This document shows, piece after piece, positions 1 through 64,000 of a stretch of DNA of 64,000 nucleotides. The notes beneath the pieces are model-generated. The model was not told the DNA's origin and made no database searches. It was given only the letters and a program-made list of their open reading frames with translations. Positions within the stretch are counted from its first letter, which is position 1. The number at the start of each line of letters is the position of its first letter. The DNA is taken from the NCBI GenBank assembly GCA_944325835.1, contig CALVBO010000004.1, positions 1-64,000 of the forward strand, read 5' to 3'. The position numbers and the translations under genes were made by a program. The stretch comes from Candidatus Gastranaerophilales bacterium (GTDB taxonomy: Bacteria; Cyanobacteriota; Vampirovibrionia; Gastranaerophilales; Gastranaerophilaceae).

Positions 1-219
1 TACCCATTGTGGTCATCCCTTTCGTTTGTTGTAAGTACCATGCATGTCGGCAGCTATTGTTTTAAACTTTAGGTTTTTATTTTAGTACTGTAACAATTCT
101 TAATAAAAATTCTAAAAAGCCTTAATATTATTCTATTTTTTTATACTTATCACGGCTTGCAAAAATTAAAAAACTAAGTTAAAATTATATGTTGAAATAA
201 GAAGTAAAGGAGAAAAATT
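1..219. promoter_or_regulatory. Intergenic region with rubredoxin-ferritin promoter
   Basis: A plausible sigma70-type promoter reads rightward: TTGCAA at 157-162, a 17-nt spacer and TAAAAT at 180-185, followed by AAGGAG before the rubredoxin start at 220. On the minus strand GAAAGGG lies ahead of ATG codons at 16-14 and 7-5, so the extreme left edge may hold the first codons of a divergent gene that lies outside the window. Nothing else is recognised in this stretch. Confidence 0.45.
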
Positions 220-378
220 ATGGACAAATATGTTTGCACAGTGTGCGGTTATGAATATGATCCGGCAGTTGGTGATCCGGATAACGGTATTGCGGCAGGA
301 ACTTCTTTTGAAGCTCTTCCGGCTGACTGGGTATGTCCTCTGTGCTCTGTCGGTAAAGATATGTTTGAAAAGGCATAG
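220..378 (+). CDS. Rubredoxin
   Basis: A 52-residue rubredoxin, a small cytoplasmic one-iron electron carrier. The four iron ligands are Cys6 and Cys9 (CTVCG) and Cys39 and Cys42 (CPLC), with the conserved YEYDP and DWVCP surroundings and normal family length. AAGGAG precedes the ATG by a normal distance. It is followed 23 nt later by ferritin, so the two are probably one transcript. In anaerobes rubredoxin commonly feeds electrons to peroxide- or oxygen-reducing enzymes, so pairing with an iron store suggests an oxidative-stress/iron operon. The function is solid; the partner is inferred. Confidence 0.95.
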
Positions 379-401
379 TAATTAAAAAAGGAAGTGAGAA
401 A

Positions 402-911
402 ATGATTGATGCAAAAATGGAAAAGGCATTTAATGACCAAATAAATGCTGAATTTTATTCTGAATATTTATATTTATCTATGAAAGCTTATTTCGCTGAT
501 TTGAACTTAAACGGGTTTGTAAACTGGTTTGACGTTCAGGTTCAGGAAGAACACGCTCACGGTATGGGAATGTTTGATTACCTGATAGAGCGCGGCGGCA
601 GAGTGGAATTGCAGGCTATTGCTAAGCCTGAAACAAACTGGGCAAGTCCGCTTGAATGCTTCAAACAGGTTCTTGAACACGAACAATACGTAACTTCAAG
701 AATTAATGCTTTAATGGATGTTGCAGATGAAGTTAAAGACAGAGCAGCATTATCTTTCCTCAACTGGTATCTTAAAGAACAGGTTGAGGAAGAATCAACT
801 GTCGGCAATGTTCTTTCAACATTGAAATTAATCGGTGAGGATAAACATGCACTATTAATGCTTGACAAAGAACTTGCAACAAGAACTTTTGTTCAACCTG
901 TTATTGGTTAG
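402..911 (+). CDS. ftnA: Bacterial non-haem ferritin
   Basis: A 169-residue ferritin that oxidises Fe(II) and stores the mineral in a 24-subunit cage. All ferroxidase-centre residues fall at the standard bacterial FtnA positions: Glu17, Glu50, His53, Glu94, Gln127 and Glu130. There is no haem-ligand signature suggesting bacterioferritin. An AAGGAAG ribosome site precedes the ATG. It lies directly behind rubredoxin and ahead of a strong terminator, so it closes a two-gene operon. The product assignment is firm; the symbol is by family. Confidence 0.95.
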   Translation: MIDAKMEKAFNDQINAEFYSEYLYLSMKAYFADLNLNGFVNWFDVQVQEEHAHGMGMFDYLIERGGRVELQAIAKPETNWASPLECFKQVLEHEQYVTSRINALMDVADEVKDRAALSFLNWYLKEQVEEESTVGNVLSTLKLIGEDKHALLMLDKELATRTFVQPVIG

Positions 912-932
912 TTCTTTGTTTAATTTATTGTG

Positions 933-969
933 AAAAAAGATGTACTGGTTTATAGTACATCTTTTTTTA
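933..969 (+). terminator. Intrinsic terminator of the rubredoxin-ferritin operon
   Basis: An inverted repeat, AAAGATGTACT paired with AGTACATCTTT, is followed by a run of T. It sits just after the ferritin stop and overlaps the first in-frame ATG (940) of the next open frame, which argues for a later start of that gene. Confidence 0.85.
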
Positions 970-1005
970 TTAGCAAATAAAATTATGTTTGTTTTTTTAT
1001 TGGGT

Positions 1006-1983
1006 ATGCAAATTACGAATTTTGGATTTAATAATTTTAACCAGCAACCAATGTTTGGTACAAGAGTATCCGCATTGGGAAAACAGATCGATAAAGTGGT
1101 TTTTAATAAGGGTAAAGATTGTCATAATGTTACCAAACTTTATGGTATGTTATTTGATTATATTCGTAATCCAAATATAAAAAGTAAAATGCTTGGAGAA
1201 GGGTTTCACGAAAAAGTTTTTAGTATAGATGATAAGTATGTTCTGAAATACAAACAAAATCAACGACCAGTTTTGGGTACTTTTAGTTTTAATCCAAGAG
1301 AAGTTGGTATTGATTTGGGAGATTTGAAAAGTTATTTTGGTAAAATCCTTATGCGATTTGGTGATGTAAAAATTCTTCGTAATGTATCATCTAATGGCGA
1401 ACATATTCCTGCTGGAATACCAAGAATGATGTTTGGCAAATTCCCAAAAGAAAAACTGATAGATTACTATAATAAGGAATATCTTCCTACTTTTGCACGC
1501 TTACCTCAAAGAAGTTTTGATAGAATTGCAAAAGATTTTGCCTGTTTAAATTCTAAAAGTAAATATTATTACGGCTTAGAATTTGATACACATAATCCCA
1601 ATAATATAGTATTGGTAGGGAAATCAACTTTGAGAATAGTTGATGATATAAATGAAGTTATAGATGAAGAGCCAAATACAGTTAGTGGTCTGTTGGATAT
1701 TTTTTTAAAACGTGCAAATACGTGCATGCTTGCACCAAAGACCGAAGAAAATAGGTCATTAAGATTAGAATTGTTTAAAAAGGTGATTTTAGCCGGAGAA
1801 AAATATGAGTTACCCTTGAGCTCTGGGAATATTTATGATAATACAGTTTGGGATATGGTTTGTGATTTTGGGAAAAGCGGAGATGAAATTCGTTGGCGTT
1901 TAAATGAATTGCGTGAAAACTTTCCAAATATTAAAGAACGTTTAAATATGGTGCAGAAAGAATTGGACTTATTAGAGGGTTAA
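1006..1983 (+). CDS. Kinase-fold-like protein, function unknown
   Basis: A 325-residue protein from ATG 1006; the open frame extends back to 940, but that stretch is the preceding terminator. The start MQITNFGFNNF is Asn/Gln/Phe-rich and ends in a PMFGTR motif. The middle recalls a protein-kinase or phosphotransferase fold: a glycine loop (LGEGFHEKVF), a following lysine (YVLKYK), a catalytic-loop-like FDTHNPNNI with the D-x4-N spacing, and a later IVDDI that could hold the metal-binding Asp. Ordinary kinase motifs such as HRD and DFG are absent, so activity is uncertain. The next gene starts 1 nt after its stop, suggesting translational coupling. The kinase resemblance is my reading of motifs, not a search result. 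Confidence 0.55.
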   Translation: MQITNFGFNNFNQQPMFGTRVSALGKQIDKVVFNKGKDCHNVTKLYGMLFDYIRNPNIKSKMLGEGFHEKVFSIDDKYVLKYKQNQRPVLGTFSFNPREVGIDLGDLKSYFGKILMRFGDVKILRNVSSNGEHIPAGIPRMMFGKFPKEKLIDYYNKEYLPTFARLPQRSFDRIAKDFACLNSKSKYYYGLEFDTHNPNNIVLVGKSTLRIVDDINEVIDEEPNTVSGLLDIFLKRANTCMLAPKTEENRSLRLELFKKVILAGEKYELPLSSGNIYDNTVWDMVCDFGKSGDEIRWRLNELRENFPNIKERLNMVQKELDLLEG

Positions 1984-1984
1984 A

Positions 1985-2194
1985 ATGTCTAAAAAAGAGA
2001 TAAAAATAAATGGAATTTATAAACACTATAAGGGTAATATTTATAAGGTATTAGTGATAGGAAGGCATTCTGAAACTTGTGAAGAAATGGTTATCTATCA
2101 ATCATTGAAGAATGGAGAAGTATGGTGTCGCCCGAAAAATATGTGGTTTGATGAAGTCGCAGAAGGGATAGAGAGGTTTTCGCTGTGTGAATAA
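1985..2194 (+). CDS. DUF1653 family small protein
   Basis: A 69-residue protein matching the DUF1653 pattern: an N-terminal GIYKHYKGNIYKVLVIGRH segment, a glutamate-rich centre and the ending VWCRPKNMWFDEV. The family is a small single-domain beta-rich fold without an established function. AGAGGG in the end of the upstream kinase-like gene is its ribosome site, and only one base separates the two genes, so they are co-translated. Family membership is confident; role unknown. Confidence 0.8.
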   Translation: MSKKEIKINGIYKHYKGNIYKVLVIGRHSETCEEMVIYQSLKNGEVWCRPKNMWFDEVAEGIERFSLCE

Positions 2195-2254
2195 TTGCGA
2201 AAAATTTTTGAGCGTTTTAGAATAATTTTATAAAATGTTGAAAGGAGAAATATT

Positions 2255-2458
2255 ATGTATCACGTTTATACAGAGAAAAATCATTCTGAATTTTCACGGG
2301 CACTGGTTATTGAAACCCCGGATTATGATCTGGCACTTGAAAAAGCGCAAAAAGCAATAGAAGGCAAGCCGGAATTAAGTTATATAATAGAACAGACCGA
2401 CGGAAGTATGAACAGTTACGGAGAACTGTTAACACGGGTTGTTGCAGAAAGTGATTAG
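2255..2458 (+). CDS. Small hypothetical protein
   Basis: A 67-residue acidic protein with a strong AAAGGAG ribosome site. It opens with the beta-strand-like MYHVYTEKN, followed by a probable helix (DYDLALEKAQKAIEG) and a second strand, a compact alpha/beta layout. I recognise no family. It is followed immediately by a rho-independent terminator and may be the last gene of the transcript that starts upstream. Confidence 0.65.
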   Translation: MYHVYTEKNHSEFSRALVIETPDYDLALEKAQKAIEGKPELSYIIEQTDGSMNSYGELLTRVVAESD

Positions 2459-2461
2459 TAA

Positions 2462-2494
2462 AAAAGGGAACTTTTTAAAAGTTCCCTTTTTTGT
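2462..2494 (+). terminator. Intrinsic terminator
   Basis: AAAGGGAACTT pairs with AAGTTCCCTTT around a short A/T loop, followed by six T. It ends the transcript that carries the kinase-like, DUF1653 and 67-residue genes. Confidence 0.85.
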
Positions 2495-2586
2495 TACATT
2501 TGTTTATAAAATTTTTGGATTTTGGCAATTCAAAGCTGCAAATCTTCTTAATATAAATAAGTGAATTTATTTAGGGGATATTTATT

Positions 2587-3606
2587 ATGGGGAATGTAAA
2601 TTTTGTCAGCTTTGATTCAATGAGGCAGAAAGATAATTTTAAAAATACTCTGACATACAGAGGTGTTGTCAGGACTTCCGGCCTTACTTATGATTATATG
2701 GATAAGTTAAACAATTTTGTTAAAGAAGGACTTTTTATTGACGAAAAAGGCGACGGTTTTACCAATGCAGAAAAAATTGCATTAATGCAGGAATTTGTTA
2801 AAATTCATCTTGAAAAAGGTTATAGCACTGATTTTGCCTCAATGCTTCCGGGTACAACGTTTGAATATAATTACAATGATTTTATAAGAATGGCTCAGGC
2901 TGCTGGTTATATTTTGAAAGAGGAACCGCCGGCAGAAGAGGACAACGTAGAACTTCCACAGGCTCCGGCCGCAGTTGAGAATGAAAATGCCCCTCAACAA
3001 AAATCTGCGGAGGATTTGTTATTTGAAGAGTTGGAAGCAGATTCCGAACTTGCCGGTAAATCCGGCGAAGAACGCTTAAAAATCCTTGCAGACAGGCAAT
3101 TTGAAATAAGACGGCAATTATCAGAACTTGATAAACCGGCGACATATAGAACAAAGAAATTCCTCTTCTGGGGCGGTAAAGAAAAGACCAGAGAATTAAC
3201 GCCTGAAGAAAAACAGGAAAGAGAAACTTTAAGAGCAGAATTAACTGCAAAGCAGGATGAACTCAGCCGGATGCATAAATTTGTTCAGGAAATGGAAGGC
3301 AAATTCTGGATAGGCCCTTATACACCTGCGGCACTAAAAGATGAAAACGGAAATGTTATCGAAGATTATTCAACATACAACCGCGTAACTCTGGTGGATT
3401 CAGAGGGTAATGAGCGCCGCGCCGCAGAAATTGTAAGTTATGACAGACGTAATGAATACGGTTATCCTGTTGAAGAAAGAAAATATTATTCAATGGAGAT
3501 GAAAAAATTAGGCGATCCTACGATTTCACAAGGGTTATACTGGGATATAGTTCCGGATATGGATAACGAGTTAAAAGGGTATAAACTTAAAGAATATACC
3601 CCGTAA
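2587..3606 (+). CDS. Hypothetical coiled-coil protein
   Basis: A 339-residue soluble protein with no signal peptide or membrane segment. Residues 1-30 are polar with an LTYRG motif. Residues 40-110 look helical and include DEKGDGFTNAEK, which resembles an EF-hand-type calcium loop. A Pro/Glu-rich linker follows (about 112-140), then a charged heptad-like coiled coil (about 150-235), and a C-terminal domain rich in Tyr and Asp. AGGGG precedes the ATG. Monocistronic as far as can be seen. I recognise no family; it is probably restricted to this lineage. Confidence 0.6.
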   Translation: MGNVNFVSFDSMRQKDNFKNTLTYRGVVRTSGLTYDYMDKLNNFVKEGLFIDEKGDGFTNAEKIALMQEFVKIHLEKGYSTDFASMLPGTTFEYNYNDFIRMAQAAGYILKEEPPAEEDNVELPQAPAAVENENAPQQKSAEDLLFEELEADSELAGKSGEERLKILADRQFEIRRQLSELDKPATYRTKKFLFWGGKEKTRELTPEEKQERETLRAELTAKQDELSRMHKFVQEMEGKFWIGPYTPAALKDENGNVIEDYSTYNRVTLVDSEGNERRAAEIVSYDRRNEYGYPVEERKYYSMEMKKLGDPTISQGLYWDIVPDMDNELKGYKLKEYTP

Positions 3607-3668
3607 CTTGCCAAAAGCATTTATTTTTGTGTATAATAGTTATACAAATTACTTAATAATAAAAATTT

Positions 3669-3756
3669 TCTAGGGTTCCGCGGTTATTGCCGGCTGGTCC
3701 GAGAGAAAATTCACAAGATATTTGTGTACACGGAAGGACAAAAACCTGGGAGATAT
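3669..3756 (+). ncRNA. Guanidine-I riboswitch (ykkC class)
   Basis: The leader carries the signature blocks of the ykkC/guanidine-I aptamer in order: CTAGGGTTCCG (3670-3680), GGCTGGTCCGAGAGA (3692-3705), then ACGGAAGGACAAAAACC and the final CTGGGAGA. These match the published consensus closely. The last strand of the aptamer can instead pair with downstream sequence to make a terminator, so guanidinium binding should permit read-through. The downstream gene is a Gdx guanidinium exporter, the classic target of this class. Confidence 0.93.
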
Positions 3757-3774
3757 ATTCTCTCAGGTTTTATT
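3743..3774 (+). terminator. Riboswitch expression-platform terminator
   Basis: AAACCTGGGAGA pairs with TCTCTCAGGTTT and is followed by T-rich sequence. Its 5' arm is the 3' end of the guanidine aptamer, giving mutually exclusive aptamer and terminator structures. Confidence 0.85.
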
Positions 3775-3800
3775 ATGTTAAAAGAAAAGGAGAAATTATT

Positions 3801-4118
3801 ATGCACTGGATGTATTTATTGATTGCCGGAATATTTGAAATAAGCTGGGCCGTGGGGTTGAAATTCTCGCACGGATTTACGCAGCTTATTCCGTCAATTC
3901 TGACTGTTGCCGGCATGATTGCTAGTTTTTATTTCCTTGCACTGGCGCTAAAGAATTTGCCGCTTGGAACAGCCTACGCAATTTGGACCGGAATAGGTAC
4001 ACTCGGAACAGTTATTTTAGGTATTATATTATTTAAAGAACCGGTCAGCGCGGTGCGTCTTTCGTGTATCGCTTTTATAATAACCGGTATAACAGGCTTG
4101 AAACTTATTTCTAATTAA
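3801..4118 (+). CDS. gdx: Guanidinium exporter of the SMR family
   Basis: A 105-residue, four-helix small multidrug resistance protein of the Gdx/SugE branch. It exchanges guanidinium for protons across the inner membrane as a dual-topology dimer. Glu13 in the first helix is the essential coupling residue, and the surrounding FEISWAVGLKFSHGF and LPLGTAYAIWTGIG are typical of Gdx rather than EmrE. The start at 3801 has an AAAAGGAG site; the open frame continues upstream only through the riboswitch. Regulation by guanidine is expected from the leader. Confidence 0.95.
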   Translation: MHWMYLLIAGIFEISWAVGLKFSHGFTQLIPSILTVAGMIASFYFLALALKNLPLGTAYAIWTGIGTLGTVILGIILFKEPVSAVRLSCIAFIITGITGLKLISN

Positions 4119-4380
4119 TGTCCGAGAAAGGCTCGCGCCCGGCTGAGCCGGAGCTATACTTGTATCAATTATTACCGTGAGCGTATAAACCAAATAAGGG
4201 GAGCCGCTCAGTGGCCGAGCCTTTTGAGTGGCACTCTGCCGAGCGAAACAATCCAGTGAATTGTTTCGCGAGAGGTAGACAGCACTCTGCCGAGAAAAAC
4301 AGTCCAGTGAACTGTTTTTCGAGAGGGAAACGCGCGACCCGCGGTTCAGCGGGGCGGAAGTGGCGGAGAACTGCTTTATT
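4119..4380 (+). repeat. Family A structured repeat, copy 1 (long form)
   Basis: Starts TGTCCGAG directly after gdx and ends ACTGCTTTATT. Outer stem AAAGGCTCG/CGAGCCTTT encloses a long arm including TATAC/GTATA. The second part holds two tandem variants of one hairpin: GCGAAACAAT/ATTGTTTCGC and GAAAAACAGT/ACTGTTTTTC, both around CCAGTGA. It ends in a CCCGC/GCGGG hairpin. The changes preserve pairing. The short open frame across it is not credible as a gene. Confidence 0.85.
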
Positions 4381-4564
4381 GCCCTGTCGGAAAATCGTAA
4401 AATTTATGGAATGAAAACGGGCTGTAAAGGATCACATAATTTGAGTATTTAGTTCAAATAGTTTGAGTATTTTAGGCTTTTAAGTTACAAATATTAACAA
4501 TAAAGCAATTTCTAAGAACAAAACTACTTTATATAAGTATCAGGGAAAATAGAGGAATTTTTTA

Positions 4565-6514
4565 ATGGGGATGGGGAAAATCGGAACAGTCATAGGTAAA
4601 GAAGTTATTGCATGGACACGTACTGGTGCCAGCAAAAGTTTGCTTGCGACTAAACCTGTAAAAGTTAATACTATAGGTTTAAAACTTGCATCAAATTTAG
4701 AAGGTGATATTATACAAATTTCTAAAATAAATGCTCCGTTCAAGACAAAGTGTTTTACTCGTGACGAAATCTTAGACATGAAGCCTGACATGTTTTCAAA
4801 TATCGTCAATAAAAGGACTGATATTCCAGAGAGATTCAGAGAATATATTTTTTCTCCTGAAAAATTAAATCTATATGATGAACTTTTGAATATGGATATT
4901 GTTAAAAATTTGCCGAAGGAAAAACGTGACAAGGCGTTTTCTTGTTTGTTCAGCGAATATAATTTCAGAATTACGGAACCTGATGCTCAGCTTGAAATAC
5001 TTCCCGATTTAGTCAAAAAAGGAGTTGATTTAGAGCTTTTATCTCAATTACCGATTACTAATGTTAATAAAAATCAAGTTGAATATATATTAAATTGTGA
5101 GGATTTGTTGTTAAAATCTTGGAGTAAAAAAGCGCAAGAAATTATAAAAAGAGGACGAGAACGTAATTTAAATGAAAATACTATTAACATTGAATTGAAT
5201 TTAAATAAGAAAAAGTTTAAAAATACTCAATTGGCAGAAATTATAAGATTTGTTGATGACAAAAATGTTAAATATGTTGAAGATTGTATTGAACTGACAA
5301 ATAATCCTTCTTTGTTAAAATATTGGACTAAAGATTTTTCAAAAATAATTAAAGATTTTGCTACAGATGTTTTAGATATAGATATTGCCGATAGAATTTT
5401 TAGACGTTCTCATAATTATGAGTCTGTTAAAAATATTTTAGGAGATGAAAAACTCACAAATGTAAGCGCCAGATTATTGGAATTTAAAAATTTTGATAAA
5501 TTAAAAGATATAGGTCTGGATGATTTATCAAAGCTTTCTACCAATGAAAAAAAGGAGCTTTTAAACGGGTTTATTTCTTCTATCACACCTAAAGAGATAC
5601 TTTACAGAAAACAACATAACCTACAGGATATAGGTTTGTTACAGTCTAAAATGAAAATTTTTAGAGAAATTGATACAACTTCTGATGAAGCCTTTATAAT
5701 ATCTCATAAAAATATAATCGATAAAATTTTAGACAGTATTCCAATCTCTGAAAGAAAGATTATAGATTCTGAGATTGATACAAAGGCATATAGAAGAGCG
5801 TATCGATTAGCGAACCCGATTCCTGCATTGGTTGATGATATTGAGTCGGTTTTGCAAATAAAGACTGCAGAAATAAAAGGCAGAAAAATAAAATTGGGCG
5901 TAATGGATAGAGAACCTGATTTTGCTATCTCTACGCATAGAATTCCAAGTTCCGATGCTATTAAAACAATAGAGGCGCTAGAAACAACAGATCCTAATAT
6001 GCTAATTTGCGTTGGAACAAAAGGCGGAAGCAGAACACTCAATTTTTCGGACAGTGGGTATGCGATAGCCGTAAAACCAAGGAAAGGCACAGATTGGCAT
6101 GTGCAAGCATATAGCGATATTGATAGCGGAAATAATGCGTCCAAAAATATATATAATTTCGAAAATGTTATGTTAAATGCAATGGGAAATCATTGCAATT
6201 GTATTGATTTGGTTCCAAATAAAATAAAACAAATCATGAATTTATCACAAAGAGAATATACACAAAGAATGTTAAGACTCAAGGATTGCAGAACCTTGCA
6301 GGAGATTGAAAAACTTGATTCTGAAATGTCAAAAGCGATAAGGCAGGTAATTAAAGAAGAAAATTTGTATGAAGGTCTAATACGACCGGAGCCTATGGCC
6401 GTTTTAGTAAGACGCAATATCCCAAAACAAGAAATAAGTGAAGAAATTTTGGATTATTGCGTACGTAGAAATATTCCTTTAATAGGTGTAAAACCCAATG
6501 CTAAAATTCTTTGA
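4565..6514 (+). CDS. Large hypothetical protein, lineage-specific
   Basis: A 649-residue, very AT-rich, Lys/Ile/Asn-rich protein with AGAGGA ahead of ATG 4565. There is no signal peptide or transmembrane segment. The first 400 residues look all-helical with leucine-rich repeats of about 30-40 residues (for example ILGDEKLTNVSARLLEF). The last 200 residues form a mixed alpha/beta domain with LICVGTKGG, a HVQAYSDID stretch, a GNHCNCIDL Cys pair, and a short repeated motif RRNIP (RRNIPKQEIS and RRNIPLIGV). I recognise no family. The base composition and isolation behind a repeat would fit acquired DNA or a secreted/effector-like protein, but neither is shown. Confidence 0.6.
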   Translation: MGMGKIGTVIGKEVIAWTRTGASKSLLATKPVKVNTIGLKLASNLEGDIIQISKINAPFKTKCFTRDEILDMKPDMFSNIVNKRTDIPERFREYIFSPEKLNLYDELLNMDIVKNLPKEKRDKAFSCLFSEYNFRITEPDAQLEILPDLVKKGVDLELLSQLPITNVNKNQVEYILNCEDLLLKSWSKKAQEIIKRGRERNLNENTINIELNLNKKKFKNTQLAEIIRFVDDKNVKYVEDCIELTNNPSLLKYWTKDFSKIIKDFATDVLDIDIADRIFRRSHNYESVKNILGDEKLTNVSARLLEFKNFDKLKDIGLDDLSKLSTNEKKELLNGFISSITPKEILYRKQHNLQDIGLLQSKMKIFREIDTTSDEAFIISHKNIIDKILDSIPISERKIIDSEIDTKAYRRAYRLANPIPALVDDIESVLQIKTAEIKGRKIKLGVMDREPDFAISTHRIPSSDAIKTIEALETTDPNMLICVGTKGGSRTLNFSDSGYAIAVKPRKGTDWHVQAYSDIDSGNNASKNIYNFENVMLNAMGNHCNCIDLVPNKIKQIMNLSQREYTQRMLRLKDCRTLQEIEKLDSEMSKAIRQVIKEENLYEGLIRPEPMAVLVRRNIPKQEISEEILDYCVRRNIPLIGVKPNAKIL

Positions 6515-6813
6515 TTTTAGTAAATATCAGTCTGATTTAAAAGTGCTCTCTGTAATTTTAAGTCCTAATAAAGTCCAATTCCGACCTATTCAAAAATCAA
6601 TATTATCCAATTTCCGACGGCTATAATTTAGTATTATTGGGTAAATATGGTAAAGCAACCTGAACAATCCAGAATATAAATCGGACTTTAAAATACACGG
6701 GCTAAAACCTCTGTAAATCGAAAGTTTAGTCTTGACAATTTTAACAAATTTCCATAATATAGAAATGCAATATTATACATGTTTATACATTTACCCAAAT
6801 GTTTTTATAATAA
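6515..6813. promoter_or_regulatory. Gene-free stretch with an orphan rightward promoter
   Basis: No protein gene is visible. A good rightward promoter (TTGACA 6732-6737, 17-nt spacer, TAATAT 6755-6760) has no open frame after it. The bidirectional hairpin at 6821-6841 lies about 60 nt downstream, so a short RNA of roughly 80-90 nt facing the tRNA gene is possible. Confidence 0.4.
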
Positions 6814-6841
6814 CAAAAAAGCAAGAGGTTAAAACTCTTGC
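6814..6841 (-). terminator. Terminator of tRNA-Phe
   Basis: On the minus strand GCAAGAG pairs with CTCTTGC and is followed by a T run. The hairpin could also act on rightward transcription from the orphan promoter at 6732. Confidence 0.8.
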
Positions 6842-6859
6842 TGTTACTGTCTTTTTAAA

Positions 6860-6935
6860 TGGTGCCGCAACTCGGAATTGAACCAAGGACACAGGGATTT
6901 TCAGTCCCTTGCTCTACCAACTGAGCTATTGCGGC
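6860..6935 (-). tRNA. tRNA-Phe (GAA)
   Basis: A 76-nt cloverleaf on the minus strand with acceptor stem GCCGCAA/TTGCGGC, D-arm AGCTCAGTTGGTAGAGC, anticodon stem-loop with GAA between CTGAAAATC bases, T-arm GGTTCAATTC, discriminator A and an encoded CCA. The anticodon reads UUC/UUU. Confidence 0.97.
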
Positions 6936-6998
6936 TTAGTTTTCTCTCAACTTTTCTTATTCTACCTGCTGAAAAATTTTAGTCAAGTTTTATTTTTT

Positions 6999-7050
6999 AT
7001 CCGAGAAAGTTTCGCGGCAAGTGCAAGCAGGCGACGGAGAACTGCTTTAT
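6999..7050 (+). repeat. Family A repeat, copy 2 (internally deleted)
   Basis: Only the ends remain: ATCCGAGAAAGTTTCGCGG at the left, joined to GCAAGCAGGCGACGGAG and ACTGCTTTAT at the right. It corresponds to the TTTCGC subtype with the centre lost. It lies between tRNA-Phe and infC. Confidence 0.75.
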
Positions 7051-7084
7051 CGCCGCCCGTACTGAGCGGCTTTTCTTTAATCTT

Positions 7085-7645
7085 TTACTGCGGCGCAAGG
7101 TATAATGTAACATTTCTGCCTTCTACCTGAGGCTTTTTCTCTACTACGGCGCCGGAGTCTGCTAAATCTTCAACAAATCTGTTCAGAAGGTCAAAAGCAA
7201 GGTTTGTGTGCTGCATTTCACGACCGCGCAGCATTACCGCTATCTTAACTTTATTACCCTGTGAAAGAAACTTTTGAATACTTTTTATACGAACCTGATA
7301 GTCGTGGGTATCAATTTTATAACGAATTTTTACTTCTTTAACTTCTACGGTATGTTGTTTTTTCTTTGCTTCTTTAGCTTTTTTTTCTTGTTCGTACTTA
7401 TATTTACCGTAGTTCATAATTTTAGCGACCGGCGGAGCCTGTGTTGCGTTCATTATAACTAAGTCTAAGTCTTTGGCGTAAGCCATTCTTAATGCTTCAT
7501 CTGTTGCTATTACGCCGTGGTTTACCCCTTCTTCATCAATCAATCTTACTTCTGCTGCTCTAATCCTTTCGTTCATTAGAACTTTATCTTTGTCGTTTCT
7601 GCGGTCATTTCGCATATTGTTGCCGCCGTTAAAATTAGTACTTAT
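7085..7645 (-). CDS. infC: Translation initiation factor IF-3
   Basis: IF-3 of 186 residues if begun at the AUA codon 7645-7643, or 176 residues from the ATG at 7615. It binds the 30S subunit and checks initiator-tRNA and start-codon pairing. N-domain: NERIRAAEVRLIDEEG; linker rich in KEAKKKQ; C-domain: KEVKIRYKIDTHDYQVR and MLRGREMQH, all typical. The ATG has no Shine-Dalgarno sequence nearby, whereas AAAGGAA lies 8 nt before the in-frame AUA. E. coli infC uses AUU and autoregulates through it, so a rare AUA start here would fit the family. The start is an inference; the product is certain. Confidence 0.93.
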   Translation of the reverse strand: MSTNFNGGNNMRNDRRNDKDKVLMNERIRAAEVRLIDEEGVNHGVIATDEALRMAYAKDLDLVIMNATQAPPVAKIMNYGKYKYEQEKKAKEAKKKQHTVEVKEVKIRYKIDTHDYQVRIKSIQKFLSQGNKVKIAVMLRGREMQHTNLAFDLLNRFVEDLADSGAVVEKKPQVEGRNVTLYLAPQ

Positions 7646-7822
7646 GGTTGTGTTCCTTTCATTTTTCTGTTTGTAACAAATTGTTAATTCTAATTTTTGC
7701 ATAAAAATCAATATTTTTCAAGTATTTTTTGTAAAGAAAGTTAAAATATGTTTTTAAACGCTAAAGATTTTCATGCGGCATGCCGAATATGTATATGTAA
7801 TCACAAATAAGGAGTATAACTG

Positions 7823-7969
7823 ATGATGACTACGGAAAACGTAAACGAAGCTGGGGCAAAAATTTTTGAGGGATTATTGGAAGAAGATATCAAATCAGTT
7901 GATATGTCAGTTCCTTTACAAACTTTATTTGATGACTTTATGACCTATATCTCAAAAGTTGAGGTTTAA
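7823..7969 (+). CDS. Small acidic hypothetical protein
   Basis: A 48-residue open frame starting MMTTENVNEAGAK with a good AAGGAG site 8 nt upstream and a clean terminator after it, both supporting a real gene. The peptide is acidic and probably helical with no membrane segment. It lacks any family I recognise. It is divergent from infC and isolated by the repeat that follows. Confidence 0.55.
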   Translation: MMTTENVNEAGAKIFEGLLEEDIKSVDMSVPLQTLFDDFMTYISKVEV

Positions 7970-8000
7970 AAAGGTCTCGAAATTCGTTTACAAAACATTA

Positions 8001-8029
8001 CAGGCACCCTTAAAAGGTGCCTGTTTTTA
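8001..8029 (+). terminator. Intrinsic terminator
   Basis: CAGGCACC pairs with GGTGCCTG around a short loop, followed by five T. It ends the 48-residue gene and directly abuts the next repeat. Confidence 0.85.
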
Positions 8030-8030
8030 T

Positions 8031-8271
8031 TGTCCGAGAAAGACTCGCGCCCGGCTGAGCCGGAGCCATACTTGTATTAATCGTTACCGTGAGCGTATAA
8101 CCCAAGTGTGGAAGCCACTCAGTGGCCGAGTCTTTTGAGTGGCGTATTAGACAGCACTCTGCCGAGAAAAACAGTCCAGTGAACTGTTTTTCGAGAGGGA
8201 AGCGCACGGCTCGCGGTTCAGCGCGAGTCGAGCAAGAAGCGAGGCGGAGCGGCGGAGAACTGCTTTTTATT
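8031..8271 (+). repeat. Family A structured repeat, copy 3 (long form)
   Basis: Starts TGTCCGAG and ends ACTGCTTTTTAT. Outer stem AAAGACTCG/CGAGTCTTT differs from copy 1 by a compensated change. It keeps the TATAC-type inner arm and one CCAGTGA hairpin. A CTCGC hairpin is interrupted by an extra purine-rich stretch. It ends about 20 nt upstream of the TPR-gene promoter. Confidence 0.85.
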
Positions 8272-8288
8272 TCGCCGGACTGTACAGG

Positions 8289-8317
8289 TTACATATTTGC
8301 GCTTATTGTGGTATACT
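8289..8317 (+). promoter_or_regulatory. Promoter of the TPR gene
   Basis: TTACAT (8289-8294), a 17-nt spacer and TATACT (8312-8317) lie just after repeat copy 3 and about 20 nt before the start codon. Confidence 0.55.
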
Positions 8318-8338
8318 CTTTTAAAAAGGGAGCGTGTC

Positions 8339-10453
8339 ATGATAAGAAGAGTCTTAATATCTGCGATGTGTCTGGGGGTATTTTCAACGGCGGCATTTGC
8401 CGGCTTTGGCGAACATTATGCTTTAGGGCAGGAATATTTGTCAAATTATCAGTTTTCGAGCGCCATTTTAGAGTTTCAGAATGCCCTGAAAATTAATTTT
8501 ATGGATAATTCAGCCAGAATAGGGTTGGTTAATTCTTATCTGGCAAACGGCTCTTTTCTCGCGAATAAGAATAAGGATTATCAGGGCGCGGCCGATTGTT
8601 ACAGAAGCGCTTTATTTTATCTTCTGTACTTTCCGACTGGCAACGCGACTAACCAGTCTAGTTCGGCGGTTGGTCAGGTTCGGAAAAATCTGGAAACCTG
8701 TCTTGATACAATTAAGTTCGACCGCTCTCCTGAAAATAGGTTTACAACTGCGAAGCAGCTAAGGGCGGAAGGAAAATTCGCGGCTGCAGGGTATGAATTT
8801 ATGCAGTCGCTGGGTGATAGGGCTTATGTTAAAGACAGCTTTGAGCAGATGGGCGATTTGATGAAGCTTTTGCGCAACAATCCGAAATCTGTTGAATATT
8901 ACAGAAAAGCGGTTGCGCTTGCGCCGGAGGATACTGATTTAAGGCTTTCTTATGCTAAAATGCTGGATTTGACCGGTAATGAGGATGAAGCGGTTAAGGA
9001 GTTTAATTTTGTTCTTTCGCGTGTTGAGGATGAGCCGGAAGTACTTTATTCTCTGGAGAGAATTTATAAGAAAAAGCTTGACCAGTCGCCATCAGACGCG
9101 AATGTTACGACAAATTTAGGCGCAATTTTGCAGAAACAGGGTAAATTTGACGAGGCGCTTGCATATTATGCGAAAGCCGAACAGCTTGACAAGACCAATG
9201 TAAATGCGCGGCTTAATGTCGGAACCCTTTATCAGCAGAAGAAGGATTATAAAAAGGCGCTTGAGGCGTACGATTCCATACTGTTAATTTATCCTAAGAA
9301 CGTTCAGGCGAACCTTTATAAAGCGCAGACACTTGAAGAAACCGGCAGAACGCAGGAGGCAATAAGTTTATATGAAAAAGTTCTTGCGCTGGATCCAAAC
9401 AACAATACGGCAGGGTATCAGTTGAAAAATATTTTGCGCACAACTCTTTCTACACCGGAATTTGTTGATTATGTGAAGAAGCATTCTACAAGCGGCAAAC
9501 CGGCAGATGAGCTTTATTTGTATGCACTTGATTTGCACAAGGAAAATAAGCTTGACGATGCAATAGCTATATATAAAGAAGTTATTGCAATGTCGCCGAA
9601 TGCGGAAGTTTACGTAAATCTTGCGATTGCATTGAGCCAGAAAAAGGATTATAACAATGCGGTTTCAATGTTGAAGATTGCACAGAGCAAGTTCCCTGAT
9701 AATGCGCAGGTTAAGGAAACACTTAATTCTATTTACGGCGAAGTTAATGATATTAAACTTACAAAAGCGTCTGAGTACTATAACGCCGGTCAGTATGAAG
9801 AGGCGTTGAAGATTTATTCCGGAATAACGCCGATGACAGAAGATATAATGCTGACGATTGCGACCTGCTGGCAAAATCTGGATAATACGCAGGAGGCTTT
9901 GAACGCGTATAAAAAAGCGTTTGAACTTAATCCAAACAGTGCGGATACGGCGTATTATATAGCAACGATTTTGATTGATAATGAAAATTCTAAAGAAGAA
10001 GGGATTCAATATCTGAATAAAGCGCTTGCGCTGGATCCGGATAATCAGGACGCAAAGCAGCTTCAGGCATATTTGAACGAGCAGGGAGAGATGCAGAATC
10101 TAGAAACCGCAATGAACCTTTTTGAGCAGGAAAAATATGATGAAAGTCTTGCAATGCTTGATACAATTATCGCAAAAAATCCACAGAACGCATACGCTCT
10201 TTACTACCGCGGAATGATTTATGACGCTAAGGAGAAATTTGCGGAAGCGATTAAAGATTACGAGCTTGCTGTTAAGTTAAATAACGAATTATTTATAGTG
10301 AACTATCTTTTAGGGGTTGATTATGATACACTGAATAAGTCGCAGGAAGCGCTTAAGAATTACGAAGCGTTTCTGGCGAACTATCAGGACGAGGATGATT
10401 TCAAAGCCTACGCCCGCAGTCGTGTAAAAGATATCAAAGGCGGCGCAGAGTAG
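8339..10453 (+). CDS. Secreted tetratricopeptide-repeat protein
   Basis: A 704-residue protein from ATG 8339, chosen because it follows GGGAG and begins a clear Sec signal peptide (MIRRVLISAMCLGVF, likely cleaved after AFA). The remainder is a long solenoid of TPR units of 34 residues, for example ATNLGAILQKQGKFDEALAY and KALALDPDN repeats, with about 15 units. TPR solenoids act as protein-binding scaffolds, so a periplasmic or envelope-assembly role is plausible but the partner is unknown. Its last 18 codons plus stop are duplicated in tandem downstream, and dusB follows after that array. Confidence 0.85.
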   Translation: MIRRVLISAMCLGVFSTAAFAGFGEHYALGQEYLSNYQFSSAILEFQNALKINFMDNSARIGLVNSYLANGSFLANKNKDYQGAADCYRSALFYLLYFPTGNATNQSSSAVGQVRKNLETCLDTIKFDRSPENRFTTAKQLRAEGKFAAAGYEFMQSLGDRAYVKDSFEQMGDLMKLLRNNPKSVEYYRKAVALAPEDTDLRLSYAKMLDLTGNEDEAVKEFNFVLSRVEDEPEVLYSLERIYKKKLDQSPSDANVTTNLGAILQKQGKFDEALAYYAKAEQLDKTNVNARLNVGTLYQQKKDYKKALEAYDSILLIYPKNVQANLYKAQTLEETGRTQEAISLYEKVLALDPNNNTAGYQLKNILRTTLSTPEFVDYVKKHSTSGKPADELYLYALDLHKENKLDDAIAIYKEVIAMSPNAEVYVNLAIALSQKKDYNNAVSMLKIAQSKFPDNAQVKETLNSIYGEVNDIKLTKASEYYNAGQYEEALKIYSGITPMTEDIMLTIATCWQNLDNTQEALNAYKKAFELNPNSADTAYYIATILIDNENSKEEGIQYLNKALALDPDNQDAKQLQAYLNEQGEMQNLETAMNLFEQEKYDESLAMLDTIIAKNPQNAYALYYRGMIYDAKEKFAEAIKDYELAVKLNNELFIVNYLLGVDYDTLNKSQEALKNYEAFLANYQDEDDFKAYARSRVKDIKGGAE

Positions 10454-10650
10454 AAAAAAGCCTACGCCCGCAGTCGTGTGAAGGATATCAAAAGCGGTGC
10501 AGATTAGAAAAAAGCCTACGCCCGCAGTCGTGTGAAGGATATCAAAAGCGGTGCAGATTAGAAAAAAGCCTACGCCCGCAGTCGTGTAAAGGATATCAAA
10601 AGCGGTGCAGATTAGAAAAAAGCCTACGCCCGCAGTCGTGTAAAGGATTT
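10402..10650 (+). repeat. 54-bp tandem repeat copied from the TPR gene 3' end
   Basis: The C-terminal codons of the TPR gene (AYARSRVKDIK...stop) recur in tandem. TAG stops fall at 10451, 10505, 10559 and 10613, exactly 54 bp apart, so the frame is kept and each unit re-creates the stop. A fifth, shortened copy runs into the GTG start of dusB. No other gene lies in the array. Confidence 0.95.
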
Positions 10651-10655
10651 AAAGA

Positions 10656-11618
10656 GTGCACAATAAACAACTTGCCCCATTAATTTCAAGCCGAGTATCG
10701 CTGGCGCCTATGGCGGGAGTGACGGATTTAGTGCTGCGCGATCTGGTTAGAGAGTATTCAAAAACCTGCCTTATCACGACAGAGATGATAAGTTCGGAGC
10801 TTTTGAACCAGAAGAACAGGGAAACCGAAATGACGGATTTGCGGGAAAATCATCATCCGATAGCGTTTCAGGTAAGCGGTCATAAGCCGGATTTGATAAG
10901 GAAATCGGCAGTAATGTTGTCGCCTTTGTGCGATATTTTTGATATAAATATGGGCTGTCCTGTGAAGAAGGTTGTGGGCGGAAATGACGGAAGTGCATTG
11001 ATGAGAACCCCGGAGCTTGCTGCGGAACTGGTTAAAGCTGCAAAAGAGGGGACGGAAAAGCCAGTTAGTGTTAAGTTTCGATTAGGGTTTACGGCCAGCG
11101 AGATGAACTTTGTTGAGTTCGGACAAAAAATGCAGGAAGCCGGCGCGGATTTTATAACTATCCACGGTCGCACGCGTTCCCAGATGTATAGCGGACAGGC
11201 TGACTGGAAAAGTATTCGCAGGTTGAAAGAAAATGTTGATATTCCGGTCTTTGCCAATGGTGATGTAGTATCAGTTGAAACCGCAATTCAGTGTCTTGAA
11301 GAGAGCGGTGCAGACGGGGTGGCAATCGGGCGCGGGGTTCTTGGTGATCCTTCTTTGATACACCGTGTTGAACATTATCTGCGCACGGGTGAAATTTTAC
11401 CGGAGCCTACTCTGGAAGAAAAAATTGATATTTTAATTCATCATTTGAAAATGGAAGTAGAATTTCGCGGTGAGGATATTGGCGTGAAGTTTATGCGTAA
11501 GTTTTTCCCATATTATATTTCGGGTGTAAAAAACGCAGCAAAAATTCGCGCGGCAATAGTTCTTGAGGATAACGTGCAAAAAATTATAGAAACGCTGGAA
11601 GAACTAAAAATCCGTTAG
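10656..11618 (+). CDS. dusB: tRNA-dihydrouridine synthase, DusB type
   Basis: A 320-residue FMN enzyme that reduces specific uridines in the D-loop of tRNA using NADPH. The TIM-barrel landmarks are LAPMAGVTD near the start, the catalytic Cys in DINMGCPVKKV, KFRLGF, the FMN-phosphate region IHGRTRSQMYSG, and FANGDV with AIGRG near the end. Length is normal. The start is GTG at 10656, formed at the edge of the 54-bp repeat array; no better start or clear ribosome site is visible. Translation may depend on the upstream TPR gene. Product confident. Confidence 0.93.
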   Translation: MHNKQLAPLISSRVSLAPMAGVTDLVLRDLVREYSKTCLITTEMISSELLNQKNRETEMTDLRENHHPIAFQVSGHKPDLIRKSAVMLSPLCDIFDINMGCPVKKVVGGNDGSALMRTPELAAELVKAAKEGTEKPVSVKFRLGFTASEMNFVEFGQKMQEAGADFITIHGRTRSQMYSGQADWKSIRRLKENVDIPVFANGDVVSVETAIQCLEESGADGVAIGRGVLGDPSLIHRVEHYLRTGEILPEPTLEEKIDILIHHLKMEVEFRGEDIGVKFMRKFFPYYISGVKNAAKIRAAIVLEDNVQKIIETLEELKIR

Positions 11619-11620
11619 AA

Positions 11621-11905
11621 CTACAGTGCAATGACTTCAACATTATCGAGGTTAACGCGTTGTCTGGCATGCCAGAGATCGTACTGTGTTTGTAGATCAA
11701 TCCAAAATTTTGCAGGAACTTTGAACGCTTTTTCAAGTTTTAGAGCCATTTCTGCGCTTATACCGGAATGTTTATTTAAGAGTTCGGATGCAGTATTTCT
11801 GGAAACGCCTATCTTTAGTGCAAACGCAGATACAGAAAGGTTATACGCAGGTAAATAGTCCTCTTTTAATATTTCTCCGGGGTGAGCCGGGTTGTACATT
11901 TCCAT
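11621..11905 (-). CDS. higA: HigA-type antitoxin
   Basis: A 94-residue antitoxin of the HigA family with the start block NPAHPGEILKEDYLPAY, an XRE helix-turn-helix (LSVSAFALKIGVSRNTASELL, about residues 23-43) and the terminal FWIDLQTQYDLWHAR motif. It neutralises HigB and usually represses its own operon. It is the second gene after higB, 14 nt away, the usual toxin-first order of this class. ATG with AGGAG upstream. It ends 2 nt from the convergent dusB stop. Confidence 0.93.
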   Translation of the reverse strand: MEMYNPAHPGEILKEDYLPAYNLSVSAFALKIGVSRNTASELLNKHSGISAEMALKLEKAFKVPAKFWIDLQTQYDLWHARQRVNLDNVEVIAL

Positions 11906-11919
11906 AATTATACTCCTTT

Positions 11920-12198
11920 CTAGTGGTAATCTTGGTAGTCAACAACATATACATCATTACATTTTTCATCGTATTCAAAAGTAATACGCCAATTTGCCTG
12001 AACTGTAACTGCCCAAAGTCCTTTTAGTTCTCCTTTGAGCGGGTGTAATTTATAGACGGTTAATGGCTCTAAAGATTTCATTGTATTCAATGTTGATAGT
12101 ATGCATTTTAGCTTTTCTTTGTGAATAGCCTGAATTCCTTTTGTAGAGCCTGTAAGGAAGAAATTTTCCAAACCTTTATGTTTGAAAGATTGTATCAT
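11920..12198 (-). CDS. higB: HigB-type toxin (RelE/ParE fold)
   Basis: A 92-residue ribosome-dependent mRNA interferase of the HigB family. Typical landmarks are SFKHKGLENFF near the start, the central KLHPLKGELKGLWAV and the ending WRITFEYDEKCNDVYVVDYQDYH. The promoter TTGACA-N17-TACAAT (12233-12205) ends 6 nt before the ATG and there is no ribosome site, so the mRNA is probably leaderless. Repeated ACAGGT/GGTTAC blocks in the spacer may be the HigA operator. Confidence 0.93.
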   Translation of the reverse strand: MIQSFKHKGLENFFLTGSTKGIQAIHKEKLKCILSTLNTMKSLEPLTVYKLHPLKGELKGLWAVTVQANWRITFEYDEKCNDVYVVDYQDYH

Positions 12199-12204
12199 AT
12201 TTAT

Positions 12205-12233
12205 ATTGTAACCTGTAACCAGTCACCTGTCAA
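12205..12233 (-). promoter_or_regulatory. higBA promoter and probable operator
   Basis: On the minus strand: TTGACA (12233-12228), 17-nt spacer, TACAAT (12210-12205). The spacer contains ACAGGT twice (once overlapping the -35) and GGTTAC twice, placed where repressor binding would block RNA polymerase. The operator call is inference. Confidence 0.65.
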
Positions 12234-12383
12234 GTGTTGCCCGGCGGCAAAATATGTTTTGTAGTTGAAGGTGAGCAATGTGAATACTTAAAAATAGTTC
12301 TTGAGGATGATTTCAGAAAAATTTTAGGAACACTTAATGCTTTGAAAGATGCTTGTGGAACGTGCATCTTAGGCCGAGCCTAA
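12234..12383 (+). pseudogene. Possible remnant of a small gene
   Basis: A 49-codon frame beginning GTG with no ribosome site reads ICFVVEGEQCEYLKIVLEDD and then RKILGTLNALKDACG before a stop. The composition is protein-like and KILGTLNALK loosely echoes HigB, but the frame is short and promoterless. The end resembles a degenerate family A fragment (GGCCGAGCC, then CTTTTG and GTGAG). I treat it as a possible decayed gene, not a functional one. Confidence 0.25.
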
Positions 12384-12437
12384 TTCTTTTGGGTGAGTTC
12401 TTTAGGATTAGAAAATGACACATAAGTTAACAAACTA

Positions 12438-12467
12438 TTGACATAAATATTAATTCTATGGTATAGT
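12438..12467 (+). promoter_or_regulatory. Promoter of the first prepilin gene
   Basis: TTGACA (12438-12443), 18-nt spacer and TATAGT (12462-12467) in the gene-free stretch 12384-12546, about 80 nt ahead of the start codon. The leader in between shows no further recognisable element. Confidence 0.75.
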
Positions 12468-12546
12468 ATAAAAGACGGCGGAATGCCGGAATAGTTTGTA
12501 TATTTAATTTAATGAAAGTTTGAAAAGAAAGACGAGGTATTTAACA

Positions 12547-13560
12547 ATGACAAAAAGATTCGCGTTTACTTTGGCGGAAGTCTTGATTGCTTTGGCAATT
12601 ATTGGTGTCGTTGCGGCTATGACAATCCCTACGTTCATGGCAAATACTGCAGGTGCTCAATTCAGAACAGGTTTCAAAAAAGGTATAACTGTTTTGACTC
12701 AAGCTGCTTCTGCTAACTACGCAACTGAAGGTTATGACTTTAGCGGTACTAACGGTGCTTATGGTGCTACTGATACAACAACTGCTCCTGGAGGAAACTA
12801 CAGCACAAACGCTGTAACTACTGATGATGGCAGAACTATTGGTTTTAATACAGAATCTGATGGCGACCTTGACACAACTGCTGACAGACACCCTGATACA
12901 CCATCACTTTTCCACTTATTCCAAAACAACTTGAATATGAAAAACTCGGCTGAAGTCGCTAACTATGCGGTTATGCCTGTCGATGTAGCTTTGAATTGTT
13001 TGGATGCAACCGGTGGTGAAACAATTTCTGTTCCGGGTATGGCTGATGATCAAATCGGTGTTGCTCCTGTTGCTGCTGATGATGATATTACCCGTACAGC
13101 TGTTTCCGGTGCAGCTGATAGTATTCAGGTAGGCGGCGGACTTGCAAGATTGTGTAATGGTAGAGCTTTGGCTGATGATGGTACCGGCGGTATTAACCAG
13201 GGGTATATGTTCCAGCTTGAAGACGGTATGGTATTTACCTATGACCCGGCTCAAGCATATTGCTCAGAATCTAACCCTTGCTTTGGTTATATCGATGTTA
13301 ACGGCCCAACCGGCCCTAACCGTGTAATTGCTTGCTCGGAAGAAGGCGGTGCTGACGCGTGGATTCCAACTTATGGCAGAAACGCTGATGCTGGTACTTT
13401 ATTAGCTGATTGTACTGTAGAAGCTAAAGATATTACAGATATTTATCCTGTAGTATTCTATGGTTCAACTGTAAAACCTGCTTCTATTGCTGCTAAATCA
13501 GTTCTTTATTCTAAAAAATCTAACCAAAGCGCAGCAGCAGCACCTCCAGCTGGGGGCTAA
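12547..13560 (+). CDS. Type IV prepilin-like protein
   Basis: A 337-residue protein whose first residues, MTKRFA, precede a class III (prepilin) signal: FTLAEVLIALAIIGVV with Glu at +5 and a hydrophobic helix to residue 30. The residue before the cleavage site is Ala rather than the usual Gly. The mature part is Gly/Ala/Asp-rich and low in lysine, with paired Cys and the conserved block MVFTYDPAQAYC. The start at 12547 has GAGG upstream; an earlier in-frame ATG at 12520 would only lengthen the positive leader. It probably forms or decorates a type IV pilus/pseudopilus. The next gene is a close paralogue. Confidence 0.85.
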   Translation: MTKRFAFTLAEVLIALAIIGVVAAMTIPTFMANTAGAQFRTGFKKGITVLTQAASANYATEGYDFSGTNGAYGATDTTTAPGGNYSTNAVTTDDGRTIGFNTESDGDLDTTADRHPDTPSLFHLFQNNLNMKNSAEVANYAVMPVDVALNCLDATGGETISVPGMADDQIGVAPVAADDDITRTAVSGAADSIQVGGGLARLCNGRALADDGTGGINQGYMFQLEDGMVFTYDPAQAYCSESNPCFGYIDVNGPTGPNRVIACSEEGGADAWIPTYGRNADAGTLLADCTVEAKDITDIYPVVFYGSTVKPASIAAKSVLYSKKSNQSAAAAPPAGG

Positions 13561-13592
13561 TATTAGCTTTTATTCGAAATCCGAAAATGGGG

Positions 13593-13623
13593 AAAGCGAG
13601 AGAGTTTATTCTCTCGCTTTTTG
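13593..13623 (+). terminator. Intrinsic terminator between the two prepilins
   Basis: AAAGCGAGAGA pairs with TCTCTCGCTTT, followed by T. The upstream prepilin is therefore transcribed separately, at least in part. Confidence 0.8.
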
Positions 13624-13671
13624 ATTTATTTTATGATATGGTGTTACAAAAGATAAGGAATAGTTATTTAG

Positions 13672-14652
13672 ATGAACAAAAATACAGCTTTTACTCTTGC
13701 GGAAGTTCTTATCGCTCTTGCCATTATCGGTATTGTAGCGGCGTTAACTATTCCGGCACTTATGATTGATATGAAGGCAAGAGAATTCCGTGTCGCTCTT
13801 GAAAAAGGAATAAATTCTCTGGCGCGTGCGGCAACAGCCAATTACGGACTAGCGGGGTATGATTTTTCCGGTGCAAACGGTTATTATGGCGAAGTCGGTA
13901 ATCCTAAAGCAGTTTATAGTACTGTCGGCGGAGCTAATGACGGCGCTGAAATCTTTGGGTTTGATACTCCTTCTGTTCTTAATATCGGAACTCATTCGGA
14001 TCTTTCACCTTATACAACGTCACTTTTTCATATCTGGCAGGATAATTTGAACCTGAAATCATCTAAAGAAGTTGTTAATTACGCTGTTATGCCTGCTGAT
14101 ATAACATTGAATTGTGCGAGCAGACCGAAATATACAAAAGTTCAGTTAAAAATCCCTGGTGCGCCTGAAGTTACCACTGCGACGATAAAACCGGATTTTG
14201 AAGCGCGTGAATACTGGACGCAAAGTGTTGTTCAAGGCTCCGGCGGTATTTATCCAATGTGTGAGGGCAGAACGCTTGCGCAGGGTGGTATAAATCAGGG
14301 CAGAATGTTTATGATGACAGACGGCATGGTGTTTACGTACGATCCGGCACAGGCATATTGTCTGCATACTAATCCGTGTTATGGTTATCTTGATATTAAC
14401 GGGCCGGAAGGTCCAAACCGTATGATTGCGTGTTCGGAAGGAGAGGACAGCTTTATAACCTCTTACAGTAGAAATGCACTGCCAGGGATGCTTCTGGGTA
14501 ATTGTACTGTGAAATCAAAAGATGTGACGGATATTTATCCGGTTTTGTTTTACGGTAATTCGGTAAAACCGGCGTCCTGGGCGGCGAAATCCGTGTTGTA
14601 TTCATATAAAACTAACCAGACCGGCGCTGAAGGCGAACCCGTCGCTGAGTAG
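13672..14652 (+). CDS. Type IV prepilin-like protein, tandem paralogue
   Basis: A 326-residue paralogue of the preceding gene. Signal: MNKNTA then FTLAEVLIALAIIGIVAAL, with Glu +5 and Ala at -1. It shares NYGLAGYDFSGANG, GRTLAQGGINQGRMF, MVFTYDPAQAYC, IACSEG and the Lys-poor ending with its neighbour, so the pair arose by tandem duplication and diverged substantially. AAGGA lies about 13 nt before the ATG. No pilin peptidase or assembly ATPase is in the window. Confidence 0.85.
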   Translation: MNKNTAFTLAEVLIALAIIGIVAALTIPALMIDMKAREFRVALEKGINSLARAATANYGLAGYDFSGANGYYGEVGNPKAVYSTVGGANDGAEIFGFDTPSVLNIGTHSDLSPYTTSLFHIWQDNLNLKSSKEVVNYAVMPADITLNCASRPKYTKVQLKIPGAPEVTTATIKPDFEAREYWTQSVVQGSGGIYPMCEGRTLAQGGINQGRMFMMTDGMVFTYDPAQAYCLHTNPCYGYLDINGPEGPNRMIACSEGEDSFITSYSRNALPGMLLGNCTVKSKDVTDIYPVLFYGNSVKPASWAAKSVLYSYKTNQTGAEGEPVAE

Positions 14653-14669
14653 ATTTTTAATATTTGTTG

Positions 14670-14920
14670 TATAATAATAATTATGGGTCAAGGCTTAGAC
14701 CTGTGATGCTCCCCCGCCCATACACGCATTTAACTAAGAAATCGGTGGTGAAATGGGGTGATAATATGGTTGAAATATTGGAAACAATAATAAAAGCCCT
14801 AGTAATACTAGAGCTTTTAGCTAAATTGATTTTAGCTATCTTCAACCTATAGGGTACTAAGCAAGCTCTTAACAAGACTTCTCTAATATTGTTAAGGGCT
14901 TGACCCTATATTTATATTAT
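14670..14920 (+). ncRNA. Candidate type I toxin mRNA with 5'-3' pairing
   Basis: TATAAT at 14670-14675 would start an RNA near 14684. Its first bases GGGTCAAG (14685-14692) can pair with CTTGACCC (14899-14906) near the 3' end. A competing 3' hairpin joins ATAGGGT with ACCCTAT and CTCTTAACAA with TTGTTAAG. Such mutually exclusive folding around a tiny hydrophobic reading frame is typical of type I toxin messages. The class is inferred. Confidence 0.4.
14766..14852 (+). CDS. 28-residue hydrophobic peptide, toxin-like
   Basis: The frame encodes MVEILETIIKALVILELLAK followed by LILAIFNL: one short, strongly hydrophobic helix with a few charges near its start, the size of Fst-, TisB- or Ldr-type membrane toxins. 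GGGGTG lies just upstream of the ATG. It is embedded in a highly structured transcript. No sequence family is recognised, and an antisense antitoxin has not been identified, so the toxin call is a hypothesis. Confidence 0.4.
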   Translation: MVEILETIIKALVILELLAKLILAIFNL

Positions 14921-14940
14921 TTACTATTTTATTTGGTTTG

Positions 14941-15846
14941 TCAACCCTTCACACCGGAGATGTTGAATTCATTGTCGATTTCAATGAATGTTTCGGTTGT
15001 GAGGCCGTGGTATCGGTAAACGTTTTCTATAAATTGCGGTTTAAAGTATCCCTTTTCACCCAGAATTTTTATGATGTCAGGGAGTAATTTTGCGCTTCCG
15101 GCGATAGTACCGGATTTTGAGGTGGCGCGTTCTCCGTCATAGAAAACTTCTTCATCTGCGAAGTAAATCTCGCTCAAATTACTTCTGGCAAGCGGCAGGG
15201 CATCGCTTATCAGTATAATTTTGTCCTGCGGCTTTATGCGGAAAATGAGTTCCAGAATATCGTCTGAAAGGTGAAGTCCGTCGCCTATAAGTTCAATATA
15301 AACCCCGTCGTCAATAAGTGCGGAAAGAGCGGTTTTTGTTTCGCGGTGGTTGATTTCTCCCATTGCGTTGAAGATGTGTGTGACGCCGTTGCATTTTGAC
15401 AAATCTCCGCCGAGGCAGTGACCGGCCTGAACTTTTATGCCTTTTGCTCTCAGATAGTCGATTAAGCCCAGATCCAATTCCGGCGCGAGAGTTACAATTT
15501 TGATTATCTCATCTTCTAACCGTGCGAAATTTTCAGGGGTCGGCATTAGAAAATGTTTTTCGTTATGAATTCCTTTTTTCTTAGGGTTAATAAAAACACC
15601 TTCCAGATGAACGCCTAAAATCCGCGCCATTTTTGCGTCCTGTTTTTTTGCTGCATTTTTAATTACGGCGATTTGCGTTTGAAGGTTTTCTATTGTGTCG
15701 GTGACAAGGGTCGGGAAGATTCCGCCGACACCGAGGGTATAGATTTTCTGCGAAAGCGCAAGAACCTCATCAACGCTTGCGTTGTTGAAATCAACCCCGA
15801 AAGCGCCGTGAAAATGCTGTTCAATTATGGGCTTCACTTTTAGCAT
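14941..15846 (-). CDS. nagA: N-acetylglucosamine-6-phosphate deacetylase
   Basis: A 301-residue amidohydrolase that removes acetate from GlcNAc-6-P, returning amino sugars to metabolism. Visible motifs are HFHGAFG, GVHLEGVFI, the metal-site QAGHCLG, HIFNAMGE and the catalytic Asp in ISDALP. It is about 80 residues shorter than usual at the N-terminus: the small beta-sandwich half seen in most NagA proteins is missing. The ATG at 15846 comes one base after the murE stop, so it is coupled to murE. Position behind ftsI and murE suggests a role in wall-sugar recycling. Confidence 0.85.
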   Translation of the reverse strand: MLKVKPIIEQHFHGAFGVDFNNASVDEVLALSQKIYTLGVGGIFPTLVTDTIENLQTQIAVIKNAAKKQDAKMARILGVHLEGVFINPKKKGIHNEKHFLMPTPENFARLEDEIIKIVTLAPELDLGLIDYLRAKGIKVQAGHCLGGDLSKCNGVTHIFNAMGEINHRETKTALSALIDDGVYIELIGDGLHLSDDILELIFRIKPQDKIILISDALPLARSNLSEIYFADEEVFYDGERATSKSGTIAGSAKLLPDIIKILGEKGYFKPQFIENVYRYHGLTTETFIEIDNEFNISGVKG

Positions 15847-15847
15847 A

Positions 15848-17374
15848 TCAGCCTCCGATGACGCTGGTTGCAAACACTTTACGTGCTTCTTCCCTGTCGT
15901 CAAAGTGGATGGTTTTGTCTTTCAGAATTTGATAATCTTCATGGCCTTTGCCGGCGATTACAACAACGTCATTGCTTTGTGCAATTGTTTTTAGAAGAGC
16001 AATGGCTGCGCCTCTGTCCTGTTCAACAATAACGTTTTCAGTGTTTACGGATTTTAAGCCGGCAATGATGTCTGTGATTATCTGGTGCGGATCTTCGGAG
16101 CGCGGATTGTCGCTTGTGATAACGATTTTGTCAGCGAGTGCCTGTGCAATTGCGCCCATTTTCGGACGTTTTGTTGCATCTCTGTCGCCGCCGCAGCCAA
16201 AGAGGCAGATTAGTTTTGCGCCTTCCGGCGTGATTTCTCGGGCGGATTTCAAAACATTTTCCAGACCGTCAGGAGTGTGTGCGTAGTCAACAATTACAAG
16301 CGGCTTTTTAACGACGACTTCAAATCTTCCTGCAACGCCGTGAACACCTTCAAGCGCTTTTATTGCTGTTTCGATTGAAATCCCCATTGCAGAAGTCGCG
16401 GCAATTGAGGCAAGAACGTTATAAACACTGAACATTCCGTTCAAATTCAGGCTTACCTTGTATTCTTTATCATTAGCGGTGAGCGTAAATTCCGCGCCGT
16501 TAAGCGAAAATTTTATGTCTTTTGCCATAAAATCAGCTTTATTTTTGACACCGTAGGTGTATTTTCTTACAAAATTTGAGGTTGCATTCAAAAAGCGTGT
16601 TGCGTATTCATCGTCTGCGTTTATGACCGCGAACGGAATTTCAAGCGGTTCAAGTTCGTCTATGCTGTCAACGTTCGGGTAGATAGACTTTTCAAGGCTC
16701 TGGAAGAGCATAGCTTTAGCCGCAAAGTAGTTATCCATTGTTATGTGGTAATCAAGGTGATCCTGTGTAAGGTTGGTGAGAACCGCGCCTTTGAACCGGC
16801 AGCCGCCTACACGGTTTTGATCAAGTGCGTGGGAACTGACTTCCATTACAACGTTATCAATTTTTTCAACATCTTTAATCATACGCAAAGTTGCCTGCAG
16901 TTCGGGAGCCTGCGGGGTTGTGTGTTTTGCATCGCGGTATTCGCCGGTTGAGGAAAGTTTGTAGCCTAAAGTTCCGATAAGTGCGCATTTTTGACCGTTT
17001 TCTTCAAGAATTTTCTGGATAAGGTGCGTAACCGTTGTTTTGCCGTTTGTACCGGTAATGCCGATTAAGTTAAGAGATCTGGAAGGACTTGAGTAGAAAC
17101 GGTCTGCGATGTCAGCTATTCTGTGGCGGGTTGATGAAACTACCACCTGCGGAACTTTTATCGGAAGCTCGTGTTCTACAAGCAGAGCGACCGCGCCGGC
17201 ATCAACCGCTTGTTGGGCGTATTCGTGTCCGTCAGTGTGCTCGCCTACAAGGCAGATAAAAATATCACCTTTCTTTGTCGTGTTTGAATTGTAAGAAAGC
17301 CCTGTAATATCAACATCTTTGAAGTTAATAAGATCTTTATAGTCCAAATATTCAATTAACTCATCAAGTTTCAT
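15848..17374 (-). CDS. murE: UDP-MurNAc-tripeptide synthetase (meso-DAP adding)
   Basis: A 508-residue cytoplasmic Mur ligase adding the third stem residue to UDP-MurNAc-L-Ala-D-Glu. The ATP loop is GITGTNGKTTVTHLI (about residues 105-119). The substrate motif DNPRSEDP is the version that recognises meso-diaminopimelate rather than lysine. The late GKGHEDYQ motif is also present. ATG with AGGAG. It lies between ftsI (39 nt upstream) and nagA, keeping the ftsI-murE order of the classical division/cell-wall cluster. Confidence 0.96.
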   Translation of the reverse strand: MKLDELIEYLDYKDLINFKDVDITGLSYNSNTTKKGDIFICLVGEHTDGHEYAQQAVDAGAVALLVEHELPIKVPQVVVSSTRHRIADIADRFYSSPSRSLNLIGITGTNGKTTVTHLIQKILEENGQKCALIGTLGYKLSSTGEYRDAKHTTPQAPELQATLRMIKDVEKIDNVVMEVSSHALDQNRVGGCRFKGAVLTNLTQDHLDYHITMDNYFAAKAMLFQSLEKSIYPNVDSIDELEPLEIPFAVINADDEYATRFLNATSNFVRKYTYGVKNKADFMAKDIKFSLNGAEFTLTANDKEYKVSLNLNGMFSVYNVLASIAATSAMGISIETAIKALEGVHGVAGRFEVVVKKPLVIVDYAHTPDGLENVLKSAREITPEGAKLICLFGCGGDRDATKRPKMGAIAQALADKIVITSDNPRSEDPHQIITDIIAGLKSVNTENVIVEQDRGAAIALLKTIAQSNDVVVIAGKGHEDYQILKDKTIHFDDREEARKVFATSVIGG

Positions 17375-17413
17375 ATATAAAATCTCCTATTTCGGTTTAC
17401 CGCGTGACGCGGG

Positions 17414-19213
17414 TTAAATTTTAACTTTATCAGGTTTTAAGTTGAGGATACGTGCACATTGGAGTGCGACTTCGTGCCAGACAGGTGCAGCAACGGTGTT
17501 GCCCCAAACCGGCCCGACTTTTGCACTGTCAATCATTACGTATATTACCACTTTCGGGTCTTCCGCAGGGAAGTAGCCGATTGTTGATGTGTATGAGAAA
17601 TTTGTGTAGCCGACACCGTTTTCAACGGATTTGCTTGAAGTACCGGTTTTTGCGGCTACGTTAAATTTTTCAAGTTTAATATTTGATTTGCCGTTGTTTA
17701 CTGATTCGACAAGAAGGTCGGTAATAGTTTTGGCGGTTTGTTCGGAAACTACAGGTGTTTCAAAAACTTTAGCGGCTTTTTCTTCTTCGCTGTATTTGAT
17801 AACGTGCGGGGTTACTCTGACACCTTTATTTGCGAGCGCTGCGACCGCAGAAACCATTTGAATTGCCGTAACTGACGCCCCGTATCCGTAACCCATTGTG
17901 ACACGGCGGCTTTCATCCCAGCGTTTCGCAGCAGGAAGAAGTCCGACGGATTCACCCGGGAGGTCTATGCCTGTTCTTGAGCCGAAACCGAATTTTGTAA
18001 GCATATCGTAAAATTCTTCTCTCGGCATCATCAGTGAAATTTTTGCAGAACCGATGTTGCTTGAATGTTCAAACAGGTATGCCAGCGAAATCATACCCGG
18101 ATTAGGATGTGTACGGTAGTCGTAGTTTTTAATTTCGCGGCGTCCGACCATCATTTTGCCGGTGTCATTAATTTTTGTGTATTTATTAATCTTACCGAGT
18201 TCCATTGCGCTTGCAACGGTAATTATTTTAAACGTTGACCCCGGCGGAAATACGTCTGTTAACATCCAGTTTCTGAGCTGGTTTTGTTTATATGTTTTGT
18301 AATGATTCGGATCGAATGTCGGATACGCTGCCATAGCAAGGATTTCACCGTTTTTAGGGTTCATAACTATGACAGTTCCGCGCAATGCTTCTTTTTCGCG
18401 AACCATTTTTTCAAGTTCTTTTTCGCAAACGTGCTGAATTGCCGCGTTGATTGTCAGGGTAACATCTTCACCTTTTTGTTTGGTCGTTGCAGCAACCGCG
18501 TCTGTTGAAAAATCATAAATTATATTGCCGTCAGGTGTACGTTTGAAGGAAAAAGGATTGGCTACATGTTCAAGTTTATCTTTTGCCGTGTATTCGACTC
18601 CGTTTGAAATTTCCGCATCTGCATTATAGTAACCCAGAACATGCGCGGCAAGAGTACCTTGAGGATATTCTCTTACATTCTTTTTCCCGAGGCTGATTTC
18701 GCGAAGCTGCAGCTTTGCAATTTCTTTGGCTGTCGCTCTGTCAACATCTTTCGCAAGAGTGATTACAGGAATATCGCTTTTCAGCTTTTTGAGTAATTTT
18801 TCTTTAGGTATTTTTAGAACCGGTGCAAGAATTTTTGCGAGTTCCTCCGGTTCGTGCACATAATCGCGCGGGTGCGCGTAAACATCAGAATAGATTTTAT
18901 CAGTAGCGAGTTTTGTGCCGTTTCTATCGAAAATATCGCCGCGCATTGTGAAAAGCCGTCCCGCACGCTGCAAACTTGCCTTTGCGCGGTAATGGCGGAC
19001 GTCGATGACCTGTATCAGGAATAGATAAATAATGAAAATCCCCACACCTGCAAGTAATACGGTAAATATTACAGAAAGCCTTGTCTGAAAAGATTTTAAA
19101 CGCTTTTCTTCTTTACTGAGGGCTCGTTCATCCTTTTTTGCCCTTGAAGCTTCCTTTCTTATTTGTTCAACTCTTTCCATTCTGCGTCTGTACGCATCAT
19201 CCTGATTATTCAA
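17414..19213 (-). CDS. ftsI: Division transpeptidase, class B PBP
   Basis: A 599-residue FtsI/PBP3-type D,D-transpeptidase. A charged cytoplasmic N-terminus is followed by one membrane helix (about residues 50-70), a PBP dimerisation domain beginning RGDIFDRNGTKLATD, and the penicillin-binding domain. Active-site motifs are STFK (in PPGSTFKIIT), SSN (EHSSNIG) and KTGT (AAKTGTSSK). It crosslinks septal peptidoglycan. No PASTA domain is seen. First gene of ftsI-murE-nagA and divergent from the amidase. Confidence 0.94.
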   Translation of the reverse strand: MNNQDDAYRRRMERVEQIRKEASRAKKDERALSKEEKRLKSFQTRLSVIFTVLLAGVGIFIIYLFLIQVIDVRHYRAKASLQRAGRLFTMRGDIFDRNGTKLATDKIYSDVYAHPRDYVHEPEELAKILAPVLKIPKEKLLKKLKSDIPVITLAKDVDRATAKEIAKLQLREISLGKKNVREYPQGTLAAHVLGYYNADAEISNGVEYTAKDKLEHVANPFSFKRTPDGNIIYDFSTDAVAATTKQKGEDVTLTINAAIQHVCEKELEKMVREKEALRGTVIVMNPKNGEILAMAAYPTFDPNHYKTYKQNQLRNWMLTDVFPPGSTFKIITVASAMELGKINKYTKINDTGKMMVGRREIKNYDYRTHPNPGMISLAYLFEHSSNIGSAKISLMMPREEFYDMLTKFGFGSRTGIDLPGESVGLLPAAKRWDESRRVTMGYGYGASVTAIQMVSAVAALANKGVRVTPHVIKYSEEEKAAKVFETPVVSEQTAKTITDLLVESVNNGKSNIKLEKFNVAAKTGTSSKSVENGVGYTNFSYTSTIGYFPAEDPKVVIYVMIDSAKVGPVWGNTVAAPVWHEVALQCARILNLKPDKVKI

Positions 19214-19300
19214 CTTATCTTTACTCCGAAAATCCCTAACTGTATCTATTTTAACATATCAAGCCTGTTTGTTTGCAATTATTAAATAAGATTAAGAATT

Positions 19301-19328
19301 TTGTCATCATATTTTAATAAACTATAAT
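19301..19328 (+). promoter_or_regulatory. Amidase promoter, probably leaderless
   Basis: TTGTCA (19301-19306), 16-nt spacer, TATAAT (19323-19328). The hexamer ends 8 nt before the ATG at 19337 and there is no ribosome site in between. Confidence 0.7.
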
Positions 19329-19336
19329 TTTATATT

Positions 19337-20731
19337 ATGAGATACCTGTTGTTAATAGTTATATTATTTAGTACAGCCCTGAACGCGTTGGCGTTGGATG
19401 TTGTTTATCCGAAAAAAGATAAGGTTTCAATAAAGTGTAAGACCACATTTTTTGTCGGCTCAGCTGATACCAAATCACCGCTTACAATCAACGGGGTGAA
19501 AGTTCCTGTTCATAAATCCGGCGGGTTCGCGCATTTTGTACAGTTAAAACCGGGCGAAAATACTTTTACCCTGAAATCTAACGGGGAAGTTCTGGTTTAT
19601 AAAATAAATTCAACGTGGCGTCCTGCGCCGCCTCCTTCCAAGGATAAAAAGCCTTCCCCGCAGGTTAAGGTTTTCCCGACACCGCGGCTTGTTTACACTG
19701 CGGATGATAAAACTCCAATCAGAACTACTCCGGTTTCTGCCGGCATTAACAGAATCGTTCATTTGCAAAAAGGCGTACCTTTGTATATTGACGGCGAACT
19801 TGGCAGGTTTTACCGCGTAACACTTTCCAGCACTGAAAAATACTGGGTTGCGAAAAATAGCGTTAAAGCCGATCCGCAGGCTAAAGGCGGTAAATCTGCA
19901 ATAATTTCAAAAGCTTTTAAAGACACTGGTAAATATCTTGTCTATACATTTAATTTAAGCAACAAAACGCCTTATATCCTGAAAGAAAACAGTGATGATG
20001 ATTTCAAAAACGGTTTGGGCTTGAATTTTTACAATATGGTTGTCAGGCCGGATACCCCTTATGAACTTTATTTCCCTCTTCAACACCAGCTTTTTGGCTA
20101 CAGTGCGGAATTTAAAGATGAACAGTTTATTCTGACAATTCGCAAAATGCCGGAGATTTCACCTGAAAATCCGCTGAAAAATATTACCATAACCGTTGAT
20201 GCAGGGCACGGCGGAAGTGAGAAGGGGGCAATAGGCTGTCTTGGCGACTATGAAAAAGATATTACGCTGGATGTTGCGTTAAAGCTTCAAAAAGAACTCC
20301 GGCGGCAGGGCGCAATAGTTGTGATGACACGCGAATCTGACGAAAAAGTTCCGCTCAAAAAACGTGTTGAAATTACAAATGAAAGTGACTCAAGCATTTT
20401 TGTAAGTATACACGGTAACGCGCTTCCGGACAATTTAAATCCGCTGGAACACCGCGGCACAAGCGTTTTTTACTATTATCCTCAGGCAAAAGGGCTTGCC
20501 CTTTCAATCCTGAACGCTATAAATGCCGGTGCGGGTACAAAAAATGACGGAGTCCGGCAGGGAAGTCTTGCCGTAGTCCGAAACACGAATGCTCTCAGCG
20601 TTTTGATTGAACTCGCATACCTTATTAATCCTGAAGATAATGCGCTTCTGGTTAATGAAAAATTCCGTGAAAAATGTGCAAAAGCTATTGCGCAGGGGAT
20701 TTCTGATTATCTAAAAAGTCTGGTTCAGTAA
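19337..20731 (+). CDS. N-acetylmuramoyl-L-alanine amidase (Amidase_3)
   Basis: A 464-residue exported cell-wall hydrolase with a Sec signal (MRYLLLIVILFSTALNALA). An N-terminal beta-rich region (about 20-270, including an SH3-like stretch) precedes the zinc amidase domain (about 280-460). Zinc and catalytic motifs are TVDAGHGGSEKGAIG, SIHGNAL and the catalytic Glu in VLIELAYL. It cleaves the amide between MurNAc and the stem peptide, typically for daughter-cell separation. Divergent from ftsI, which fits a division role. Translation probably begins at the 5' end of the mRNA. Confidence 0.92.
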   Translation: MRYLLLIVILFSTALNALALDVVYPKKDKVSIKCKTTFFVGSADTKSPLTINGVKVPVHKSGGFAHFVQLKPGENTFTLKSNGEVLVYKINSTWRPAPPPSKDKKPSPQVKVFPTPRLVYTADDKTPIRTTPVSAGINRIVHLQKGVPLYIDGELGRFYRVTLSSTEKYWVAKNSVKADPQAKGGKSAIISKAFKDTGKYLVYTFNLSNKTPYILKENSDDDFKNGLGLNFYNMVVRPDTPYELYFPLQHQLFGYSAEFKDEQFILTIRKMPEISPENPLKNITITVDAGHGGSEKGAIGCLGDYEKDITLDVALKLQKELRRQGAIVVMTRESDEKVPLKKRVEITNESDSSIFVSIHGNALPDNLNPLEHRGTSVFYYYPQAKGLALSILNAINAGAGTKNDGVRQGSLAVVRNTNALSVLIELAYLINPEDNALLVNEKFREKCAKAIAQGISDYLKSLVQ

Positions 20732-20768
20732 TTTTGTGTTATAATAAATTCACGAAAGGGGATTTTTT

Positions 20769-21152
20769 ATGAAGTTTTTACACACGATGATTAGAGTTAA
20801 AGACGTTGATAAATCAATGGATTTTTATACAAAAGTTTTGAATATGAAATTTGACCACAAGAAAAGACTTGATGACTGCTGGCTGTATTTTTTGACAGAT
20901 GAAGATAATACCTGCCAGATTGAACTTACACAAAACGATGAAACTCCTGAAAACGGTTATGAAAACGGAACTTGTTTCGGACATTTTGCCTTTGCCGTTG
21001 AGTCGCTGGAAGAATTTACAAAAAAACTTCACGATGCGGGATATGAGTATCTATATGAGCCGTTTGATTTGAATGGCAAAGGGTCAAAAATCGCATTCGT
21101 TAAAGACCCTGACGGCAATGAGATTGAATTAATTGAAAGGGTTCAATGGTAA
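20769..21152 (+). CDS. gloA: Lactoylglutathione lyase-like glyoxalase
   Basis: A 127-residue glyoxalase I of the VOC superfamily, detoxifying methylglyoxal as its thiol adduct. The repeated beta-alpha-beta-beta-beta modules place metal ligands at His5 (LHTMIRV), Glu in QIELTQ, His in FGHFAFAV and Glu in NEIELIE, the standard set. An extended -10 (TGTTATAAT, ending 20745) and GAAAGGGG drive it. Its stop overlaps the start of glmU, so they form an operon. Whether the thiol is glutathione is not known. Confidence 0.9.
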   Translation: MKFLHTMIRVKDVDKSMDFYTKVLNMKFDHKKRLDDCWLYFLTDEDNTCQIELTQNDETPENGYENGTCFGHFAFAVESLEEFTKKLHDAGYEYLYEPFDLNGKGSKIAFVKDPDGNEIELIERVQW

Positions 21153-22420
21153 TGGAAATAAAATCAGTAATACTGGCTGCCGGCAAGGGCACAAGAATGA
21201 AATCCGAAACGCCTAAGGTTTTACATAAGATTTTTGATAAAACTCTTCTGGGTTACGTTCTTGATAGTGTGAAAAGTTTTTCAAAGGAGGCGTTTGTTAT
21301 TGTCGGGCACAAGGCAGAAGTTGTAACAGAATTCGTTAATAAAAATTACTCTTTTGCAAAAACAGTTCTGCAAACCCCGCAGCTGGGCACAGGACATGCT
21401 GTTTCTATGGTTTGCCCGCAGCTTGAAAATTTTGACGGACTTGTTTTGATTTTGTGCGGTGACACTCCGCTTGTGCGCGAAAAAACATTGAAAAAGTTCG
21501 TTGATGAACATATTGCCTCCGGCGCTGACCTTAGTGTTATGAGTACAATTTTTGAAAATCCGGCAAATTACGGACGCATAATCCGCCGCGCTAATGGCGC
21601 TCTTGAAAAAATAGTTGAAGAAAAAGATGCAACTGATACAGAAAAAGCGGTTAAAGAAATTAACGCCGGAATATATTGTATGAACTGGGCAAAAATAAAA
21701 CCGGCATTTTCACAGTTGACCTCCTCTAACGCTCAGGGTGAATATTATCTGACTGATATCATTGAATGGGCAAACCTTCAGGGGCTTTCTGTTCAGGCAA
21801 GCGTGCTTGAAGATAGCGATGAGATTTACGGTATCAATTCGCGTGAAAATCTTGCTACAGCAACACGTCTTATGAACCAGCGAAAACTTCATGAACTTAT
21901 GGCAAATGGTGTAACAATTGTTGATCCTGCATCAACATGGATTAGTCAGGACACCGAAATCGGCTCAGATACGGTTGTTTTCCCGGGGACTTATATTGAA
22001 GGCTCAAACAATAAAATCGGGAAAAATTGTAAAATCGGGCCGTTCGCGCACCTTCGCGGCGATGTCGAAATCGCGGATAACGTTAAAATAGGTAATTTTG
22101 TCGAGGTTAAAAAATCTAAAATCGGCGAACATACAAATGCCTGCCACCTTACCTATATCGGTGACAGCGAACTCGGCGCAAATATTAATATCGGAGCAGG
22201 AACAATTACTGCAAACTATAATCCGCTTACGAAAGTTAAGAGTAAAACTGTATTAAAAGATAATGTGAAAATCGGCTCAAATACGGTGCTTGTGGCGCCG
22301 GTTACGGTTGAAGAAGGCGCAAATGTCGGTGCCGGCAGTGTTATAACCAAAAATGTTCCGGCGCGTGCGCTGGCTCTGACCCGCGGTGTTTTGAAAGTTA
22401 TTGAAGGCTGGGTAAAATAA
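21146..22420 (+). CDS. glmU: Bifunctional GlcNAc-1-P uridylyltransferase/acetyltransferase
   Basis: A 424-residue enzyme making UDP-GlcNAc for peptidoglycan. The N-terminal pyrophosphorylase has SVILAAGKGTRMKSETPKVL and QTPQLGTGHAV. The C-terminal left-handed beta-helix acetyltransferase has ITIGSD-like hexapeptide repeats, including GAGTITANYNP, the acetyl-CoA region. It is slightly shorter at the C-terminus than most homologues. Two starts are possible, ATG 21146 and ATG 21152; the first is better spaced from GAAAGGG. Both overlap the gloA end. Confidence 0.95.
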   Translation: MVMEIKSVILAAGKGTRMKSETPKVLHKIFDKTLLGYVLDSVKSFSKEAFVIVGHKAEVVTEFVNKNYSFAKTVLQTPQLGTGHAVSMVCPQLENFDGLVLILCGDTPLVREKTLKKFVDEHIASGADLSVMSTIFENPANYGRIIRRANGALEKIVEEKDATDTEKAVKEINAGIYCMNWAKIKPAFSQLTSSNAQGEYYLTDIIEWANLQGLSVQASVLEDSDEIYGINSRENLATATRLMNQRKLHELMANGVTIVDPASTWISQDTEIGSDTVVFPGTYIEGSNNKIGKNCKIGPFAHLRGDVEIADNVKIGNFVEVKKSKIGEHTNACHLTYIGDSELGANINIGAGTITANYNPLTKVKSKTVLKDNVKIGSNTVLVAPVTVEEGANVGAGSVITKNVPARALALTRGVLKVIEGWVK

Positions 22421-22447
22421 AAGCGGGTGAAAACCCGCTTAAAAATT
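22415..22447 (-). terminator. Hairpin between glmU and the convergent gene
   Basis: AAGCGGGT pairs with ACCCGCTT. A T-rich tail is present on the minus strand (CTTTTATTTT), so it best serves the convergent 136-residue gene, and perhaps glmU as a weaker stop. Confidence 0.65.
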
Positions 22448-22517
22448 TTGTGTGTGAGTAAAATTAGAAAAGTTTGTCGGATTGTTTACCGTGAGAGCTA
22501 AAGCCTCCGGTGTTCAA

Positions 22518-22928
22518 TTAAAACGCTGTTTCGTCTGCCAGCAAATCCATTACTTTTGAATCAGCAAATAACATTTCCACGTGTTTTTCTGTTTCAAAAG
22601 GTGCAATCTGCGCAATTGACGCTTTTGTAGAACCCGCGATTCTTTCGTATTCTGCGGCGGTCGGAAGTCTGTGAGAAATTCCTGCCATTGCATATAATTC
22701 TCTCAAATCCGCTGCGGTTTCGCTGTCGAGCTGACTGCTTCTTGCAAACATATTCACAGAAACTGAATACATTCCGGACGTCAGAAGTTCGTCGCCGAGT
22801 TCTTTAAATTCCGCTTTTTCTTCTACTACAGCCTTTTCTACTTTTCCCTCTGCAATTTCTTTTTTCGCAATTTCTTTTGTAAAATAATAGTTCCCTTTGT
22901 TTTCATAATTTCCGTTTACGCTGACCAT
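22518..22928 (-). CDS. Hypothetical protein, charged and helical
   Basis: A 136-residue soluble protein with a strong AAGGAGG ribosome site. Residues 15-50 are Lys/Glu-rich and probably coiled coil. The C-terminal two thirds look helical with Ala-rich segments, and include TAAEYERIAGSTKASIAQIA. The opening SVNGNYENKGNYYF is Asn-rich like several other orphans in the window. I recognise no family. Confidence 0.6.
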   Translation of the reverse strand: MVSVNGNYENKGNYYFTKEIAKKEIAEGKVEKAVVEEKAEFKELGDELLTSGMYSVSVNMFARSSQLDSETAADLRELYAMAGISHRLPTAAEYERIAGSTKASIAQIAPFETEKHVEMLFADSKVMDLLADETAF

Positions 22929-23050
22929 AATTGGCCTCCTTTTCTAATTTTTTACTTTACTCACATTTTATCTGTCGGTGTTTTAGATTGGAAACTTTAA
23001 TGTTTTTTGTTTATTTGTTACAAATTTTAACAAATATTCTCTAAAAGCGC

Positions 23051-23079
23051 TTTACAAGCCGTTTTCTTTATGCTGTAAT
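23051..23079 (+). promoter_or_regulatory. rpsP promoter
   Basis: TTTACA (23051-23056), 17-nt spacer, TGTAAT (23074-23079) with an extended TG just ahead. Transcription would start near 23086, giving a leader of nearly 130 nt. Confidence 0.7.
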
Positions 23080-23085
23080 TATCTT

Positions 23086-23205
23086 GGAAATATCCTGTTT
23101 CCTCACAGGATGCTTCAAGCGAATCCGGCAAGCGGCGGTCGGAGTTGCGAAACTATCAGCCCTGACTTTGTGTCAGGTTCAGGAACTTAAAACTTAAAGA
23201 AGGAA
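23086..23205 (+). ncRNA. Structured leader upstream of rpsP, class unknown
   Basis: The long leader can form ATCCTGT/ACAGGAT (23092-23112) and CCTGAC/GTCAGG (about 23160-23176), with a GC-rich central segment around TCCGGCAAGCGGCGGTCGGA. This is unusually GC-rich for an intergenic region here. It does not match riboswitch or SRP RNA consensus that I know. Autogenous control by a ribosomal protein is a possible explanation. Confidence 0.4.
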
Positions 23206-23213
23206 TTTTAAAT

Positions 23214-23591
23214 ATGTTAAAAATAAGATTAAAAAGATTAGGCGCTAAAAAGAACCCTACTTACAGAATTATCGTTATTAATTCAACTACAAAACGTGAA
23301 GGCAGACCGGTTCAGGAACTAGGACACTACAACCCTAAAACTAAAGTTATGGCTCTGGATCTTGCATCTGCTCAGGATTGGGTTAAAAAAGGCGCACAAC
23401 CTACAGATACAGTTAAATACTTAATGGCTAACTGCAATCCGGACGGTACTTTGAACTACAAAAAGAAAGAAACCGTAAAATTATCTAAAAAAGCTCTGGC
23501 TAAGAAAGAAGCAGAAGAAAAAGCTGCTGCAGAAGCTGCAGCTAAAGCTGCTGAAGAAGAAACTGCGTCAGCAGAAACTGTTGAAGCTTAG
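23214..23591 (+). CDS. rpsP: Ribosomal protein S16
   Basis: A 125-residue S16 of the 30S subunit body: MLKIRLKRLGAKKNPTYRI, the GRPVQELGHYNPK block and the DWVKKGAQPTDTV segment are diagnostic. The conserved domain ends near residue 80, followed by a Lys/Ala/Glu-rich tail of about 45 residues, longer than in most bacteria. AGAAGGAA precedes the ATG. Unlike many genomes, rimM and trmD do not follow; a terminator comes directly after. Confidence 0.96.
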   Translation: MLKIRLKRLGAKKNPTYRIIVINSTTKREGRPVQELGHYNPKTKVMALDLASAQDWVKKGAQPTDTVKYLMANCNPDGTLNYKKKETVKLSKKALAKKEAEEKAAAEAAAKAAEEETASAETVEA

Positions 23592-23616
23592 TTTGAATAT
23601 ACAATTTTCAAAAAAA

Positions 23617-23647
23617 GAAGTCCGGCTTTGTGGTCGGACTCTTTTTG
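23617..23647 (+). terminator. rpsP terminator
   Basis: AGTCCG and CGGACT flank a 10-nt loop and are followed by CTTTTTG. Confidence 0.75.
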
Positions 23648-23726
23648 TTGCCGTGAAAATATCATGAGTGTGATTTTCGTATTTATACAGGATGTAGAAA
23701 CGGATTTTTCGGGGTAAAATTGCCTT

Positions 23727-24830
23727 ATGAAACTAAAAGGTATAATATTTATCATAGTTTTATTTTTTGCCGTGCTGGGTGTAAAGTATCTTTTTCCGGA
23801 ATTTTTTGATCATCAGGTGAATAAGGTTCGCGGAATGTATCTCGTGCATAAAGGCGACAAGGCGCTTGAACTTCGTAAATGGCAAAAGGCAATTGATTAT
23901 TATAAACAGGGCTTGTCGCTTTATCCGGAACACTATAGTGCATGGCATAATCTGGGAAGTATATATGTTCTGTATGAAGATTATGACGCGGCGCTGGATG
24001 CATATTCCGAGGCGATTAAATATAATCCGAAATTTATTGTGGCGCGTATGAACTACGGGATTGTTTCGGCAGAGAAACTGGGCGATTTTGACGCTGCGAT
24101 TAATCAGTATGATGAGATTATAAAGACGAAACGCAGGCTGCTCAATATTCCGTGGGTTTTTGACAATAAGAAGAGCACAAAAGTTAATAAGGGCTACGCT
24201 TTTTATAACAAAGGCGTTGCGTATAAGCAAAAGTCACTTTTTACGGACAAAGACGATTATATTTTGCGTAAAAGGTATTTAATGGACGCGCTGGAAGCGT
24301 ATAAATCTGCCGTAAAAATTCTGAAAAAGAATTATGAGGCACAATACAATCTTGCTTTGACAAATCACCTTCTCGGCAACACACGTGAAGCAGGATTTGG
24401 CTACTGTAAAGCAATAGCGCTTTCTCCGATGAGTTATGAGGCGCATTATAACCTTGCGATTTTGCTGAAAAATCTTAATCATTATCAGGAAGCCCGTGAG
24501 GAACTACAGAAGGCGGCAGAATTGATTATGTACAGTGACGGATTTTCTAACCGTCAAAGTTATATTTTTGATATTCTGGCTGAGGTTTCGCGCACTGTTT
24601 ATGAGTATGATAAAGAAAATCCGCTGGTCGAGCACCTTTCTGATTCAAAACCGGATCCGGAAACTCTAAAGATTACATACGTTAACGGGAAAATGGTTTA
24701 TTCTGAAGAGCTTGATAAAGCTATATTAAAGAATTTTTCTACCTGCAAGGCGTTTAAAATATTTAAGACTGAACTCGAAGATGATGAAGATGATTTAGTT
24801 TTCAGAAAAAAAGTTTCACTGCCGCGATAG
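23727..24830 (+). CDS. Membrane-anchored TPR protein
   Basis: A 367-residue protein with an N-terminal membrane anchor (LKGIIFIIVLFFAVLGVKYLF is uncleaved-looking) followed by TPR units between about residues 40 and 275, such as KAIDYYKQGLSLYPEHYSAW and ALDAYSEAIKYNPKF. The C-terminal 90 residues are acidic and end DDEDDLVFRKKV. A -10-like TAAAAT (23715-23720) ends 6 nt before the ATG and there is no ribosome site, so it may be leaderless. It probably acts as a protein-binding scaffold at the membrane; partner unknown. Confidence 0.8.
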   Translation: MKLKGIIFIIVLFFAVLGVKYLFPEFFDHQVNKVRGMYLVHKGDKALELRKWQKAIDYYKQGLSLYPEHYSAWHNLGSIYVLYEDYDAALDAYSEAIKYNPKFIVARMNYGIVSAEKLGDFDAAINQYDEIIKTKRRLLNIPWVFDNKKSTKVNKGYAFYNKGVAYKQKSLFTDKDDYILRKRYLMDALEAYKSAVKILKKNYEAQYNLALTNHLLGNTREAGFGYCKAIALSPMSYEAHYNLAILLKNLNHYQEAREELQKAAELIMYSDGFSNRQSYIFDILAEVSRTVYEYDKENPLVEHLSDSKPDPETLKITYVNGKMVYSEELDKAILKNFSTCKAFKIFKTELEDDEDDLVFRKKVSLPR

Positions 24831-24844
24831 GAAAAATGAGAATA

Positions 24845-24877
24845 AAAAAGCCGGATTTTTTAAATCCGGCTTTTTTA
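24845..24877. terminator. Bidirectional terminator
   Basis: AAAAAGCCGGATTT pairs with AAATCCGGCTTTTTT; T runs are on both strands. It separates the TPR gene from the convergent prsA-like gene. Confidence 0.9.
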
Positions 24878-26014
24878 TTATTTTTTATCTGTTTTTTCAG
24901 GTGTTGCACCGAGCGGTTCGTTGGAATTCATTTCTTTTTGAATATCCTGTTTGATACCGTCCGGATCGTAGGATTTATCTACGTATTCAATTTTCGCGTT
25001 TTTCTTTAAGGATTCAATCAGGCTGTCAATCGCTTTAACTTCTTTTTGAGCCTGAAGGAAGTTAGTGATTTCGTATTGAACCGCTTCAAACGGGTATTGA
25101 CCGGCAGCCATTCTGTCTGTTACGTAGATAATGTGATAGCCGAATTTAGTTTGAACAACTTTCGGATAGATGTTGCCCGGTTTTGTGGCAAAACTTGCAC
25201 TGCTGAATTCCGGAACCATTTCAAACGCTGCGAAGAAGCCTAAATCCCCGCCTTGTTGAGCGGAACTGTCATCAGAGTTATCTTTTGCAAATTTAGCAAA
25301 AACAGTTTTATCTATTTGAACTTTTTTCAATAATTCTTCTGCTCTTACTTTTCTTGCGGCAAGTTCTTCTTCAACTTTGCCTTTGATTTGAACGTCAGAA
25401 AGTTTTCTGTTTGCTTTATCTGCGCGGATAGCTTTTTCTATTTCATAAGGGTTTGTTGAAATAAGAATGTGAGAAGCTCTTACTTTATCCGGATACTGGA
25501 ATTTTTTGATATTTTCTTTATAGAATTTTCTCGCATCAGCTTCTGTTACAGGAGCTTTATCCAGCTGCATTGCAAGTTTTTTGATAAGTAATTCCTGTTT
25601 GAAATCTTTATTGAACTGGTCTTTTGAAATATTCTTTTGTTTCAAAAATTCGTTAAATCTTTCCTGAGAACCGATTTTGCTGATTAAGTCCTCCATTGCA
25701 AGTGCGAGTTCGTCATCTGAAATTGTGATATCACGTTTTTTGCATTCTTCGTTAAGCAGTGATTTGATAATGAGTTCGTTAACCACTCTGTCTTTTGTCA
25801 ACAGGTAAAGAAAATCGTTATTTGAATTTTTAATATCTACACCCATTTTTGTGAATGGTGAATTTTTAATTTGCATATTAATCGCTTCGTCAATAGCGCC
25901 GCGGGTAATCGGAACACCGTTAACCGTAATTGCGGTTTCTCCGTTTTTCAATCCGCAACCGGCAAACAGGATTGCCGAAACGGCTAATGTCGTCAATATT
26001 TTTTTGCCTCTCAT
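24878..26014 (-). CDS. prsA: Parvulin-type peptidyl-prolyl isomerase lipoprotein
   Basis: A 378-residue exported foldase. The signal ends in a lipobox (ILFAGC, Cys20), so it should be lipid-anchored. A SurA-like helical N-domain (about 30-175) is followed by a rotamase domain (about 180-320) with VRASHILIST, QGGDLGFF, FEMVPEFSSASF and TKFGYHIIYV. The C-terminus is charged. It helps fold exported proteins, in the manner of PrsA/SurA. It overlaps the mfd stop by 4 bp and is the last gene of the murA-mfd operon. Confidence 0.88.
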   Translation of the reverse strand: MRGKKILTTLAVSAILFAGCGLKNGETAITVNGVPITRGAIDEAINMQIKNSPFTKMGVDIKNSNNDFLYLLTKDRVVNELIIKSLLNEECKKRDITISDDELALAMEDLISKIGSQERFNEFLKQKNISKDQFNKDFKQELLIKKLAMQLDKAPVTEADARKFYKENIKKFQYPDKVRASHILISTNPYEIEKAIRADKANRKLSDVQIKGKVEEELAARKVRAEELLKKVQIDKTVFAKFAKDNSDDSSAQQGGDLGFFAAFEMVPEFSSASFATKPGNIYPKVVQTKFGYHIIYVTDRMAAGQYPFEAVQYEITNFLQAQKEVKAIDSLIESLKKNAKIEYVDKSYDPDGIKQDIQKEMNSNEPLGATPEKTDKK

Positions 26015-29000
26015 TGTGCCTCCTTATATTCGTTACTGATTTTTTGTATTATTGTGAAAAGTTCTGTCAGTTTATTATATATTTCCTGAAAATCAGAATA
26101 TCTATTATCTAATAATAATATAGAATTGCCTTCTTGGCAAGTTGCGGGCGCAATTGTATATTTTAATCCTCTGGAAAGCTGCGGAGGGAGTTTGCTCTGG
26201 ATAATACTCCATTCAACTTTATTGAAAGGTGAATATATACGGATGTTTTCAGGGGTTTCACGGATTAATTTTATTTTGCACCTGCTTGCACTCAATCTTA
26301 TTTTGATAAGTTTTATTAAGTTCTCAACGCTTTCGGGAGCTTTTGAGAACCTGTCCTGCCACTCGCTTATAATATAATCTAATTCAGTTTCGTTTTTAAC
26401 ATCAGCCAGACGTTTATATTCTATCATTTTTTGTTCTTTTGAGCCAACCCAGTCGTCAGGAATGAATGCAGTTACGTTGATGTCAACGATTGCCTGAACC
26501 TCTTCTTCTTTGTAATTGCCTTGAAGTTCCTGAACAGTTTGTTCAAGAAGTTCGCAGTAGGTGTCAAAACCGACATTAATCATGTGACCGTGCTGCTTTG
26601 TGCCTAAGATGTTGCCGACACCGCGGATTTCGACATCGCGCATAGCTATCTGGTAGCCGCTGCCGAGCGTTGTAAATTCTTTAATAGCTTTGAGCCGTTC
26701 GGTTGCTTCTTTTGTAATTTCTTTTGTGCGCTTATAAAGGCAATAGCAGTAAGCCTGTTTTTGCGAACGGCCGACACGTCCTCTTAGCTGGTAAAGCTGT
26801 GCAAGCCCGAAACGGTCGGCGTCATGGATTATCATTGTGTTTGCGTTTGGAATATCTATGCCGTTTTCAATAATTGTTGTTGCAAGAAGAATGTCGTATT
26901 CGTGGTTGGCGAAGTCGATAATTACCTGCTCAAGCGCGCCTTCGTTCATCTGACCGTGACCTACCGCAATTCGGGCGTTCGGAACAAGCTGCTGGAGCTG
27001 GAGCTTCATTTCTTCAATTGTTTCAACGCGGTTATAAAGGTAGAAAACCTGTCCTTCCCTGTCAAGTTCGTGGATTATTGCGTTTTTAACGATGTTTTCG
27101 TTCCAGTTGCCGACATAAGTCTTAATCGGAAGTCTGTTTTTCGGCGGGGTGTTGATAACAGACATATCTTTAATCCCCGAAAGTGACATATAAAGGGTTC
27201 TCGGGATTGGAGTTGCTGACATGCTTATGATATCAATGTTTTCGCGAAAACTTTTTAATTTTTCCTTGTGGCGTACGCCGAAACGGTGCTCCTCGTCGAT
27301 TACCAGAAGCCCTAAATCTTTGAAAACGATATTGTCCTGCAAAAGTCTGTGCGTTCCGATAACTACATCGCACTCACCGGTTGCCATTTTTTTCAGAATT
27401 TCTTTTTGTTCTTTTGCGGATTTGAAGCGTGAGAGAAATTCCACGTTAACGCCGAACGGTTTAAATCTCTCTGAAATCGTCTGGTAGTGCTGGAGTGAAA
27501 GGATTGTTGTCGGCACGATAACGGCAGCTTGTTTGCCGGAGGTTACAGCTTTAAAAATCGCCCGCATCGCAACTTCTGTTTTGCCAAAGCCTACATCTCC
27601 GCAGATAAGTCTATCCATAGGGTTCGGGCTTTCCATATCGGCTTTGACTTCGTTAATTGCCCGCATCTGGTCAGGCGTTTCCGTGTATTCAAAAGCTTCC
27701 TCCATTTCAACCTGCCAGTTGTTGTCCGGTAAAAATTGTATTCCGGTTTTCATTTTTCGTTTCGCGTAAAGTTTTAACAGGTCGTATGCAATAGTTTCGA
27801 CTTCTTTTTTGACTTTTGTTTTAACATTATCCCAATCTTTGCCGCCCATTTTGGAAAGTTTCGGACGGATTGCGCCGGAGCCGCGGTAGCGGCAGAGCAT
27901 GTTAATTTGTTCTGCCGGAATATAGAGTTTGTCAGCGCCTGCGTATTCGATTGTCAGATAATCCTTCATCTGACCGTCAAATGCTTCGCGGGTTAAGCCT
28001 TTGTAAATCCCGATTCCGTGGACTGAATGAACTACGTATTCGCCCTCTTTTATATCATTGATACTTTCGATATATTCCGCTTTTTCTTTGTAGTAGCTGC
28101 GTTTTGTTGTTGTAATTTCCTTGCTTCTTTTGTTGAAAAGCTCGCGGTCTGTAAGGATTACAAACTTAAATTCCTCAATCTCAGTACCGAAACTTGCAAT
28201 AGCCGGAATGTATTCCATATCAAAAATATTCTGCTCTGCAAGAAGTTCCTTCACCCTTTCCGGGAAATCCGTTGCAATAACTATTTGATACCCTTTTTTA
28301 GAGTGAATAAATTCCGCGATTTTTTCAATATTAGCCTCAAAGTTTGGTATGACAGAGGAATTAAATTCCACAACTTCTTCAAACTCCGCGTTAAGGAAGT
28401 TATCCATTGCAACTCGTACAAACATCGCAATTTTATTCCGGAAATCCTCGCTTGAGAAATGATTAAAGGTGTTCAGCGGAACTTTGTATTCCGTATCTGC
28501 GTTTTCGCGCAGCTGTTTTACAAAATTTTCTTCAAAGTATTCATATTTTGCAAGAACTTCTTCGCTCTCATCAAAGACAAGCGTGTAATCTTTCAGATAA
28601 TCAAGTACGCTTACAAAATCATCGCTGAACAGGCTTTGATAAACTTCAATTCCTTCAAAATATCCCTCTTCTTCCTCTGAAATTTTAACGGTTTCGTCAA
28701 TAATAAATTTATACATCGGAAGAATTTCCGCAGAGTCTATCTTTTCAATACTTTTCTGGGTTTCGTTGTTGAAGTAGCGTAAATCAACAACTTCATCTCC
28801 CCAGAGTTCAATTCTCAGGGCGTGGCTGTCCAGAGAAAAAATGTCGATAATGTCGCCGCGGATACTGAATTCTCCGATATCGCTCACCATAGTTGAGCGT
28901 TTGTAGCCAAGACGTACAAATTTTTCGGCAAGCTCTTTTAAATCAAGGCTGTCGCCTTTTTTAACAACAATTTTATTCTCATCAAAGAATTTCGGCGCCG

Positions 29001-29367
29001 GAAATTTTTCAAGAAAAACTTTCACCGGTGCGATTACGACCTCCGGCGCCTCGCGCAGAACCTTTATCTGCTCCGCATAGTCATATTTGTTTGAAGAAAT
29101 TTCCTCATACATTGAAATATTCTGGTATGGCAAAATCCTTGCATCAATATCAAAAGCTTTGTGCAAATCGTTCTGATATTTAAGAGCATTCTGCTCTGAC
29201 GCCGTGATAAAAAGGATTTTGCGCTTAGTCAGACGTTTAATCCTGTCGAGCAAAATAAGTCTTGAAAACGAAGTTAATCCGGAAACATAGAACGACAAAT
29301 TGCACGACAAATTTCGTGCAAAGTTCATATAAACCGGATTATTCCCTCCTTTAGTCAGATTAAGCAT
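26011..29367 (-). CDS. mfd: Transcription-repair coupling factor
   Basis: A translocase of 1118 residues that removes stalled RNA polymerase and recruits UvrA. It has the UvrB-homology N-terminus, an RNA polymerase-interacting domain (KEGEYVVHSVHGIGIYKGL), and helicase motifs GDVGFGKTEVAMRA, DEEHRFG, SATPIPRTL and QLRGRVGRS, then a TRCF C-domain. Two starts are possible: ATG 29367 and ATG 29328. The latter follows AAAGGAGGG but at a long 16-nt spacing, the former has no good site. It lies 14 nt behind the RWYD gene and overlaps prsA by 4 bp. Confidence 0.95.
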   Translation of the reverse strand: MLNLTKGGNNPVYMNFARNLSCNLSFYVSGLTSFSRLILLDRIKRLTKRKILFITASEQNALKYQNDLHKAFDIDARILPYQNISMYEEISSNKYDYAEQIKVLREAPEVVIAPVKVFLEKFPAPKFFDENKIVVKKGDSLDLKELAEKFVRLGYKRSTMVSDIGEFSIRGDIIDIFSLDSHALRIELWGDEVVDLRYFNNETQKSIEKIDSAEILPMYKFIIDETVKISEEEEGYFEGIEVYQSLFSDDFVSVLDYLKDYTLVFDESEEVLAKYEYFEENFVKQLRENADTEYKVPLNTFNHFSSEDFRNKIAMFVRVAMDNFLNAEFEEVVEFNSSVIPNFEANIEKIAEFIHSKKGYQIVIATDFPERVKELLAEQNIFDMEYIPAIASFGTEIEEFKFVILTDRELFNKRSKEITTTKRSYYKEKAEYIESINDIKEGEYVVHSVHGIGIYKGLTREAFDGQMKDYLTIEYAGADKLYIPAEQINMLCRYRGSGAIRPKLSKMGGKDWDNVKTKVKKEVETIAYDLLKLYAKRKMKTGIQFLPDNNWQVEMEEAFEYTETPDQMRAINEVKADMESPNPMDRLICGDVGFGKTEVAMRAIFKAVTSGKQAAVIVPTTILSLQHYQTISERFKPFGVNVEFLSRFKSAKEQKEILKKMATGECDVVIGTHRLLQDNIVFKDLGLLVIDEEHRFGVRHKEKLKSFRENIDIISMSATPIPRTLYMSLSGIKDMSVINTPPKNRLPIKTYVGNWNENIVKNAIIHELDREGQVFYLYNRVETIEEMKLQLQQLVPNARIAVGHGQMNEGALEQVIIDFANHEYDILLATTIIENGIDIPNANTMIIHDADRFGLAQLYQLRGRVGRSQKQAYCYCLYKRTKEITKEATERLKAIKEFTTLGSGYQIAMRDVEIRGVGNILGTKQHGHMINVGFDTYCELLEQTVQELQGNYKEEEVQAIVDINVTAFIPDDWVGSKEQKMIEYKRLADVKNETELDYIISEWQDRFSKAPESVENLIKLIKIRLSASRCKIKLIRETPENIRIYSPFNKVEWSIIQSKLPPQLSRGLKYTIAPATCQEGNSILLLDNRYSDFQEIYNKLTELFTIIQKISNEYKEAQ

Positions 29368-29381
29368 TTTTTGATTTCTTA

Positions 29382-29714
29382 TTAAGAATTAGGGCTTTCG
29401 TATTCTATACCTATCTCTTTAAGAGCCTTGATAAAATTTTGGGCACACACTCTCTGCGCTTCAGGCGGAACAATACGGAGAATTTCAATTGTCTTAGAAA
29501 TTACGGGATCTTTGTCATACCAGCGGTTGTTGGCATTTACAGGTTTTACCATTGCATAAAACTTGTCGATTGTTTCTTTGGAAACTTTTTCTTCAATTTT
29601 TTGCAAAAAGATTTCAGCCTGTGCTCTTAATTCGGTCTGGTAATTTCTCAATAGTTCAACTACTTCTAATAACAACGGGTCATGATCATACCAACGTTTA
29701 TAAGTAGGATTCAT
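29382..29714 (-). CDS. Hypothetical protein with duplicated RWYDxDP motif
   Basis: A 110-residue soluble protein made of two similar halves. Each begins RWYDHDP or RWYDKDP (about residues 7 and 63), followed by a helix with ELLR/EILR, a Glu-Ala segment and a phenylalanine-containing helix. I recognise no named family. It overlaps the murA 3' end by 17 bp and precedes mfd by 14 bp, so it belongs to the murA operon. Function unknown. Confidence 0.7.
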   Translation of the reverse strand: MNPTYKRWYDHDPLLLEVVELLRNYQTELRAQAEIFLQKIEEKVSKETIDKFYAMVKPVNANNRWYDKDPVISKTIEILRIVPPEAQRVCAQNFIKALKEIGIEYESPNS

Positions 29715-31017
29715 TGCGTGTGTCCTCCGTCAGAATTACAGGGGATACCTCCTGTACTCTCTCAATCTTTCCACCTAACAATTGTATCTTACTTTCAAAT
29801 TTTTCGTATCCTCTATCTATATGATATAAGTTTTTTACCTCGGAATTTCCTTCTGCCATAAGTGCCGCGACGACAAGTGACGCTCCCGCTCTCAGATCGC
29901 TAGCCGAAAGTGTTGCGCCGGAAAGTTTTTTGACGCCTTTGATGATTGCGTGGTTTCTGTCCTGATGAATATCCGCGCCCATTCTGCGGAGTTCAGGCAC
30001 CTGCATAAAGCGGTTTTCATAAAGACTTTCGGTTATAATTCCAACTCCGTTTGCCGTGACCAAAAGTGCCATTGCCATTGATTGTAAATCCGTCGGGAAT
30101 CCCGGATAAGGCTGGGTTACAAAGTTTATTGAGTTAAGCCTGTTGCGGCAGCTTACTTCAATGGAGGTCGGGTCAACAAGTTTAATATTTGCACCCATTT
30201 TAATCAATTTATTGGTGAAAAATGTCAAATGTGCAGGGAAAATATCTCTTATAACTGCTTTGCCGCGGGTTCCGACAATCATACTCATAAACGTTCCGGC
30301 TTCAATTCTGTCCGGAATAGTTGTGTATTCAACAGGGTGTAATTGTTCTAATTTAACACCGTTTATCGTGATTTCGGAAGTGCCTGCACCGATTACTTCT
30401 GCGCCGATTGCGTTAAGGAAGTTTGCAAGATCTACAATTTCAGGCTCCTGCGCTGCGTTCTGAATATGCGTAGAACCTTCTGCAAGAACCGCTGCAAGCA
30501 TAATGTTTTCTGTTGCACCGACTGACGGAATATCAAGATAAACATCGCCGCCGGTGAGTTTTGACGCTTTTGCATGAACATATCCATTTTCAATTTTCAT
30601 CTTTGCGCCAAGGGTTTCCAGACCTTTAATATGGAAATCTACTCTTCTTTCGCCGATTGCACATCCCCCGGGAAGTGCAACAACAGCTTCTCTGCAACGG
30701 GATACCAGAGCGCCGAGAACAATAAAAGATGCTCTCATTTTGCTTACCAGTTCATACTTTGCGGTAATGCTGGTAATTTCAGTTGCATCAATCACAACGG
30801 TTTTCTCAACCTTATTGTAATCTATTTTTATGCCCATTTGACGGATAACTTCAAGCATAATTTCAACATCCGTCAATTCCGGCACATTATGAATTTTAAC
30901 AGGCCCCGGAACCAGAATTGCTGCAGCCATGAGCTTTAAAACAGAGTTTTTAGCCCCGCCGATTGAAACTTCACCCCTTAAAGGATTCCCGCCTTTTATA
31001 CAAAACTTTTCGCTCAA
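29698..31017 (-). CDS. murA: UDP-GlcNAc enolpyruvyl transferase
   Basis: A 439-residue enzyme for the first committed step of peptidoglycan synthesis, transferring enolpyruvate to UDP-GlcNAc; target of fosfomycin. It has the start motif GGNPLRGEVSIGGAKNSVLK, the active-site Cys in PGGCAIGERRVD and the LRAGASLVVAALMAEG block. I place the start at TTG 31017, 5 nt after GGAGG, because the upstream ATG (31059) would add residues foreign to the family and lacks a ribosome site. First gene of murA-RWYD-mfd-prsA. Confidence 0.95.
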   Translation of the reverse strand: MSEKFCIKGGNPLRGEVSIGGAKNSVLKLMAAAILVPGPVKIHNVPELTDVEIMLEVIRQMGIKIDYNKVEKTVVIDATEITSITAKYELVSKMRASFIVLGALVSRCREAVVALPGGCAIGERRVDFHIKGLETLGAKMKIENGYVHAKASKLTGGDVYLDIPSVGATENIMLAAVLAEGSTHIQNAAQEPEIVDLANFLNAIGAEVIGAGTSEITINGVKLEQLHPVEYTTIPDRIEAGTFMSMIVGTRGKAVIRDIFPAHLTFFTNKLIKMGANIKLVDPTSIEVSCRNRLNSINFVTQPYPGFPTDLQSMAMALLVTANGVGIITESLYENRFMQVPELRRMGADIHQDRNHAIIKGVKKLSGATLSASDLRAGASLVVAALMAEGNSEVKNLYHIDRGYEKFESKIQLLGGKIERVQEVSPVILTEDTRNESYL

Positions 31018-31122
31018 TTCCGCCTCCGAAATACTTATTATATATCTATAATAATACAATCAAGAGATTTTTATGCAAAAAGATTAAATAATGTTACGAA
31101 ATCCTATATTATCGCCTTTTTC

Positions 31123-31302
31123 TGTCCGAGGAAGACTCGCGCCCGGCTGAGCCGGAGCCATACTTGTATCAATCGCTACTGAGAGCGTATGAGCCAAATG
31201 CGGAAGCCGCTCAGTGGCCGAGTCTTTTGAGTGGCGTATTAGACAGCGCAGCCGCTAACGGCTCGCGGTTCAGCGAGGCGATGCGGCGGAGAACTGCTTT
31301 TT
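31123..31302 (+). repeat. Family A repeat, copy 4
   Basis: Begins TGTCCGAGGAAG and ends ACTGCTTT. It carries the long left arm (GACTCG/CGAGTC with TATAC-like inner part partly changed) but lacks the CCAGTGA hairpin. CTCGC/GCGAG follows. On the minus strand its right end runs into and supplies the last codons and stop of the 138-residue gene. Confidence 0.85.
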
Positions 31303-31686
31303 CTTCTTTATAAAATATTGATTAAGCATAGCTTCCTGCGTCGCGCCTGTTTGGTTTTGTGCGGCTTCTTTCTTTTCCTGAAATTCAGGGCTCTTTTCTT
31401 CCTCGTTCTTTGCTTGCAGGGTCGCTTTAATCTGTTCAATTTCGGCGGATGAAATTGTTATGTAATCGGATTTATTAACGCTCCCCTTGCCGTCAGAACC
31501 CAGTTCGGCCTTTAATTGTTTCATCTCATATTCGCGCAGTTTTGCCTTGTCGCTGGCCTTATTCCCGCTTGGAGTTATGCCCAGGGCCAGAAGTTTTTCT
31601 ATTATTCGTTTGTATTCTTCGTCGATGCCTGAGCCTGCTGAAACACTCGATACACTATTCACAGATATGTTTGATGAGATATTCAT
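31270..31686 (-). CDS. Hypothetical Ser/Asn-rich protein ending in a repeat
   Basis: A 138-residue protein. The first 20 residues are Ser/Asn/Val-rich (MNISSNISVNSVSSVSAGSG); the rest is charged and helical with YKRIIEKLLALGI and coiled-coil-like Glu/Lys/Gln runs. The last residues KQFSAASPR and the stop are encoded inside family A copy 4, so the original C-terminus was probably replaced when the element arrived. There is no clear ribosome site. No family recognised. Confidence 0.55.
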   Translation of the reverse strand: MNISSNISVNSVSSVSAGSGIDEEYKRIIEKLLALGITPSGNKASDKAKLREYEMKQLKAELGSDGKGSVNKSDYITISSAEIEQIKATLQAKNEEEKSPEFQEKKEAAQNQTGATQEAMLNQYFIKKKKQFSAASPR

Positions 31687-32014
31687 AATATATTTATCGG
31701 CGAGGTGTTACTACGGCTTTAGTAAAATTAAGAAATGTAAATTATATCTTATTTATATGTTATATATATAATATGTATGGGTATTATAATAGTATAAACC
31801 ATTTTCTTTTTCTTTATTTTCTCCTACACACTAACCTTTTACCAAATATGATTTAGCCGTGAAAGCGGCTTTTTTCTTGCCCGAAATTTGATACAGTCAA
31901 CCGTGGCAGTGTCTGTGTATATCCTTAGTCACTTCAAGAAACTTAATAAACAACTTGTAAAGACCGGATGGCTATGTTACACTTGAGGCAGGAAATTAAA
32001 TTGGGGATGTGTGA
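31687..32014 (+). promoter_or_regulatory. Intergenic stretch with terminator and LysM-gene promoter
   Basis: Mostly AT-rich. AGCCG/CGGCT followed by T (31855-31875) makes a small rightward terminator with no gene before it. TATAAT at 31785-31790 could start a short RNA ending there, but no convincing -35 is seen. A second promoter, TTGTAA (31955-31960), 16 nt, TACACT (31977-31982), precedes the LysM gene. Confidence 0.4.
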
Positions 32015-32557
32015 ATGAAAAGTACTACTATCAGAAGATCAAATTTATCCAAAGAGAAAATGGCGGTTTTGGAAGCCTTGAAAAAGTACAAAAATGATGA
32101 ATCGGATTATGCTCCTAATGTTTACATAAGACCTGCAGAAATTCACAATGAAAAAAAAGAAGAACTTGATTTGTTGTGGAGAAATTTTAAACTTCAGGAT
32201 ATTCATACAGGCGAAAATACTCCTAAAATCTATATTGCAGCAGGAATTGCAGCTGCAGTGCTTCTTGTTGGCGCGCTTACGATGACTGCATTTTTTGCTC
32301 ACAGTGTAGGCAGCAGTAATGATATTGCAGCTGAAACAGGTGCTTTCGGAATTATACCTGCTTCTGAACAAAATGAAGAAACTGTTTCCAAAAACGAAAC
32401 TTATATCGTTCAAAGCGGCGATACAATTGAAAAGATTTTAATCCGTTTTTACGGTAAATATACCAAAAATTCCGAATCCACACTTATGAAAGCAAATAAT
32501 ATGACAAACCCGAATAAACTTTCTATTGGTCAGGAATTGATTATCCCGATGAATTAA
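32015..32557 (+). CDS. Membrane-anchored LysM protein
   Basis: A 180-residue protein with a charged cytoplasmic N-terminus (1-72), one transmembrane helix (about 74-97, IAAGIAAAVLLVGALTMTAF), a short linker, and a C-terminal LysM domain (about 131-179: ETYIVQSGDTIEKIL ... NPNKLSIGQELIIP). LysM binds GlcNAc-containing glycan, so the protein likely tethers membrane to peptidoglycan. No catalytic domain is present. Followed by a strong terminator. Confidence 0.85.
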   Translation: MKSTTIRRSNLSKEKMAVLEALKKYKNDESDYAPNVYIRPAEIHNEKKEELDLLWRNFKLQDIHTGENTPKIYIAAGIAAAVLLVGALTMTAFFAHSVGSSNDIAAETGAFGIIPASEQNEETVSKNETYIVQSGDTIEKILIRFYGKYTKNSESTLMKANNMTNPNKLSIGQELIIPMN

Positions 32558-32559
32558 TA

Positions 32560-32588
32560 AAAAAGACGGGTATCAAACCCGTCTTTTT
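32560..32588 (+). terminator. Intrinsic terminator of the LysM gene
   Basis: AAGACGGGT pairs with ACCCGTCTT and is followed by six T. Confidence 0.9.
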
Positions 32589-32591
32589 TGT

Positions 32592-32901
32592 ATTTGCAAC
32601 TCGTTTCGCTCCCGCGAACCGACACCGCGAGCACCGGCTTACGCGGCTCCTGACAAAATTTAAGCGGGTGTAGATAACACCCGCAAATTTTGAAACGTCG
32701 CTGATATTGTGCTCGCCTGCTCGTTTTGCTCCCGCGAACCGACACCGCGAGCACCGGCTTACGCGTTTTTCCGCCTGGATAAATTTTAAGCGGGTACTTT
32801 ATACCCGCAAAATTTACTACGGCGGTATCGTAGTGTTCCGCCACCTGTTCGCCACACTCACGTGTGTCGATACCGTGGCTCCACACCGGCTTACGCATTA
32901 T
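32592..32901 (-). repeat. Family B repeat array (uninterrupted form)
   Basis: On the minus strand the block alternates two modules: GCGTAAGCCGGTG plus a GC-rich stem (CTCGCGGTGTCGG... with GCTCGCC-type partner), and an AT-flanked hairpin AAATTTTGCGGGT/ACCCGC. The latter occurs as GGGTGT/ACACCC and GGGTA/TACCC, a compensated change. The palindrome ACTACG/CGTAGT (32815-32833) is intact here and interrupted by family A at 46 kb. The long open frame over this array is an artefact. Confidence 0.8.
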
Positions 32902-33284
32902 GATACTGAGCCGTACGTAAAATCTTTCTTGATATTGTTGGAAAGTAGTTTTATCCAGTTTTCTTTGTATGTCGTAATTTCATTCAATTGTGTTTCTAGC
33001 TCGTTCTTTTGTACCTCCAGATTGGATTCCCAGGACTCTAATCTCGCAAGGTCAAGTTCGTGCTCGTTTTCAATAAGTTCAATCAAGTCATAATACATGT
33101 CAGGATCTTGCTCGTAGTATTCATAGTAATAATTCTGAACCTGTTCATTGTATTGTTGTTGTTTCGATGCATAAGAACGGGTCGCAGATGCCGTATTCAT
33201 CATTACTGTTGACAGCTTTTCGTTAACGGCCGTTTCTTGTTTTGTGTAGCTTAATAACATTTCTTGTAAATTTGCAATAGCCAT
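32898..33284 (-). CDS. Hypothetical coiled-coil protein
   Basis: A 128-residue, Gln/Glu/Tyr-rich protein predicted to be almost wholly helical, with a long coiled coil in the second half (ELDLARLESWESNLEVQ). The middle has a tyrosine-rich patch YYYEYYEQDPDMYYDL. Its general layout (AxxQxxLLxYTKxE at the start) recalls the small helical proteins at 56-60 kb, though weakly. GAGAGGG precedes the ATG. Its 3' end touches the family B array. No family recognised. Confidence 0.6.
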   Translation of the reverse strand: MAIANLQEMLLSYTKQETAVNEKLSTVMMNTASATRSYASKQQQYNEQVQNYYYEYYEQDPDMYYDLIELIENEHELDLARLESWESNLEVQKNELETQLNEITTYKENWIKLLSNNIKKDFTYGSVS

Positions 33285-33365
33285 AATCGCGCCCTCTCAT
33301 TTTTTCTCTTCTTGTATATATATAAAGTATTTCTAAAACGCCCAAATTCAAAAAGGTTTAAATTC

Positions 33366-33393
33366 TTTACAATTGTTAACAATATGCTATAAT
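33366..33393 (+). promoter_or_regulatory. uvrC promoter, probably leaderless
   Basis: TTTACA (33366-33371), 16-nt spacer, TATAAT (33388-33393). The ATG lies 6 nt after the -10 box without a ribosome site. Confidence 0.75.
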
Positions 33394-33399
33394 CTATTT

Positions 33400-35073
33400 A
33401 TGATGAATGATTCTCTGGCGCAAACTTTAAAATTACTGCCCGATTTGCCGGGCTGTTATCTTTATTACGATAGCAGCGGTGAGATTATTTATGTCGGGAA
33501 GGCGAAAAATCTTAAACGCCGCGTAAAAAGCTATTTTAACAAGACGCCGGATTCGCCTAAACTCTGCGCACTTGTGCCTAAGATTGAAAAACTTGAATAT
33601 ATTATTACTAATACGGAAGTCGAAGCGCTTATTTTAGAAAACAACCTTATAAAAAAACACAAGCCACGCTATAACGTGCTTTTGAAGGACGATAAAAAGT
33701 ATCCGTATTTTCTTATTACAAACGAGGATTATCCGCGGATTTTAATTGAACGCAAAAAGAACATGAACCCGCTTAAAGGCAGGTATTACGGCCCTTATAC
33801 GGATATTCGGGCGATGTATTCAACTCTGGATTTTTTAAAGAAAATCTTTCCGCTAAAAAAATGTAAACAGCCTAAATTCAAATCTCGTCCGTGCCTTTAT
33901 TACCATATCGGCAAATGTATGGCGCCGTGTCAGGGAATGGTTACTAAAGAGGAATATCAGGCGGTTGTTAAGCAGGCAGAGTTATTTTTGTCCGGCCGCA
34001 GAAATGAATTAATCGAAAAACTTAAAGAGCAAATGCAGGAATATGCGCGCACCGAGCAATTTGAAAAGGCCGGCCGGCTGCGCGACAGCTATTTTGACCT
34101 GCAAAAAACTCTTGAGCGTCAGAAGGTCGTTTATGAAAATACCAGACTCAATGAGGATGTTATTTCGCTATTGCAGGAGGACGGAATTTTTGCGATTGTA
34201 ATTCTTATGATTCGCGAAGGACGGCTTATTGACAAGAACGATTTTACTTTTGAGGTCGGCGATAATGAGCGCGATGAATTTTTCAAGACTTTTTTCAGGG
34301 ATTACTATGGAAACTTAGCGCTGGAGTTTCCGGATAGAATTGTGTCGCGCGAACTTGAAGCAATCGGAGAAAAACCGCTTTATGAAGAGTGGCTTGAAAT
34401 ACTTTCGCATAAAAAAGTACAGATTAATTACGGAAAGTCTAAGCAGGGTGCGGAATTGCAGAAACTTGCAGATAAAAATGCTGAAATCTTGCTGAAAAAC
34501 GCTTTGATTAAGAAGATGTCGCAAATTCAGGATGATTTTAATGAAATCGGTTCTTATCTTGCCGAAAAGCTTGAATTAAAAAACTTTCCGCACAGGATTG
34601 AATGCTATGATATCTCACATATTCAAGGGACAAATACAGTTGCTTCAATGGTTACGTGTATCAACGGAATTATGAAAAAGAGCGAATACAAAAAATTTAA
34701 GGTTAAATCGACCGAGGGTAAGCCGGATGATTTTTTGTCAATGAAAGAGGTTTTGGAACGTCGTCTTATGCATCTTGGTGATGAGAAGAAATGGGCAAAA
34801 CCGGATTTGATAATCATTGACGGCGGCAAAGGGCAGTTGTCAAGCGTAATGCAGATTGTAAATGAAATGGGCGTTGAGGGGATAGATTTTGTGAGTCTGG
34901 CAAAACGTGAAGAGGAGGTTTTTCTTCCGGGGCGTTCGGAGTCGATTATGCTTCCGAGAAATTCCGGCGCGCTGTTTTTAATCCAGCGGATTCGGGATGA
35001 GGCGCACAGGTTTGCAATCACATATCACAGAAACCTGCGTTCTAAAGCAATGGTTAATGAGAGTACTAAATAA
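33400..35073 (+). CDS. uvrC: Excinuclease ABC subunit C, C-terminally short
   Basis: A 557-residue nuclease making both cuts in nucleotide excision repair. It has the GIY-YIG domain (PGCYLYYDSSGEIIYVGKAK), the four-Cys cluster region (CKQPK...CLYYHIGKCMAPC), a UVR motif (QFEKAGRLRDS) and the RNase H-like nuclease (IECYDISHIQGT, IIDGGKGQL, RDEAHRFAITYH). It stops soon after, lacking the C-terminal double helix-hairpin-helix found in most UvrC. ATG 33400 is chosen because the promoter overlaps the earlier frame start. Confidence 0.93.
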   Translation: MMNDSLAQTLKLLPDLPGCYLYYDSSGEIIYVGKAKNLKRRVKSYFNKTPDSPKLCALVPKIEKLEYIITNTEVEALILENNLIKKHKPRYNVLLKDDKKYPYFLITNEDYPRILIERKKNMNPLKGRYYGPYTDIRAMYSTLDFLKKIFPLKKCKQPKFKSRPCLYYHIGKCMAPCQGMVTKEEYQAVVKQAELFLSGRRNELIEKLKEQMQEYARTEQFEKAGRLRDSYFDLQKTLERQKVVYENTRLNEDVISLLQEDGIFAIVILMIREGRLIDKNDFTFEVGDNERDEFFKTFFRDYYGNLALEFPDRIVSRELEAIGEKPLYEEWLEILSHKKVQINYGKSKQGAELQKLADKNAEILLKNALIKKMSQIQDDFNEIGSYLAEKLELKNFPHRIECYDISHIQGTNTVASMVTCINGIMKKSEYKKFKVKSTEGKPDDFLSMKEVLERRLMHLGDEKKWAKPDLIIIDGGKGQLSSVMQIVNEMGVEGIDFVSLAKREEEVFLPGRSESIMLPRNSGALFLIQRIRDEAHRFAITYHRNLRSKAMVNESTK

Positions 35074-35533
35074 GCTTGCAGACATCTACCCATTGCTTGT
35101 AGTTTGAATACTTTTCCAATTCTTCAATAGTTAATTCTATTGCGCTGTTTGCGCTTCCGCAGGCCGGAAAAACAGTTGTAAATCTTTTTAGCGATTCATC
35201 AAGATAAATTTTTACGCCTTCATTTACCGCAAACGGGCAAACCCCTCCGATTTCATGGTCTATAAGGGTTTTAACCTCCTCCGGAGTGAGCATTTTGGCT
35301 TTTGTTTGAAATATCTCTTTAAACTTTTTATTATCAACTTTCGTGTCGCCGGCTGTGATAATCAGAATTGCGTTATTATTTACAAGAAAAGAAAGAGATT
35401 TTGCAATTCTGCAAGGCTCACAGTTTAGCGCTTTCGCCGCTAGCTCAACCGTTGCGCTTGAAACCGGAAATTCCTGTATTTTTGTTTCCAAATTAAACTG
35501 TTTAAAATATTCTTTTACTTTTTCTATGGACAT
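35066..35533 (-). CDS. YbaK/ProX-type aminoacyl-tRNA deacylase
   Basis: A 155-residue editing-domain protein that hydrolyses mischarged tRNA. The conserved lysine is in CRIAKSLSF, with VNNNAILIITAGD, GGVCPFAV and VFPACGSANSAIEL, all typical of YbaK/EbsC. It lacks any synthetase domain, so it is a free-standing deacylase; the amino acid specificity cannot be told. It overlaps the uvrC end by 8 bp on the opposite strand and lies 2 nt behind the small HTH gene. Confidence 0.88.
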   Translation of the reverse strand: MSIEKVKEYFKQFNLETKIQEFPVSSATVELAAKALNCEPCRIAKSLSFLVNNNAILIITAGDTKVDNKKFKEIFQTKAKMLTPEEVKTLIDHEIGGVCPFAVNEGVKIYLDESLKRFTTVFPACGSANSAIELTIEELEKYSNYKQWVDVCKLI

Positions 35534-35535
35534 AT

Positions 35536-35751
35536 TTATTTTTTCTCGACAAATTCTAAATCATAATTAAGTAAATCCGCTATAATGTACGCTTCTTTCA
35601 GAGTCAGGCGTCCGAGGCGTAATTTATGTGAAATCCGTTGAAAAGTATATTTTTCGCCGGTCTTTTCGGTCATTAATTCGGCAAGTTTTGTAATGGTTAA
35701 ACCTTTAAGCGATAGTAAATATTTGATTTTTGCCCGAATTTTATTCTCCAT
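35536..35751 (-). CDS. Small XRE-like helix-turn-helix protein
   Basis: A 71-residue protein consisting of a single lambda-repressor-like domain. IRAKIKYLLSLKGLTITKLAELM gives helices 1-3, followed by TFQRISHKLRLGRLTLKEAYIIADLL. It is probably DNA-binding. The stop is 2 nt from the deacylase start, suggesting one transcript, although no functional link is obvious. Confidence 0.75.
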   Translation of the reverse strand: MENKIRAKIKYLLSLKGLTITKLAELMTEKTGEKYTFQRISHKLRLGRLTLKEAYIIADLLNYDLEFVEKK

Positions 35752-35874
35752 AACATAATTATATTTTATCTTGACAGTACGGGCTTAATATTTTATAATG
35801 ATTAAACATGTAATTAAATAATTAATATATTAATTATTTAATTACAATTTGTTTCAATCAAGAAAGGATAGAAT

Positions 35875-36843
35875 ATGAAATGTTTTGCATTTACAATGGC
35901 GGAGATACTGCTATCTCTAACGATTATTGGTGTAGTGGCAGCGCTAACGCTTCCGAGCCTTACGGGTAACATTAATGAGCGCACATGGAATACTCAAAGA
36001 AAAGCGCTTTATGCAAGATTTTCTCAGGCCTTGCCTTTGATGCCGGCACTAAACGGATACGGAACACTGACAGAAGAAACTGATTCAAATGGTTCTAAAG
36101 TTGTTACTGAGGATAACGCGGCAGAAACTTTTATTACATCAGGACTTTCAAAAGTCATGAAAATAAATAATATTTGTGACAGTGACCATTTATTTGATTG
36201 CGGCGTCAATTCTTCGCTTATCACCTTAGGTGGAAGCTCTTCGTTAACAGCCAAAACTCTAAAGACTTTTAATTCTCTATTCGGTCTTAATAGCTCCAAC
36301 CAGTTTGACTCTATATCTCTAATAGACACAAAAGCTGCAGCGTTTGAAACGCAGAATGGGGAGAGTATCATTGTATATTACAATCCTCGTTGTGTGGGAA
36401 GCTTGCAAGAGACTCCTTGGGGGGGGCGCGGAGGTTATTATGTAGCCAATAAAGTCTGCGCAAATTTTGTCTATGATTTAAATGGAACTAAAGGACCCAA
36501 TACTGTTGGTAAAGATATTGGTTTTATAACGGTTATGTATCCCTCTGATATCAAAGTTGTTGCACCGGTGCCTATGACTAATCCTTCAAGTGGCACTTAC
36601 GCGCGGGATGTTGCCTCAAAGGCTTGTACAGATTTGGATTCTGATTATAGATTGCCTAATTCTGAAGAGGGTATTTCTATGTTTGTTAATAAAAATCTTC
36701 TGGCTGGTTCAAATGTTATATTTAATGGTATCTATTGGACATCAAGCAAAACATCAACAGGTTCTAACTGGGTTATAAGTTCCTTGGGAGAGCTTGATGA
36801 TTATTCTTCGGCTGATCTGAAAGTTTGGTGTGTTAAGCGTTGA
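35875..36843 (+). CDS. Type IV prepilin-like protein with Lcl-like C-terminus
   Basis: A 322-residue prepilin. MKCFA precedes FTMAEILLSLTIIGVVAAL: Glu +5 and Ala at -1. The C-terminal 80 residues (ACTDLDSDYRLPNSEEG ... YWTSSK ... WCVKR) resemble the Lcl/DUF1566 C-terminal domain seen in adhesin-like proteins. AAGGA lies upstream. It differs from the pair at 12.5-14.7 kb beyond the signal. Its final codons and stop (CVKR) are duplicated in the 60-bp array downstream. Confidence 0.82.
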   Translation: MKCFAFTMAEILLSLTIIGVVAALTLPSLTGNINERTWNTQRKALYARFSQALPLMPALNGYGTLTEETDSNGSKVVTEDNAAETFITSGLSKVMKINNICDSDHLFDCGVNSSLITLGGSSSLTAKTLKTFNSLFGLNSSNQFDSISLIDTKAAAFETQNGESIIVYYNPRCVGSLQETPWGGRGGYYVANKVCANFVYDLNGTKGPNTVGKDIGFITVMYPSDIKVVAPVPMTNPSSGTYARDVASKACTDLDSDYRLPNSEEGISMFVNKNLLAGSNVIFNGIYWTSSKTSTGSNWVISSLGELDDYSSADLKVWCVKR

Positions 36844-36975
36844 CAGTAAGCCGGGATTTAGTTAAGAAGCCGCCTTGACCGGCGGTGGTGTGTTAAGCGT
36901 TGACAGTAAGCCGGGATTTAGTTAAGAAGCCGCCTTGACCGGCGGTGGTGTGTTAAGCGTTGACCGCAAGCACGG
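36827..36975 (+). repeat. 60-bp tandem repeat copied from the prepilin 3' end
   Basis: Two identical 60-bp units (36841-36900 and 36901-36960) are followed by a diverged partial unit. Each unit ends GGTGTGTTAAGCGT and is followed by TGA, recreating the last codons and stop of the prepilin gene. Units also hold CCGCC/GGCGG. Confidence 0.93.
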
Positions 36976-37004
36976 GTTTCATTATAAGCCGGTTGACCCC
37001 GGGG

Positions 37005-38366
37005 TTAATTGTTCAAACTGTGGATAGGGGCGGGAATTCTTCCGCCTCTTCTTACAAAAATTTCAGGTGAAAGTTCATTCACAGGCATAATCGGGGCTTC
37101 GCCAAGCAAGCCGCCGTAATAAATTTTGTCGCCTACATCCTTGCCCACTGCAGGTATAATTCTTACAGCTGTTGTTTTTTTATTAATCATACCGATTGCC
37201 ATTTCATCCGCTATAATTCCGGCGATTACATCCGCGCTTGTGTCGCCGGGGATTGCAATCATATCAAGCCCGACAGAGCAAACAGAGGTCATTGCTTCGA
37301 GTTTATCAAATGTTAAATAGCCTTTTGCTGCGGCTTCAATCATTCCGGCATCTTCAGAAACAGGAATAAATGCGCCGGAAAGTCCGCCAACGTAGGAACT
37401 TGCCATAATTCCGCCTTTTTTGACTGCATCATTGAGCATAGCCAGTGCCGCAGTTGTTCCGTGCGCGCCTGCATGCTCCAAACCCATTGCCTGAAAAATT
37501 CCGGCAACGCTGTCACCGATTGCAGGGGTCGGCGCTAATGATAAATCAATTACGCCAAAAGGTATTCCCAGTTTGGCTGCGAGTTTGCGTCCGATAAGCT
37601 CTCCGGTTGTCGTTATTTTGAATGCTGTCTTTTTAATTGTGTTTGCCAGAATGCTCATATCTGCATTTTTAGGTAAATCTTCTATAGCGGCTCTGACGAC
37701 TCCGGGGCCTGATACTCCGACATTCAGTGCGCATTCCGGTTCTGACATTCCGCAGTAAGCCCCTGCCATGAACGGGTTATCATTGACAGAGTTACAGAAA
37801 CAAACAAGTTTTGCCGCCCCGATGCCGTCACGGTCTGCTGTCAGGCGTGCAGCTTCTTTTATTGTATGCGCCATTTCTAAAACCGCATCCATATTGATAC
37901 CGGCTTTGGATGTCGCAAGGTTTATTGATGAACACAGGCATTCCGTCTGTGCAAGAGCTTCCGGAATACTTTCAATAAGAAGTTTGTCGCCTTTTGTGCA
38001 GCCTTTTTCAACAAGCGCGGAAAATCCGCCGATAAAGTTAACCCCCACGCTTCTGCCGGCTTCATCCAGCGTTTTGGCAATTTTTACGTAATCGGGATTT
38101 TTGCACGCTTCGCCAATTAGTGAAATCGGCGTTACCGCAATTCTTTTATTGATAATCGGAATGGAGTAATCGTTTTCCAGTTCCTGTGCGTATTCGCAGA
38201 GATTTTTTGCATATTTTGTAATTTTATTATAAATATTCCCGCAAACTTCATTGATATCTGGCGAAATGCAGTCACGCAGGCTTATTGCCATTGTAACCGT
38301 TCTGATATCCAGATTATGAAGTTTAATCATATTTATTGTTTCTAAAATAGAATTTTCGTTAATCAT
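37005..38366 (-). CDS. UPF0210 (DUF711) family protein
   Basis: A 453-residue protein of the UPF0210 family. It is Gly/Ala-rich with [38 protein letters not shown] and [19 protein letters not shown], normal length and no membrane segment. Family members resemble glycyl-radical or pyruvate-formate-lyase-like folds but lack an established reaction. The start overlaps the ZorB-like gene by 8 bp, so it is the third gene of that operon. An ACT-domain partner, often found next to it, is not here. Confidence 0.88.
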
Positions 38367-39057
38367 AAAAACTTACAAACCCCATTCTTGATAAGATGTC
38401 AAATGTTTTGACTTTTAATTTCAATTCAACACGCCGGCTTTTATCGTAATCTTCGACACCGTCGACAAGAACCGGATTGGAGTAGCTTCTGCCTTCAACA
38501 ACAAGCATTTTTCTTAACTGTTCATCGTAATTTGAGTTAAAGTTAGTTTTAAAGATATATTCTGCAACGGAGTTCGCCCTTTGCAGACTTAAGGTCATAT
38601 TTTTTACAAACTGTTCATTTTCTGTCCCGACGTTAACATATTGCTGTGAGTCTGCGTGACCCTGAACAACAATATTTGTAATATTGTCCAGTAATTCCTG
38701 ATTAGAAAAAATATTTTCTATATAAATAGGTATGAGTTTATTCAAATAAATTTTACCCTTTTCTGATAGTTCGTAGCTATTGAGTTCAAATAATTCAAGG
38801 TCTGAAATTTTGACATCTCCGGTCATAGTGTCAACAGTAGCTTCGATATCTGCTTCTTTAAGCTTTTCAACCAATTCTTTTGACGCTTCCATCTGTGATT
38901 GTTTTTGTTTAACGGTTTCCTGAGTAAAACCGGTCATTGCAAGAACGAAAAGTACCATGAAGATAATCGCCAGACCTAAAAGCAAGTCTGACATTGTCGT
39001 CCAGAAGATGTTACCTTCACCTGCGGCTTCCTGACCGCCTTTTTTCCTCATTAACAT
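38359..39057 (-). CDS. ZorB/MotB-like OmpA-domain protein
   Basis: A 232-residue inner-membrane stator-type protein. A single helix (about 24-44) carries the motor Asp in [16 protein letters not shown] short coiled coil follows, then a peptidoglycan-binding OmpA-like domain (about 115-220) with [26 protein letters not shown] and [10 protein letters not shown]. The pattern fits ZorB or an MotB-like member of the 5:2 ion motors. It sits behind the ZorA-like partner with a 12-nt gap. No ZorC, ZorD or ZorE gene is nearby. Confidence 0.82.
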
Positions 39058-39069
39058 TTTGTTTTACCT

Positions 39070-39969
39070 TTAAAATAAATCATCAACGTCATCAGTTTTC
39101 TTGGTTGATTCTTTTAGTTGTTTGTTCATCTGATTGATACCGAAAATAAGGTTTTCCAGATACGGAACCAAATTGCTTGCTATACCGGAATTCAATGCTG
39201 TTTTGAAGTTAGAAGGCAGTATTGAAAGCAGATTTGAAATGGAGTTATTTTGAATTTTTGTTTCTTTCAATAATTCAAGCAAGAATTTTTCAGATGAAAT
39301 ATTATCAAATAATTTAGCCATCATATCTTCCGCATGAGCGATTTTGCCGCGGCACATTCTTGAAAACAGAATATTTTCCATAATCATGAAAGTCAGTGAC
39401 GCGCCTACCGCGATAACTGAAACCAGAGCCGCAACCTGCATGGAACTCATCAGGTTTGCAACGGAAGCAACTGTTCTTTCTTGAGATGAAAAGTCGATTT
39501 TACCGAACGCGATTGCAATGTTCAAGAACGTAAATAACGGCCCGAAACCTGTCAGAATTGTCGGGAATGTTCCAATTAATTTCGCATTGTATTTCTTTTG
39601 TGCAAGCGTTTCTTCATTAAAAAAGTACAGCGGGTCAACTGTTGTCTGAATATTCTGTATGGTTGACGAAACTTCTTTATATGTCAGCTGGTTGTTTTCA
39701 TTTTTTAACGCAACAGATTCAGAAAAAACTAGAGTATTTTTAAATTCCAGCCACATTGCCGAAACGTACGGATTATTACACATCCATTCATCAATTTCAT
39801 TAAACCTGAAATTTAAATCGTTCTTTTTATATTTTGAAATAAACTCATTGAATATGACTAAGTTTTTGCTTACGTTTTTATAAGACTTGATTGTATAAAT
39901 AGTCGCATAAAGAAATGTTAAAATAACTATTAATATAGGCGGGTCTGTAAAAATGTGTGTTAAATTCAT
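39070..39969 (-). CDS. ZorA/MotA-like proton-channel protein
   Basis: A 299-residue membrane protein. There is one N-terminal helix (about 10-25), a cytoplasmic region, then two helices: IGTFPTILTGFGPLFTFLNI (about 132-152) and VAALVSVIAVGASLTFMIM (about 184-203), the ExbB/MotA/ZorA core. The tail is only about 95 residues, far shorter than typical ZorA. With the ZorB-like gene it should form an ion-driven motor. Its target is unknown. GGAGATAG precedes the ATG. Confidence 0.78.
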   Translation of the reverse strand: MNLTHIFTDPPILIVILTFLYATIYTIKSYKNVSKNLVIFNEFISKYKKNDLNFRFNEIDEWMCNNPYVSAMWLEFKNTLVFSESVALKNENNQLTYKEVSSTIQNIQTTVDPLYFFNEETLAQKKYNAKLIGTFPTILTGFGPLFTFLNIAIAFGKIDFSSQERTVASVANLMSSMQVAALVSVIAVGASLTFMIMENILFSRMCRGKIAHAEDMMAKLFDNISSEKFLLELLKETKIQNNSISNLLSILPSNFKTALNSGIASNLVPYLENLIFGINQMNKQLKESTKKTDDVDDLF

Positions 39970-40086
39970 ACTATCTCCATTTTATAGTAAAAATCTTACC
40001 ACGGGAAGGCTTTCCGTGTCAAAGGGCTTGTTGGAATTTCAACCTTTCGGAGTAGTCTGTGCGGGCGTTTGTTATATGTCTTTAAA
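39970..40086. other. Intergenic stretch, nothing recognised
   Basis: Between the ZorA-like start and family A copy 5. It holds the upstream region of the ZorA-like operon but I see no clear promoter boxes and no other feature. Confidence 0.4.
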
Positions 40087-40202
40087 TGTCCGAGAAAGGC
40101 TCGCGATAAGGAACGTGAGCGAGCCTTTTGAGTGGCGTATTAGACAGCGAAGCCGCCACGGCTCGCGGTTCAGCGAGGCGGAGCGGCGGAGAACTGCTTT
40201 AT
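40087..40202 (+). repeat. Family A repeat, copy 5 (short form)
   Basis: The compact 116-bp form: TGTCCGAG, stem AAAGGCTCGC/GCGAGCCTTT around GATAAGGAACGTGA, linker GAGTGGCGTATTAGACAG, then CCGC-CTCGC/GCGAG-GCGG and ACTGCTTTATT. Confidence 0.9.
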
Positions 40203-40264
40203 TAAGCTGGCTGATTTCAACATTGAGAACACCGGCAATGTCAAGAATTTTTACTATGTGTTAG

Positions 40265-40600
40265 AATTAACTGTCATCCTGAACTTGTTTCAGGATCTAT
40301 CAGGCATTGCTTTCTACCGGTGTCGTTGGCCAGATTCCGAAATAAATTCGGAATGACACTGGCTGAGCCAGTTCTAGAATTGAACCAGAGTGAGAAATCA
40401 ACGAAAGAGTCTACCGTTCATTGTCCTCGCGCGGGTATTAGCCCGTGGCGCTCCACCGGCGGTCAAGCCGGTCTACTGTTTGGTTGGTCGTTAAAAAGTC
40501 ATGTTCAACCGGTCGAGGATGCAACTCAGCGGTCTGGATTGCCACGCGGTCTGCGACAGCTCGCAAAGACCGTGGTCGGCTGGTGCTTGCCGGCTTCACC
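40265..40600. repeat. Family C REP-like sequences near metK
   Basis: Contains hairpins ATCCTGAA/TTTCAGGAT (40275-40296) and ATTCCGAA/TTCGGAAT (40333-40353), both the TCATCCTGA/TCATTCCGA type seen in many bacterial REPs, and a stretch (40387-40455) repeated at 42201-42268. The open frames over it are not credible genes. Confidence 0.65.
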
Positions 40601-40693
40601 ATGGCTGAGATACTCTTATCCCTGACGATAATCGTTGTGGTAGCAGCTTAATGAACGCACGTGGAACACGCAGCGTAAAACGCTTTATACTAA
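40589..40693 (+). pseudogene. Prepilin gene fragment
   Basis: Reads GFTMAEILLSLTIIVVVAA then a stop; in a shifted frame it continues LNERTWNTQRKTLYTK. Both pieces match the start of the prepilin at 35875 (FTMAEILLSLTIIGVVAAL and INERTWNTQRKALYAR). About 10 codons plus frame are lost between them and the rest of the gene is absent. It keeps Gly before the cleavage site, unlike the intact paralogues. Confidence 0.85.
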
Positions 40694-40740
40694 ACAGGCG
40701 GCACCGGTTAACCGGTGCCGCCTGTAAATTTTTTATTTTC
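40694..40740. terminator. Perfect palindrome/terminator at the metK 3' side
   Basis: A 32-bp perfect inverted repeat (ACAGGCGGCACCGGTT and its complement) followed on the plus strand by a T-rich tail. It ends 5 nt from the metK stop on the opposite strand and could stop transcription from either side. Confidence 0.7.
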
Positions 40741-40744
40741 TTCT

Positions 40745-42013
40745 CTAGCAAGAAGCCAAAGAGCAAGCTTGTGATTTTAATGTTTCTGCTTTGTCAGTTG
40801 CTTCCCACGGAACATTAATATCAGTTCTGCCCATGTGACCATAAGCCGCAAGGAGTTGATAGAACTTACCGCCGTTTTTAGCAGGTAAGCCTCTTAAATC
40901 AAAACCTTTGATGATTGCAGCAGGTCTGAGGTCAAAATTCTTTTGTACCAGTACGGAAAGTTCTTCATCAGAAATTTTGCCTGTGCCAAATGTATCAACC
41001 ATGATTGAAACAGGTTCTGCAACACCGATTGCGTAGGCAAGTTCGATTTCGCATTTTTCAGCCAAACCTGCAGCAACAATGTTTTTCGCAACGTATCTTG
41101 CAGCGTAAGCAGCTGATCTGTCAACTTTTGTAGGATCTTTGCCTGAGAATGCACCGCCGCCGTGGCGTGAGTAGCCGCCGTAAGTGTCGACGATAATTTT
41201 TCTTCCGGTTAAGCCGGCATCGCCCTGCGGGCCGCCTACCACAAATCTTCCTGACGGGTTAACCAGAATTTTTGTTTCACTGTCCGGTTTTATGGATTCG
41301 TTTGCAAAAACGGCATCAATAACGTGCTTTTTGATATCGTTTTTGATGATTTCCTGAACTCTTGAGTTATCGCATTCGCCGTTGATTTCAGGGTCGTGCT
41401 GGGTGGAAATCAGTACAGTGTGAATTTTAGCCGGTTTGCCGTTGATATATTCAACAGTAACCTGAGATTTCCCGTCCGGTCTGAGGTAGTTAAGAATACC
41501 TTGTTTACGTACCTGCGCTAATCTGTAGGATAATTTATGCGCCAAACTTATCGGTAACGGCATTAATTCAGGTGTTTCGTTGCAGGCAAACCCGAACATA
41601 ATCCCCTGATCGCCTGCGCCGATTGCTTCGGTTTCGCTTGCGGATGTATCTGCGTTGTCAGAACGGGATTCAAGTGCTTTGTTTACACCGCCTGCAATAT
41701 CGCAGGATTGTTCGTCAATGCTGGTTAATACCGCACAGGTGTTATAATCAAATCCACCGCCAACTTCTCCGATATATCCGATATTTTTAATAGTATTTCT
41801 GATAACTTGCGGGATATCAACATAACAATCAGAAGTGATTTCGCCGCAAACCAGTGCCATACCTGTGGTAACGGTAGTTTCAGCAGCGACTCTTGATTGA
41901 GGGTCTTTTGTAAGTAATGCGTCAAGGATTGAATCGGAAATCTGATCGCAAACCTTGTCAGGGTGTCCTTCTGTTACTGATTCAGAAGTGAAAAGAAAAT
42001 TTTTGTTCGACAT
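40745..42013 (-). CDS. metK: S-adenosylmethionine synthetase
   Basis: A 422-residue enzyme making SAM from methionine and ATP. Signature motifs are [30 protein letters not shown], and the P-loop-like [19 protein letters not shown]. It is some 25 residues longer than the usual form, with an extra Cys-rich ending (QACSLASC). GGAG precedes the ATG. It is monocistronic and flanked on both sides by family A and C repeats. Confidence 0.96.
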
Positions 42014-42153
42014 TTAATATTCTCCTTAATTTTTTGGCCGGTAAGGTTTTTAATTCCGACCCGGCATTGTAATAAATATTGATTAGTAAACAGTTTACAA
42101 CGGAAAATAAGGAAAATCAAAGTTTTTAGCGTACGTTTTACAATTCTTTATAA

Positions 42154-42185
42154 TGTCCGAGAAAGGCTCGCGACCGGCTGAGCCG
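42154..42185 (+). repeat. Family A left-end fragment, copy 6a
   Basis: TGTCCGAGAAAGGCTCGCG followed by ACCGGCTGAGCCG: the left end of the long form, cut off by family C-type sequence. Confidence 0.75.
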
Positions 42186-42194
42186 TTTCTACGA

Positions 42195-42345
42195 TTGACC
42201 CCGAGTGAGATTCAACGAAAGAGTCTACCGTTCATTGTCATCGCGAGGGCGTAGCCCGTGCCGCTCCAGATAAAAATGCAGCGTACTCGACTCGATTGCC
42301 ACGCCGGCAATACCGGCTCGCAATGACCGAGGGTGGCTGTCTGCT
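42195..42345. repeat. Family C REP-like sequence, second locus
   Basis: 42201-42268 repeats 40387-40455 with few differences (GTGAGA ... CGAAAGAGTCTACCGTTCATTGTC). It is followed by a TTGCCACGCCGGCAATACCGG hairpin of the common REP type read on the minus strand as TCATTGCGAGC. No gene is visible. Confidence 0.65.
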
Positions 42346-42390
42346 TTCAAACGCCGGAGCTGACTGGTCAATATGGTGTGTTCGGCGATA

Positions 42391-42507
42391 AATAAAGCAG
42401 TTCTCCGCCGCTCCGCCTCGCTGAACCGCGAGCCGTGGCGGCTTCGCTGTCTAATACGCCACTCAAAAGGCTCGCTCACGTTCCTTATCGCGAGCCTTTC
42501 TCGGACA
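42391..42507 (-). repeat. Family A repeat, copy 6b (short form, inverted)
   Basis: Nearly identical to copy 5 but on the minus strand: begins TGTCCGAG at 42507 and ends AATAAAGCAG at the left. Stem AAAGGCTCGC/GCGAGCCTTT and CTCGC/GCGAG hairpins are intact. Confidence 0.9.
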
Positions 42508-42549
42508 ATAAAAAAGAAGTTAACGCCGTTGGTTTTGCCAACGGCGTTA
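42508..42549 (-). terminator. Terminator of the response regulator gene
   Basis: TAACGCCGTTGG and CCAACGGCGTTA form a 12-bp stem; the minus-strand tail is T-rich. Family A copy 6b starts immediately beyond it. Confidence 0.85.
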
Positions 42550-42557
42550 CAAATTCT

Positions 42558-43244
42558 CTACACAATTCCCTCTTTAACAGCTTTGACGGCAGCCTGAACC
42601 CTGTCATTTACGCACATCTTCTGTAAAATTGAACAAACATGGGCTTTGGCGGTGTGCACACTTACAATCAGTTCCTTTGCTATTTCGGTATTACTTTTGC
42701 CGGAAACTAAGTGTTTTAATACTTCAAATTCTCTTTCGGTCAGCGGCACCCTGCCTTCCTGATTGTTTTTGCACGGAAGAAATCCAACGTTTTCAACTTT
42801 AGGCAGTGAACCGAGCGCCTGTGCCGCAACCATTGCGTCAATCCAGCAGACACCTGTTGCAACATCACGGATTACACCGGCAAGCTTTTGCGGGTCGATA
42901 TCTTTTAAACAATATGCACTCGCTCCTGAACTCAATGTCGCAACGACTTCTTCGCCCCTGTCGTGTGAGGTAAGCGCAATAACTTTTGTTGCAGGTGAAA
43001 TTTCTTTTATCTTTTGCGTTGCTTCTATGCCGTTCATTGTAGGCAAACCCAAATCCATTAGTACAACATCCGGTTTGTAGTGTTCAACGTATTTGATACC
43101 GTCAATTGCATTTTCAAATTCCGCAACAACTTTGATGTCTGCGTTTTCATTAAGTGCGCATCTCAATCCTACACGCGTAAGTTTAAAATCTTCGACAATA
43201 ACCACCTTGATAACTTTGCGTGTGTCATTAGTATTAGTTTCCAT
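42558..43244 (-). CDS. NarL-family response regulator
   Basis: A 228-residue two-component regulator. The receiver domain (about 11-130) has VVIVEDF, the phospho-acceptor Asp in VVLMDLGLP, the Ser/Thr in ALTSHD and the Lys in YCLKDID. A linker leads to a LuxR-type helix-turn-helix (LTEREFEVLKHLVSGKSNTEIAKEL). No histidine kinase is adjacent. The start could also be TTG at 43250, which is 5 nt from AAGGAG; ATG 43244 is 11 nt away. Target genes unknown. Confidence 0.92.
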   Translation of the reverse strand: METNTNDTRKVIKVVIVEDFKLTRVGLRCALNENADIKVVAEFENAIDGIKYVEHYKPDVVLMDLGLPTMNGIEATQKIKEISPATKVIALTSHDRGEEVVATLSSGASAYCLKDIDPQKLAGVIRDVATGVCWIDAMVAAQALGSLPKVENVGFLPCKNNQEGRVPLTEREFEVLKHLVSGKSNTEIAKELIVSVHTAKAHVCSILQKMCVNDRVQAAVKAVKEGIV

Positions 43245-43358
43245 AACCAAAAGATCTCCTTCTTGATTAATTCAAGTTTTGTTACACATTTTATTTAAGT
43301 GTAAAAAGGATGATTAATCTATAGGCTAGCCGGCTAGAATTTTTTGACGGGTGGGTAG

Positions 43359-43991
43359 TCAGCAATTTATCCGGTTGCAGTATTGCGAAATAGGGCAGTT
43401 TGTGCATTGCGGTTTTATTGGTTTGCAAACATTCTGCCCGTGGGTTACGAGGAGAGAATTGATATCAATCCAGTATTTGACAGGAAGCTTTTCTCTGAGC
43501 GTGAATTCGGTTTCTTCCGGCGTTTTGGTGCAGACATAGCCTATGCGGTTGAAAATTCTGTGTACATGGACGTCCACACATATTGCGGGTTTATGGAAAC
43601 CTTCCGATAAGACAAGGTTTGCGGTCTTTCTTCCAACGCCTTTGAATTTGACGAGTTCTTCAATAGAATCAGGAACTCTGGAATTATACTTTTCTACAAG
43701 TTCTTTAGAAAGTTCTACAATTTGTTTTGCCTTGTTTGTGTAGAAGCCGACAGGATATATTGCTTTTGCCAGAACTTCGGGGTCGCATTTTGCAAAATCT
43801 TCAGGGGTTTTGCCGAGTTCAAGCATTCTAAGCGTTGCGGGGTAAGTTGTTCTGTCATTGGTGCGAAGGCTCAAAATGCACGCAATCAAAACCAGATACG
43901 GATCATTGAAGGAATCCATAAGTTTTACAAAATCGCTCTGCGGTTGTTTTGCATTTTTAAGATTCTTAACAATTTTATCAATATCTATCAT
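43359..43991 (-). CDS. nth: Endonuclease III
   Basis: A 210-residue DNA glycosylase/AP lyase for oxidised pyrimidines. The helix-hairpin-helix is FKGVGRKTANLVL with the catalytic Lys in GRKTA; the catalytic Asp is in CVDVHVHRI. The iron-sulfur loop C-x6-C-x2-C-x5-C is at the end (CKPIKPQCTNCPISQYC). LSLRTND replaces the usual LSAQTTD. A CATAAT box ends 7 nt before the ATG and the ribosome site is weak, so it might also be leaderless. Confidence 0.94.
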   Translation of the reverse strand: MIDIDKIVKNLKNAKQPQSDFVKLMDSFNDPYLVLIACILSLRTNDRTTYPATLRMLELGKTPEDFAKCDPEVLAKAIYPVGFYTNKAKQIVELSKELVEKYNSRVPDSIEELVKFKGVGRKTANLVLSEGFHKPAICVDVHVHRIFNRIGYVCTKTPEETEFTLREKLPVKYWIDINSLLVTHGQNVCKPIKPQCTNCPISQYCNRINC

Positions 43992-44165
43992 GAGCCTAAT
44001 TATGACACAACCGGCGGAAAAGGCGTAAAAAATACACGAATAATTAAGTAATTTTTACATTTATTAAATTTTGTTCATAATTGCCAATTTTTTGTTGTAC
44101 TTTTTTTCTATTTAAAATAAGATGTTGTTAAGAGTATCAACCTAAAGATTTAGATTAGGGGTTTG

Positions 44166-45494
44166 ATGTTTGGATTGAGGTGCCGGTCATCGGCTAAGAA
44201 GTTGGAATGGCAGGTAGTTCAAATGGAAGCAAAGCAATTACAGATAATAAATGAGGTAACAAAAGTGGAAAATTTAGCAGATCTTTTTGCACGGAAGGAT
44301 GATACCAGTTCCAGCACAAATACAAGTGATATGGAAATTCGTAGATCACCTATTAACCCTACAAATATAAAAGTTGTTGGTGTTGGCGGCGGCGGCGGAA
44401 ACGCTGTTAACCGAATGATAAAAGCCGGTCTTTCAGGCGTTGAATTCTGGTTAATGAATACAGATTTACAGGTTCTGGAACAAGGCCGCACCCAAAATAA
44501 AATTCAATTAGGTGCGAAATCAACAGCCGGATTAGGTGCAGGCGGAGATCCTTCAGTTGGTGAAAAGGCTGCAGAAGAAGCTCAGCAAGAGATTACACAG
44601 GCTCTTGAAGGCGCAGATATGGTGTTTATCACCGCAGGTATGGGCGGCGGCACAGGTACAGGTGCAGCTCCGGTTGTTGCTAAAATCGCTAAGGAATTAG
44701 GTATTTTAACAATCGGTGTCGTAACAAAACCGTTCTCCTGGGAAGGTAAAAAACGCCAAAATCAAGCAGTTCAAGGCTTGGAAAAATTAAGAGAAGCCGT
44801 TGACGCTGTAATCGTTGTTCCAAACGACAAGTTGTTACAGGTCGTTGACAGACAGGTTTCTCTGACAGACTCATTTATTATCGTTGACGAAGTTCTGTTA
44901 CGCGGTGTTCAGGGTATTTCAGATATCATTACCGTACCAGGTTTGATAAACGTTGACTTTGCAGATGTTAAGAACGTAATGCAGGCCTCCGGTTCAGCTC
45001 TTATGGGTATCGGTCGCGGTCAGGGTGAAGGCAGAGCTGTTAAGGCTGCTGAAATTGCTATCAATTCACAATTGCTTGAAACTTCAATCAACGGTGCAAG
45101 CGGTGTTATTGTTAATATCACGGGCGGTCCTGATATGACACTTCACGAAATCACTGACGCTGCAAATATTATTCACAACGCAGTGCTTGATGATGCAACC
45201 GTTATCGTTGGTACAGCCGTTAATGAAAATATTCAGGGTGAAATTCAGGTAACTGTTATTGCAACAGGTTTTGAATTAAAAAACCAAATGCCTGAAGAAA
45301 AGACCGAAGTTAAACAATTAAGACCGGAAGATTTCTTTGCTAACTCGGCATTGACCTCTTCTTCAACTGCAAATAACAATTCAATGTTTACTTCAAGCAG
45401 CATGGGTTCTTTATCTTCAAACCCGACCCCTGTTAGAAGAGCAGAAAGCTCAAGCTTCTACAACATTGAAATTCCGGACTTCTTGAAAAAGTAG
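44166..45494 (+). CDS. ftsZ: Cell division protein FtsZ
   Basis: A 442-residue tubulin-like GTPase that forms the division ring. It has [16 protein letters not shown], the GTP-binding [13 protein letters not shown], the T7 loop [11 protein letters not shown], a Ser/Thr/Asn-rich linker (about 370-425) and the C-terminal peptide [10 protein letters not shown] that binds FtsA/ZipA-type partners. The start is uncertain: ATG 44166 (or TTG 44163) after AGGGG, or ATG 44223; the residues between are unlike other FtsZ. Monocistronic; no ftsA or ftsQ next to it. Confidence 0.96.
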
Positions 45495-45551
45495 TGTAGA
45501 CACCGGCTTAGCAGAAACGGGAATTTAATAACAAATTGTATGAAAAAGATC

Positions 45552-45577
45552 GCGGGAAATTCTTACGAATTTCCCGC
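45552..45577 (+). terminator. Hairpin after ftsZ
   Basis: GCGGGAAATTC pairs with GAATTTCCCGC. The tail is AT-rich but without a good T run, so it is a weak terminator or an RNA-stabilising hairpin. A fragment of family B (ACACCGGCTTA) lies just before it. Confidence 0.6.
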
Positions 45578-45672
45578 AATTATTAAGTAATGTAAAATAT
45601 TTTGGATAAAATGTAAATAAAAAATATTCAGTTCCATTATGTAAGCATAAAACAGCATAAAGGAGAAAAATT

Positions 45673-46089
45673 ATGATTAGAGCAATTGGGAATACCCCTG
45701 TACAAACGCAGCAAGTTAGATCATTGAAGAACGAAGAACCGGCACCTCAAACAGAAACAAAACCGTCCGAGCCGCAGCCGAAACCGGAACCTGCGCCGCA
45801 ACAACAGCTTGCATTTAAGGGGATTGTTATTAAGAATGTTCCTAAAAAAGTAACAGTTGATGATTTTGTTAAATTTTTAAAATCCGGAGACCCGATCCGT
45901 GAGATAAGAGGCGGGAATATGAGAAAACATCTGGCTAATGATAATACTTTTGCCTGGGATATCACAAAGAAAAACGAAGTGATTTTAGGCAAAACAAAAG
46001 AAGCCGAAGAAGTTTTGTATAAAGACCTGATTGCGAATAAAGATAAGCTTCCGGGAGTAGAAATACATAAGATTGACGACTGGGCATAA
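45673..46089 (+). CDS. Hypothetical protein with Pro-rich N-terminus
   Basis: A 138-residue protein. Residues 1-45 are disordered and Pro/Glu/Gln-rich, closing with LAFKG; residues 50-138 look like a compact alpha/beta domain (VTVDDFVKFLKSGDPIREI and ITKKNEVILGKTKEAEEVLY). AAAGGAG precedes the ATG. It is followed directly by family B sequence. No family recognised. Confidence 0.65.
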   Translation: MIRAIGNTPVQTQQVRSLKNEEPAPQTETKPSEPQPKPEPAPQQQLAFKGIVIKNVPKKVTVDDFVKFLKSGDPIREIRGGNMRKHLANDNTFAWDITKKNEVILGKTKEAEEVLYKDLIANKDKLPGVEIHKIDDWA

Positions 46090-46090
46090 C

Positions 46091-46161
46091 ATGCGTAAGC
46101 CGGTGTGAAGCCGCAGTGTCGGCACACGGGAGTGTGACGAGCAGGCGGCGAAACACTACGA
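46091..46161 (+). repeat. Family B repeat, left part of interrupted copy
   Basis: Matches the minus-strand 32.83-32.90 kb block (GCGTAAGCCGGTGTG, then GGCACACGGGAGTGTG, then CACTACGAT) until family A begins. Confidence 0.85.
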
Positions 46162-46281
46162 TGTCCGAGAAAGTTTCGCGATAAGGAACGTGAGCGAAAC
46201 TTTTGAGTGACGTATTAGACAGCGAAGTCGCGGGTTGACCTGCGCGAGCAGGGCAAGCAGGCGACGGAGAACTGCTTTATT
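46162..46281 (+). repeat. Family A repeat, copy 7, inserted in family B
   Basis: A 120-bp short form of the TTTCGC subtype: stem AAAGTTTCGC/GCGAAACTTT, then GTCGC-CCTGC/GCAGG-GCGAC. It splits the palindrome ACTACG/CGTAGT of family B. The matching unsplit site is at 32815-32833. Confidence 0.92.
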
Positions 46282-46374
46282 TACGGCCGTAGTAAATTTT
46301 GCGGGTATGAAGTACCCGCTAAAAATTTATCCAGGCGGAGAAAAGCGTAAGCCGGTGCTCGCGGCGTCAAAGTA
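46282..46374 (+). repeat. Family B repeat, right part of interrupted copy
   Basis: Resumes ACGGCCGTAGTAAATTTTGC, then the GCGGGTA/TACCCGC hairpin, ATCCAGGCGG and GCGTAAGCCGGTGCTCGCGG, matching the minus strand of 32.72-32.83 kb. Confidence 0.85.
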
Positions 46375-46382
46375 TAATTTAT

Positions 46383-46415
46383 AAAACACAACGGGCGGAC
46401 ATAATGTCCGCCCGT
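46383..46415 (-). terminator. Terminator of the His-rich membrane protein gene
   Basis: ACGGGCGGACA and TGTCCGCCCGT form an 11-bp stem with a T-rich tail on the minus strand. Confidence 0.85.
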
Positions 46416-46420
46416 TTCAA

Positions 46421-46885
46421 TTATTCTGCTTTAACCGGTTGTGGGGTTGGCATTGGTTTTGCCATTTTATCCGGTTTTTTAAAGTCTTTTTTGCATTTCC
46501 AGTCGAATTTTTTATGTTCCCCGCGAAACATTTTGTGGTGAGGGCCTCTAAATTCGTGGTGTCGTGGAGCTTCACCGCGGAATTCATGGTGTCGTGGAAT
46601 ATCTCTGCGGAATTCCGGCCCGCCCTGACGGTCAAAATCTCTGAATTCTCCCGGCGGCGGAAGCGGTCTGTCAATCATTCGCATATAAGGCGGATGAGGC
46701 CGCTTTGGATTTGGAAAATGTTTCTTTGGCGCAAAGACCAGAATCGCCAGTGAACACCCGATAAATGACGCCAGAATTACGGCTAAAAACTTTTTCAACT
46801 CATCGCTTCTTAAAAATGTACAAATAGGACAATTACACTTTTTAGGTTCTTCTACTTCTACTACATTCAATTTTTCTTCTGTCAT
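46421..46885 (-). CDS. Small membrane protein with His-rich tail
   Basis: A 154-residue protein with an N-terminal CNCPIC motif (residues 17-22), one membrane helix (about 32-51, FLAVILASFIGCSLAILVFA) and a long tail rich in Pro, Arg, His and Phe, with a repeated HHEFRG element. GGAGGG precedes the ATG. The composition could bind metal, but this is only compositional. No family recognised. Confidence 0.6.
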   Translation of the reverse strand: MTEEKLNVVEVEEPKKCNCPICTFLRSDELKKFLAVILASFIGCSLAILVFAPKKHFPNPKRPHPPYMRMIDRPLPPPGEFRDFDRQGGPEFRRDIPRHHEFRGEAPRHHEFRGPHHKMFRGEHKKFDWKCKKDFKKPDKMAKPMPTPQPVKAE

Positions 46886-46949
46886 TTTATACCCTCCTAT
46901 TGGTTAAAATTCGTATCACATTTGTATAACGAAACAGGATATAAAAAGT

Positions 46950-47435
46950 TCATTTTTTATTTATTAGAGAATCAAAGAGTTTTTTTACGGCTTCCTGATT
47001 TCTTCTTTCATCGTGGAAGTCAAGGCCTGCAATTGAGCAAACGGTTTGCATTGCATCGTTGTAATCGCCTTCTTCTCTGATTTTAATTAGTTCGCCGTAG
47101 TCGAGGAATTTTCCGCCGCAGGAGTAGCAGTCGTCCACCTGAATTTGTTTTGTTGCACTACTGTAATTTTTGACCATAGCAGCGCCGCAAACAGGGCAGG
47201 TTCGGGTGGTTGTTGTTTCGTGAACCTGAGAAAAATTTTTGCCTTTCATAGCTTCAAGCAAAGTATCTATATTCTGGTCTTTTGCGTCAAAATGTTTGAA
47301 TTCTCTGTTGTTAAAAAATATTCCTCCGCAGCCATTAAGGCAGACGTCAATATTTATGCCCTGTTCCGGCATGAAAATTTCAGTCATTTCTTTGCCGCAG
47401 GCCGGGCATTTAATATTTCCTTTTCTATCCGGCAT
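46950..47435 (-). CDS. TFIIB-type zinc-ribbon protein
   Basis: A 161-residue protein with two zf-TFIIB modules. Module 1: CPACGKEM with CLNGCGGIFF; module 2: CPVCGAAM with CYSCGGKFLD. A helical C-terminal region follows. The start is ATG 47435 after GGAGAG; an earlier in-frame ATG has no ribosome site. The family binds zinc; its role is unknown. Confidence 0.85.
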   Translation of the reverse strand: MPDRKGNIKCPACGKEMTEIFMPEQGINIDVCLNGCGGIFFNNREFKHFDAKDQNIDTLLEAMKGKNFSQVHETTTTRTCPVCGAAMVKNYSSATKQIQVDDCYSCGGKFLDYGELIKIREEGDYNDAMQTVCSIAGLDFHDERRNQEAVKKLFDSLINKK

Positions 47436-47523
47436 GATTCTCTCCTTTAGTTTATACCAGAATATTAACATTATTTTGAAGGGTCGTCCTCATCTAATTA
47501 CCGGAAATTTATCTTTAACAAGC

Positions 47524-47552
47524 TTGACTAAGGGGTTTTAGCATAATAAACT
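47524..47552 (+). promoter_or_regulatory. Probable trmFO promoter
   Basis: TTGACT (47524-47529), 17-nt spacer and TAAACT (47547-47552). The -10 box ends 7 nt before the ATG and there is no ribosome site, so the mRNA may be leaderless. Confidence 0.5.
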
Positions 47553-47559
47553 CTAATTT

Positions 47560-48864
47560 ATGGAAGTTAATGTAATCGGCGCCGGTCTGGCGGGTTCGGA
47601 AGCGTCTTGGCAGCTTGCAAAGCGCGGAATAAAGGTTAATTTGTACGAAATGCGCCCTGAAAAATCAACGGGTGCGCATAAAACCGGCAAGTTCGCGGAA
47701 TTTGTCTGTTCAAATAGTCTTGGCTCACACGATATCAGTAATGCAAGCGGACTTTTGAAGCGTGAAATGCGGCTTTTAGGCGGGGAATTGATTGATATTG
47801 CGTTTGATTGTCAGGTTCCGGCAGGCGGTGCGCTTGCGATTGACAGGGAACTTTTCTCGCAGCGTGTAACAGAGAAAATTCAGTCAAATAGTAATATTAA
47901 TGTAATTAATAAAGAGGTTGTAGAAATCCCTGACGGCCCTGTGATTATTGCATCCGGCCCCCTTACAAGTCCTGATTTTGCGAATGCAATAAAAGAGTTT
48001 ACGCAGAGTGAACATTTGTATTTTTTTGATGCGATTGCACCGATTGTGGATGTTGAAAGTATAAATTTTGATAAAGCTTTTTATGCAAGCCGCTACGATA
48101 AGGGCGAGGCTTCATATATTAACTGCCCGATGAACCGAGAGGAATATGAAAGATTTTATGATATTCTGACGCATTCGGAGAAAATTGAATTAAAAGAGTT
48201 TGAGAAAGGCGCTAAATTTTTTGAAAGCTGTCTACCGATCGAGGTCATTGCCTCGCGCGGTGTTGATACTTTGCGTTTTGGTCCTATGAAGCCTGTTGGT
48301 TTAATTGATAAGCGTACAGGTATTGAAAACTATGCGGTTGTTCAGCTGCGTCAGGATAATTCGGCAAAAACGCTTTATAACCTTGTCGGTTTTCAGACTA
48401 ATTTGAAGTGGGGTGCGCAAAAGGAGTTATTGCAGTCAATTCCCGGGCTTGAGAATGTAAATATTGTACGATACGGGGTTATGCATCGCAATACGTTCAT
48501 TAATTCCCCGAAACTTCTTAACCCGACCTTACAGACCCGCACACGCAAAGATTTATTTTTTGCAGGTCAGATAACGGGTACGGAAGGGTATACGGAATCA
48601 ATAGCTTCAGGGCTTCTTGCCGGAATTAATATGGCACGTTATATTTCGGGCGAGCCGCTTTTGACTTTGCCACCGACGACTATTCTCGGGGCATTAACTC
48701 ACTATATCAGCGATGAAAACCATACTAAATTCCAGCCGATTAATTCAAACTGGGGAATTTTAGAACCGATTGAACTGCCTAAAAAAGAGCGTAAGAATAA
48801 AAAACTCAAGAATGAACTGCTTGCAAAGCGTTCTCTTGAAAGTTTAGAAGGAATTAAAATATAG
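47560..48864 (+). CDS. trmFO: Folate-dependent tRNA uridine-54 methyltransferase
   Basis: A 434-residue FAD enzyme making m5U54 in tRNA from methylenetetrahydrofolate. It has the N-terminal FAD loop [16 protein letters not shown], the [15 protein letters not shown] block, [12 protein letters not shown] and [20 protein letters not shown], all diagnostic of TrmFO (formerly Gid). Its stop overlaps the SPOR gene end on the other strand by 11 bp. Confidence 0.96.
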
Positions 48865-49777
48865 TTTTACCGTCTTGTGCGGACGGTTTAACCGGTTTTT
48901 CGTAGTAAACTCTTGCCGGAAAACTTCCTGTCGTGAGTTGGTTTGCAACGGCTGATGCCTGCTCTGCGGTTGAGTAGGAGCCGATTTGGACAGTGTAGGA
49001 ATTATTAACCCGTTTTACAAAAGCGTTTTGTCCGAGTTCGGTTTCGCGGATAATAGATTTTGCAAGCTGCGCTTGTTCTGCGGTCTGGTATCTGCCCACT
49101 AAAACTTTATAGTTAGCAGATGTCGGAATATTAATATCAGCTTCTTTTATTGCGGAAATCTTTTTATCCAGTTCTTCTTTTTTTCTTGTCTGGGTCAGAG
49201 CTTCTGCCATTTGCTGTGCGTTTGAAACATTTGACTCCGGAACAGGTGCGGCTTTTGGCTGTTTTGCCGCTGCGGGTTCTGTTTCTTCCTGTTCTTGCTG
49301 CGGGTTGAGCGTTTGAACTTCTGCAATGTTTTTAGAAATTATATCCTGAACTTTGTCGCTTAAATCAGGTTTTTCGCCGGTTTCTTCTGTTCCCTCCGCG
49401 GTTTCTTTTTCCTGCGGGATTACAACTTTTTCTTCAAGCGCCTCGTTAAACATTTCATTTTCTTTTTGTTTTTGAAGTTCAGCAGATGCCATTGCATCGT
49501 TAAATTGAATAAGTTTTAATCTGTCATCAATTGTCCCTTTTGGCTCTGTTGTTTCAGCAACTTCTACGTTGTTGCCGACGGAGGTGTCAATTTTCGGAGT
49601 CATTTTCTTTGCTACCTGCAAAAATAGCAGTGAAAGCAGGAAAAACAGGCAGACAAATGTAATCGCGGATTCGCCAAGCTGGCTTGCGCCTTTGTTTTTC
49701 TTACGTTTTGCCGCGTTTCTGTTTTTTTCTCTAAATTCTTCAAGTGCTTTTTGTTGTACCTGCTCTACTCTTGGCAT
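48854..49777 (-). CDS. SPOR-domain protein
   Basis: A 307-residue single-pass membrane protein: charged N-terminus, helix at about 36-56 ([18 protein letters not shown]), a Glu/Pro/Ala-rich linker (60-215) and a C-terminal SPOR domain (about 218-295: [19 protein letters not shown] and [18 protein letters not shown]). SPOR binds denuded septal glycan, so a division-site role is likely. It is the last gene of HEAT-queC-DUF366-SPOR, 5 nt behind DUF366. Confidence 0.87.
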
Positions 49778-49782
49778 ACAAT

Positions 49783-50337
49783 TTAAACTCCTCTGACTTT
49801 TGTGCTTGCCATAATTATATCATCAATTTCCTGAGAATATCTTAGCATAATTTCTTCCGCAAAGCAATTAATATCGTGGATACCCAGCTCTGATTCCAGA
49901 CCCGCCGTCGGAATAGGCGTACCGTCGGATGTTATATTCAGGCCTGTGTGGATTAGAGTTGATGTAATTGATTTTGTCGCGATAGAAACAGAAAGCTTTT
50001 TGCCGTCAATAAAGAGGTCATCGCCTTCACGCACAACGAAAATTCCGCGTTTTTCAAGAGCTTCTTTGATGATGCACATTAATAACCTCTGGCGGAAAAC
50101 GCCTTCTACCAGACTGACGTTGAACTGCTCCGAGATAAAACTCAGCATTGATTTGCTGTAAATAGGTTCGTTGTTAATGACATCTTCAATGTCAACCATT
50201 TCGGTTAATTTAACCTCACATTCGCCAACGAACGCTACGATTGCATCTCCCTGAATTTTGAAGTTTTTATAAATCCAGTGCGGGCAGAGCTGATGTCCTT
50301 CATACTTAATATTTTCTTTAATGAACAGGGTTTTCAT
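49783..50337 (-). CDS. DUF366 family protein
   Basis: A 184-residue protein whose start MKTLFIKENIKYEGHQL, HWIYKNFKIQGDAIVAFVGEC and MVDIEDV match DUF366 as I know it. No membrane segment or catalytic motif is recognised. It follows queC by 5 nt, which supports a link to deazaguanine/queuosine metabolism, but the activity is not established. Confidence 0.78.
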   Translation of the reverse strand: MKTLFIKENIKYEGHQLCPHWIYKNFKIQGDAIVAFVGECEVKLTEMVDIEDVINNEPIYSKSMLSFISEQFNVSLVEGVFRQRLLMCIIKEALEKRGIFVVREGDDLFIDGKKLSVSIATKSITSTLIHTGLNITSDGTPIPTAGLESELGIHDINCFAEEIMLRYSQEIDDIIMASTKVRGV

Positions 50338-50342
50338 TATAT

Positions 50343-51026
50343 TTATTCCTCAAATAACTGTTTAATGTATTCAAAAGCTTTGTTTGCTTCAAGTGCTTTT
50401 TTCAGCCTAACACAAGATTCGCATACTCCGCAATGTTTTTCAGTATTTTTGTAACAACTGTTTAAGAGGTTTAGGGGTACTTTGTGCATCAGGGCAATGT
50501 GAACGATTTCAACTTTGTCACACTCAATCAGTGGTGCTGTAACCCGCGGTTGAACACGGGTTGAGAATTTAAACTCTTTATTCACGCTGTCTATAAAATC
50601 ACGGGTGTTATCCGGAAACGTTTGCGCTTCTTCTTTGTTTGCACCGATTATAATATTGGTGAAGCCGTCTGCATCAGCAAAAGCGCCTGCAATATTCAAA
50701 AACAATCCGTTGCGGTTTGGAACCCATACTGATTTTGCAGAAGATTCGGGGTTGTTAAGCGCTTCCCCTGACGGAATTTCAGCGTCAGAACATAGCGATG
50801 TACGGGTAATCTCCCTCAGCCAGTCAAGTTTTATAACTTTATGCGTAATTCCGTAATGCTTAGCGATTGCACTTGAGGCTTTAATCTCTTTTTCTGCGGA
50901 TTTTTGTCCGTAGTCAAAGGTCAGGGCAAGGGTAATATTTAATTCTTTTTGAGCCATAGCAAGACTCACAACCGAATCCAGTCCGCCTGAGAGCAGGACT
51001 ATTGATTTAGCTTCTTTTGTTGACAT
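50343..51026 (-). CDS. queC: 7-cyano-7-deazaguanine synthase
   Basis: A 227-residue ATP-dependent enzyme making preQ0 from carboxy-deazaguanine on the queuosine path. The PP-loop SGGLDSVVSLAMA opens the protein. ALTFDYGQKSAEKEIKAS and the zinc site (CYKNTEKHCGVCESCVRLK) follow. The start is ATG 51026 after GAGG, overlapping the HEAT gene by 20 bp. queD, queE and queF are not in the window. Confidence 0.95.
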   Translation of the reverse strand: MSTKEAKSIVLLSGGLDSVVSLAMAQKELNITLALTFDYGQKSAEKEIKASSAIAKHYGITHKVIKLDWLREITRTSLCSDAEIPSGEALNNPESSAKSVWVPNRNGLFLNIAGAFADADGFTNIIIGANKEEAQTFPDNTRDFIDSVNKEFKFSTRVQPRVTAPLIECDKVEIVHIALMHKVPLNLLNSCYKNTEKHCGVCESCVRLKKALEANKAFEYIKQLFEE

Positions 51027-51966
51027 CGTATTCCTCATCTGATTCATATTCGGCAATCAGGTTTTCGGCCTCTTCTTTCAGACTGTCCTGATAAATTGGT
51101 AAACTTATAACCTCATCCAGAATATCGCGGCCATCAAGGTTGTATAGGGCGATTAAAGCATTTTTTCTTACTTCTTCATCCTCATCCTGTAACAGCGGTT
51201 TGATAGTTTCAGAGGCTTTTGGATTTTCACTGTTCATAATCGCTTCTAAAGCAGAAATCCTTATTTGCGAGGATTCGTCTAATAGCGAATTTTTCAGCGC
51301 ATTGAATACAAATTCGCTGTTGCCGAGTTTTAGTTTCCCGAGCGCTTCAATAACGCGTTCTTTAAGGAAAGTAAATCTGTTTAAAATTCCTTTACTGGAG
51401 TTTAAAATGTTCACCAGGGGATCAACGGCGCGTGTGTCCCCTAGAAGTCCAAGTGCGCATGCCGCGGATTCTTTAACATAGACAGAACGTTCATTCTGAT
51501 CCGTAACAACTTCAATTAATGGTGCAACCGCGTATCTGTCACCGAGTTTGCCGAGCGCATCCGCACATGCCAGACGGATTTTGTAATTTTCTTCTTTGTT
51601 GTTAAGGCAATATAACAAAGGCGTTACGGCTGCCGTATTTTTCAGGTGTGCAATAGCTTTTGCACTCATTGCGCGGACATTGATAAAATTCTCTTTTTCT
51701 TCCTGTGAACTTTCAAAATTGTTTTTCATCAACAAAATATCAAGCAGCGCGTCAAGCGTTGAATTATCACGGATTTTGTCGGCACACCGGATTGTGTACA
51801 TCAAAATTTCCGGATTTTTAACGTTGGAAAGTATGTAATTATAAATCAAAACGAGTTCATCGCGGGAATAGTGTTTTTCGAGGGTAATAATCTTTCTGAT
51901 AGAACGCGAAATGTTTTTGAGTTCTATCAGTCCGCATTTTTCCATTATACTCGCAAAATCCAACAT
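51007..51966 (-). CDS. HEAT-repeat protein
   Basis: A 319-residue alpha-solenoid. HEAT/PBS-lyase-like units recur about every 31 residues from residue 100, such as AVTPLLYCLNNKEENYKIRL, ACADALGKLGDRYAVAPLIE and ACALGLLGDTRAVDPLVNIL. It is a protein-interaction scaffold without catalytic residues. The start is ATG 51966 (MLDFASIMEK); the open frame upstream has no ribosome site. It leads an operon with queC. Confidence 0.82.
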   Translation of the reverse strand: MLDFASIMEKCGLIELKNISRSIRKIITLEKHYSRDELVLIYNYILSNVKNPEILMYTIRCADKIRDNSTLDALLDILLMKNNFESSQEEKENFINVRAMSAKAIAHLKNTAAVTPLLYCLNNKEENYKIRLACADALGKLGDRYAVAPLIEVVTDQNERSVYVKESAACALGLLGDTRAVDPLVNILNSSKGILNRFTFLKERVIEALGKLKLGNSEFVFNALKNSLLDESSQIRISALEAIMNSENPKASETIKPLLQDEDEEVRKNALIALYNLDGRDILDEVISLPIYQDSLKEEAENLIAEYESDEEYDVNKRS

Positions 51967-52145
51967 TAATCCGGAAACACCCCTTTTGATTAAGAATATA
52001 CAATAAAGGCGCTTAAAAGGCAAGACGGCAGGTGCTAAATAGAGGGATAGAATAGAAAATTTACAAATCTTAATAAAGTACGCAATTTTTCAGGAAGAAA
52101 AAACTTTATATATGTAAGGTAGGTTATATTTAGGTAGGTAAAATT

Positions 52146-53000
52146 ATGAGTGTAAACGGTGTTTCATCGAATACATTTGGCTCGTACGCAAAGCGTATCG
52201 GCAGGATTTATCTTCACACGACTTTCGGGACGGGTGCGGACGAGTTCTGGGAATCCATGAATAATTCAATATTTGATAAAAAAGCACCGTGGTATGCTCC
52301 TTACCGGAATGCTAATTTTAAAAATTTCGGAGATAAGTTTAAAAAAGCATATCAATCAGTGGAAGCCCATGAAGCGGCTATAAGGAAGGCAAACGGGAAT
52401 AGTTATCTGAAAGCTTTCTGGCATCAGTTTTCAACAATTCCGAAGGTTTTTAAAGATGAATGGAGGCTTGGCGGAGAAGCAGCGAAACGGGCCGGTAAAT
52501 CAGTTGCCGCAGGTAAGGCAAGAGGTGCTTTTAAAGCTCTTATGAAGCGTTTTCCTATGATTGGCGGACTTCTTGCGGTCGGTTTTGAGCTCCCTAATAT
52601 TTTTAGTGCTTTCACAAGTAAGGACGGCGGAGTTGCAACAGGTTTACTTGAAACCGGTAAAGCGGCTGCAAAAATCGGAATTGATACCGCAGGCTTTATG
52701 ATTGGTCAGGCTCTGATACCAATACCGCTGGTCGGAGGTCTTATCGGCAGTATGGTTGCCGGCGCGCTTGGTCAGGCTGTTCTTGGCAAAGGATTTAGTG
52801 AAAAACAAGCCGAGAAAAACGGTGAATCACACCTGCCGGGTTGGCTGCCATATATAGCTCAAAATGGAGAAAACGGACAACAGATTCCTATGCAAGGTTC
52901 CGGCTGGGTACCTCCGCAAGCAACAATGACTGATGAACAGATTTTGCAAATGGCACAGTATATGAATAGCGGCGGTGGATTGAACTACCTTTACGGCTAG
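52146..53000 (+). CDS. Hypothetical protein with glycine-zipper hydrophobic core
   Basis: A 284-residue protein. Start MSVNGVSSNTFGSYAKR has the Asn/Ser-rich, aromatic-Gly character of other orphans here. Middle residues 120-225 hold hydrophobic Gly/Ala segments with small-residue repeats (MIGGLLAVGFELPNIF, LIPIPLVGGLIGSMVAGALG) that could insert in membranes. The C-terminus is Gln/Gly-rich. AGGTAGG precedes the ATG. No family recognised; overall it resembles a secreted or pore-forming protein only in composition. Confidence 0.6.
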   Translation: MSVNGVSSNTFGSYAKRIGRIYLHTTFGTGADEFWESMNNSIFDKKAPWYAPYRNANFKNFGDKFKKAYQSVEAHEAAIRKANGNSYLKAFWHQFSTIPKVFKDEWRLGGEAAKRAGKSVAAGKARGAFKALMKRFPMIGGLLAVGFELPNIFSAFTSKDGGVATGLLETGKAAAKIGIDTAGFMIGQALIPIPLVGGLIGSMVAGALGQAVLGKGFSEKQAEKNGESHLPGWLPYIAQNGENGQQIPMQGSGWVPPQATMTDEQILQMAQYMNSGGGLNYLYG

Positions 53001-55867
53001 CTTTTATAACCTTTCGGGTATTTTAATGCGTTAAATTCTTCCTGCGTTATACCCAGAATTTTACAGACTTCATCTGTGTAAATGCCTTTTTTAAGCAGGG
53101 AAGATGCGTTATAGCCGTTCAGGGCAAGAATAGTTATACGTTTCTTTGCATTGGAATCCGCCGGCAATTCGTGGTAATTTTCAACGCCGCAATATCTTAA
53201 AACATTTCTTATCCGGCGTTTGCAAAGACCTGCGGCAATTTTTGAATTTGAAAGCTGCTGGTTGAATTCATAAGCAGCCTCATCAAAGGCTTTTTGTGCA
53301 TTCGGATCGCCGCCGTTTTCTCTAATCGCCAGAGCTGCATTCGTTTTTTCGGAAAGCGTTTTCATATACCCTGGTGCGTTGAAGGAAACATCAACCAGAG
53401 CTTCAAACTGCCCCTGCGTTAATTTTGACGTATCAATGTTCCTGTTGTTTTGAAGTTTATTTATTGCCTTTACAAGGTCGTATGCAAGTATTTGATACAT
53501 TTCGCTTTCTGAGAGCGTTGCTTTCAGCAGATATTCTCTTTCTTCGCCCTTTGTGCTGTGGAAGTTGTGTCCGATACCGATTGTCAGTTTTTGTGAACTG
53601 CAGTTATAAACAGACGGTCTTACGCCTTCTGTTATTTTCATTTCGTTAAGGTAATCAAGACTTAGTCCGGTTAATTCCGCGATATCGGCAAGGGATTTGA
53701 TATCTTTAAGATTTGAATATTGCCATGAAAAGTTTCCGTATTTTTCGCCTAAAGATATTTCCGGAACATTTGCCCGAACATTTGTCAGCGTTGTAAATCC
53801 GGCATTATTCCCCGAAGCGGTTCCGCGTTCCGGTATTCCGGCAGAAACAGTTGCAAGAAGTTTATTTAATTTGTCTGCCGAAGCCAGACCAAATCCGAAT
53901 AATTCTTTTTCCAGCCTGCTGTTAAAATCGGCAATATTACCCGGATTAACCTTATCTTCCCCTAGTTGTGCAACTAATGAGGATAAAACGTGTAAAATTT
54001 GAGATTGTCTTGTGCTGACATCAGCGCTGCGTTCTTCTATTATCGCGTTAACCGGAGTGTTACCGTCAAATTGCTTCTTGTATTCGTTAATAACTTCACG
54101 GGCATTGCTGCTGTCAATTTTTGATACCCATAATTTAAATGAAATATCATCTGCTGCGCCGTATTTGTCGGAGGCTATATCTTCTATATTTTTTGCAATA
54201 TCTGCCGGCGTTGCTTTTAACATTGAATTGACGACTCGGGTAAGATCTTCTTCATCCGTGATGTTATCCCTTATATACTTTTGAATATCAGATTTTAACA
54301 CTCCGAAAGTTGTGTTGAAATCTTCACCTGCAAATTTTTTCTCGTTTGCAGCCAACAGATTATCCGTAATTGACAGAATATATTCCTGCGCCGCGACCCC
54401 GCCCTTTTCTTGCAGGTATTGGGTGAGCGGTTTGCCCTTTGAAAGTTTATTAAAGGACTCCATAAATTTGACAACATTGTCTTTATTAATACCGTCAAGC
54501 AGATATCGGACAGCTTCTTTGTCAAAATTATCCGTATCATCTGAAAGCTTATCGAACAGTGTCTTGCTCATAAAATCTGTATTTTTATTTTTACCTATGA
54601 CATCCATTAATAATTCCGTGTCGGCAACGGATTCGTTTTTTAAAGACGCATTTACGTGTTCTGTGATTTTTTTGTCTTTAACATATTTACTTGCCTGAAG
54701 CTGTGTTTTGACAATTTTATTAATATAAGATTTTCGGACATCATTATCTCCCCATTCTTCGTCAATCATTGTAAGTAGCGACTTTTTGTCCGGATTTTTC
54801 TCAAACTCTTTTAAGATTTCATTGACATTTGAAGGATTAATTTTATCCAGAAGAATTTTGACATCTGTTCTTGAAAAGGCAAATGAATTGTCATCTATAA
54901 TTTTATAAAGGTTTGCCGCTATATCTTTGGGTTTATTGGTAATAACGGACTCCATAATGCTGTCAAGTTCGTCGATATCGGAGGTGAAGATATTTGAACC
55001 GGTATCGGTTGAATTTAAAATTGACTCTAAACGCTTCTGAACATCCTTCATATACGGCGTGTCTGAGTATCCTGCTGCTTTGAAATAAGAATTTACAAAG
55101 TTTTTAATTTGCGCTTTCTTTTCAGCTTTTTGTTCATCGGAAAACGGTGCGGTGTATTCTTGTGCCAGAATTCGCAATAAAGATTCATTTCCGCTGTTGC
55201 CTTTATATTGTTTAACCTGCTGCGCAACAGAAATAGCGTTGCCTGAGTCAATTGAATCTAATAAATATCTGAAATCTTTATCCGCGTAGGAAAAACTGTT
55301 GTCATCTATATGATCATAAATTTCCCGAGCCAGTTCAGTTGAATTCGCGGTATACATTTTTTGCATTTTGGCAACGATTTCATTGACTTTGGAGGTTGAA
55401 ATTCCCCATTCAAACCAGCTGTCGTCAAGTTCTTCCGTAACTACCTGATTGAATTCTTTTTTCAGTGTTGCAAGTTCTGCTTTTTGATCGTCTGTTTTAG
55501 CACCTGACAAAACTTTATTATATAAAATTTCAAAAGTTTTTATTGCTCCGTTTTTTCGTTGCTCACGCGGAATTTCATCCTCTTTAATAAAATCCCCGAG
55601 CAGGGTTTTACCCTCATGATCTTTTTCATAATTCTCAATAACTGTAAGAATATTGCGGGTGTTTAGAACTGTTTGAGGTGTGCGTAAAACTTTTACATCA
55701 TTGATTTTTACAACAAGTTGAGCCGGCTTGTAATTAGCTTTAGCCTTGTTGAAAGCAATGACTTCCTTGCCCTCAAGAATACCTTTTTTACCGCCGGTAT
55801 CGTATTTTTTCGCTAATTCCCGTAATCCTGCGTCTTTGATATCTGCAATTCTTATGCTTTTAGGCAC
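52997..55867 (-). CDS. Large repeat protein with C-terminal GH24 lysozyme
   Basis: A 956-residue protein. Residues about 170-660 contain four related helical units of 120-130 residues, marked by DDNSFSYADKDFRYLLDSID, DDNSFAFSRTDVKILLDKIN, SDDTDNFDKEAVRYLLDGIN and ISFKLWVSKID. A LysM-like or linker stretch precedes a GH24 (T4-type) lysozyme domain (about 740-890). The catalytic Glu of TEGVRPSVYNC is followed, at the canonical spacing, by Cys and then Thr (KLTIGIGH). No signal peptide is seen. It should cut peptidoglycan; the repeats are unknown. Confidence 0.82.
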   Translation of the reverse strand: MPKSIRIADIKDAGLRELAKKYDTGGKKGILEGKEVIAFNKAKANYKPAQLVVKINDVKVLRTPQTVLNTRNILTVIENYEKDHEGKTLLGDFIKEDEIPREQRKNGAIKTFEILYNKVLSGAKTDDQKAELATLKKEFNQVVTEELDDSWFEWGISTSKVNEIVAKMQKMYTANSTELAREIYDHIDDNSFSYADKDFRYLLDSIDSGNAISVAQQVKQYKGNSGNESLLRILAQEYTAPFSDEQKAEKKAQIKNFVNSYFKAAGYSDTPYMKDVQKRLESILNSTDTGSNIFTSDIDELDSIMESVITNKPKDIAANLYKIIDDNSFAFSRTDVKILLDKINPSNVNEILKEFEKNPDKKSLLTMIDEEWGDNDVRKSYINKIVKTQLQASKYVKDKKITEHVNASLKNESVADTELLMDVIGKNKNTDFMSKTLFDKLSDDTDNFDKEAVRYLLDGINKDNVVKFMESFNKLSKGKPLTQYLQEKGGVAAQEYILSITDNLLAANEKKFAGEDFNTTFGVLKSDIQKYIRDNITDEEDLTRVVNSMLKATPADIAKNIEDIASDKYGAADDISFKLWVSKIDSSNAREVINEYKKQFDGNTPVNAIIEERSADVSTRQSQILHVLSSLVAQLGEDKVNPGNIADFNSRLEKELFGFGLASADKLNKLLATVSAGIPERGTASGNNAGFTTLTNVRANVPEISLGEKYGNFSWQYSNLKDIKSLADIAELTGLSLDYLNEMKITEGVRPSVYNCSSQKLTIGIGHNFHSTKGEEREYLLKATLSESEMYQILAYDLVKAINKLQNNRNIDTSKLTQGQFEALVDVSFNAPGYMKTLSEKTNAALAIRENGGDPNAQKAFDEAAYEFNQQLSNSKIAAGLCKRRIRNVLRYCGVENYHELPADSNAKKRITILALNGYNASSLLKKGIYTDEVCKILGITQEEFNALKYPKGYKS

Positions 55868-56026
55868 AACACACCTCTTTGTTATTCTACCAATTGATAT
55901 TTCTTTAATCGGCAGAAATCACGCTAACTTTAATATTTTTTACAATAATTTACAGAATTGCTTGAAAATTATCTTATGTTTTAATATAATTGCATAAGAT
56001 AGAGAAAAGAAAGAAGGGGATATTCC

Positions 56027-56650
56027 GTGAGTACATATATGAGTGAAGGCGTAGGAAAAAGAATTGTAGATGCACTGAAAAAGCAGAGTGAATCTGATCT
56101 GGTAAATCAAATAACAACACCTGTTTCAGAAAATATTGCGGTGGAACAGCCTTCTGTTGAACCGGAACAATTTTATACGGAACCTTCTACATTTGAAAAT
56201 ATTTTTGTAAATCCGCAGCCTGCTATGCAGCAGCCAACGTTCAGCGCAGCGTTAAATCAGCAGCCGGCATTAAATTCAAATATTGCTCAACAAAATAATA
56301 TTTATACTACCCCGATAAATAATAATTTTTCAGACCTCGGCGGATTGGAAGTTCCGGCAAATGTTGCGGTTTTAAGACAATTAATATCCCAATTGCCAAG
56401 CGGTGTTTCCCGTCAGGCTGGTGCTCTGGTTATAAAACAGACAATGGAGGCTCTGGGAATTTCTATGAAATCTGTTCTGCAAGAGGCTCAGCAGCTGCAA
56501 GAAAATATCAATGCTTCTGCAAGAGATTGTCAAAATAGTATTCTGGAGTGTAAAAAACAAATTAATACACTTGAAGCTCAGGTGCAAAAATATCAGAAGC
56601 AGTCAGCTTCTTTAAACGACATAGTAAGTTTATTTTTACAGATTAATTAG
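56027..56650 (+). CDS. Hypothetical Gln/Asn-rich coiled-coil protein
   Basis: A 207-residue protein with a GTG start at 56027, 6 nt after AAGGGG. An initial helix (YMSEGVGKRIVDALKKQ) is followed by a disordered Gln/Asn/Pro-rich stretch (35-110), and then a helical coiled-coil half (AGALVIKQTMEALGISMKSV and LECKKQINTLEAQVQKY). No family recognised. Confidence 0.6.
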   Translation: MSTYMSEGVGKRIVDALKKQSESDLVNQITTPVSENIAVEQPSVEPEQFYTEPSTFENIFVNPQPAMQQPTFSAALNQQPALNSNIAQQNNIYTTPINNNFSDLGGLEVPANVAVLRQLISQLPSGVSRQAGALVIKQTMEALGISMKSVLQEAQQLQENINASARDCQNSILECKKQINTLEAQVQKYQKQSASLNDIVSLFLQIN

Positions 56651-56652
56651 GC

Positions 56653-56976
56653 CTAGTACCTGAATGTTTCCTGAATATCTCTGTCACGCATTGCCTTAGC
56701 AGATTCAAGTTCAGTCATTGTAGCTCTTAACTGAGTTTGATAAGCTGCCATTTGCTGATCAAGTTTTTGCTCCAGCAGTTTCATTTTCGCCTGCCGTTGT
56801 TGAAGTGACTTGACAATAGGAGATTCAGGGTCGTAATCGGTACCAACCTGCAATAAGTCACCGTTAGATGACATCAAACTCATTTTTGCCTGCGTAATCA
56901 GCTGTATTTTGTATTCCAAATCACACTTGAGATTTGTCAAATACTGCGTACGCATTGTCGCTACTAACACACCCAT
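56653..56976 (-). CDS. Small helical protein, QYL family
   Basis: A 107-residue protein, entirely helical by composition. Its start, MRTQYLTNLKCDLEYKIQLI followed by TQAK, shares the pattern Q-x-YL-x-L-x3-K-x3-EY-x2-Q-x-I-x-Q with the 412-residue protein at 59295-60533. The rest is Gln/Lys/Glu coiled coil. It follows the 90-residue gene by 11 nt. No named family recognised. Confidence 0.6.
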   Translation of the reverse strand: MGVLVATMRTQYLTNLKCDLEYKIQLITQAKMSLMSSNGDLLQVGTDYDPESPIVKSLQQRQAKMKLLEQKLDQQMAAYQTQLRATMTELESAKAMRDRDIQETFRY

Positions 56977-56987
56977 ACACTTTTTCC

Positions 56988-57260
56988 TTATCTTGTTTCG
57001 TTAAGGTTCGCCCCTTTCAAAAACGTGTGCTGGCTGTTCTTTGCGATTAATTGTTCCATTTTCATCAGCTGGTGCTGGTGGTAATTTAACCTGTACTGTG
57101 CCATTTTCAACTTTTTTCTCATTGTGAGAAAATCTCTGACACCATCCATAAAAGATGCAACTAACGCTTTGACAGGGCTTTTCCTTATAATAAAGTTTCT
57201 TGAATATATTAAGAAATCAACGAGTCTTTTTATATTCATCTCTAAAGTTTCACGAAGCAT
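56988..57260 (-). CDS. Small basic hypothetical protein
   Basis: A 90-residue basic, helical protein from ATG 57260 (MLRETLEMNIKRLVDFLIYS), after AAAGGAA. The open frame continues upstream but has no ribosome site there. His/Gln-rich near LNYHQHQLMKMEQL. Probably co-transcribed with the following QYL-family gene. No family recognised. Confidence 0.55.
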   Translation of the reverse strand: MLRETLEMNIKRLVDFLIYSRNFIIRKSPVKALVASFMDGVRDFLTMRKKLKMAQYRLNYHQHQLMKMEQLIAKNSQHTFLKGANLNETR

Positions 57261-57446
57261 TATAGTTCCTTTACACTTTAGACCTACAAATATATAAAAA
57301 CAGTGTTCAACCAATTATTGCGTTTTGGGCAAATCATGTTACAAGTTCTTTACATTTGGAGGCCTATCTGTCATACGTTACTATATTTTTATCGACACAA
57401 GGAGAAAAAACTTTAATAAAATTTTTGAAAAAATACTCTATGTTAA

Positions 57447-57776
57447 TTATATTTTACAAATTTTCTGATAGTCGTTTCCCCAGTTCTCTAGGCTTTTTAT
57501 TATGGGGCGCATTGTTTCGCCAAGCGGGGTCAGCCGGTATTCTGTGTGTAAAATTTTTTCGTCAAAGACTATGCGTTCAATTATGCCGCATTCCTGCATT
57601 GCTCTCAAGTTTTCGGTAAGAACTTTTTGGCTTATGCCTTCTAAAGATTTTTGCAATTCATTAAATCTGTATGGTCTTATGAATAAATTTCTGAGGATTA
57701 GGAGTTTCCATTTATTGCCGATGAGATTTACTGTTGTTGCAACAGGACACGGCTGCATTTCTTCTTTTTTAAGCAT
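57447..57776 (-). CDS. HxlR-family transcription regulator
   Basis: A 109-residue winged helix regulator. CPVATTVNLIGNKWKLLILRNL, FNELQKSLEGISQKVLTENLR and the wing EYRLTPLGETMRPII are typical, including the Cys near the N-terminus that some HxlR proteins use as a redox sensor. It is divergent from the cupin gene with a family A repeat in between, so it may control the cupin gene, by analogy. Confidence 0.92.
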   Translation of the reverse strand: MLKKEEMQPCPVATTVNLIGNKWKLLILRNLFIRPYRFNELQKSLEGISQKVLTENLRAMQECGIIERIVFDEKILHTEYRLTPLGETMRPIIKSLENWGNDYQKICKI

Positions 57777-57878
57777 TGTTAATTTCTCTCTTTTCCATAA
57801 TATATCATAATTTATTCTATTTTAAAAGCTAGTTACTAAAAAGTGCCTACTTTACGGGATTTTTACCTCCGTTTAAAA

Positions 57879-57998
57879 TGTCCGAGAAAGTTTCGCGATA
57901 AGGAACGTGAGCGAAACTTTTGAGTGACGTATTAGACAGCGAAGTCGCGGGTTGACCTGCGCGAGCAGGGCAAGCAGGCGACGGAGAACTGCTTTATT
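57879..57998 (+). repeat. Family A repeat, copy 8 (short form)
   Basis: Matches copy 7 almost base for base (TTTCGC subtype, 120 bp) and lies 27 nt ahead of the cupin start, just before its ribosome site. Confidence 0.92.
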
Positions 57999-58025
57999 TG
58001 AATAAGTAACAAAAAGGAGGATATT

Positions 58026-58394
58026 ATGACAAGCTTTAAAAATGTAGAATTGGGTAAAATTGTTGATATTGAGAAAGGGAAAGCATTTTTGCATGATGCA
58101 TTGGAGCTAACTTCATGCGAAATTTCGGTAAATTCAGTGCCAAAAGGGTTTAAACTTCCGTTCAACCATAAGCATAAACAAAATGAAGAAGTTTATATTT
58201 TTCTGAAAGGTGAAGGCGTTTTTACTGTTGACGGCAAGGGTATACAGGTTAAAGAAGGTTCCTGCGTAAAGGTACTCCCTGCAGCTTCAAGAACTCTGGA
58301 AAACTCCGGTGAAGGTGAACTCCAATTTATTTGTGTTCAGGCAAAAGAAAAATCCCTTGAGCAGTTCGGCATGGGTGATGCGGAATTATGCTAG
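58026..58394 (+). CDS. Cupin-domain protein
   Basis: A 122-residue single cupin. Motif 1: PFNHKHKQNEEVYIFLKGEG, with His-x-His and Glu as metal ligands; motif 2: VLPAASRTLENSG, without the usual His. GGAGG precedes the ATG. It could bind a small ligand or metal; the reaction is unknown. It is divergent from an HxlR regulator and followed by a terminator. Confidence 0.85.
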   Translation: MTSFKNVELGKIVDIEKGKAFLHDALELTSCEISVNSVPKGFKLPFNHKHKQNEEVYIFLKGEGVFTVDGKGIQVKEGSCVKVLPAASRTLENSGEGELQFICVQAKEKSLEQFGMGDAELC

Positions 58395-58401
58395 AAAACG
58401 T

Positions 58402-58430
58402 AAGGCGGGAGAAAATCCCGCCTTTTAAAA
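58402..58430. terminator. Terminator between the cupin and the convergent gene
   Basis: AAGGCGGGA pairs with TCCCGCCTT around GAAAA, followed by T on the plus strand. Confidence 0.85.
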
Positions 58431-59246
58431 TTATAAGTTTTGAATAGCTTTACTGTCGCCTTCAATGGATTCTTTGAGCATCTTTTTAACGACATCACCC
58501 TGAGTATCAAGCATTTTGCAAACTGTTTCAATGTTGCGGACTTTGTTTGTCAGAATTGTGTCTGCGTTTGTGGTAACGTTTCCGGTAATTCTTTGATAAG
58601 CTGAAAGTGCAGCAGAAGAAGTACCTTGCATTAAGTTACCCATAACGAGTGCCGGAAGCCCGTATTCACCCAGATAAGGCGCTGCGGATTGCATAATGCC
58701 GCCCCACCCTGAAATTAATCCCGCAACAGGAAGCACTAAGTTTTTAGCGAAACCAAAGCCGCTTGCAGTACCAACGCCATAAGCGCTTGCGCTGGCTACG
58801 TTTGCGATACTGCTTGCAATTCCGGACGCACCGCCGGTCACAACGCCTGAGGTTGAAGTTCCCCAGCCAGACATCGGGGCTGCACCGCCCGTGTAAAATC
58901 CTGAACTTGCCCAAATCGAAGATGCACCGCTCGGGAAACCCGAATAGTTGTAAAGTGAATCGATACCGTAGGAACTTCCGCCTGAAACAGGTGAATAGTA
59001 TGATGTTCCGGCAACGTTCATGACTTCTGACGAGCCAAATGTAGTTGCAAAGTTTGACGGTGAAAATAAGGTTGCCATGTTATACAAAAAACCGCCTGTG
59101 CCTTCCCAGCCGGTACCGGAGCCAGTTCCTGAAACTGTTATGTCGCGTAATTTATCGTATGTCTCCCACAGCTGTGCTTTCGCATCACTGCTTGCGGAAC
59201 CGAATTTATTTGCTATTACTAAGTAACTATCGTTTTTATATGACAT
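58431..59246 (-). CDS. Hypothetical Gly/Ser-rich protein
   Basis: A 271-residue protein with a soluble helical start (MSYKNDSYLVIANKFGSASS), then a low-complexity Gly/Ser/Ala/Tyr-rich centre (about 40-180), and a helical C-terminal segment (ILTNKVRNIETVCKMLD). It lies 48 nt behind the 412-residue QYL-family gene on the same strand. The composition suggests an extracellular filament or surface protein; no family is recognised and no signal peptide is seen. Confidence 0.6.
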   Translation of the reverse strand: MSYKNDSYLVIANKFGSASSDAKAQLWETYDKLRDITVSGTGSGTGWEGTGGFLYNMATLFSPSNFATTFGSSEVMNVAGTSYYSPVSGGSSYGIDSLYNYSGFPSGASSIWASSGFYTGGAAPMSGWGTSTSGVVTGGASGIASSIANVASASAYGVGTASGFGFAKNLVLPVAGLISGWGGIMQSAAPYLGEYGLPALVMGNLMQGTSSAALSAYQRITGNVTTNADTILTNKVRNIETVCKMLDTQGDVVKKMLKESIEGDSKAIQNL

Positions 59247-59294
59247 GACTTACCTCTTGTCCTCTCTATTATTAACCTTTTAATACGGCTAAAA

Positions 59295-60533
59295 CTATGA
59301 ACTGAATGTTTTGAATGTGCTTTCGACGTTCTTTTCAATAACTTTTGCAACGGCTTCCATTTCGGTTTGGAGAGCTTGTTGCTCTGTATCTAACTGTCTT
59401 AGACGCAGCTCAAGTGTTCTGTCTTCTTCCTGAATAATTTCAGTTTTTGCGTTGATATCTTGTACTGCTTTTTCGTATTGAGCTTTTTCATACTCATATT
59501 GATTCATTGCGTCTTGATATGCGGCCTGATCGGTTATTGTTTCTGTTTGCAGCGCAAACGTTGCAGAGGAATTTTCAAAATGTATTGATGTTGCCCTGCC
59601 GGAGTCATCAAATTCAATGAAAGCCTTATCCGTTGATGAAATCTTTGTTTTAACACCTTCTGCGTAATAGGTATTAAGATTTGACTGATATTCACTCGGA
59701 TTTGCAGCGTTCATTGAGGAATTCGCGCTTGCCATAAGTTCTTCTTCGGTAACAAAATAGGTTCTGCCATAAGATTCGTATGTATAAATGCTGTCAGCCG
59801 TTGCTATTGGATCATCCGGATTATCTTTTCTTATTTGTTCCAGAGATAAATCCAGTTCTTTGTCCTGACCTTCAACATATTTTTTGAGTTCGTTGTTGCC
59901 AACATAGGTCGGAACAATACCTTCTATTGAGTAATCAACAACGTCACCCGCGCCGAGTGTTGTCATATCAAGGAAGTGCATAACCTGATTTTCGTCGGTG
60001 TAAATACCAAGGTTTTCTTCTTCAATTGCAGCGAGTTCAGGATATTCTTCTTTGAGAATATCATATCTTGATTTTTCTTCCACGCTGTCAGGATTGTAGG
60101 CTGTAACCTGGTTGTCGTTAATGGTGTAAACGCCTTCCTCTTCAATGACTTCATCTGCCGGAGTGGTGGTTGTTGTCATATCGTAACCGGTTCTTACCTG
60201 CGGGTTAACTTTTGTATTACGAACACCGGTGAATACATCGGAGTAGTGGTAATGGGTTACAAGATAGTTGTAATCAGAAGATTCATCAGCGAGTTCGGTC
60301 ATTTCTTCGATTGCTTCTTCAATGTTGCCGTCCTCGTATGTGTATTGAATGGTTGTATAATCCTGAGTACTAGGTGCAGTAGGCACTTCAAGCGCTAAAT
60401 ACTGGTTAAACGCGTCTGCGCTCTGGTTAGCAAGTGCAGTTCTTTCCTGGTTAATTTGTTGTCCTTCATATTCAACGTTTGTTTTTCTTGCTGTTAATGC
60501 CAAATATCTCGCTTGTGATGCTGCCATACCCAT
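59295..60533 (-). CDS. Large acidic protein of the QYL family
   Basis: A 412-residue acidic protein. N-terminus: MGMAASQARYLALTARKTNV followed by EYEGQQINQE, the pattern shared with the 107-residue protein at 56653. The middle (50-330) is Glu/Asp/Thr/Tyr-rich; the C-terminus (about 335-405) is a long coiled coil. GGAGAG precedes the ATG. It starts the two-gene unit with the Gly/Ser-rich gene. No signal peptide; possibly a structural or secreted component. Confidence 0.65.
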   Translation of the reverse strand: MGMAASQARYLALTARKTNVEYEGQQINQERTALANQSADAFNQYLALEVPTAPSTQDYTTIQYTYEDGNIEEAIEEMTELADESSDYNYLVTHYHYSDVFTGVRNTKVNPQVRTGYDMTTTTTPADEVIEEEGVYTINDNQVTAYNPDSVEEKSRYDILKEEYPELAAIEEENLGIYTDENQVMHFLDMTTLGAGDVVDYSIEGIVPTYVGNNELKKYVEGQDKELDLSLEQIRKDNPDDPIATADSIYTYESYGRTYFVTEEELMASANSSMNAANPSEYQSNLNTYYAEGVKTKISSTDKAFIEFDDSGRATSIHFENSSATFALQTETITDQAAYQDAMNQYEYEKAQYEKAVQDINAKTEIIQEEDRTLELRLRQLDTEQQALQTEMEAVAKVIEKNVESTFKTFSS

Positions 60534-60868
60534 AGGCGTACTCTCCTTCTATACTTATTTATAATTAAATTTCACTACTCTACGTTAGTACTTATAATGA
60601 TAACTTTTTTAAAGTCAACATTTCATAATAAAGCAGTTCTCCGCCACTTCCGCCCCGCTGAACCGCGGGTCGCGCGTTTCCCTCTCGAAAAACAGTTCAC
60701 TGGACTGTTTTTCTCGGCAGAGTGCTGTCTAATAAGCCACTCAAAAGTTTCGCTCACGTTCCTTATCGCGAAACTTTCTCGGACAGAAATATTATAAATG
60801 ATTATATATTAAAAGGATATACGCATACCTGTTAAATCAGCCTTTTAGCGGACGGGATTTTGTAAAAA
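60534..60868. other. Gene-free stretch holding family A copy 9
   Basis: Apart from the repeat at 60627-60785 and the upstream region of the 412-residue gene, nothing is recognised. Confidence 0.5.
60627..60785 (-). repeat. Family A repeat, copy 9 (medium form, inverted)
   Basis: On the minus strand: TGTCCGAG, AAAGTTTCGC/GCGAAACTTT, then one CCAGTGA hairpin (GAAAAACAGT/ACTGTTTTTC) and the CCCGC/GCGGG form of the last hairpin. It thus mixes the left end of the TTTCGC subtype with the right end of copy 1. Confidence 0.9.
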
Positions 60869-62848
60869 TCATTCGTTTGAAGTAAGCTTTTGCATCAATT
60901 GTGTGAATTTATCGGCTGCTTTTTTGTATCCCGGATTAATCCCGCCCATGTCGTCACGGTTGAGAAAATCCTTAGGGAAAACCCTGCTCCAGAAAGGAAG
61001 AAGAGCTTCCGGCGTGGTTTTCATAAGATATTTGTCGTGGTGTCCGTTCCAGTAGCCCGGAATATTCGGACGGTAATAAATCCCCAGTGCGTCAGAAATC
61101 GTTGTTTGAACTTGTTTTACACCTGTTTTGTAGTGCCATTCCATAACTTTATCAAACACAACATCTTTATTATTTATGTCTTCAGGTTTGATATCAAGTT
61201 TAGTGAGGCAGAATTCGCGGAAAATTTTCTGTGCGGTTTTTTGCGGCATTGATAAGTCAGGATTCGTGACGTCCATAAGTTCATCAATGAACTGCTTCAA
61301 CGGCGGCAGATCGTGGTTGCCGGTTAAAATGGCAACATTTTTGTCTTTCATTTCAAACGGGGAGTTTAACTTATCCCATTTTAAGCCGGAACCGCTTATG
61401 CCCATTGCGATAGGAACACGCTGGCTCATAAAGTCTTTGCCGTAAGTCGTGCGGAATTCTTTATATGCAGGAGTTTGTGCAAGCGGCCCGAAATCTTCTA
61501 AAATATAACAATCCTCCGGCTTTTTGCCTAATTCTTTTGCTACACGGATGAAGAGTTCAAAGACATTTTCGCCTTTAGGGCTTTTCTTTTTGTAAACATC
61601 TTCTATCCAGTCATTTTGGAAGAATCCTGCTCCCATACCGCCTTCTGTTGTCGGTTTAAAAATTTCATCGCCGCGCAGAACAGTTCCGTCAGCTTTAGTA
61701 AATGTTGTCGGAATTGCAGCACGGTTAATATAACCTACAAAGTGGTCTAAACGCAGGTCAGAATTTTTAAGCATTCCGCGCACTGTCTGTTCCTGATAAT
61801 CCCAGAACGCAGGTTCATCGTAGTTATAAAGTGCATGCCCCCAGACCTGAGTGTAAGGGTATGCATCTTCCGGCGGACAGCCGCTTACTTTTGTCGGACG
61901 GAAGTTTTCATCAAGAAGGAATATGTTTTTCTTACCCCACGTATCAACGCCGGTTGCACTGACGCCTATAGGCAAATCCATTGTAAGCGTAATGCCTTTC
62001 CCTCTCAATTGTTCAACCATTTCATTGAACTGCTTGTCATAGAGGAACTGTTCAAATTTATAAAGTCCGACTTCATCGTGAAGTTCTTCTTTTGAAACAC
62101 CTTTCAATAGCGGCGCAATTTGTTCTTCAAGCGGAATCCCTTTTGCTCTGGCGTCTTCCGGTGCGGTTTGAAGCCCGCGTTCCCAGTTCGTCCAGACTTT
62201 TCCGTGTTTTTTTGCTATTGCATCATAATTTGCGTATTCATCAAGCCACAGTGCATCGTTATCATTAATAAATTTATTATATTCTTGCTTTATTGGTTTT
62301 GTTTCGTCTAACTGTTTGAACCGTTCAAATGCAAGTTTAAAACGCGGGTTTTTCTGTTTCTCAAGCATATCAAGCGTGAAAACCGGTGTTGTTATGTCAT
62401 CAGGAAGTTCATTTTCTTTTAGAAGGTTGCCATAATCATCCCCGACAAGTTTATTCAGATTTACGATAAATTTGTTTCTGCTGAACCTGCCGTCCGGGCT
62501 GTACGGGCACAGGTGATCCTCGAGTGCGTTTAAAGGGTTCATAATCCAGTGGGTTTGCTTAGACTCTGCCATCCAGTTGATGAATTTATCAGTCTGCGGG
62601 TCGCCGAATTGACCGCAGAAGGAACGGTGTGCCGGCAAACTCGTAATATGCATCAACAGCCCGCGTTGTTTGACTATACCTGCCGCGTTTACACCCTCAA
62701 ATCTTATTGCCTGTGCGTAATTGTTATCTGTTGTGCGCTCAAAACTATCGTTTTTCAAAGGTGTAGTTTTTTGTAAATTTAAATTGTTGCTTTTTACAGC
62801 ATTCACACTAAAAATGCCCAAATTGTTAGAAATTGCAGAAATTCTCAT
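60869..62848 (-). CDS. malQ: 4-alpha-glucanotransferase (GH77) with N-terminal extension
   Basis: A 659-residue amylomaltase that transfers alpha-1,4-glucan segments. Conserved blocks are RGLLMHITSLPA, the nucleophile Asp region LRLDHFVGY, the acid/base Glu in ILEDFGPL and TGNHDLPPL. About 60 extra residues at the start (MRISAISNNLGIFSVNAVKS ... IRFEG) are Asn/Ser-rich and have no counterpart in ordinary MalQ. AGGATTTAGGG precedes the ATG. Likely active in glycogen or maltodextrin metabolism. Confidence 0.93.
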   Translation of the reverse strand: MRISAISNNLGIFSVNAVKSNNLNLQKTTPLKNDSFERTTDNNYAQAIRFEGVNAAGIVKQRGLLMHITSLPAHRSFCGQFGDPQTDKFINWMAESKQTHWIMNPLNALEDHLCPYSPDGRFSRNKFIVNLNKLVGDDYGNLLKENELPDDITTPVFTLDMLEKQKNPRFKLAFERFKQLDETKPIKQEYNKFINDNDALWLDEYANYDAIAKKHGKVWTNWERGLQTAPEDARAKGIPLEEQIAPLLKGVSKEELHDEVGLYKFEQFLYDKQFNEMVEQLRGKGITLTMDLPIGVSATGVDTWGKKNIFLLDENFRPTKVSGCPPEDAYPYTQVWGHALYNYDEPAFWDYQEQTVRGMLKNSDLRLDHFVGYINRAAIPTTFTKADGTVLRGDEIFKPTTEGGMGAGFFQNDWIEDVYKKKSPKGENVFELFIRVAKELGKKPEDCYILEDFGPLAQTPAYKEFRTTYGKDFMSQRVPIAMGISGSGLKWDKLNSPFEMKDKNVAILTGNHDLPPLKQFIDELMDVTNPDLSMPQKTAQKIFREFCLTKLDIKPEDINNKDVVFDKVMEWHYKTGVKQVQTTISDALGIYYRPNIPGYWNGHHDKYLMKTTPEALLPFWSRVFPKDFLNRDDMGGINPGYKKAADKFTQLMQKLTSNE

Positions 62849-62935
62849 ACCCTAAATCCTTTTTTTACACAATTTTATAATAAACACATTTTAATATAAA
62901 GGTGTAACTTTACAGTTTTTAATATATAATAATTT

Positions 62936-63087
62936 TGTCCGAGAAAGACTCGCGATAAGGAACGTGGCGTGAATGAGTTGCGTGCAACTCCCGCTCACGC
63001 AAGCGAGTCTTTTGAGTGGCGTATTAGACAGCGCAGCCGCTACGGCTCGCGGTTCAGCGAGGCGGAGCGGCGGAGAACTGCTTTATT
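62936..63087 (+). repeat. Family A repeat, copy 10 (extended left hairpin)
   Basis: Stem AAAGACTCGC/GCGAGTCTTT, capped by an extra arm GCGTGA/TCACGC and GAGTTGC/GCAACTC. Then CTCGC/GCGAG and ACTGCTTTATT. It ends 17 nt before galE, just ahead of its ribosome site. Confidence 0.9.
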
Positions 63088-63104
63088 TAAGGGAGAAAAG
63101 TTAT

Positions 63105-64000
63105 ATGATTTTAGTAACAGGCGGAGCCGGATATATCGGAAGTCATTGTGTGCAGGCACTACTGGACGCCGGCAGAGATGTAGTTATTTTTGATAACCTT
63201 TCGACCGGACACCGTGAAACAGTTGAAAAACTTGCACCCGCAAAGTTTGTTGAGGGGGATTTAAAAAATCCGGCTGACATTAATGGGGTTTTTGAAAAGT
63301 TTGATATTGAGGCAGTAGTTCATTTCGCGGCATTTTCTCAGGTGGGTGAAAGCGTAAAGGAGCCTTATAAATATTTTCAGAATAATGTCTGCGGCTCCAT
63401 GAATCTTCTGGAAGCAATGATTAAACACGGCTGTAAAAAAATAGTTTTTTCTTCAACGGCAGCAGTATACGGCGAACCGGATTACACCCCGATTGACGAA
63501 AACCACCCTAAGCATCCTATAAATCCTTACGGCGAAACCAAACTTACGGTTGAGATGATTATGGATGATTTTGAAAAAGCTTACGGGCTGAAAAGTGTCC
63601 GCCTGCGTTACTTCAACGTAGCCGGTGCAGATGCACTGGGACGGATAGGCGAATGGCACGAACCTGAAACGCATTTGATACCTAATGTTTTGAAAGCCGC
63701 TATAAATCCGGGAAAAACTTTTAATCTTTTCGGCGATGATTATCCGACCAAAGACGGAACCTGCGTAAGGGATTATATTGACGTTAATGATTTGATTGAC
63801 GCGCATTTGTTGGCGCTTAAATACTTGCAAGACGGCGGGGAAACAAATGTTTTTAACCTCGGAACGCAAACAGGCAGCACGGTTAAAGAGGTTTTTGAAA
63901 CCTGCGAAAAAGTGACAGGTAAAGAAATTCCGTATCAAATTCAGCCAAGGCGCGCAGGCGATCCGGCAATCCTTGTTGCCGATAATAAAAAAGCACGTGA
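63105..64000 (+). CDS. galE: UDP-glucose 4-epimerase (3' end beyond window)
   Basis: The first 298 codons of an extended short-chain dehydrogenase/epimerase. VTGGAGYIGSHCVQALL binds NAD; FDNLSTGHRE, HFAAFSQVGESV and the active-site Ser-Tyr-Lys (SSTAAVYG and NPYGETK) are present. CVRDYIDVNDLIDAH is also typical. It interconverts UDP-glucose and UDP-galactose. AGGGAG lies 8-10 nt before the ATG. The C-terminus is cut by the window edge. Confidence 0.95.
   Translation, partial: MILVTGGAGYIGSHCVQALLDAGRDVVIFDNLSTGHRETVEKLAPAKFVEGDLKNPADINGVFEKFDIEAVVHFAAFSQVGESVKEPYKYFQNNVCGSMNLLEAMIKHGCKKIVFSSTAAVYGEPDYTPIDENHPKHPINPYGETKLTVEMIMDDFEKAYGLKSVRLRYFNVAGADALGRIGEWHEPETHLIPNVLKAAINPGKTFNLFGDDYPTKDGTCVRDYIDVNDLIDAHLLALKYLQDGGETNVFNLGTQTGSTVKEVFETCEKVTGKEIPYQIQPRRAGDPAILVADNKKAR

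What the first reader, a model, noticed from the sequence alone, without database searches (positions are those of the whole stretch)
52997..55867. 956-residue protein with four novel helical repeats and a lysozyme
Four units of about 125 residues (marked DDNSF...YLLDSID/INxxN) precede a GH24 domain with an E-C-T catalytic set at T4-type spacing. A phage-type muramidase fused to a long repeat scaffold with no signal peptide, in a non-phage context, is unusual; it could be an envelope remodelling enzyme, secreted effector or domesticated endolysin.
Basis: partly seen in the sequence, partly recalled or inferred. Interest (0 to 1): 0.55.

Follow-up and report, generated by a model that had tools for sequence, protein, structure and literature searches.

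The report
Annexin-like repeats fused to a muramidase
A gut relative of the cyanobacteria makes a protein in which five repeats related to the animal membrane-binding annexins precede an enzyme that probably cuts bacterial cell wall; it belongs to a varied, lineage-specific set of annexin-like proteins, several with toxin-like or cell-wall-cutting ends.

Summary
The ORF is real: minus strand, 956 aa, GTG start. The repeats are homologous, but there are five (aa 47-677), not four, and the fold is not new: they are divergent annexin-type repeats, each with two extra helices. The predicted structure of unit 3 (pLDDT 85.6) gives annexin-type chains in all 50 listed matches (Z 7.8-9.2; three by recall). 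A relative found by the repeat profile matches annexin VI at 6.3e-10, summed over its repeats. Profile comparison with canonical annexins beats 200 of 200 shuffles. The window units lack the GxGTD calcium motif, so I do not file the protein as a canonical annexin.

The GH24 domain has E747-C756-T762. The locus is syntenic and not a prophage. On a tree the domain lies with bacterial LysM/amidase-linked GH24s, apart from 11 phage-type ones.

In a phylum sample, 119 of 120 genomes with the repeat belong to one bacterial family. Partner domains include LysM, amidase, GH24, calpain-like protease and ADP-ribosyltransferase. None of 39 members tested shows a hydrophobic N-terminus.

Most likely: a leaderless, membrane-docking cell-wall hydrolase or effector. 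Export by this genome's flagellin-less type III apparatus is plausible but unproven.

The parts
52997..55867 (-). 956-aa protein: short N-terminal region, five annexin-like units, linker (about aa 678-735), GH24 domain, about 70-aa C-terminal tail
   Evidence: full-length orthologues in 4 of 6 other same-genus genomes
55730..55867 (-). N-terminal 46 aa, no hydrophobic segment; replaced by a different S/N/K-rich stretch in two orthologues
55355..55729 (-). unit 1 (aa 47-171), degenerate, lacks the usual start
   Evidence: i-E 2.9e-24 (self-inclusive profile)
54935..55345 (-). unit 2 (aa 175-311)
   Evidence: i-E 1e-31 (self-inclusive profile)
54578..54934 (-). unit 3 (aa 312-430); residues 1-79 of the model superpose on annexin repeats, the rest forms two extra helices
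   Evidence: i-E 9.2e-34 (self-inclusive profile)
54212..54583 (-). unit 4 (aa 429-552)
   Evidence: i-E 1.8e-30 (self-inclusive profile)
53837..54211 (-). unit 5 (aa 553-677)
   Evidence: i-E 3.1e-36 (self-inclusive profile)
53213..53632 (-). GH24 domain (aa 746-885), catalytic set E747, C756, T762

Best explanation
The gene encodes a leaderless, annexin-like, membrane-docking muramidase. Shown by computation: five tandem homologous units, modelled (unit 3) as an annexin-type five-helix core plus two extra helices, precede a GH24 domain with an intact E-C-T set. Inferred: the repeat array forms a stiff arc that docks on lipid bilayers or partner proteins without the canonical calcium sites and holds the GH24 domain against peptidoglycan, where it cuts the glycan strand. 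Inferred: because a wall enzyme has no substrate in the cytoplasm and no tested member has a Sec-like leader, the protein leaves the cell by a non-Sec route. The flagellin-less type III export apparatus of this genome is the leading candidate. It acts on another cell's wall, or on its own during export or lysis.
For: Repeat identity: the A1 repeat profile finds G018:C2:98291-98650 at 5.1e-18, and that unit (L112) matches PDB annexin VI at 6.3e-10 and annexin IV at 6.5e-9 (whole-chain E-values, summed over the repeats of the chain). A1 against nine canonical annexin units of the same bacterial family: probability 90.1, E 1.6e-6, in annexin register; 0 of 200 column shuffles reach it, and window and orthologue rows alone still give E 1.1e-4. 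AF2 of unit 3: pLDDT 85.6, pTM 0.80, seven helices; all 50 listed VIA-align rows are annexin-type (47 named so, three MAGI-1 entries recalled as annexin A2 fusions). Enzyme: PF00959 over cut-off; E-C-T in the window protein and its 4 orthologues. Family logic: of 28 of 40 family proteins scanned with Pfam, over-cut-off partners include LysM 10, Amidase_3 6, GH24 5, calpain protease 3, ADP-ribosyltransferase 1. Export: 0 of 39 members have a hydrophobic N-terminal stretch above 2.0. The genome has FliE, YscJ/FliF, FliH and FlhA together, FlhB on another contig, and no flagellin match.
Against: Pfam Annexin does not match the window protein, and 0 of 5 window units have GxGTD. In one search no single stretch of annexin VI or of most annexin IV chains passed E 1 on its own, though one did in annexin V and a few others. 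Of 16 proteins with Pfam-annexin matches, 11 gave no A1 match. The full-length model is poor (pLDDT 54.5), so neither the arc nor the GH24 fold was seen. Nothing was measured. The type III link is co-occurrence only, and FHIPEP is as common in other families of the order, where the repeat was not seen. The window N-terminus is not Ser/Thr/Asn-rich (0.07, below the background median of 0.17).
Confidence: 0.55

Rival explanations
1. It is a self-directed envelope enzyme: a periplasmic or secretion-linked autolysin that opens the cell's own peptidoglycan (for growth, division or assembly of the export apparatus), with the repeats only as scaffold.
For: Conserved locus among housekeeping-like genes in the genus; relatives carry amidase and GH24 as adjacent genes or fused, as a wall-remodelling set might.
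Against: No hydrophobic leader in any of the 39 family proteins tested; the gene is absent from the syntenic locus of G006 and was not found in G005, so it is dispensable; the repeat also partners proteases and an ADP-ribosyltransferase.
Confidence: 0.22
2. It is a lysis-from-within protein: it accumulates in the cytoplasm and acts only when the membrane fails, releasing cell contents.
For: No leader by hydropathy; muramidase domain.
Against: No holin or spanin family among the nine neighbouring proteins scanned; does not explain LysM and the varied partners in relatives.
Confidence: 0.12
3. It is a domesticated phage endolysin fused to a host scaffold.
For: PF00959 and a PHROG endolysin match; E-C-T as in the resident prophage endolysin; the convergent neighbour 52146-53000 has weak PHROG matches (3.8e-4 and 0.0017).
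Against: Tree: 11 phage-type GH24s, resident prophage included, split at 99/99 from 23 bacterial ones that include the window clade, though the window clade sits on a long branch and the root is only a midpoint; best phage match 5e-6, in 4 of 50,697 records; no close relative in viral contigs; conserved locus in four other genomes.
Confidence: 0.05
4. The repeats are a generic helical solenoid and the annexin resemblance is convergent.
For: Low identity (8-17 percent in the structural alignment); middling Z is common for helical models (note); no Pfam annexin match in the window.
Against: Intermediate members carry GxGTD and match annexins directly; shuffled and reversed profiles score about half the observed value or less; no clearly non-annexin chain in the 50 listed rows.
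Confidence: 0.06

Closest known systems
Bacterial annexins (Kodavali et al. 2014, PMC3894181)
   Same: Annexin-type repeats in bacteria, variable repeat number including one protein with five, some fused to enzyme or toxin domains (abstract, passages and sections 6 and 7 read).
   Different: Those were found in Bacteroidetes/Chlorobi, Gemmatimonadetes, beta- and delta-Proteobacteria and Actinobacteria and mostly keep GxGTD or part of it; the main text has no 'lysozyme' or 'cyanobacter'. The units here lack GxGTD and carry about 40 extra residues.
Annexin domains of PVC-type (contractile injection) toxins (Zhang et al. 2012, PMC3482391)
   Same: Annexin domain ahead of an enzymatic toxin domain; proposed there to help breach target membranes (two passages read).
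   Different: Those have a single annexin domain (Haliangium is named); this genome has no Phage_sheath_1 match and the protein has five units.
GH24 muramidases (T4, P1-type and LysM-linked)
   Same: Pfam match over cut-off and E-x8-C-x5-T catalytic set.
   Different: Lies with bacterial members apart from phage-type ones; fused to annexin-like repeats.
Eukaryotic annexins and giardins
   Same: Five-helix core of the unit 3 model superposes at 1.6-2.1 Å.
   Different: No type II calcium motif in the window units; five long units instead of four of about 70 aa; a catalytic domain attached.

Membership tests
Annexin (canonical) | Five-helix (A-E) annexin repeat fold | tested here: met
   AF2 unit 3, residues 1-79; all 50 listed rows annexin-type, Z 7.8-9.2, three of them by recall. 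Only this unit was modelled well
Annexin (canonical) | Sequence homology to annexin repeats | tested here: met
   Through family members: L112 vs PDB 6.3e-10, summed over repeats; A1 vs A2 E 1.6e-6 with shuffle control. Direct Pfam match of the window protein: none
[quoted passage not shown]
   0 of 5 window units; 3 of 63 units of the wider family. Hence filed as annexin-like, not as a canonical annexin
Annexin (canonical) | Repeat of about 70 residues in sets of four | tested here: not met
   Five units of 119-137 aa
Annexin (canonical) | Calcium-dependent phospholipid binding | not testable with these tools
   needs protein
GH24 muramidase | PF00959 above curated cut-off | tested here: met
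   51 bits against 22.3
GH24 muramidase | E-x8-(D/C)-x5-T catalytic set | tested here: met
   E747, C756, T762; same in the 4 orthologues. That C can stand for D is recalled from P1-type lysozymes; the prophage copy L063 and seven of the ten further copies also show C
GH24 muramidase | Lysozyme fold | tested here: inconclusive
   Full-length model too poor there
GH24 muramidase | Muramidase activity | not testable with these tools
   needs assay
Phage endolysin | Phage lysis-gene context | tested here: not met
   Same flanks in G001-G004; among nine neighbours scanned only weak PHROG matches, best 3.8e-4; contrast the L063 prophage
Phage endolysin | Groups with phage GH24s | tested here: not met
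   Split at 99/99; midpoint root
PVC-type or polymorphic toxin | Annexin-type part followed by an exchangeable enzyme | tested here: met
   Met in the window protein and many relatives (amidase, GH24, calpain, ADP-ribosyltransferase); but L111 and L112 have no known domain after the unit
PVC-type or polymorphic toxin | Contractile injection apparatus in the genome | tested here: not met
   No PF04984 match in G000; one model only
PVC-type or polymorphic toxin | Adjacent immunity gene | tested here: inconclusive
   Convergent neighbour 52146-53000 is kept in G006 without the enzyme gene, so it is not a strict partner
Type III secretion substrate | Export by the apparatus | not testable with these tools
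   Apparatus genes present; needs experiment

The most novel reading that the evidence does not exclude
Gastranaerophilaceae carry a large, lineage-specific set of effectors built on a calcium-site-free, seven-helix annexin-like module that docks on or helps cross target membranes, exported without leaders by a flagellum-derived, flagellin-less type III apparatus; the window protein is the wall-cutting member.
Probability: 0.25. Interest if true: 0.8.

Novelty: new variant of a known kind. Interest (0 to 1): 0.58.

Why it matters
Bacterial annexins were described as few and patchy (about 30 in 17 species in the 2014 survey), and that survey warned that more diverged ones without GxGTD could have been missed. 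Here a family of gut bacteria holds both canonical and strongly diverged annexin-like repeats, the latter tied to wall hydrolases and toxin-like enzymes. It gives material to ask where annexins came from, what an annexin fold does without calcium sites, and how leaderless cell-wall enzymes leave these cells.

Tried and rejected
Repeat profile A1 against PDB sequences: nothing significant (best gasdermin-B, E 0.021), so the link to annexins needed intermediate members. A1 members against Pfam: Annexin in 1 of 41 at 0.0037, DUF6043 in 2 at best 6.3e-5, no consistent family. Full-length AF2 with three rows: too poor for a fold search. Foldseek alone: annexins first and second but E 0.71 or worse. 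Viral contigs: no relative of the whole protein, by a scan that finds close relatives only; the profile scan could not run. A contractile system as export route: no sheath match. A second FlhB match at C1:81078 is over Pfam's cut-off (27.7 bits) but by eye I read that frame as an ordinary membrane protein. The convergent neighbour as immunity or holin partner: kept where the enzyme gene is missing. Literature: listings for Melainabacteria with annexin, Gastranaerophilales or Vampirovibrionia with type III secretion, and annexin with GH24, lysozyme or contractile injection showed few papers or none that looked relevant; apart from PMC3482391, PMC5877343 and PMC4451040 (passages) I opened none of them, so they may hold more. 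Rows dropped: L104, L119 and L120 were fetched but my gene calls gave no protein that the profile matched, so they are not among the 40 proteins; one search used 39, without L062, which is cut by its contig end; 12 of the 40 were not scanned with Pfam. Genomes without a match were not all listed, so I give no total of family genomes for them. Nothing outside the phylum was searched with the repeat.
Full report
What is there. The ORF at 52997-55867 is on the minus strand and encodes 956 aa from a GTG start. The genome has 1.95 Mb in 44 contigs. So the window is from a non-photosynthetic gut relative of the cyanobacteria. Full-length orthologues (62-92 percent identity) were found in 4 of 6 other genomes of the genus (G001-G004). 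In all four the flanking genes are the same; I read them by eye as bacterial housekeeping or hypothetical genes. In G006 the two neighbouring genes lie side by side with the gene absent between them; G005 keeps only the right-hand flank in the stretch read. So the gene is a conserved but dispensable part of the locus.

The repeats. An iterative profile finds five units in the window protein (aa 47-171, 175-311, 312-430, 429-552, 553-677) and 46 units in 24 proteins among the first loci fetched. One asparagine is invariant in the 41-row alignment A1. By phmmer of single units, unit 3 matches units 2, 5 and 4 at 2.3e-7, 2.9e-6 and 0.0028, and unit 1 not significantly; unit 1 matches relative L043 at 8.5e-7.

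They are annexin-type. Direct Pfam and PDB sequence searches with the window protein or A1 do not show this. Intermediates do. The A1 profile finds a unit in G018 at 5.1e-18. That unit (L112, not in A1) carries GWGTDE and matches solved annexin VI at 6.3e-10, annexin IV at 6.5e-9 and annexin V at 3.8e-7; these are whole-chain values summed over several repeats, and for annexin VI no single stretch passes E 1. It matches Pfam Annexin at 5.7e-4, below the cut-off. Pfam Annexin searched in 191 genomes of the same bacterial family matches 50 at E <= 0.01 and 16 over the cut-off, best 3.3e-16; the window's genome has none. At G018:C2:98303, G013:C2:50023 and G175:C3:10148 its matches fall inside A1 units, all three below the cut-off. 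Of 16 proteins called at Pfam-annexin places, L157 is itself an A1 member, four more (L149, L150, L151, L154) match A1 at 5.1e-15 to 5.4e-8, and 11 give no A1 match (E-values for 16 sequences). hhalign of A1 against nine canonical units gives probability 90.1 and E 1.6e-6 over 60 columns in the expected register. In 200 column shuffles the best score was 17.3 against 36.2, and the reversed profile gave 18.7. Using only the window and orthologue rows the result is weaker (probability 57, E 1.1e-4); using only the other members it is 85.5 and 5.6e-6.

Structure. AF2 of unit 3 with 15 rows from the window, L100 and L101 gives pLDDT 85.6 and pTM 0.80, with seven helices. Foldseek ranks annexin A13a first but with E 0.71. 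VIA-align lists 50 rows, Z 7.8-9.2, rmsd 1.6-2.1 Å over 73-83 residues, mostly model residues 1-79. Of these, 47 are named annexin, giardin or annexin fusion; three MAGI-1 entries I recall as annexin A2 fusions. The tool warns that such Z values can be reached by chance for helical models, so the case rests on the uniform identity of the rows together with the sequence chain. The rest of the unit is two extra helices. The full-length model is poor (54.5), although its helix pattern repeats in a similar way.

Calcium. None of the five window units has GxGT[DEKNS] in its first 45 aa; 3 of 63 units of the wider family do. Kodavali et al. call GxGTD the most characteristic annexin motif and warn that diverged homologues without it may have been missed (section 7 read). 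I therefore call these units annexin-like and do not file the protein as a canonical annexin.

The enzyme. The GH24 domain (aa 746-885) is over Pfam's cut-off. E747, C756 and T762 are kept in the window protein and its four orthologues. Of the 19 other GH24s aligned, 16 have E-D-T, the prophage copy has E-C-T, L037 has lost the third residue and L045 the second and third. On a 34-row tree, 11 phage-type GH24s are split at 99/99 from 23 others, which hold the 5-row window clade and 18 bacterial relatives. The 11 are eight named phages, the prophage copy L063, and two small GH24 ORFs (L027, L028) whose surroundings I did not examine. The root is a midpoint, and the window clade sits on a long branch. 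L063 lies among baseplate, tail and fibre proteins by PHROGs, so I read it as the endolysin of a prophage. Phage records match the window GH24 at 5e-6 or worse in 4 of 50,697 records.

The family. In a phylum sample of 386 genomes, 120 match A1; 119 are in the window's family (own genome included), one outside at 7.4e-6. Nothing outside the phylum was searched. Of the 40 family proteins, 28 were scanned with Pfam (window included). Matches over cut-off are LysM 10, Amidase_3 6, GH24 5, calpain-type protease 3, EF-hand 3, FHA 2, RamC_N 2, ADP-ribosyltransferase 1, HD 1 and a probably spurious Bcr-Abl_Oligo 1; several have none. In five loci the GH24 is a separate gene next to an annexin-like gene (L042, L046, L050, L052, L114); that neighbour carries Amidase_3 by Pfam in the two scanned (L042, L050) and by eye in the others.

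Export. None of 39 family proteins has a 15-residue stretch above 2.0 on the Kyte-Doolittle scale in its first 45 aa; the 90th percentile is 0.55 against 2.61 for 320 other proteins. Starts were taken as the first possible codon. Family N-termini are richer in S, T and N (median 0.23 against 0.17, p 0.003, relatedness not corrected), but the window protein is not (0.07). G000 has FHIPEP/FlhA beside FliE, YscJ/FliF and FliH, FlhB on another contig, and no flagellin match; flagellin is missing in 7 of 7 genomes of the genus searched (drafts). Among G000-G035, 13 of 36 family genomes have flagellin, while all 36 have FHIPEP. Earlier papers report partial or lost flagellar gene sets in Gastranaerophilales (passages). 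A type III export role for the family is my inference. FHIPEP is as common in other families of the order, where the repeat was not seen, so co-occurrence proves nothing.

Closest precedent. Zhang et al. 2012 note annexin domains in PVC-delivered toxins, always followed by an enzymatic domain, and suggest that they help breach target membranes (passages). This genome has no Phage_sheath_1 match. The searches listed no paper that looked to report annexin-muramidase fusions or annexins in this lineage; they cover open-licence papers only, and most hits were seen as listings.

Verdict. The most likely function is a leaderless, membrane-docking muramidase; its target is open. It is a new variant of a known kind, with most of the interest in the family-wide set.

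Noticed in passing
G000:C3, L170:10152-15000 and L171:1-1311: FliE, YscJ/FliF, FliH and FlhA genes together in a genome without a flagellin match; may be a reduced flagellar or non-flagellar type III apparatus.
   Followed up: partly
window 59295-60533 (-) and L171:1806-5574 (-): The 412-aa neighbour and two proteins beside FlhA share an MG(M/L)xASQAR N-terminus by eye; possible substrates or filament parts of that apparatus.
   Followed up: no
G000:C6, L063:9869-19816: Prophage stretch with baseplate, tail and fibre proteins and a separate 150-aa GH24 endolysin with E-C-T.
   Followed up: partly
G000:C1:85155-88793 (L116:2156-5794): Second member in this genome: 1212 aa, one weak annexin-like unit (2.7e-4) and a LysM match below cut-off.
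   Followed up: partly
L173:4273-5860 (G006): Syntenic locus without the 956-aa gene: the two flanking genes lie about 100 bases apart.
   Followed up: yes
window 52146-53000 (+): Convergent 284-aa gene overlapping the 956-aa gene by 4 bases, with a hydrophobic glycine-rich stretch; weak PHROG matches (3.8e-4 unknown function, 0.0017 tail lysin); kept in G006 without its neighbour.
   Followed up: partly
window 51007-52023 (-): HEAT-repeat protein whose best NCBIfam matches, far below cut-off, are phycobilin lyase CpcE and NblB, in a lineage that I recall as non-photosynthetic.
   Followed up: no
window 55730-55867 (-): The N-terminal stretch DTGGKKGILEGKE (DKDGKKGILEGQE in G004) looks by eye like a decayed EF-hand loop; some relatives have Pfam EF-hands at the same end.
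   Followed up: no
L061:5578-11106, L103:681-7943: 1842- and 2420-aa relatives: L061 ends in an ADP-ribosyltransferase domain (1.1e-14) with FHA; L103 has HD by Pfam and, by eye only, further FHA-, kinase- and ADP-ribosyltransferase-like parts.
   Followed up: partly
L142-L144: Canonical GxGTD annexin repeats, four in L143 (686 aa), in other genomes of the same bacterial family.
   Followed up: partly
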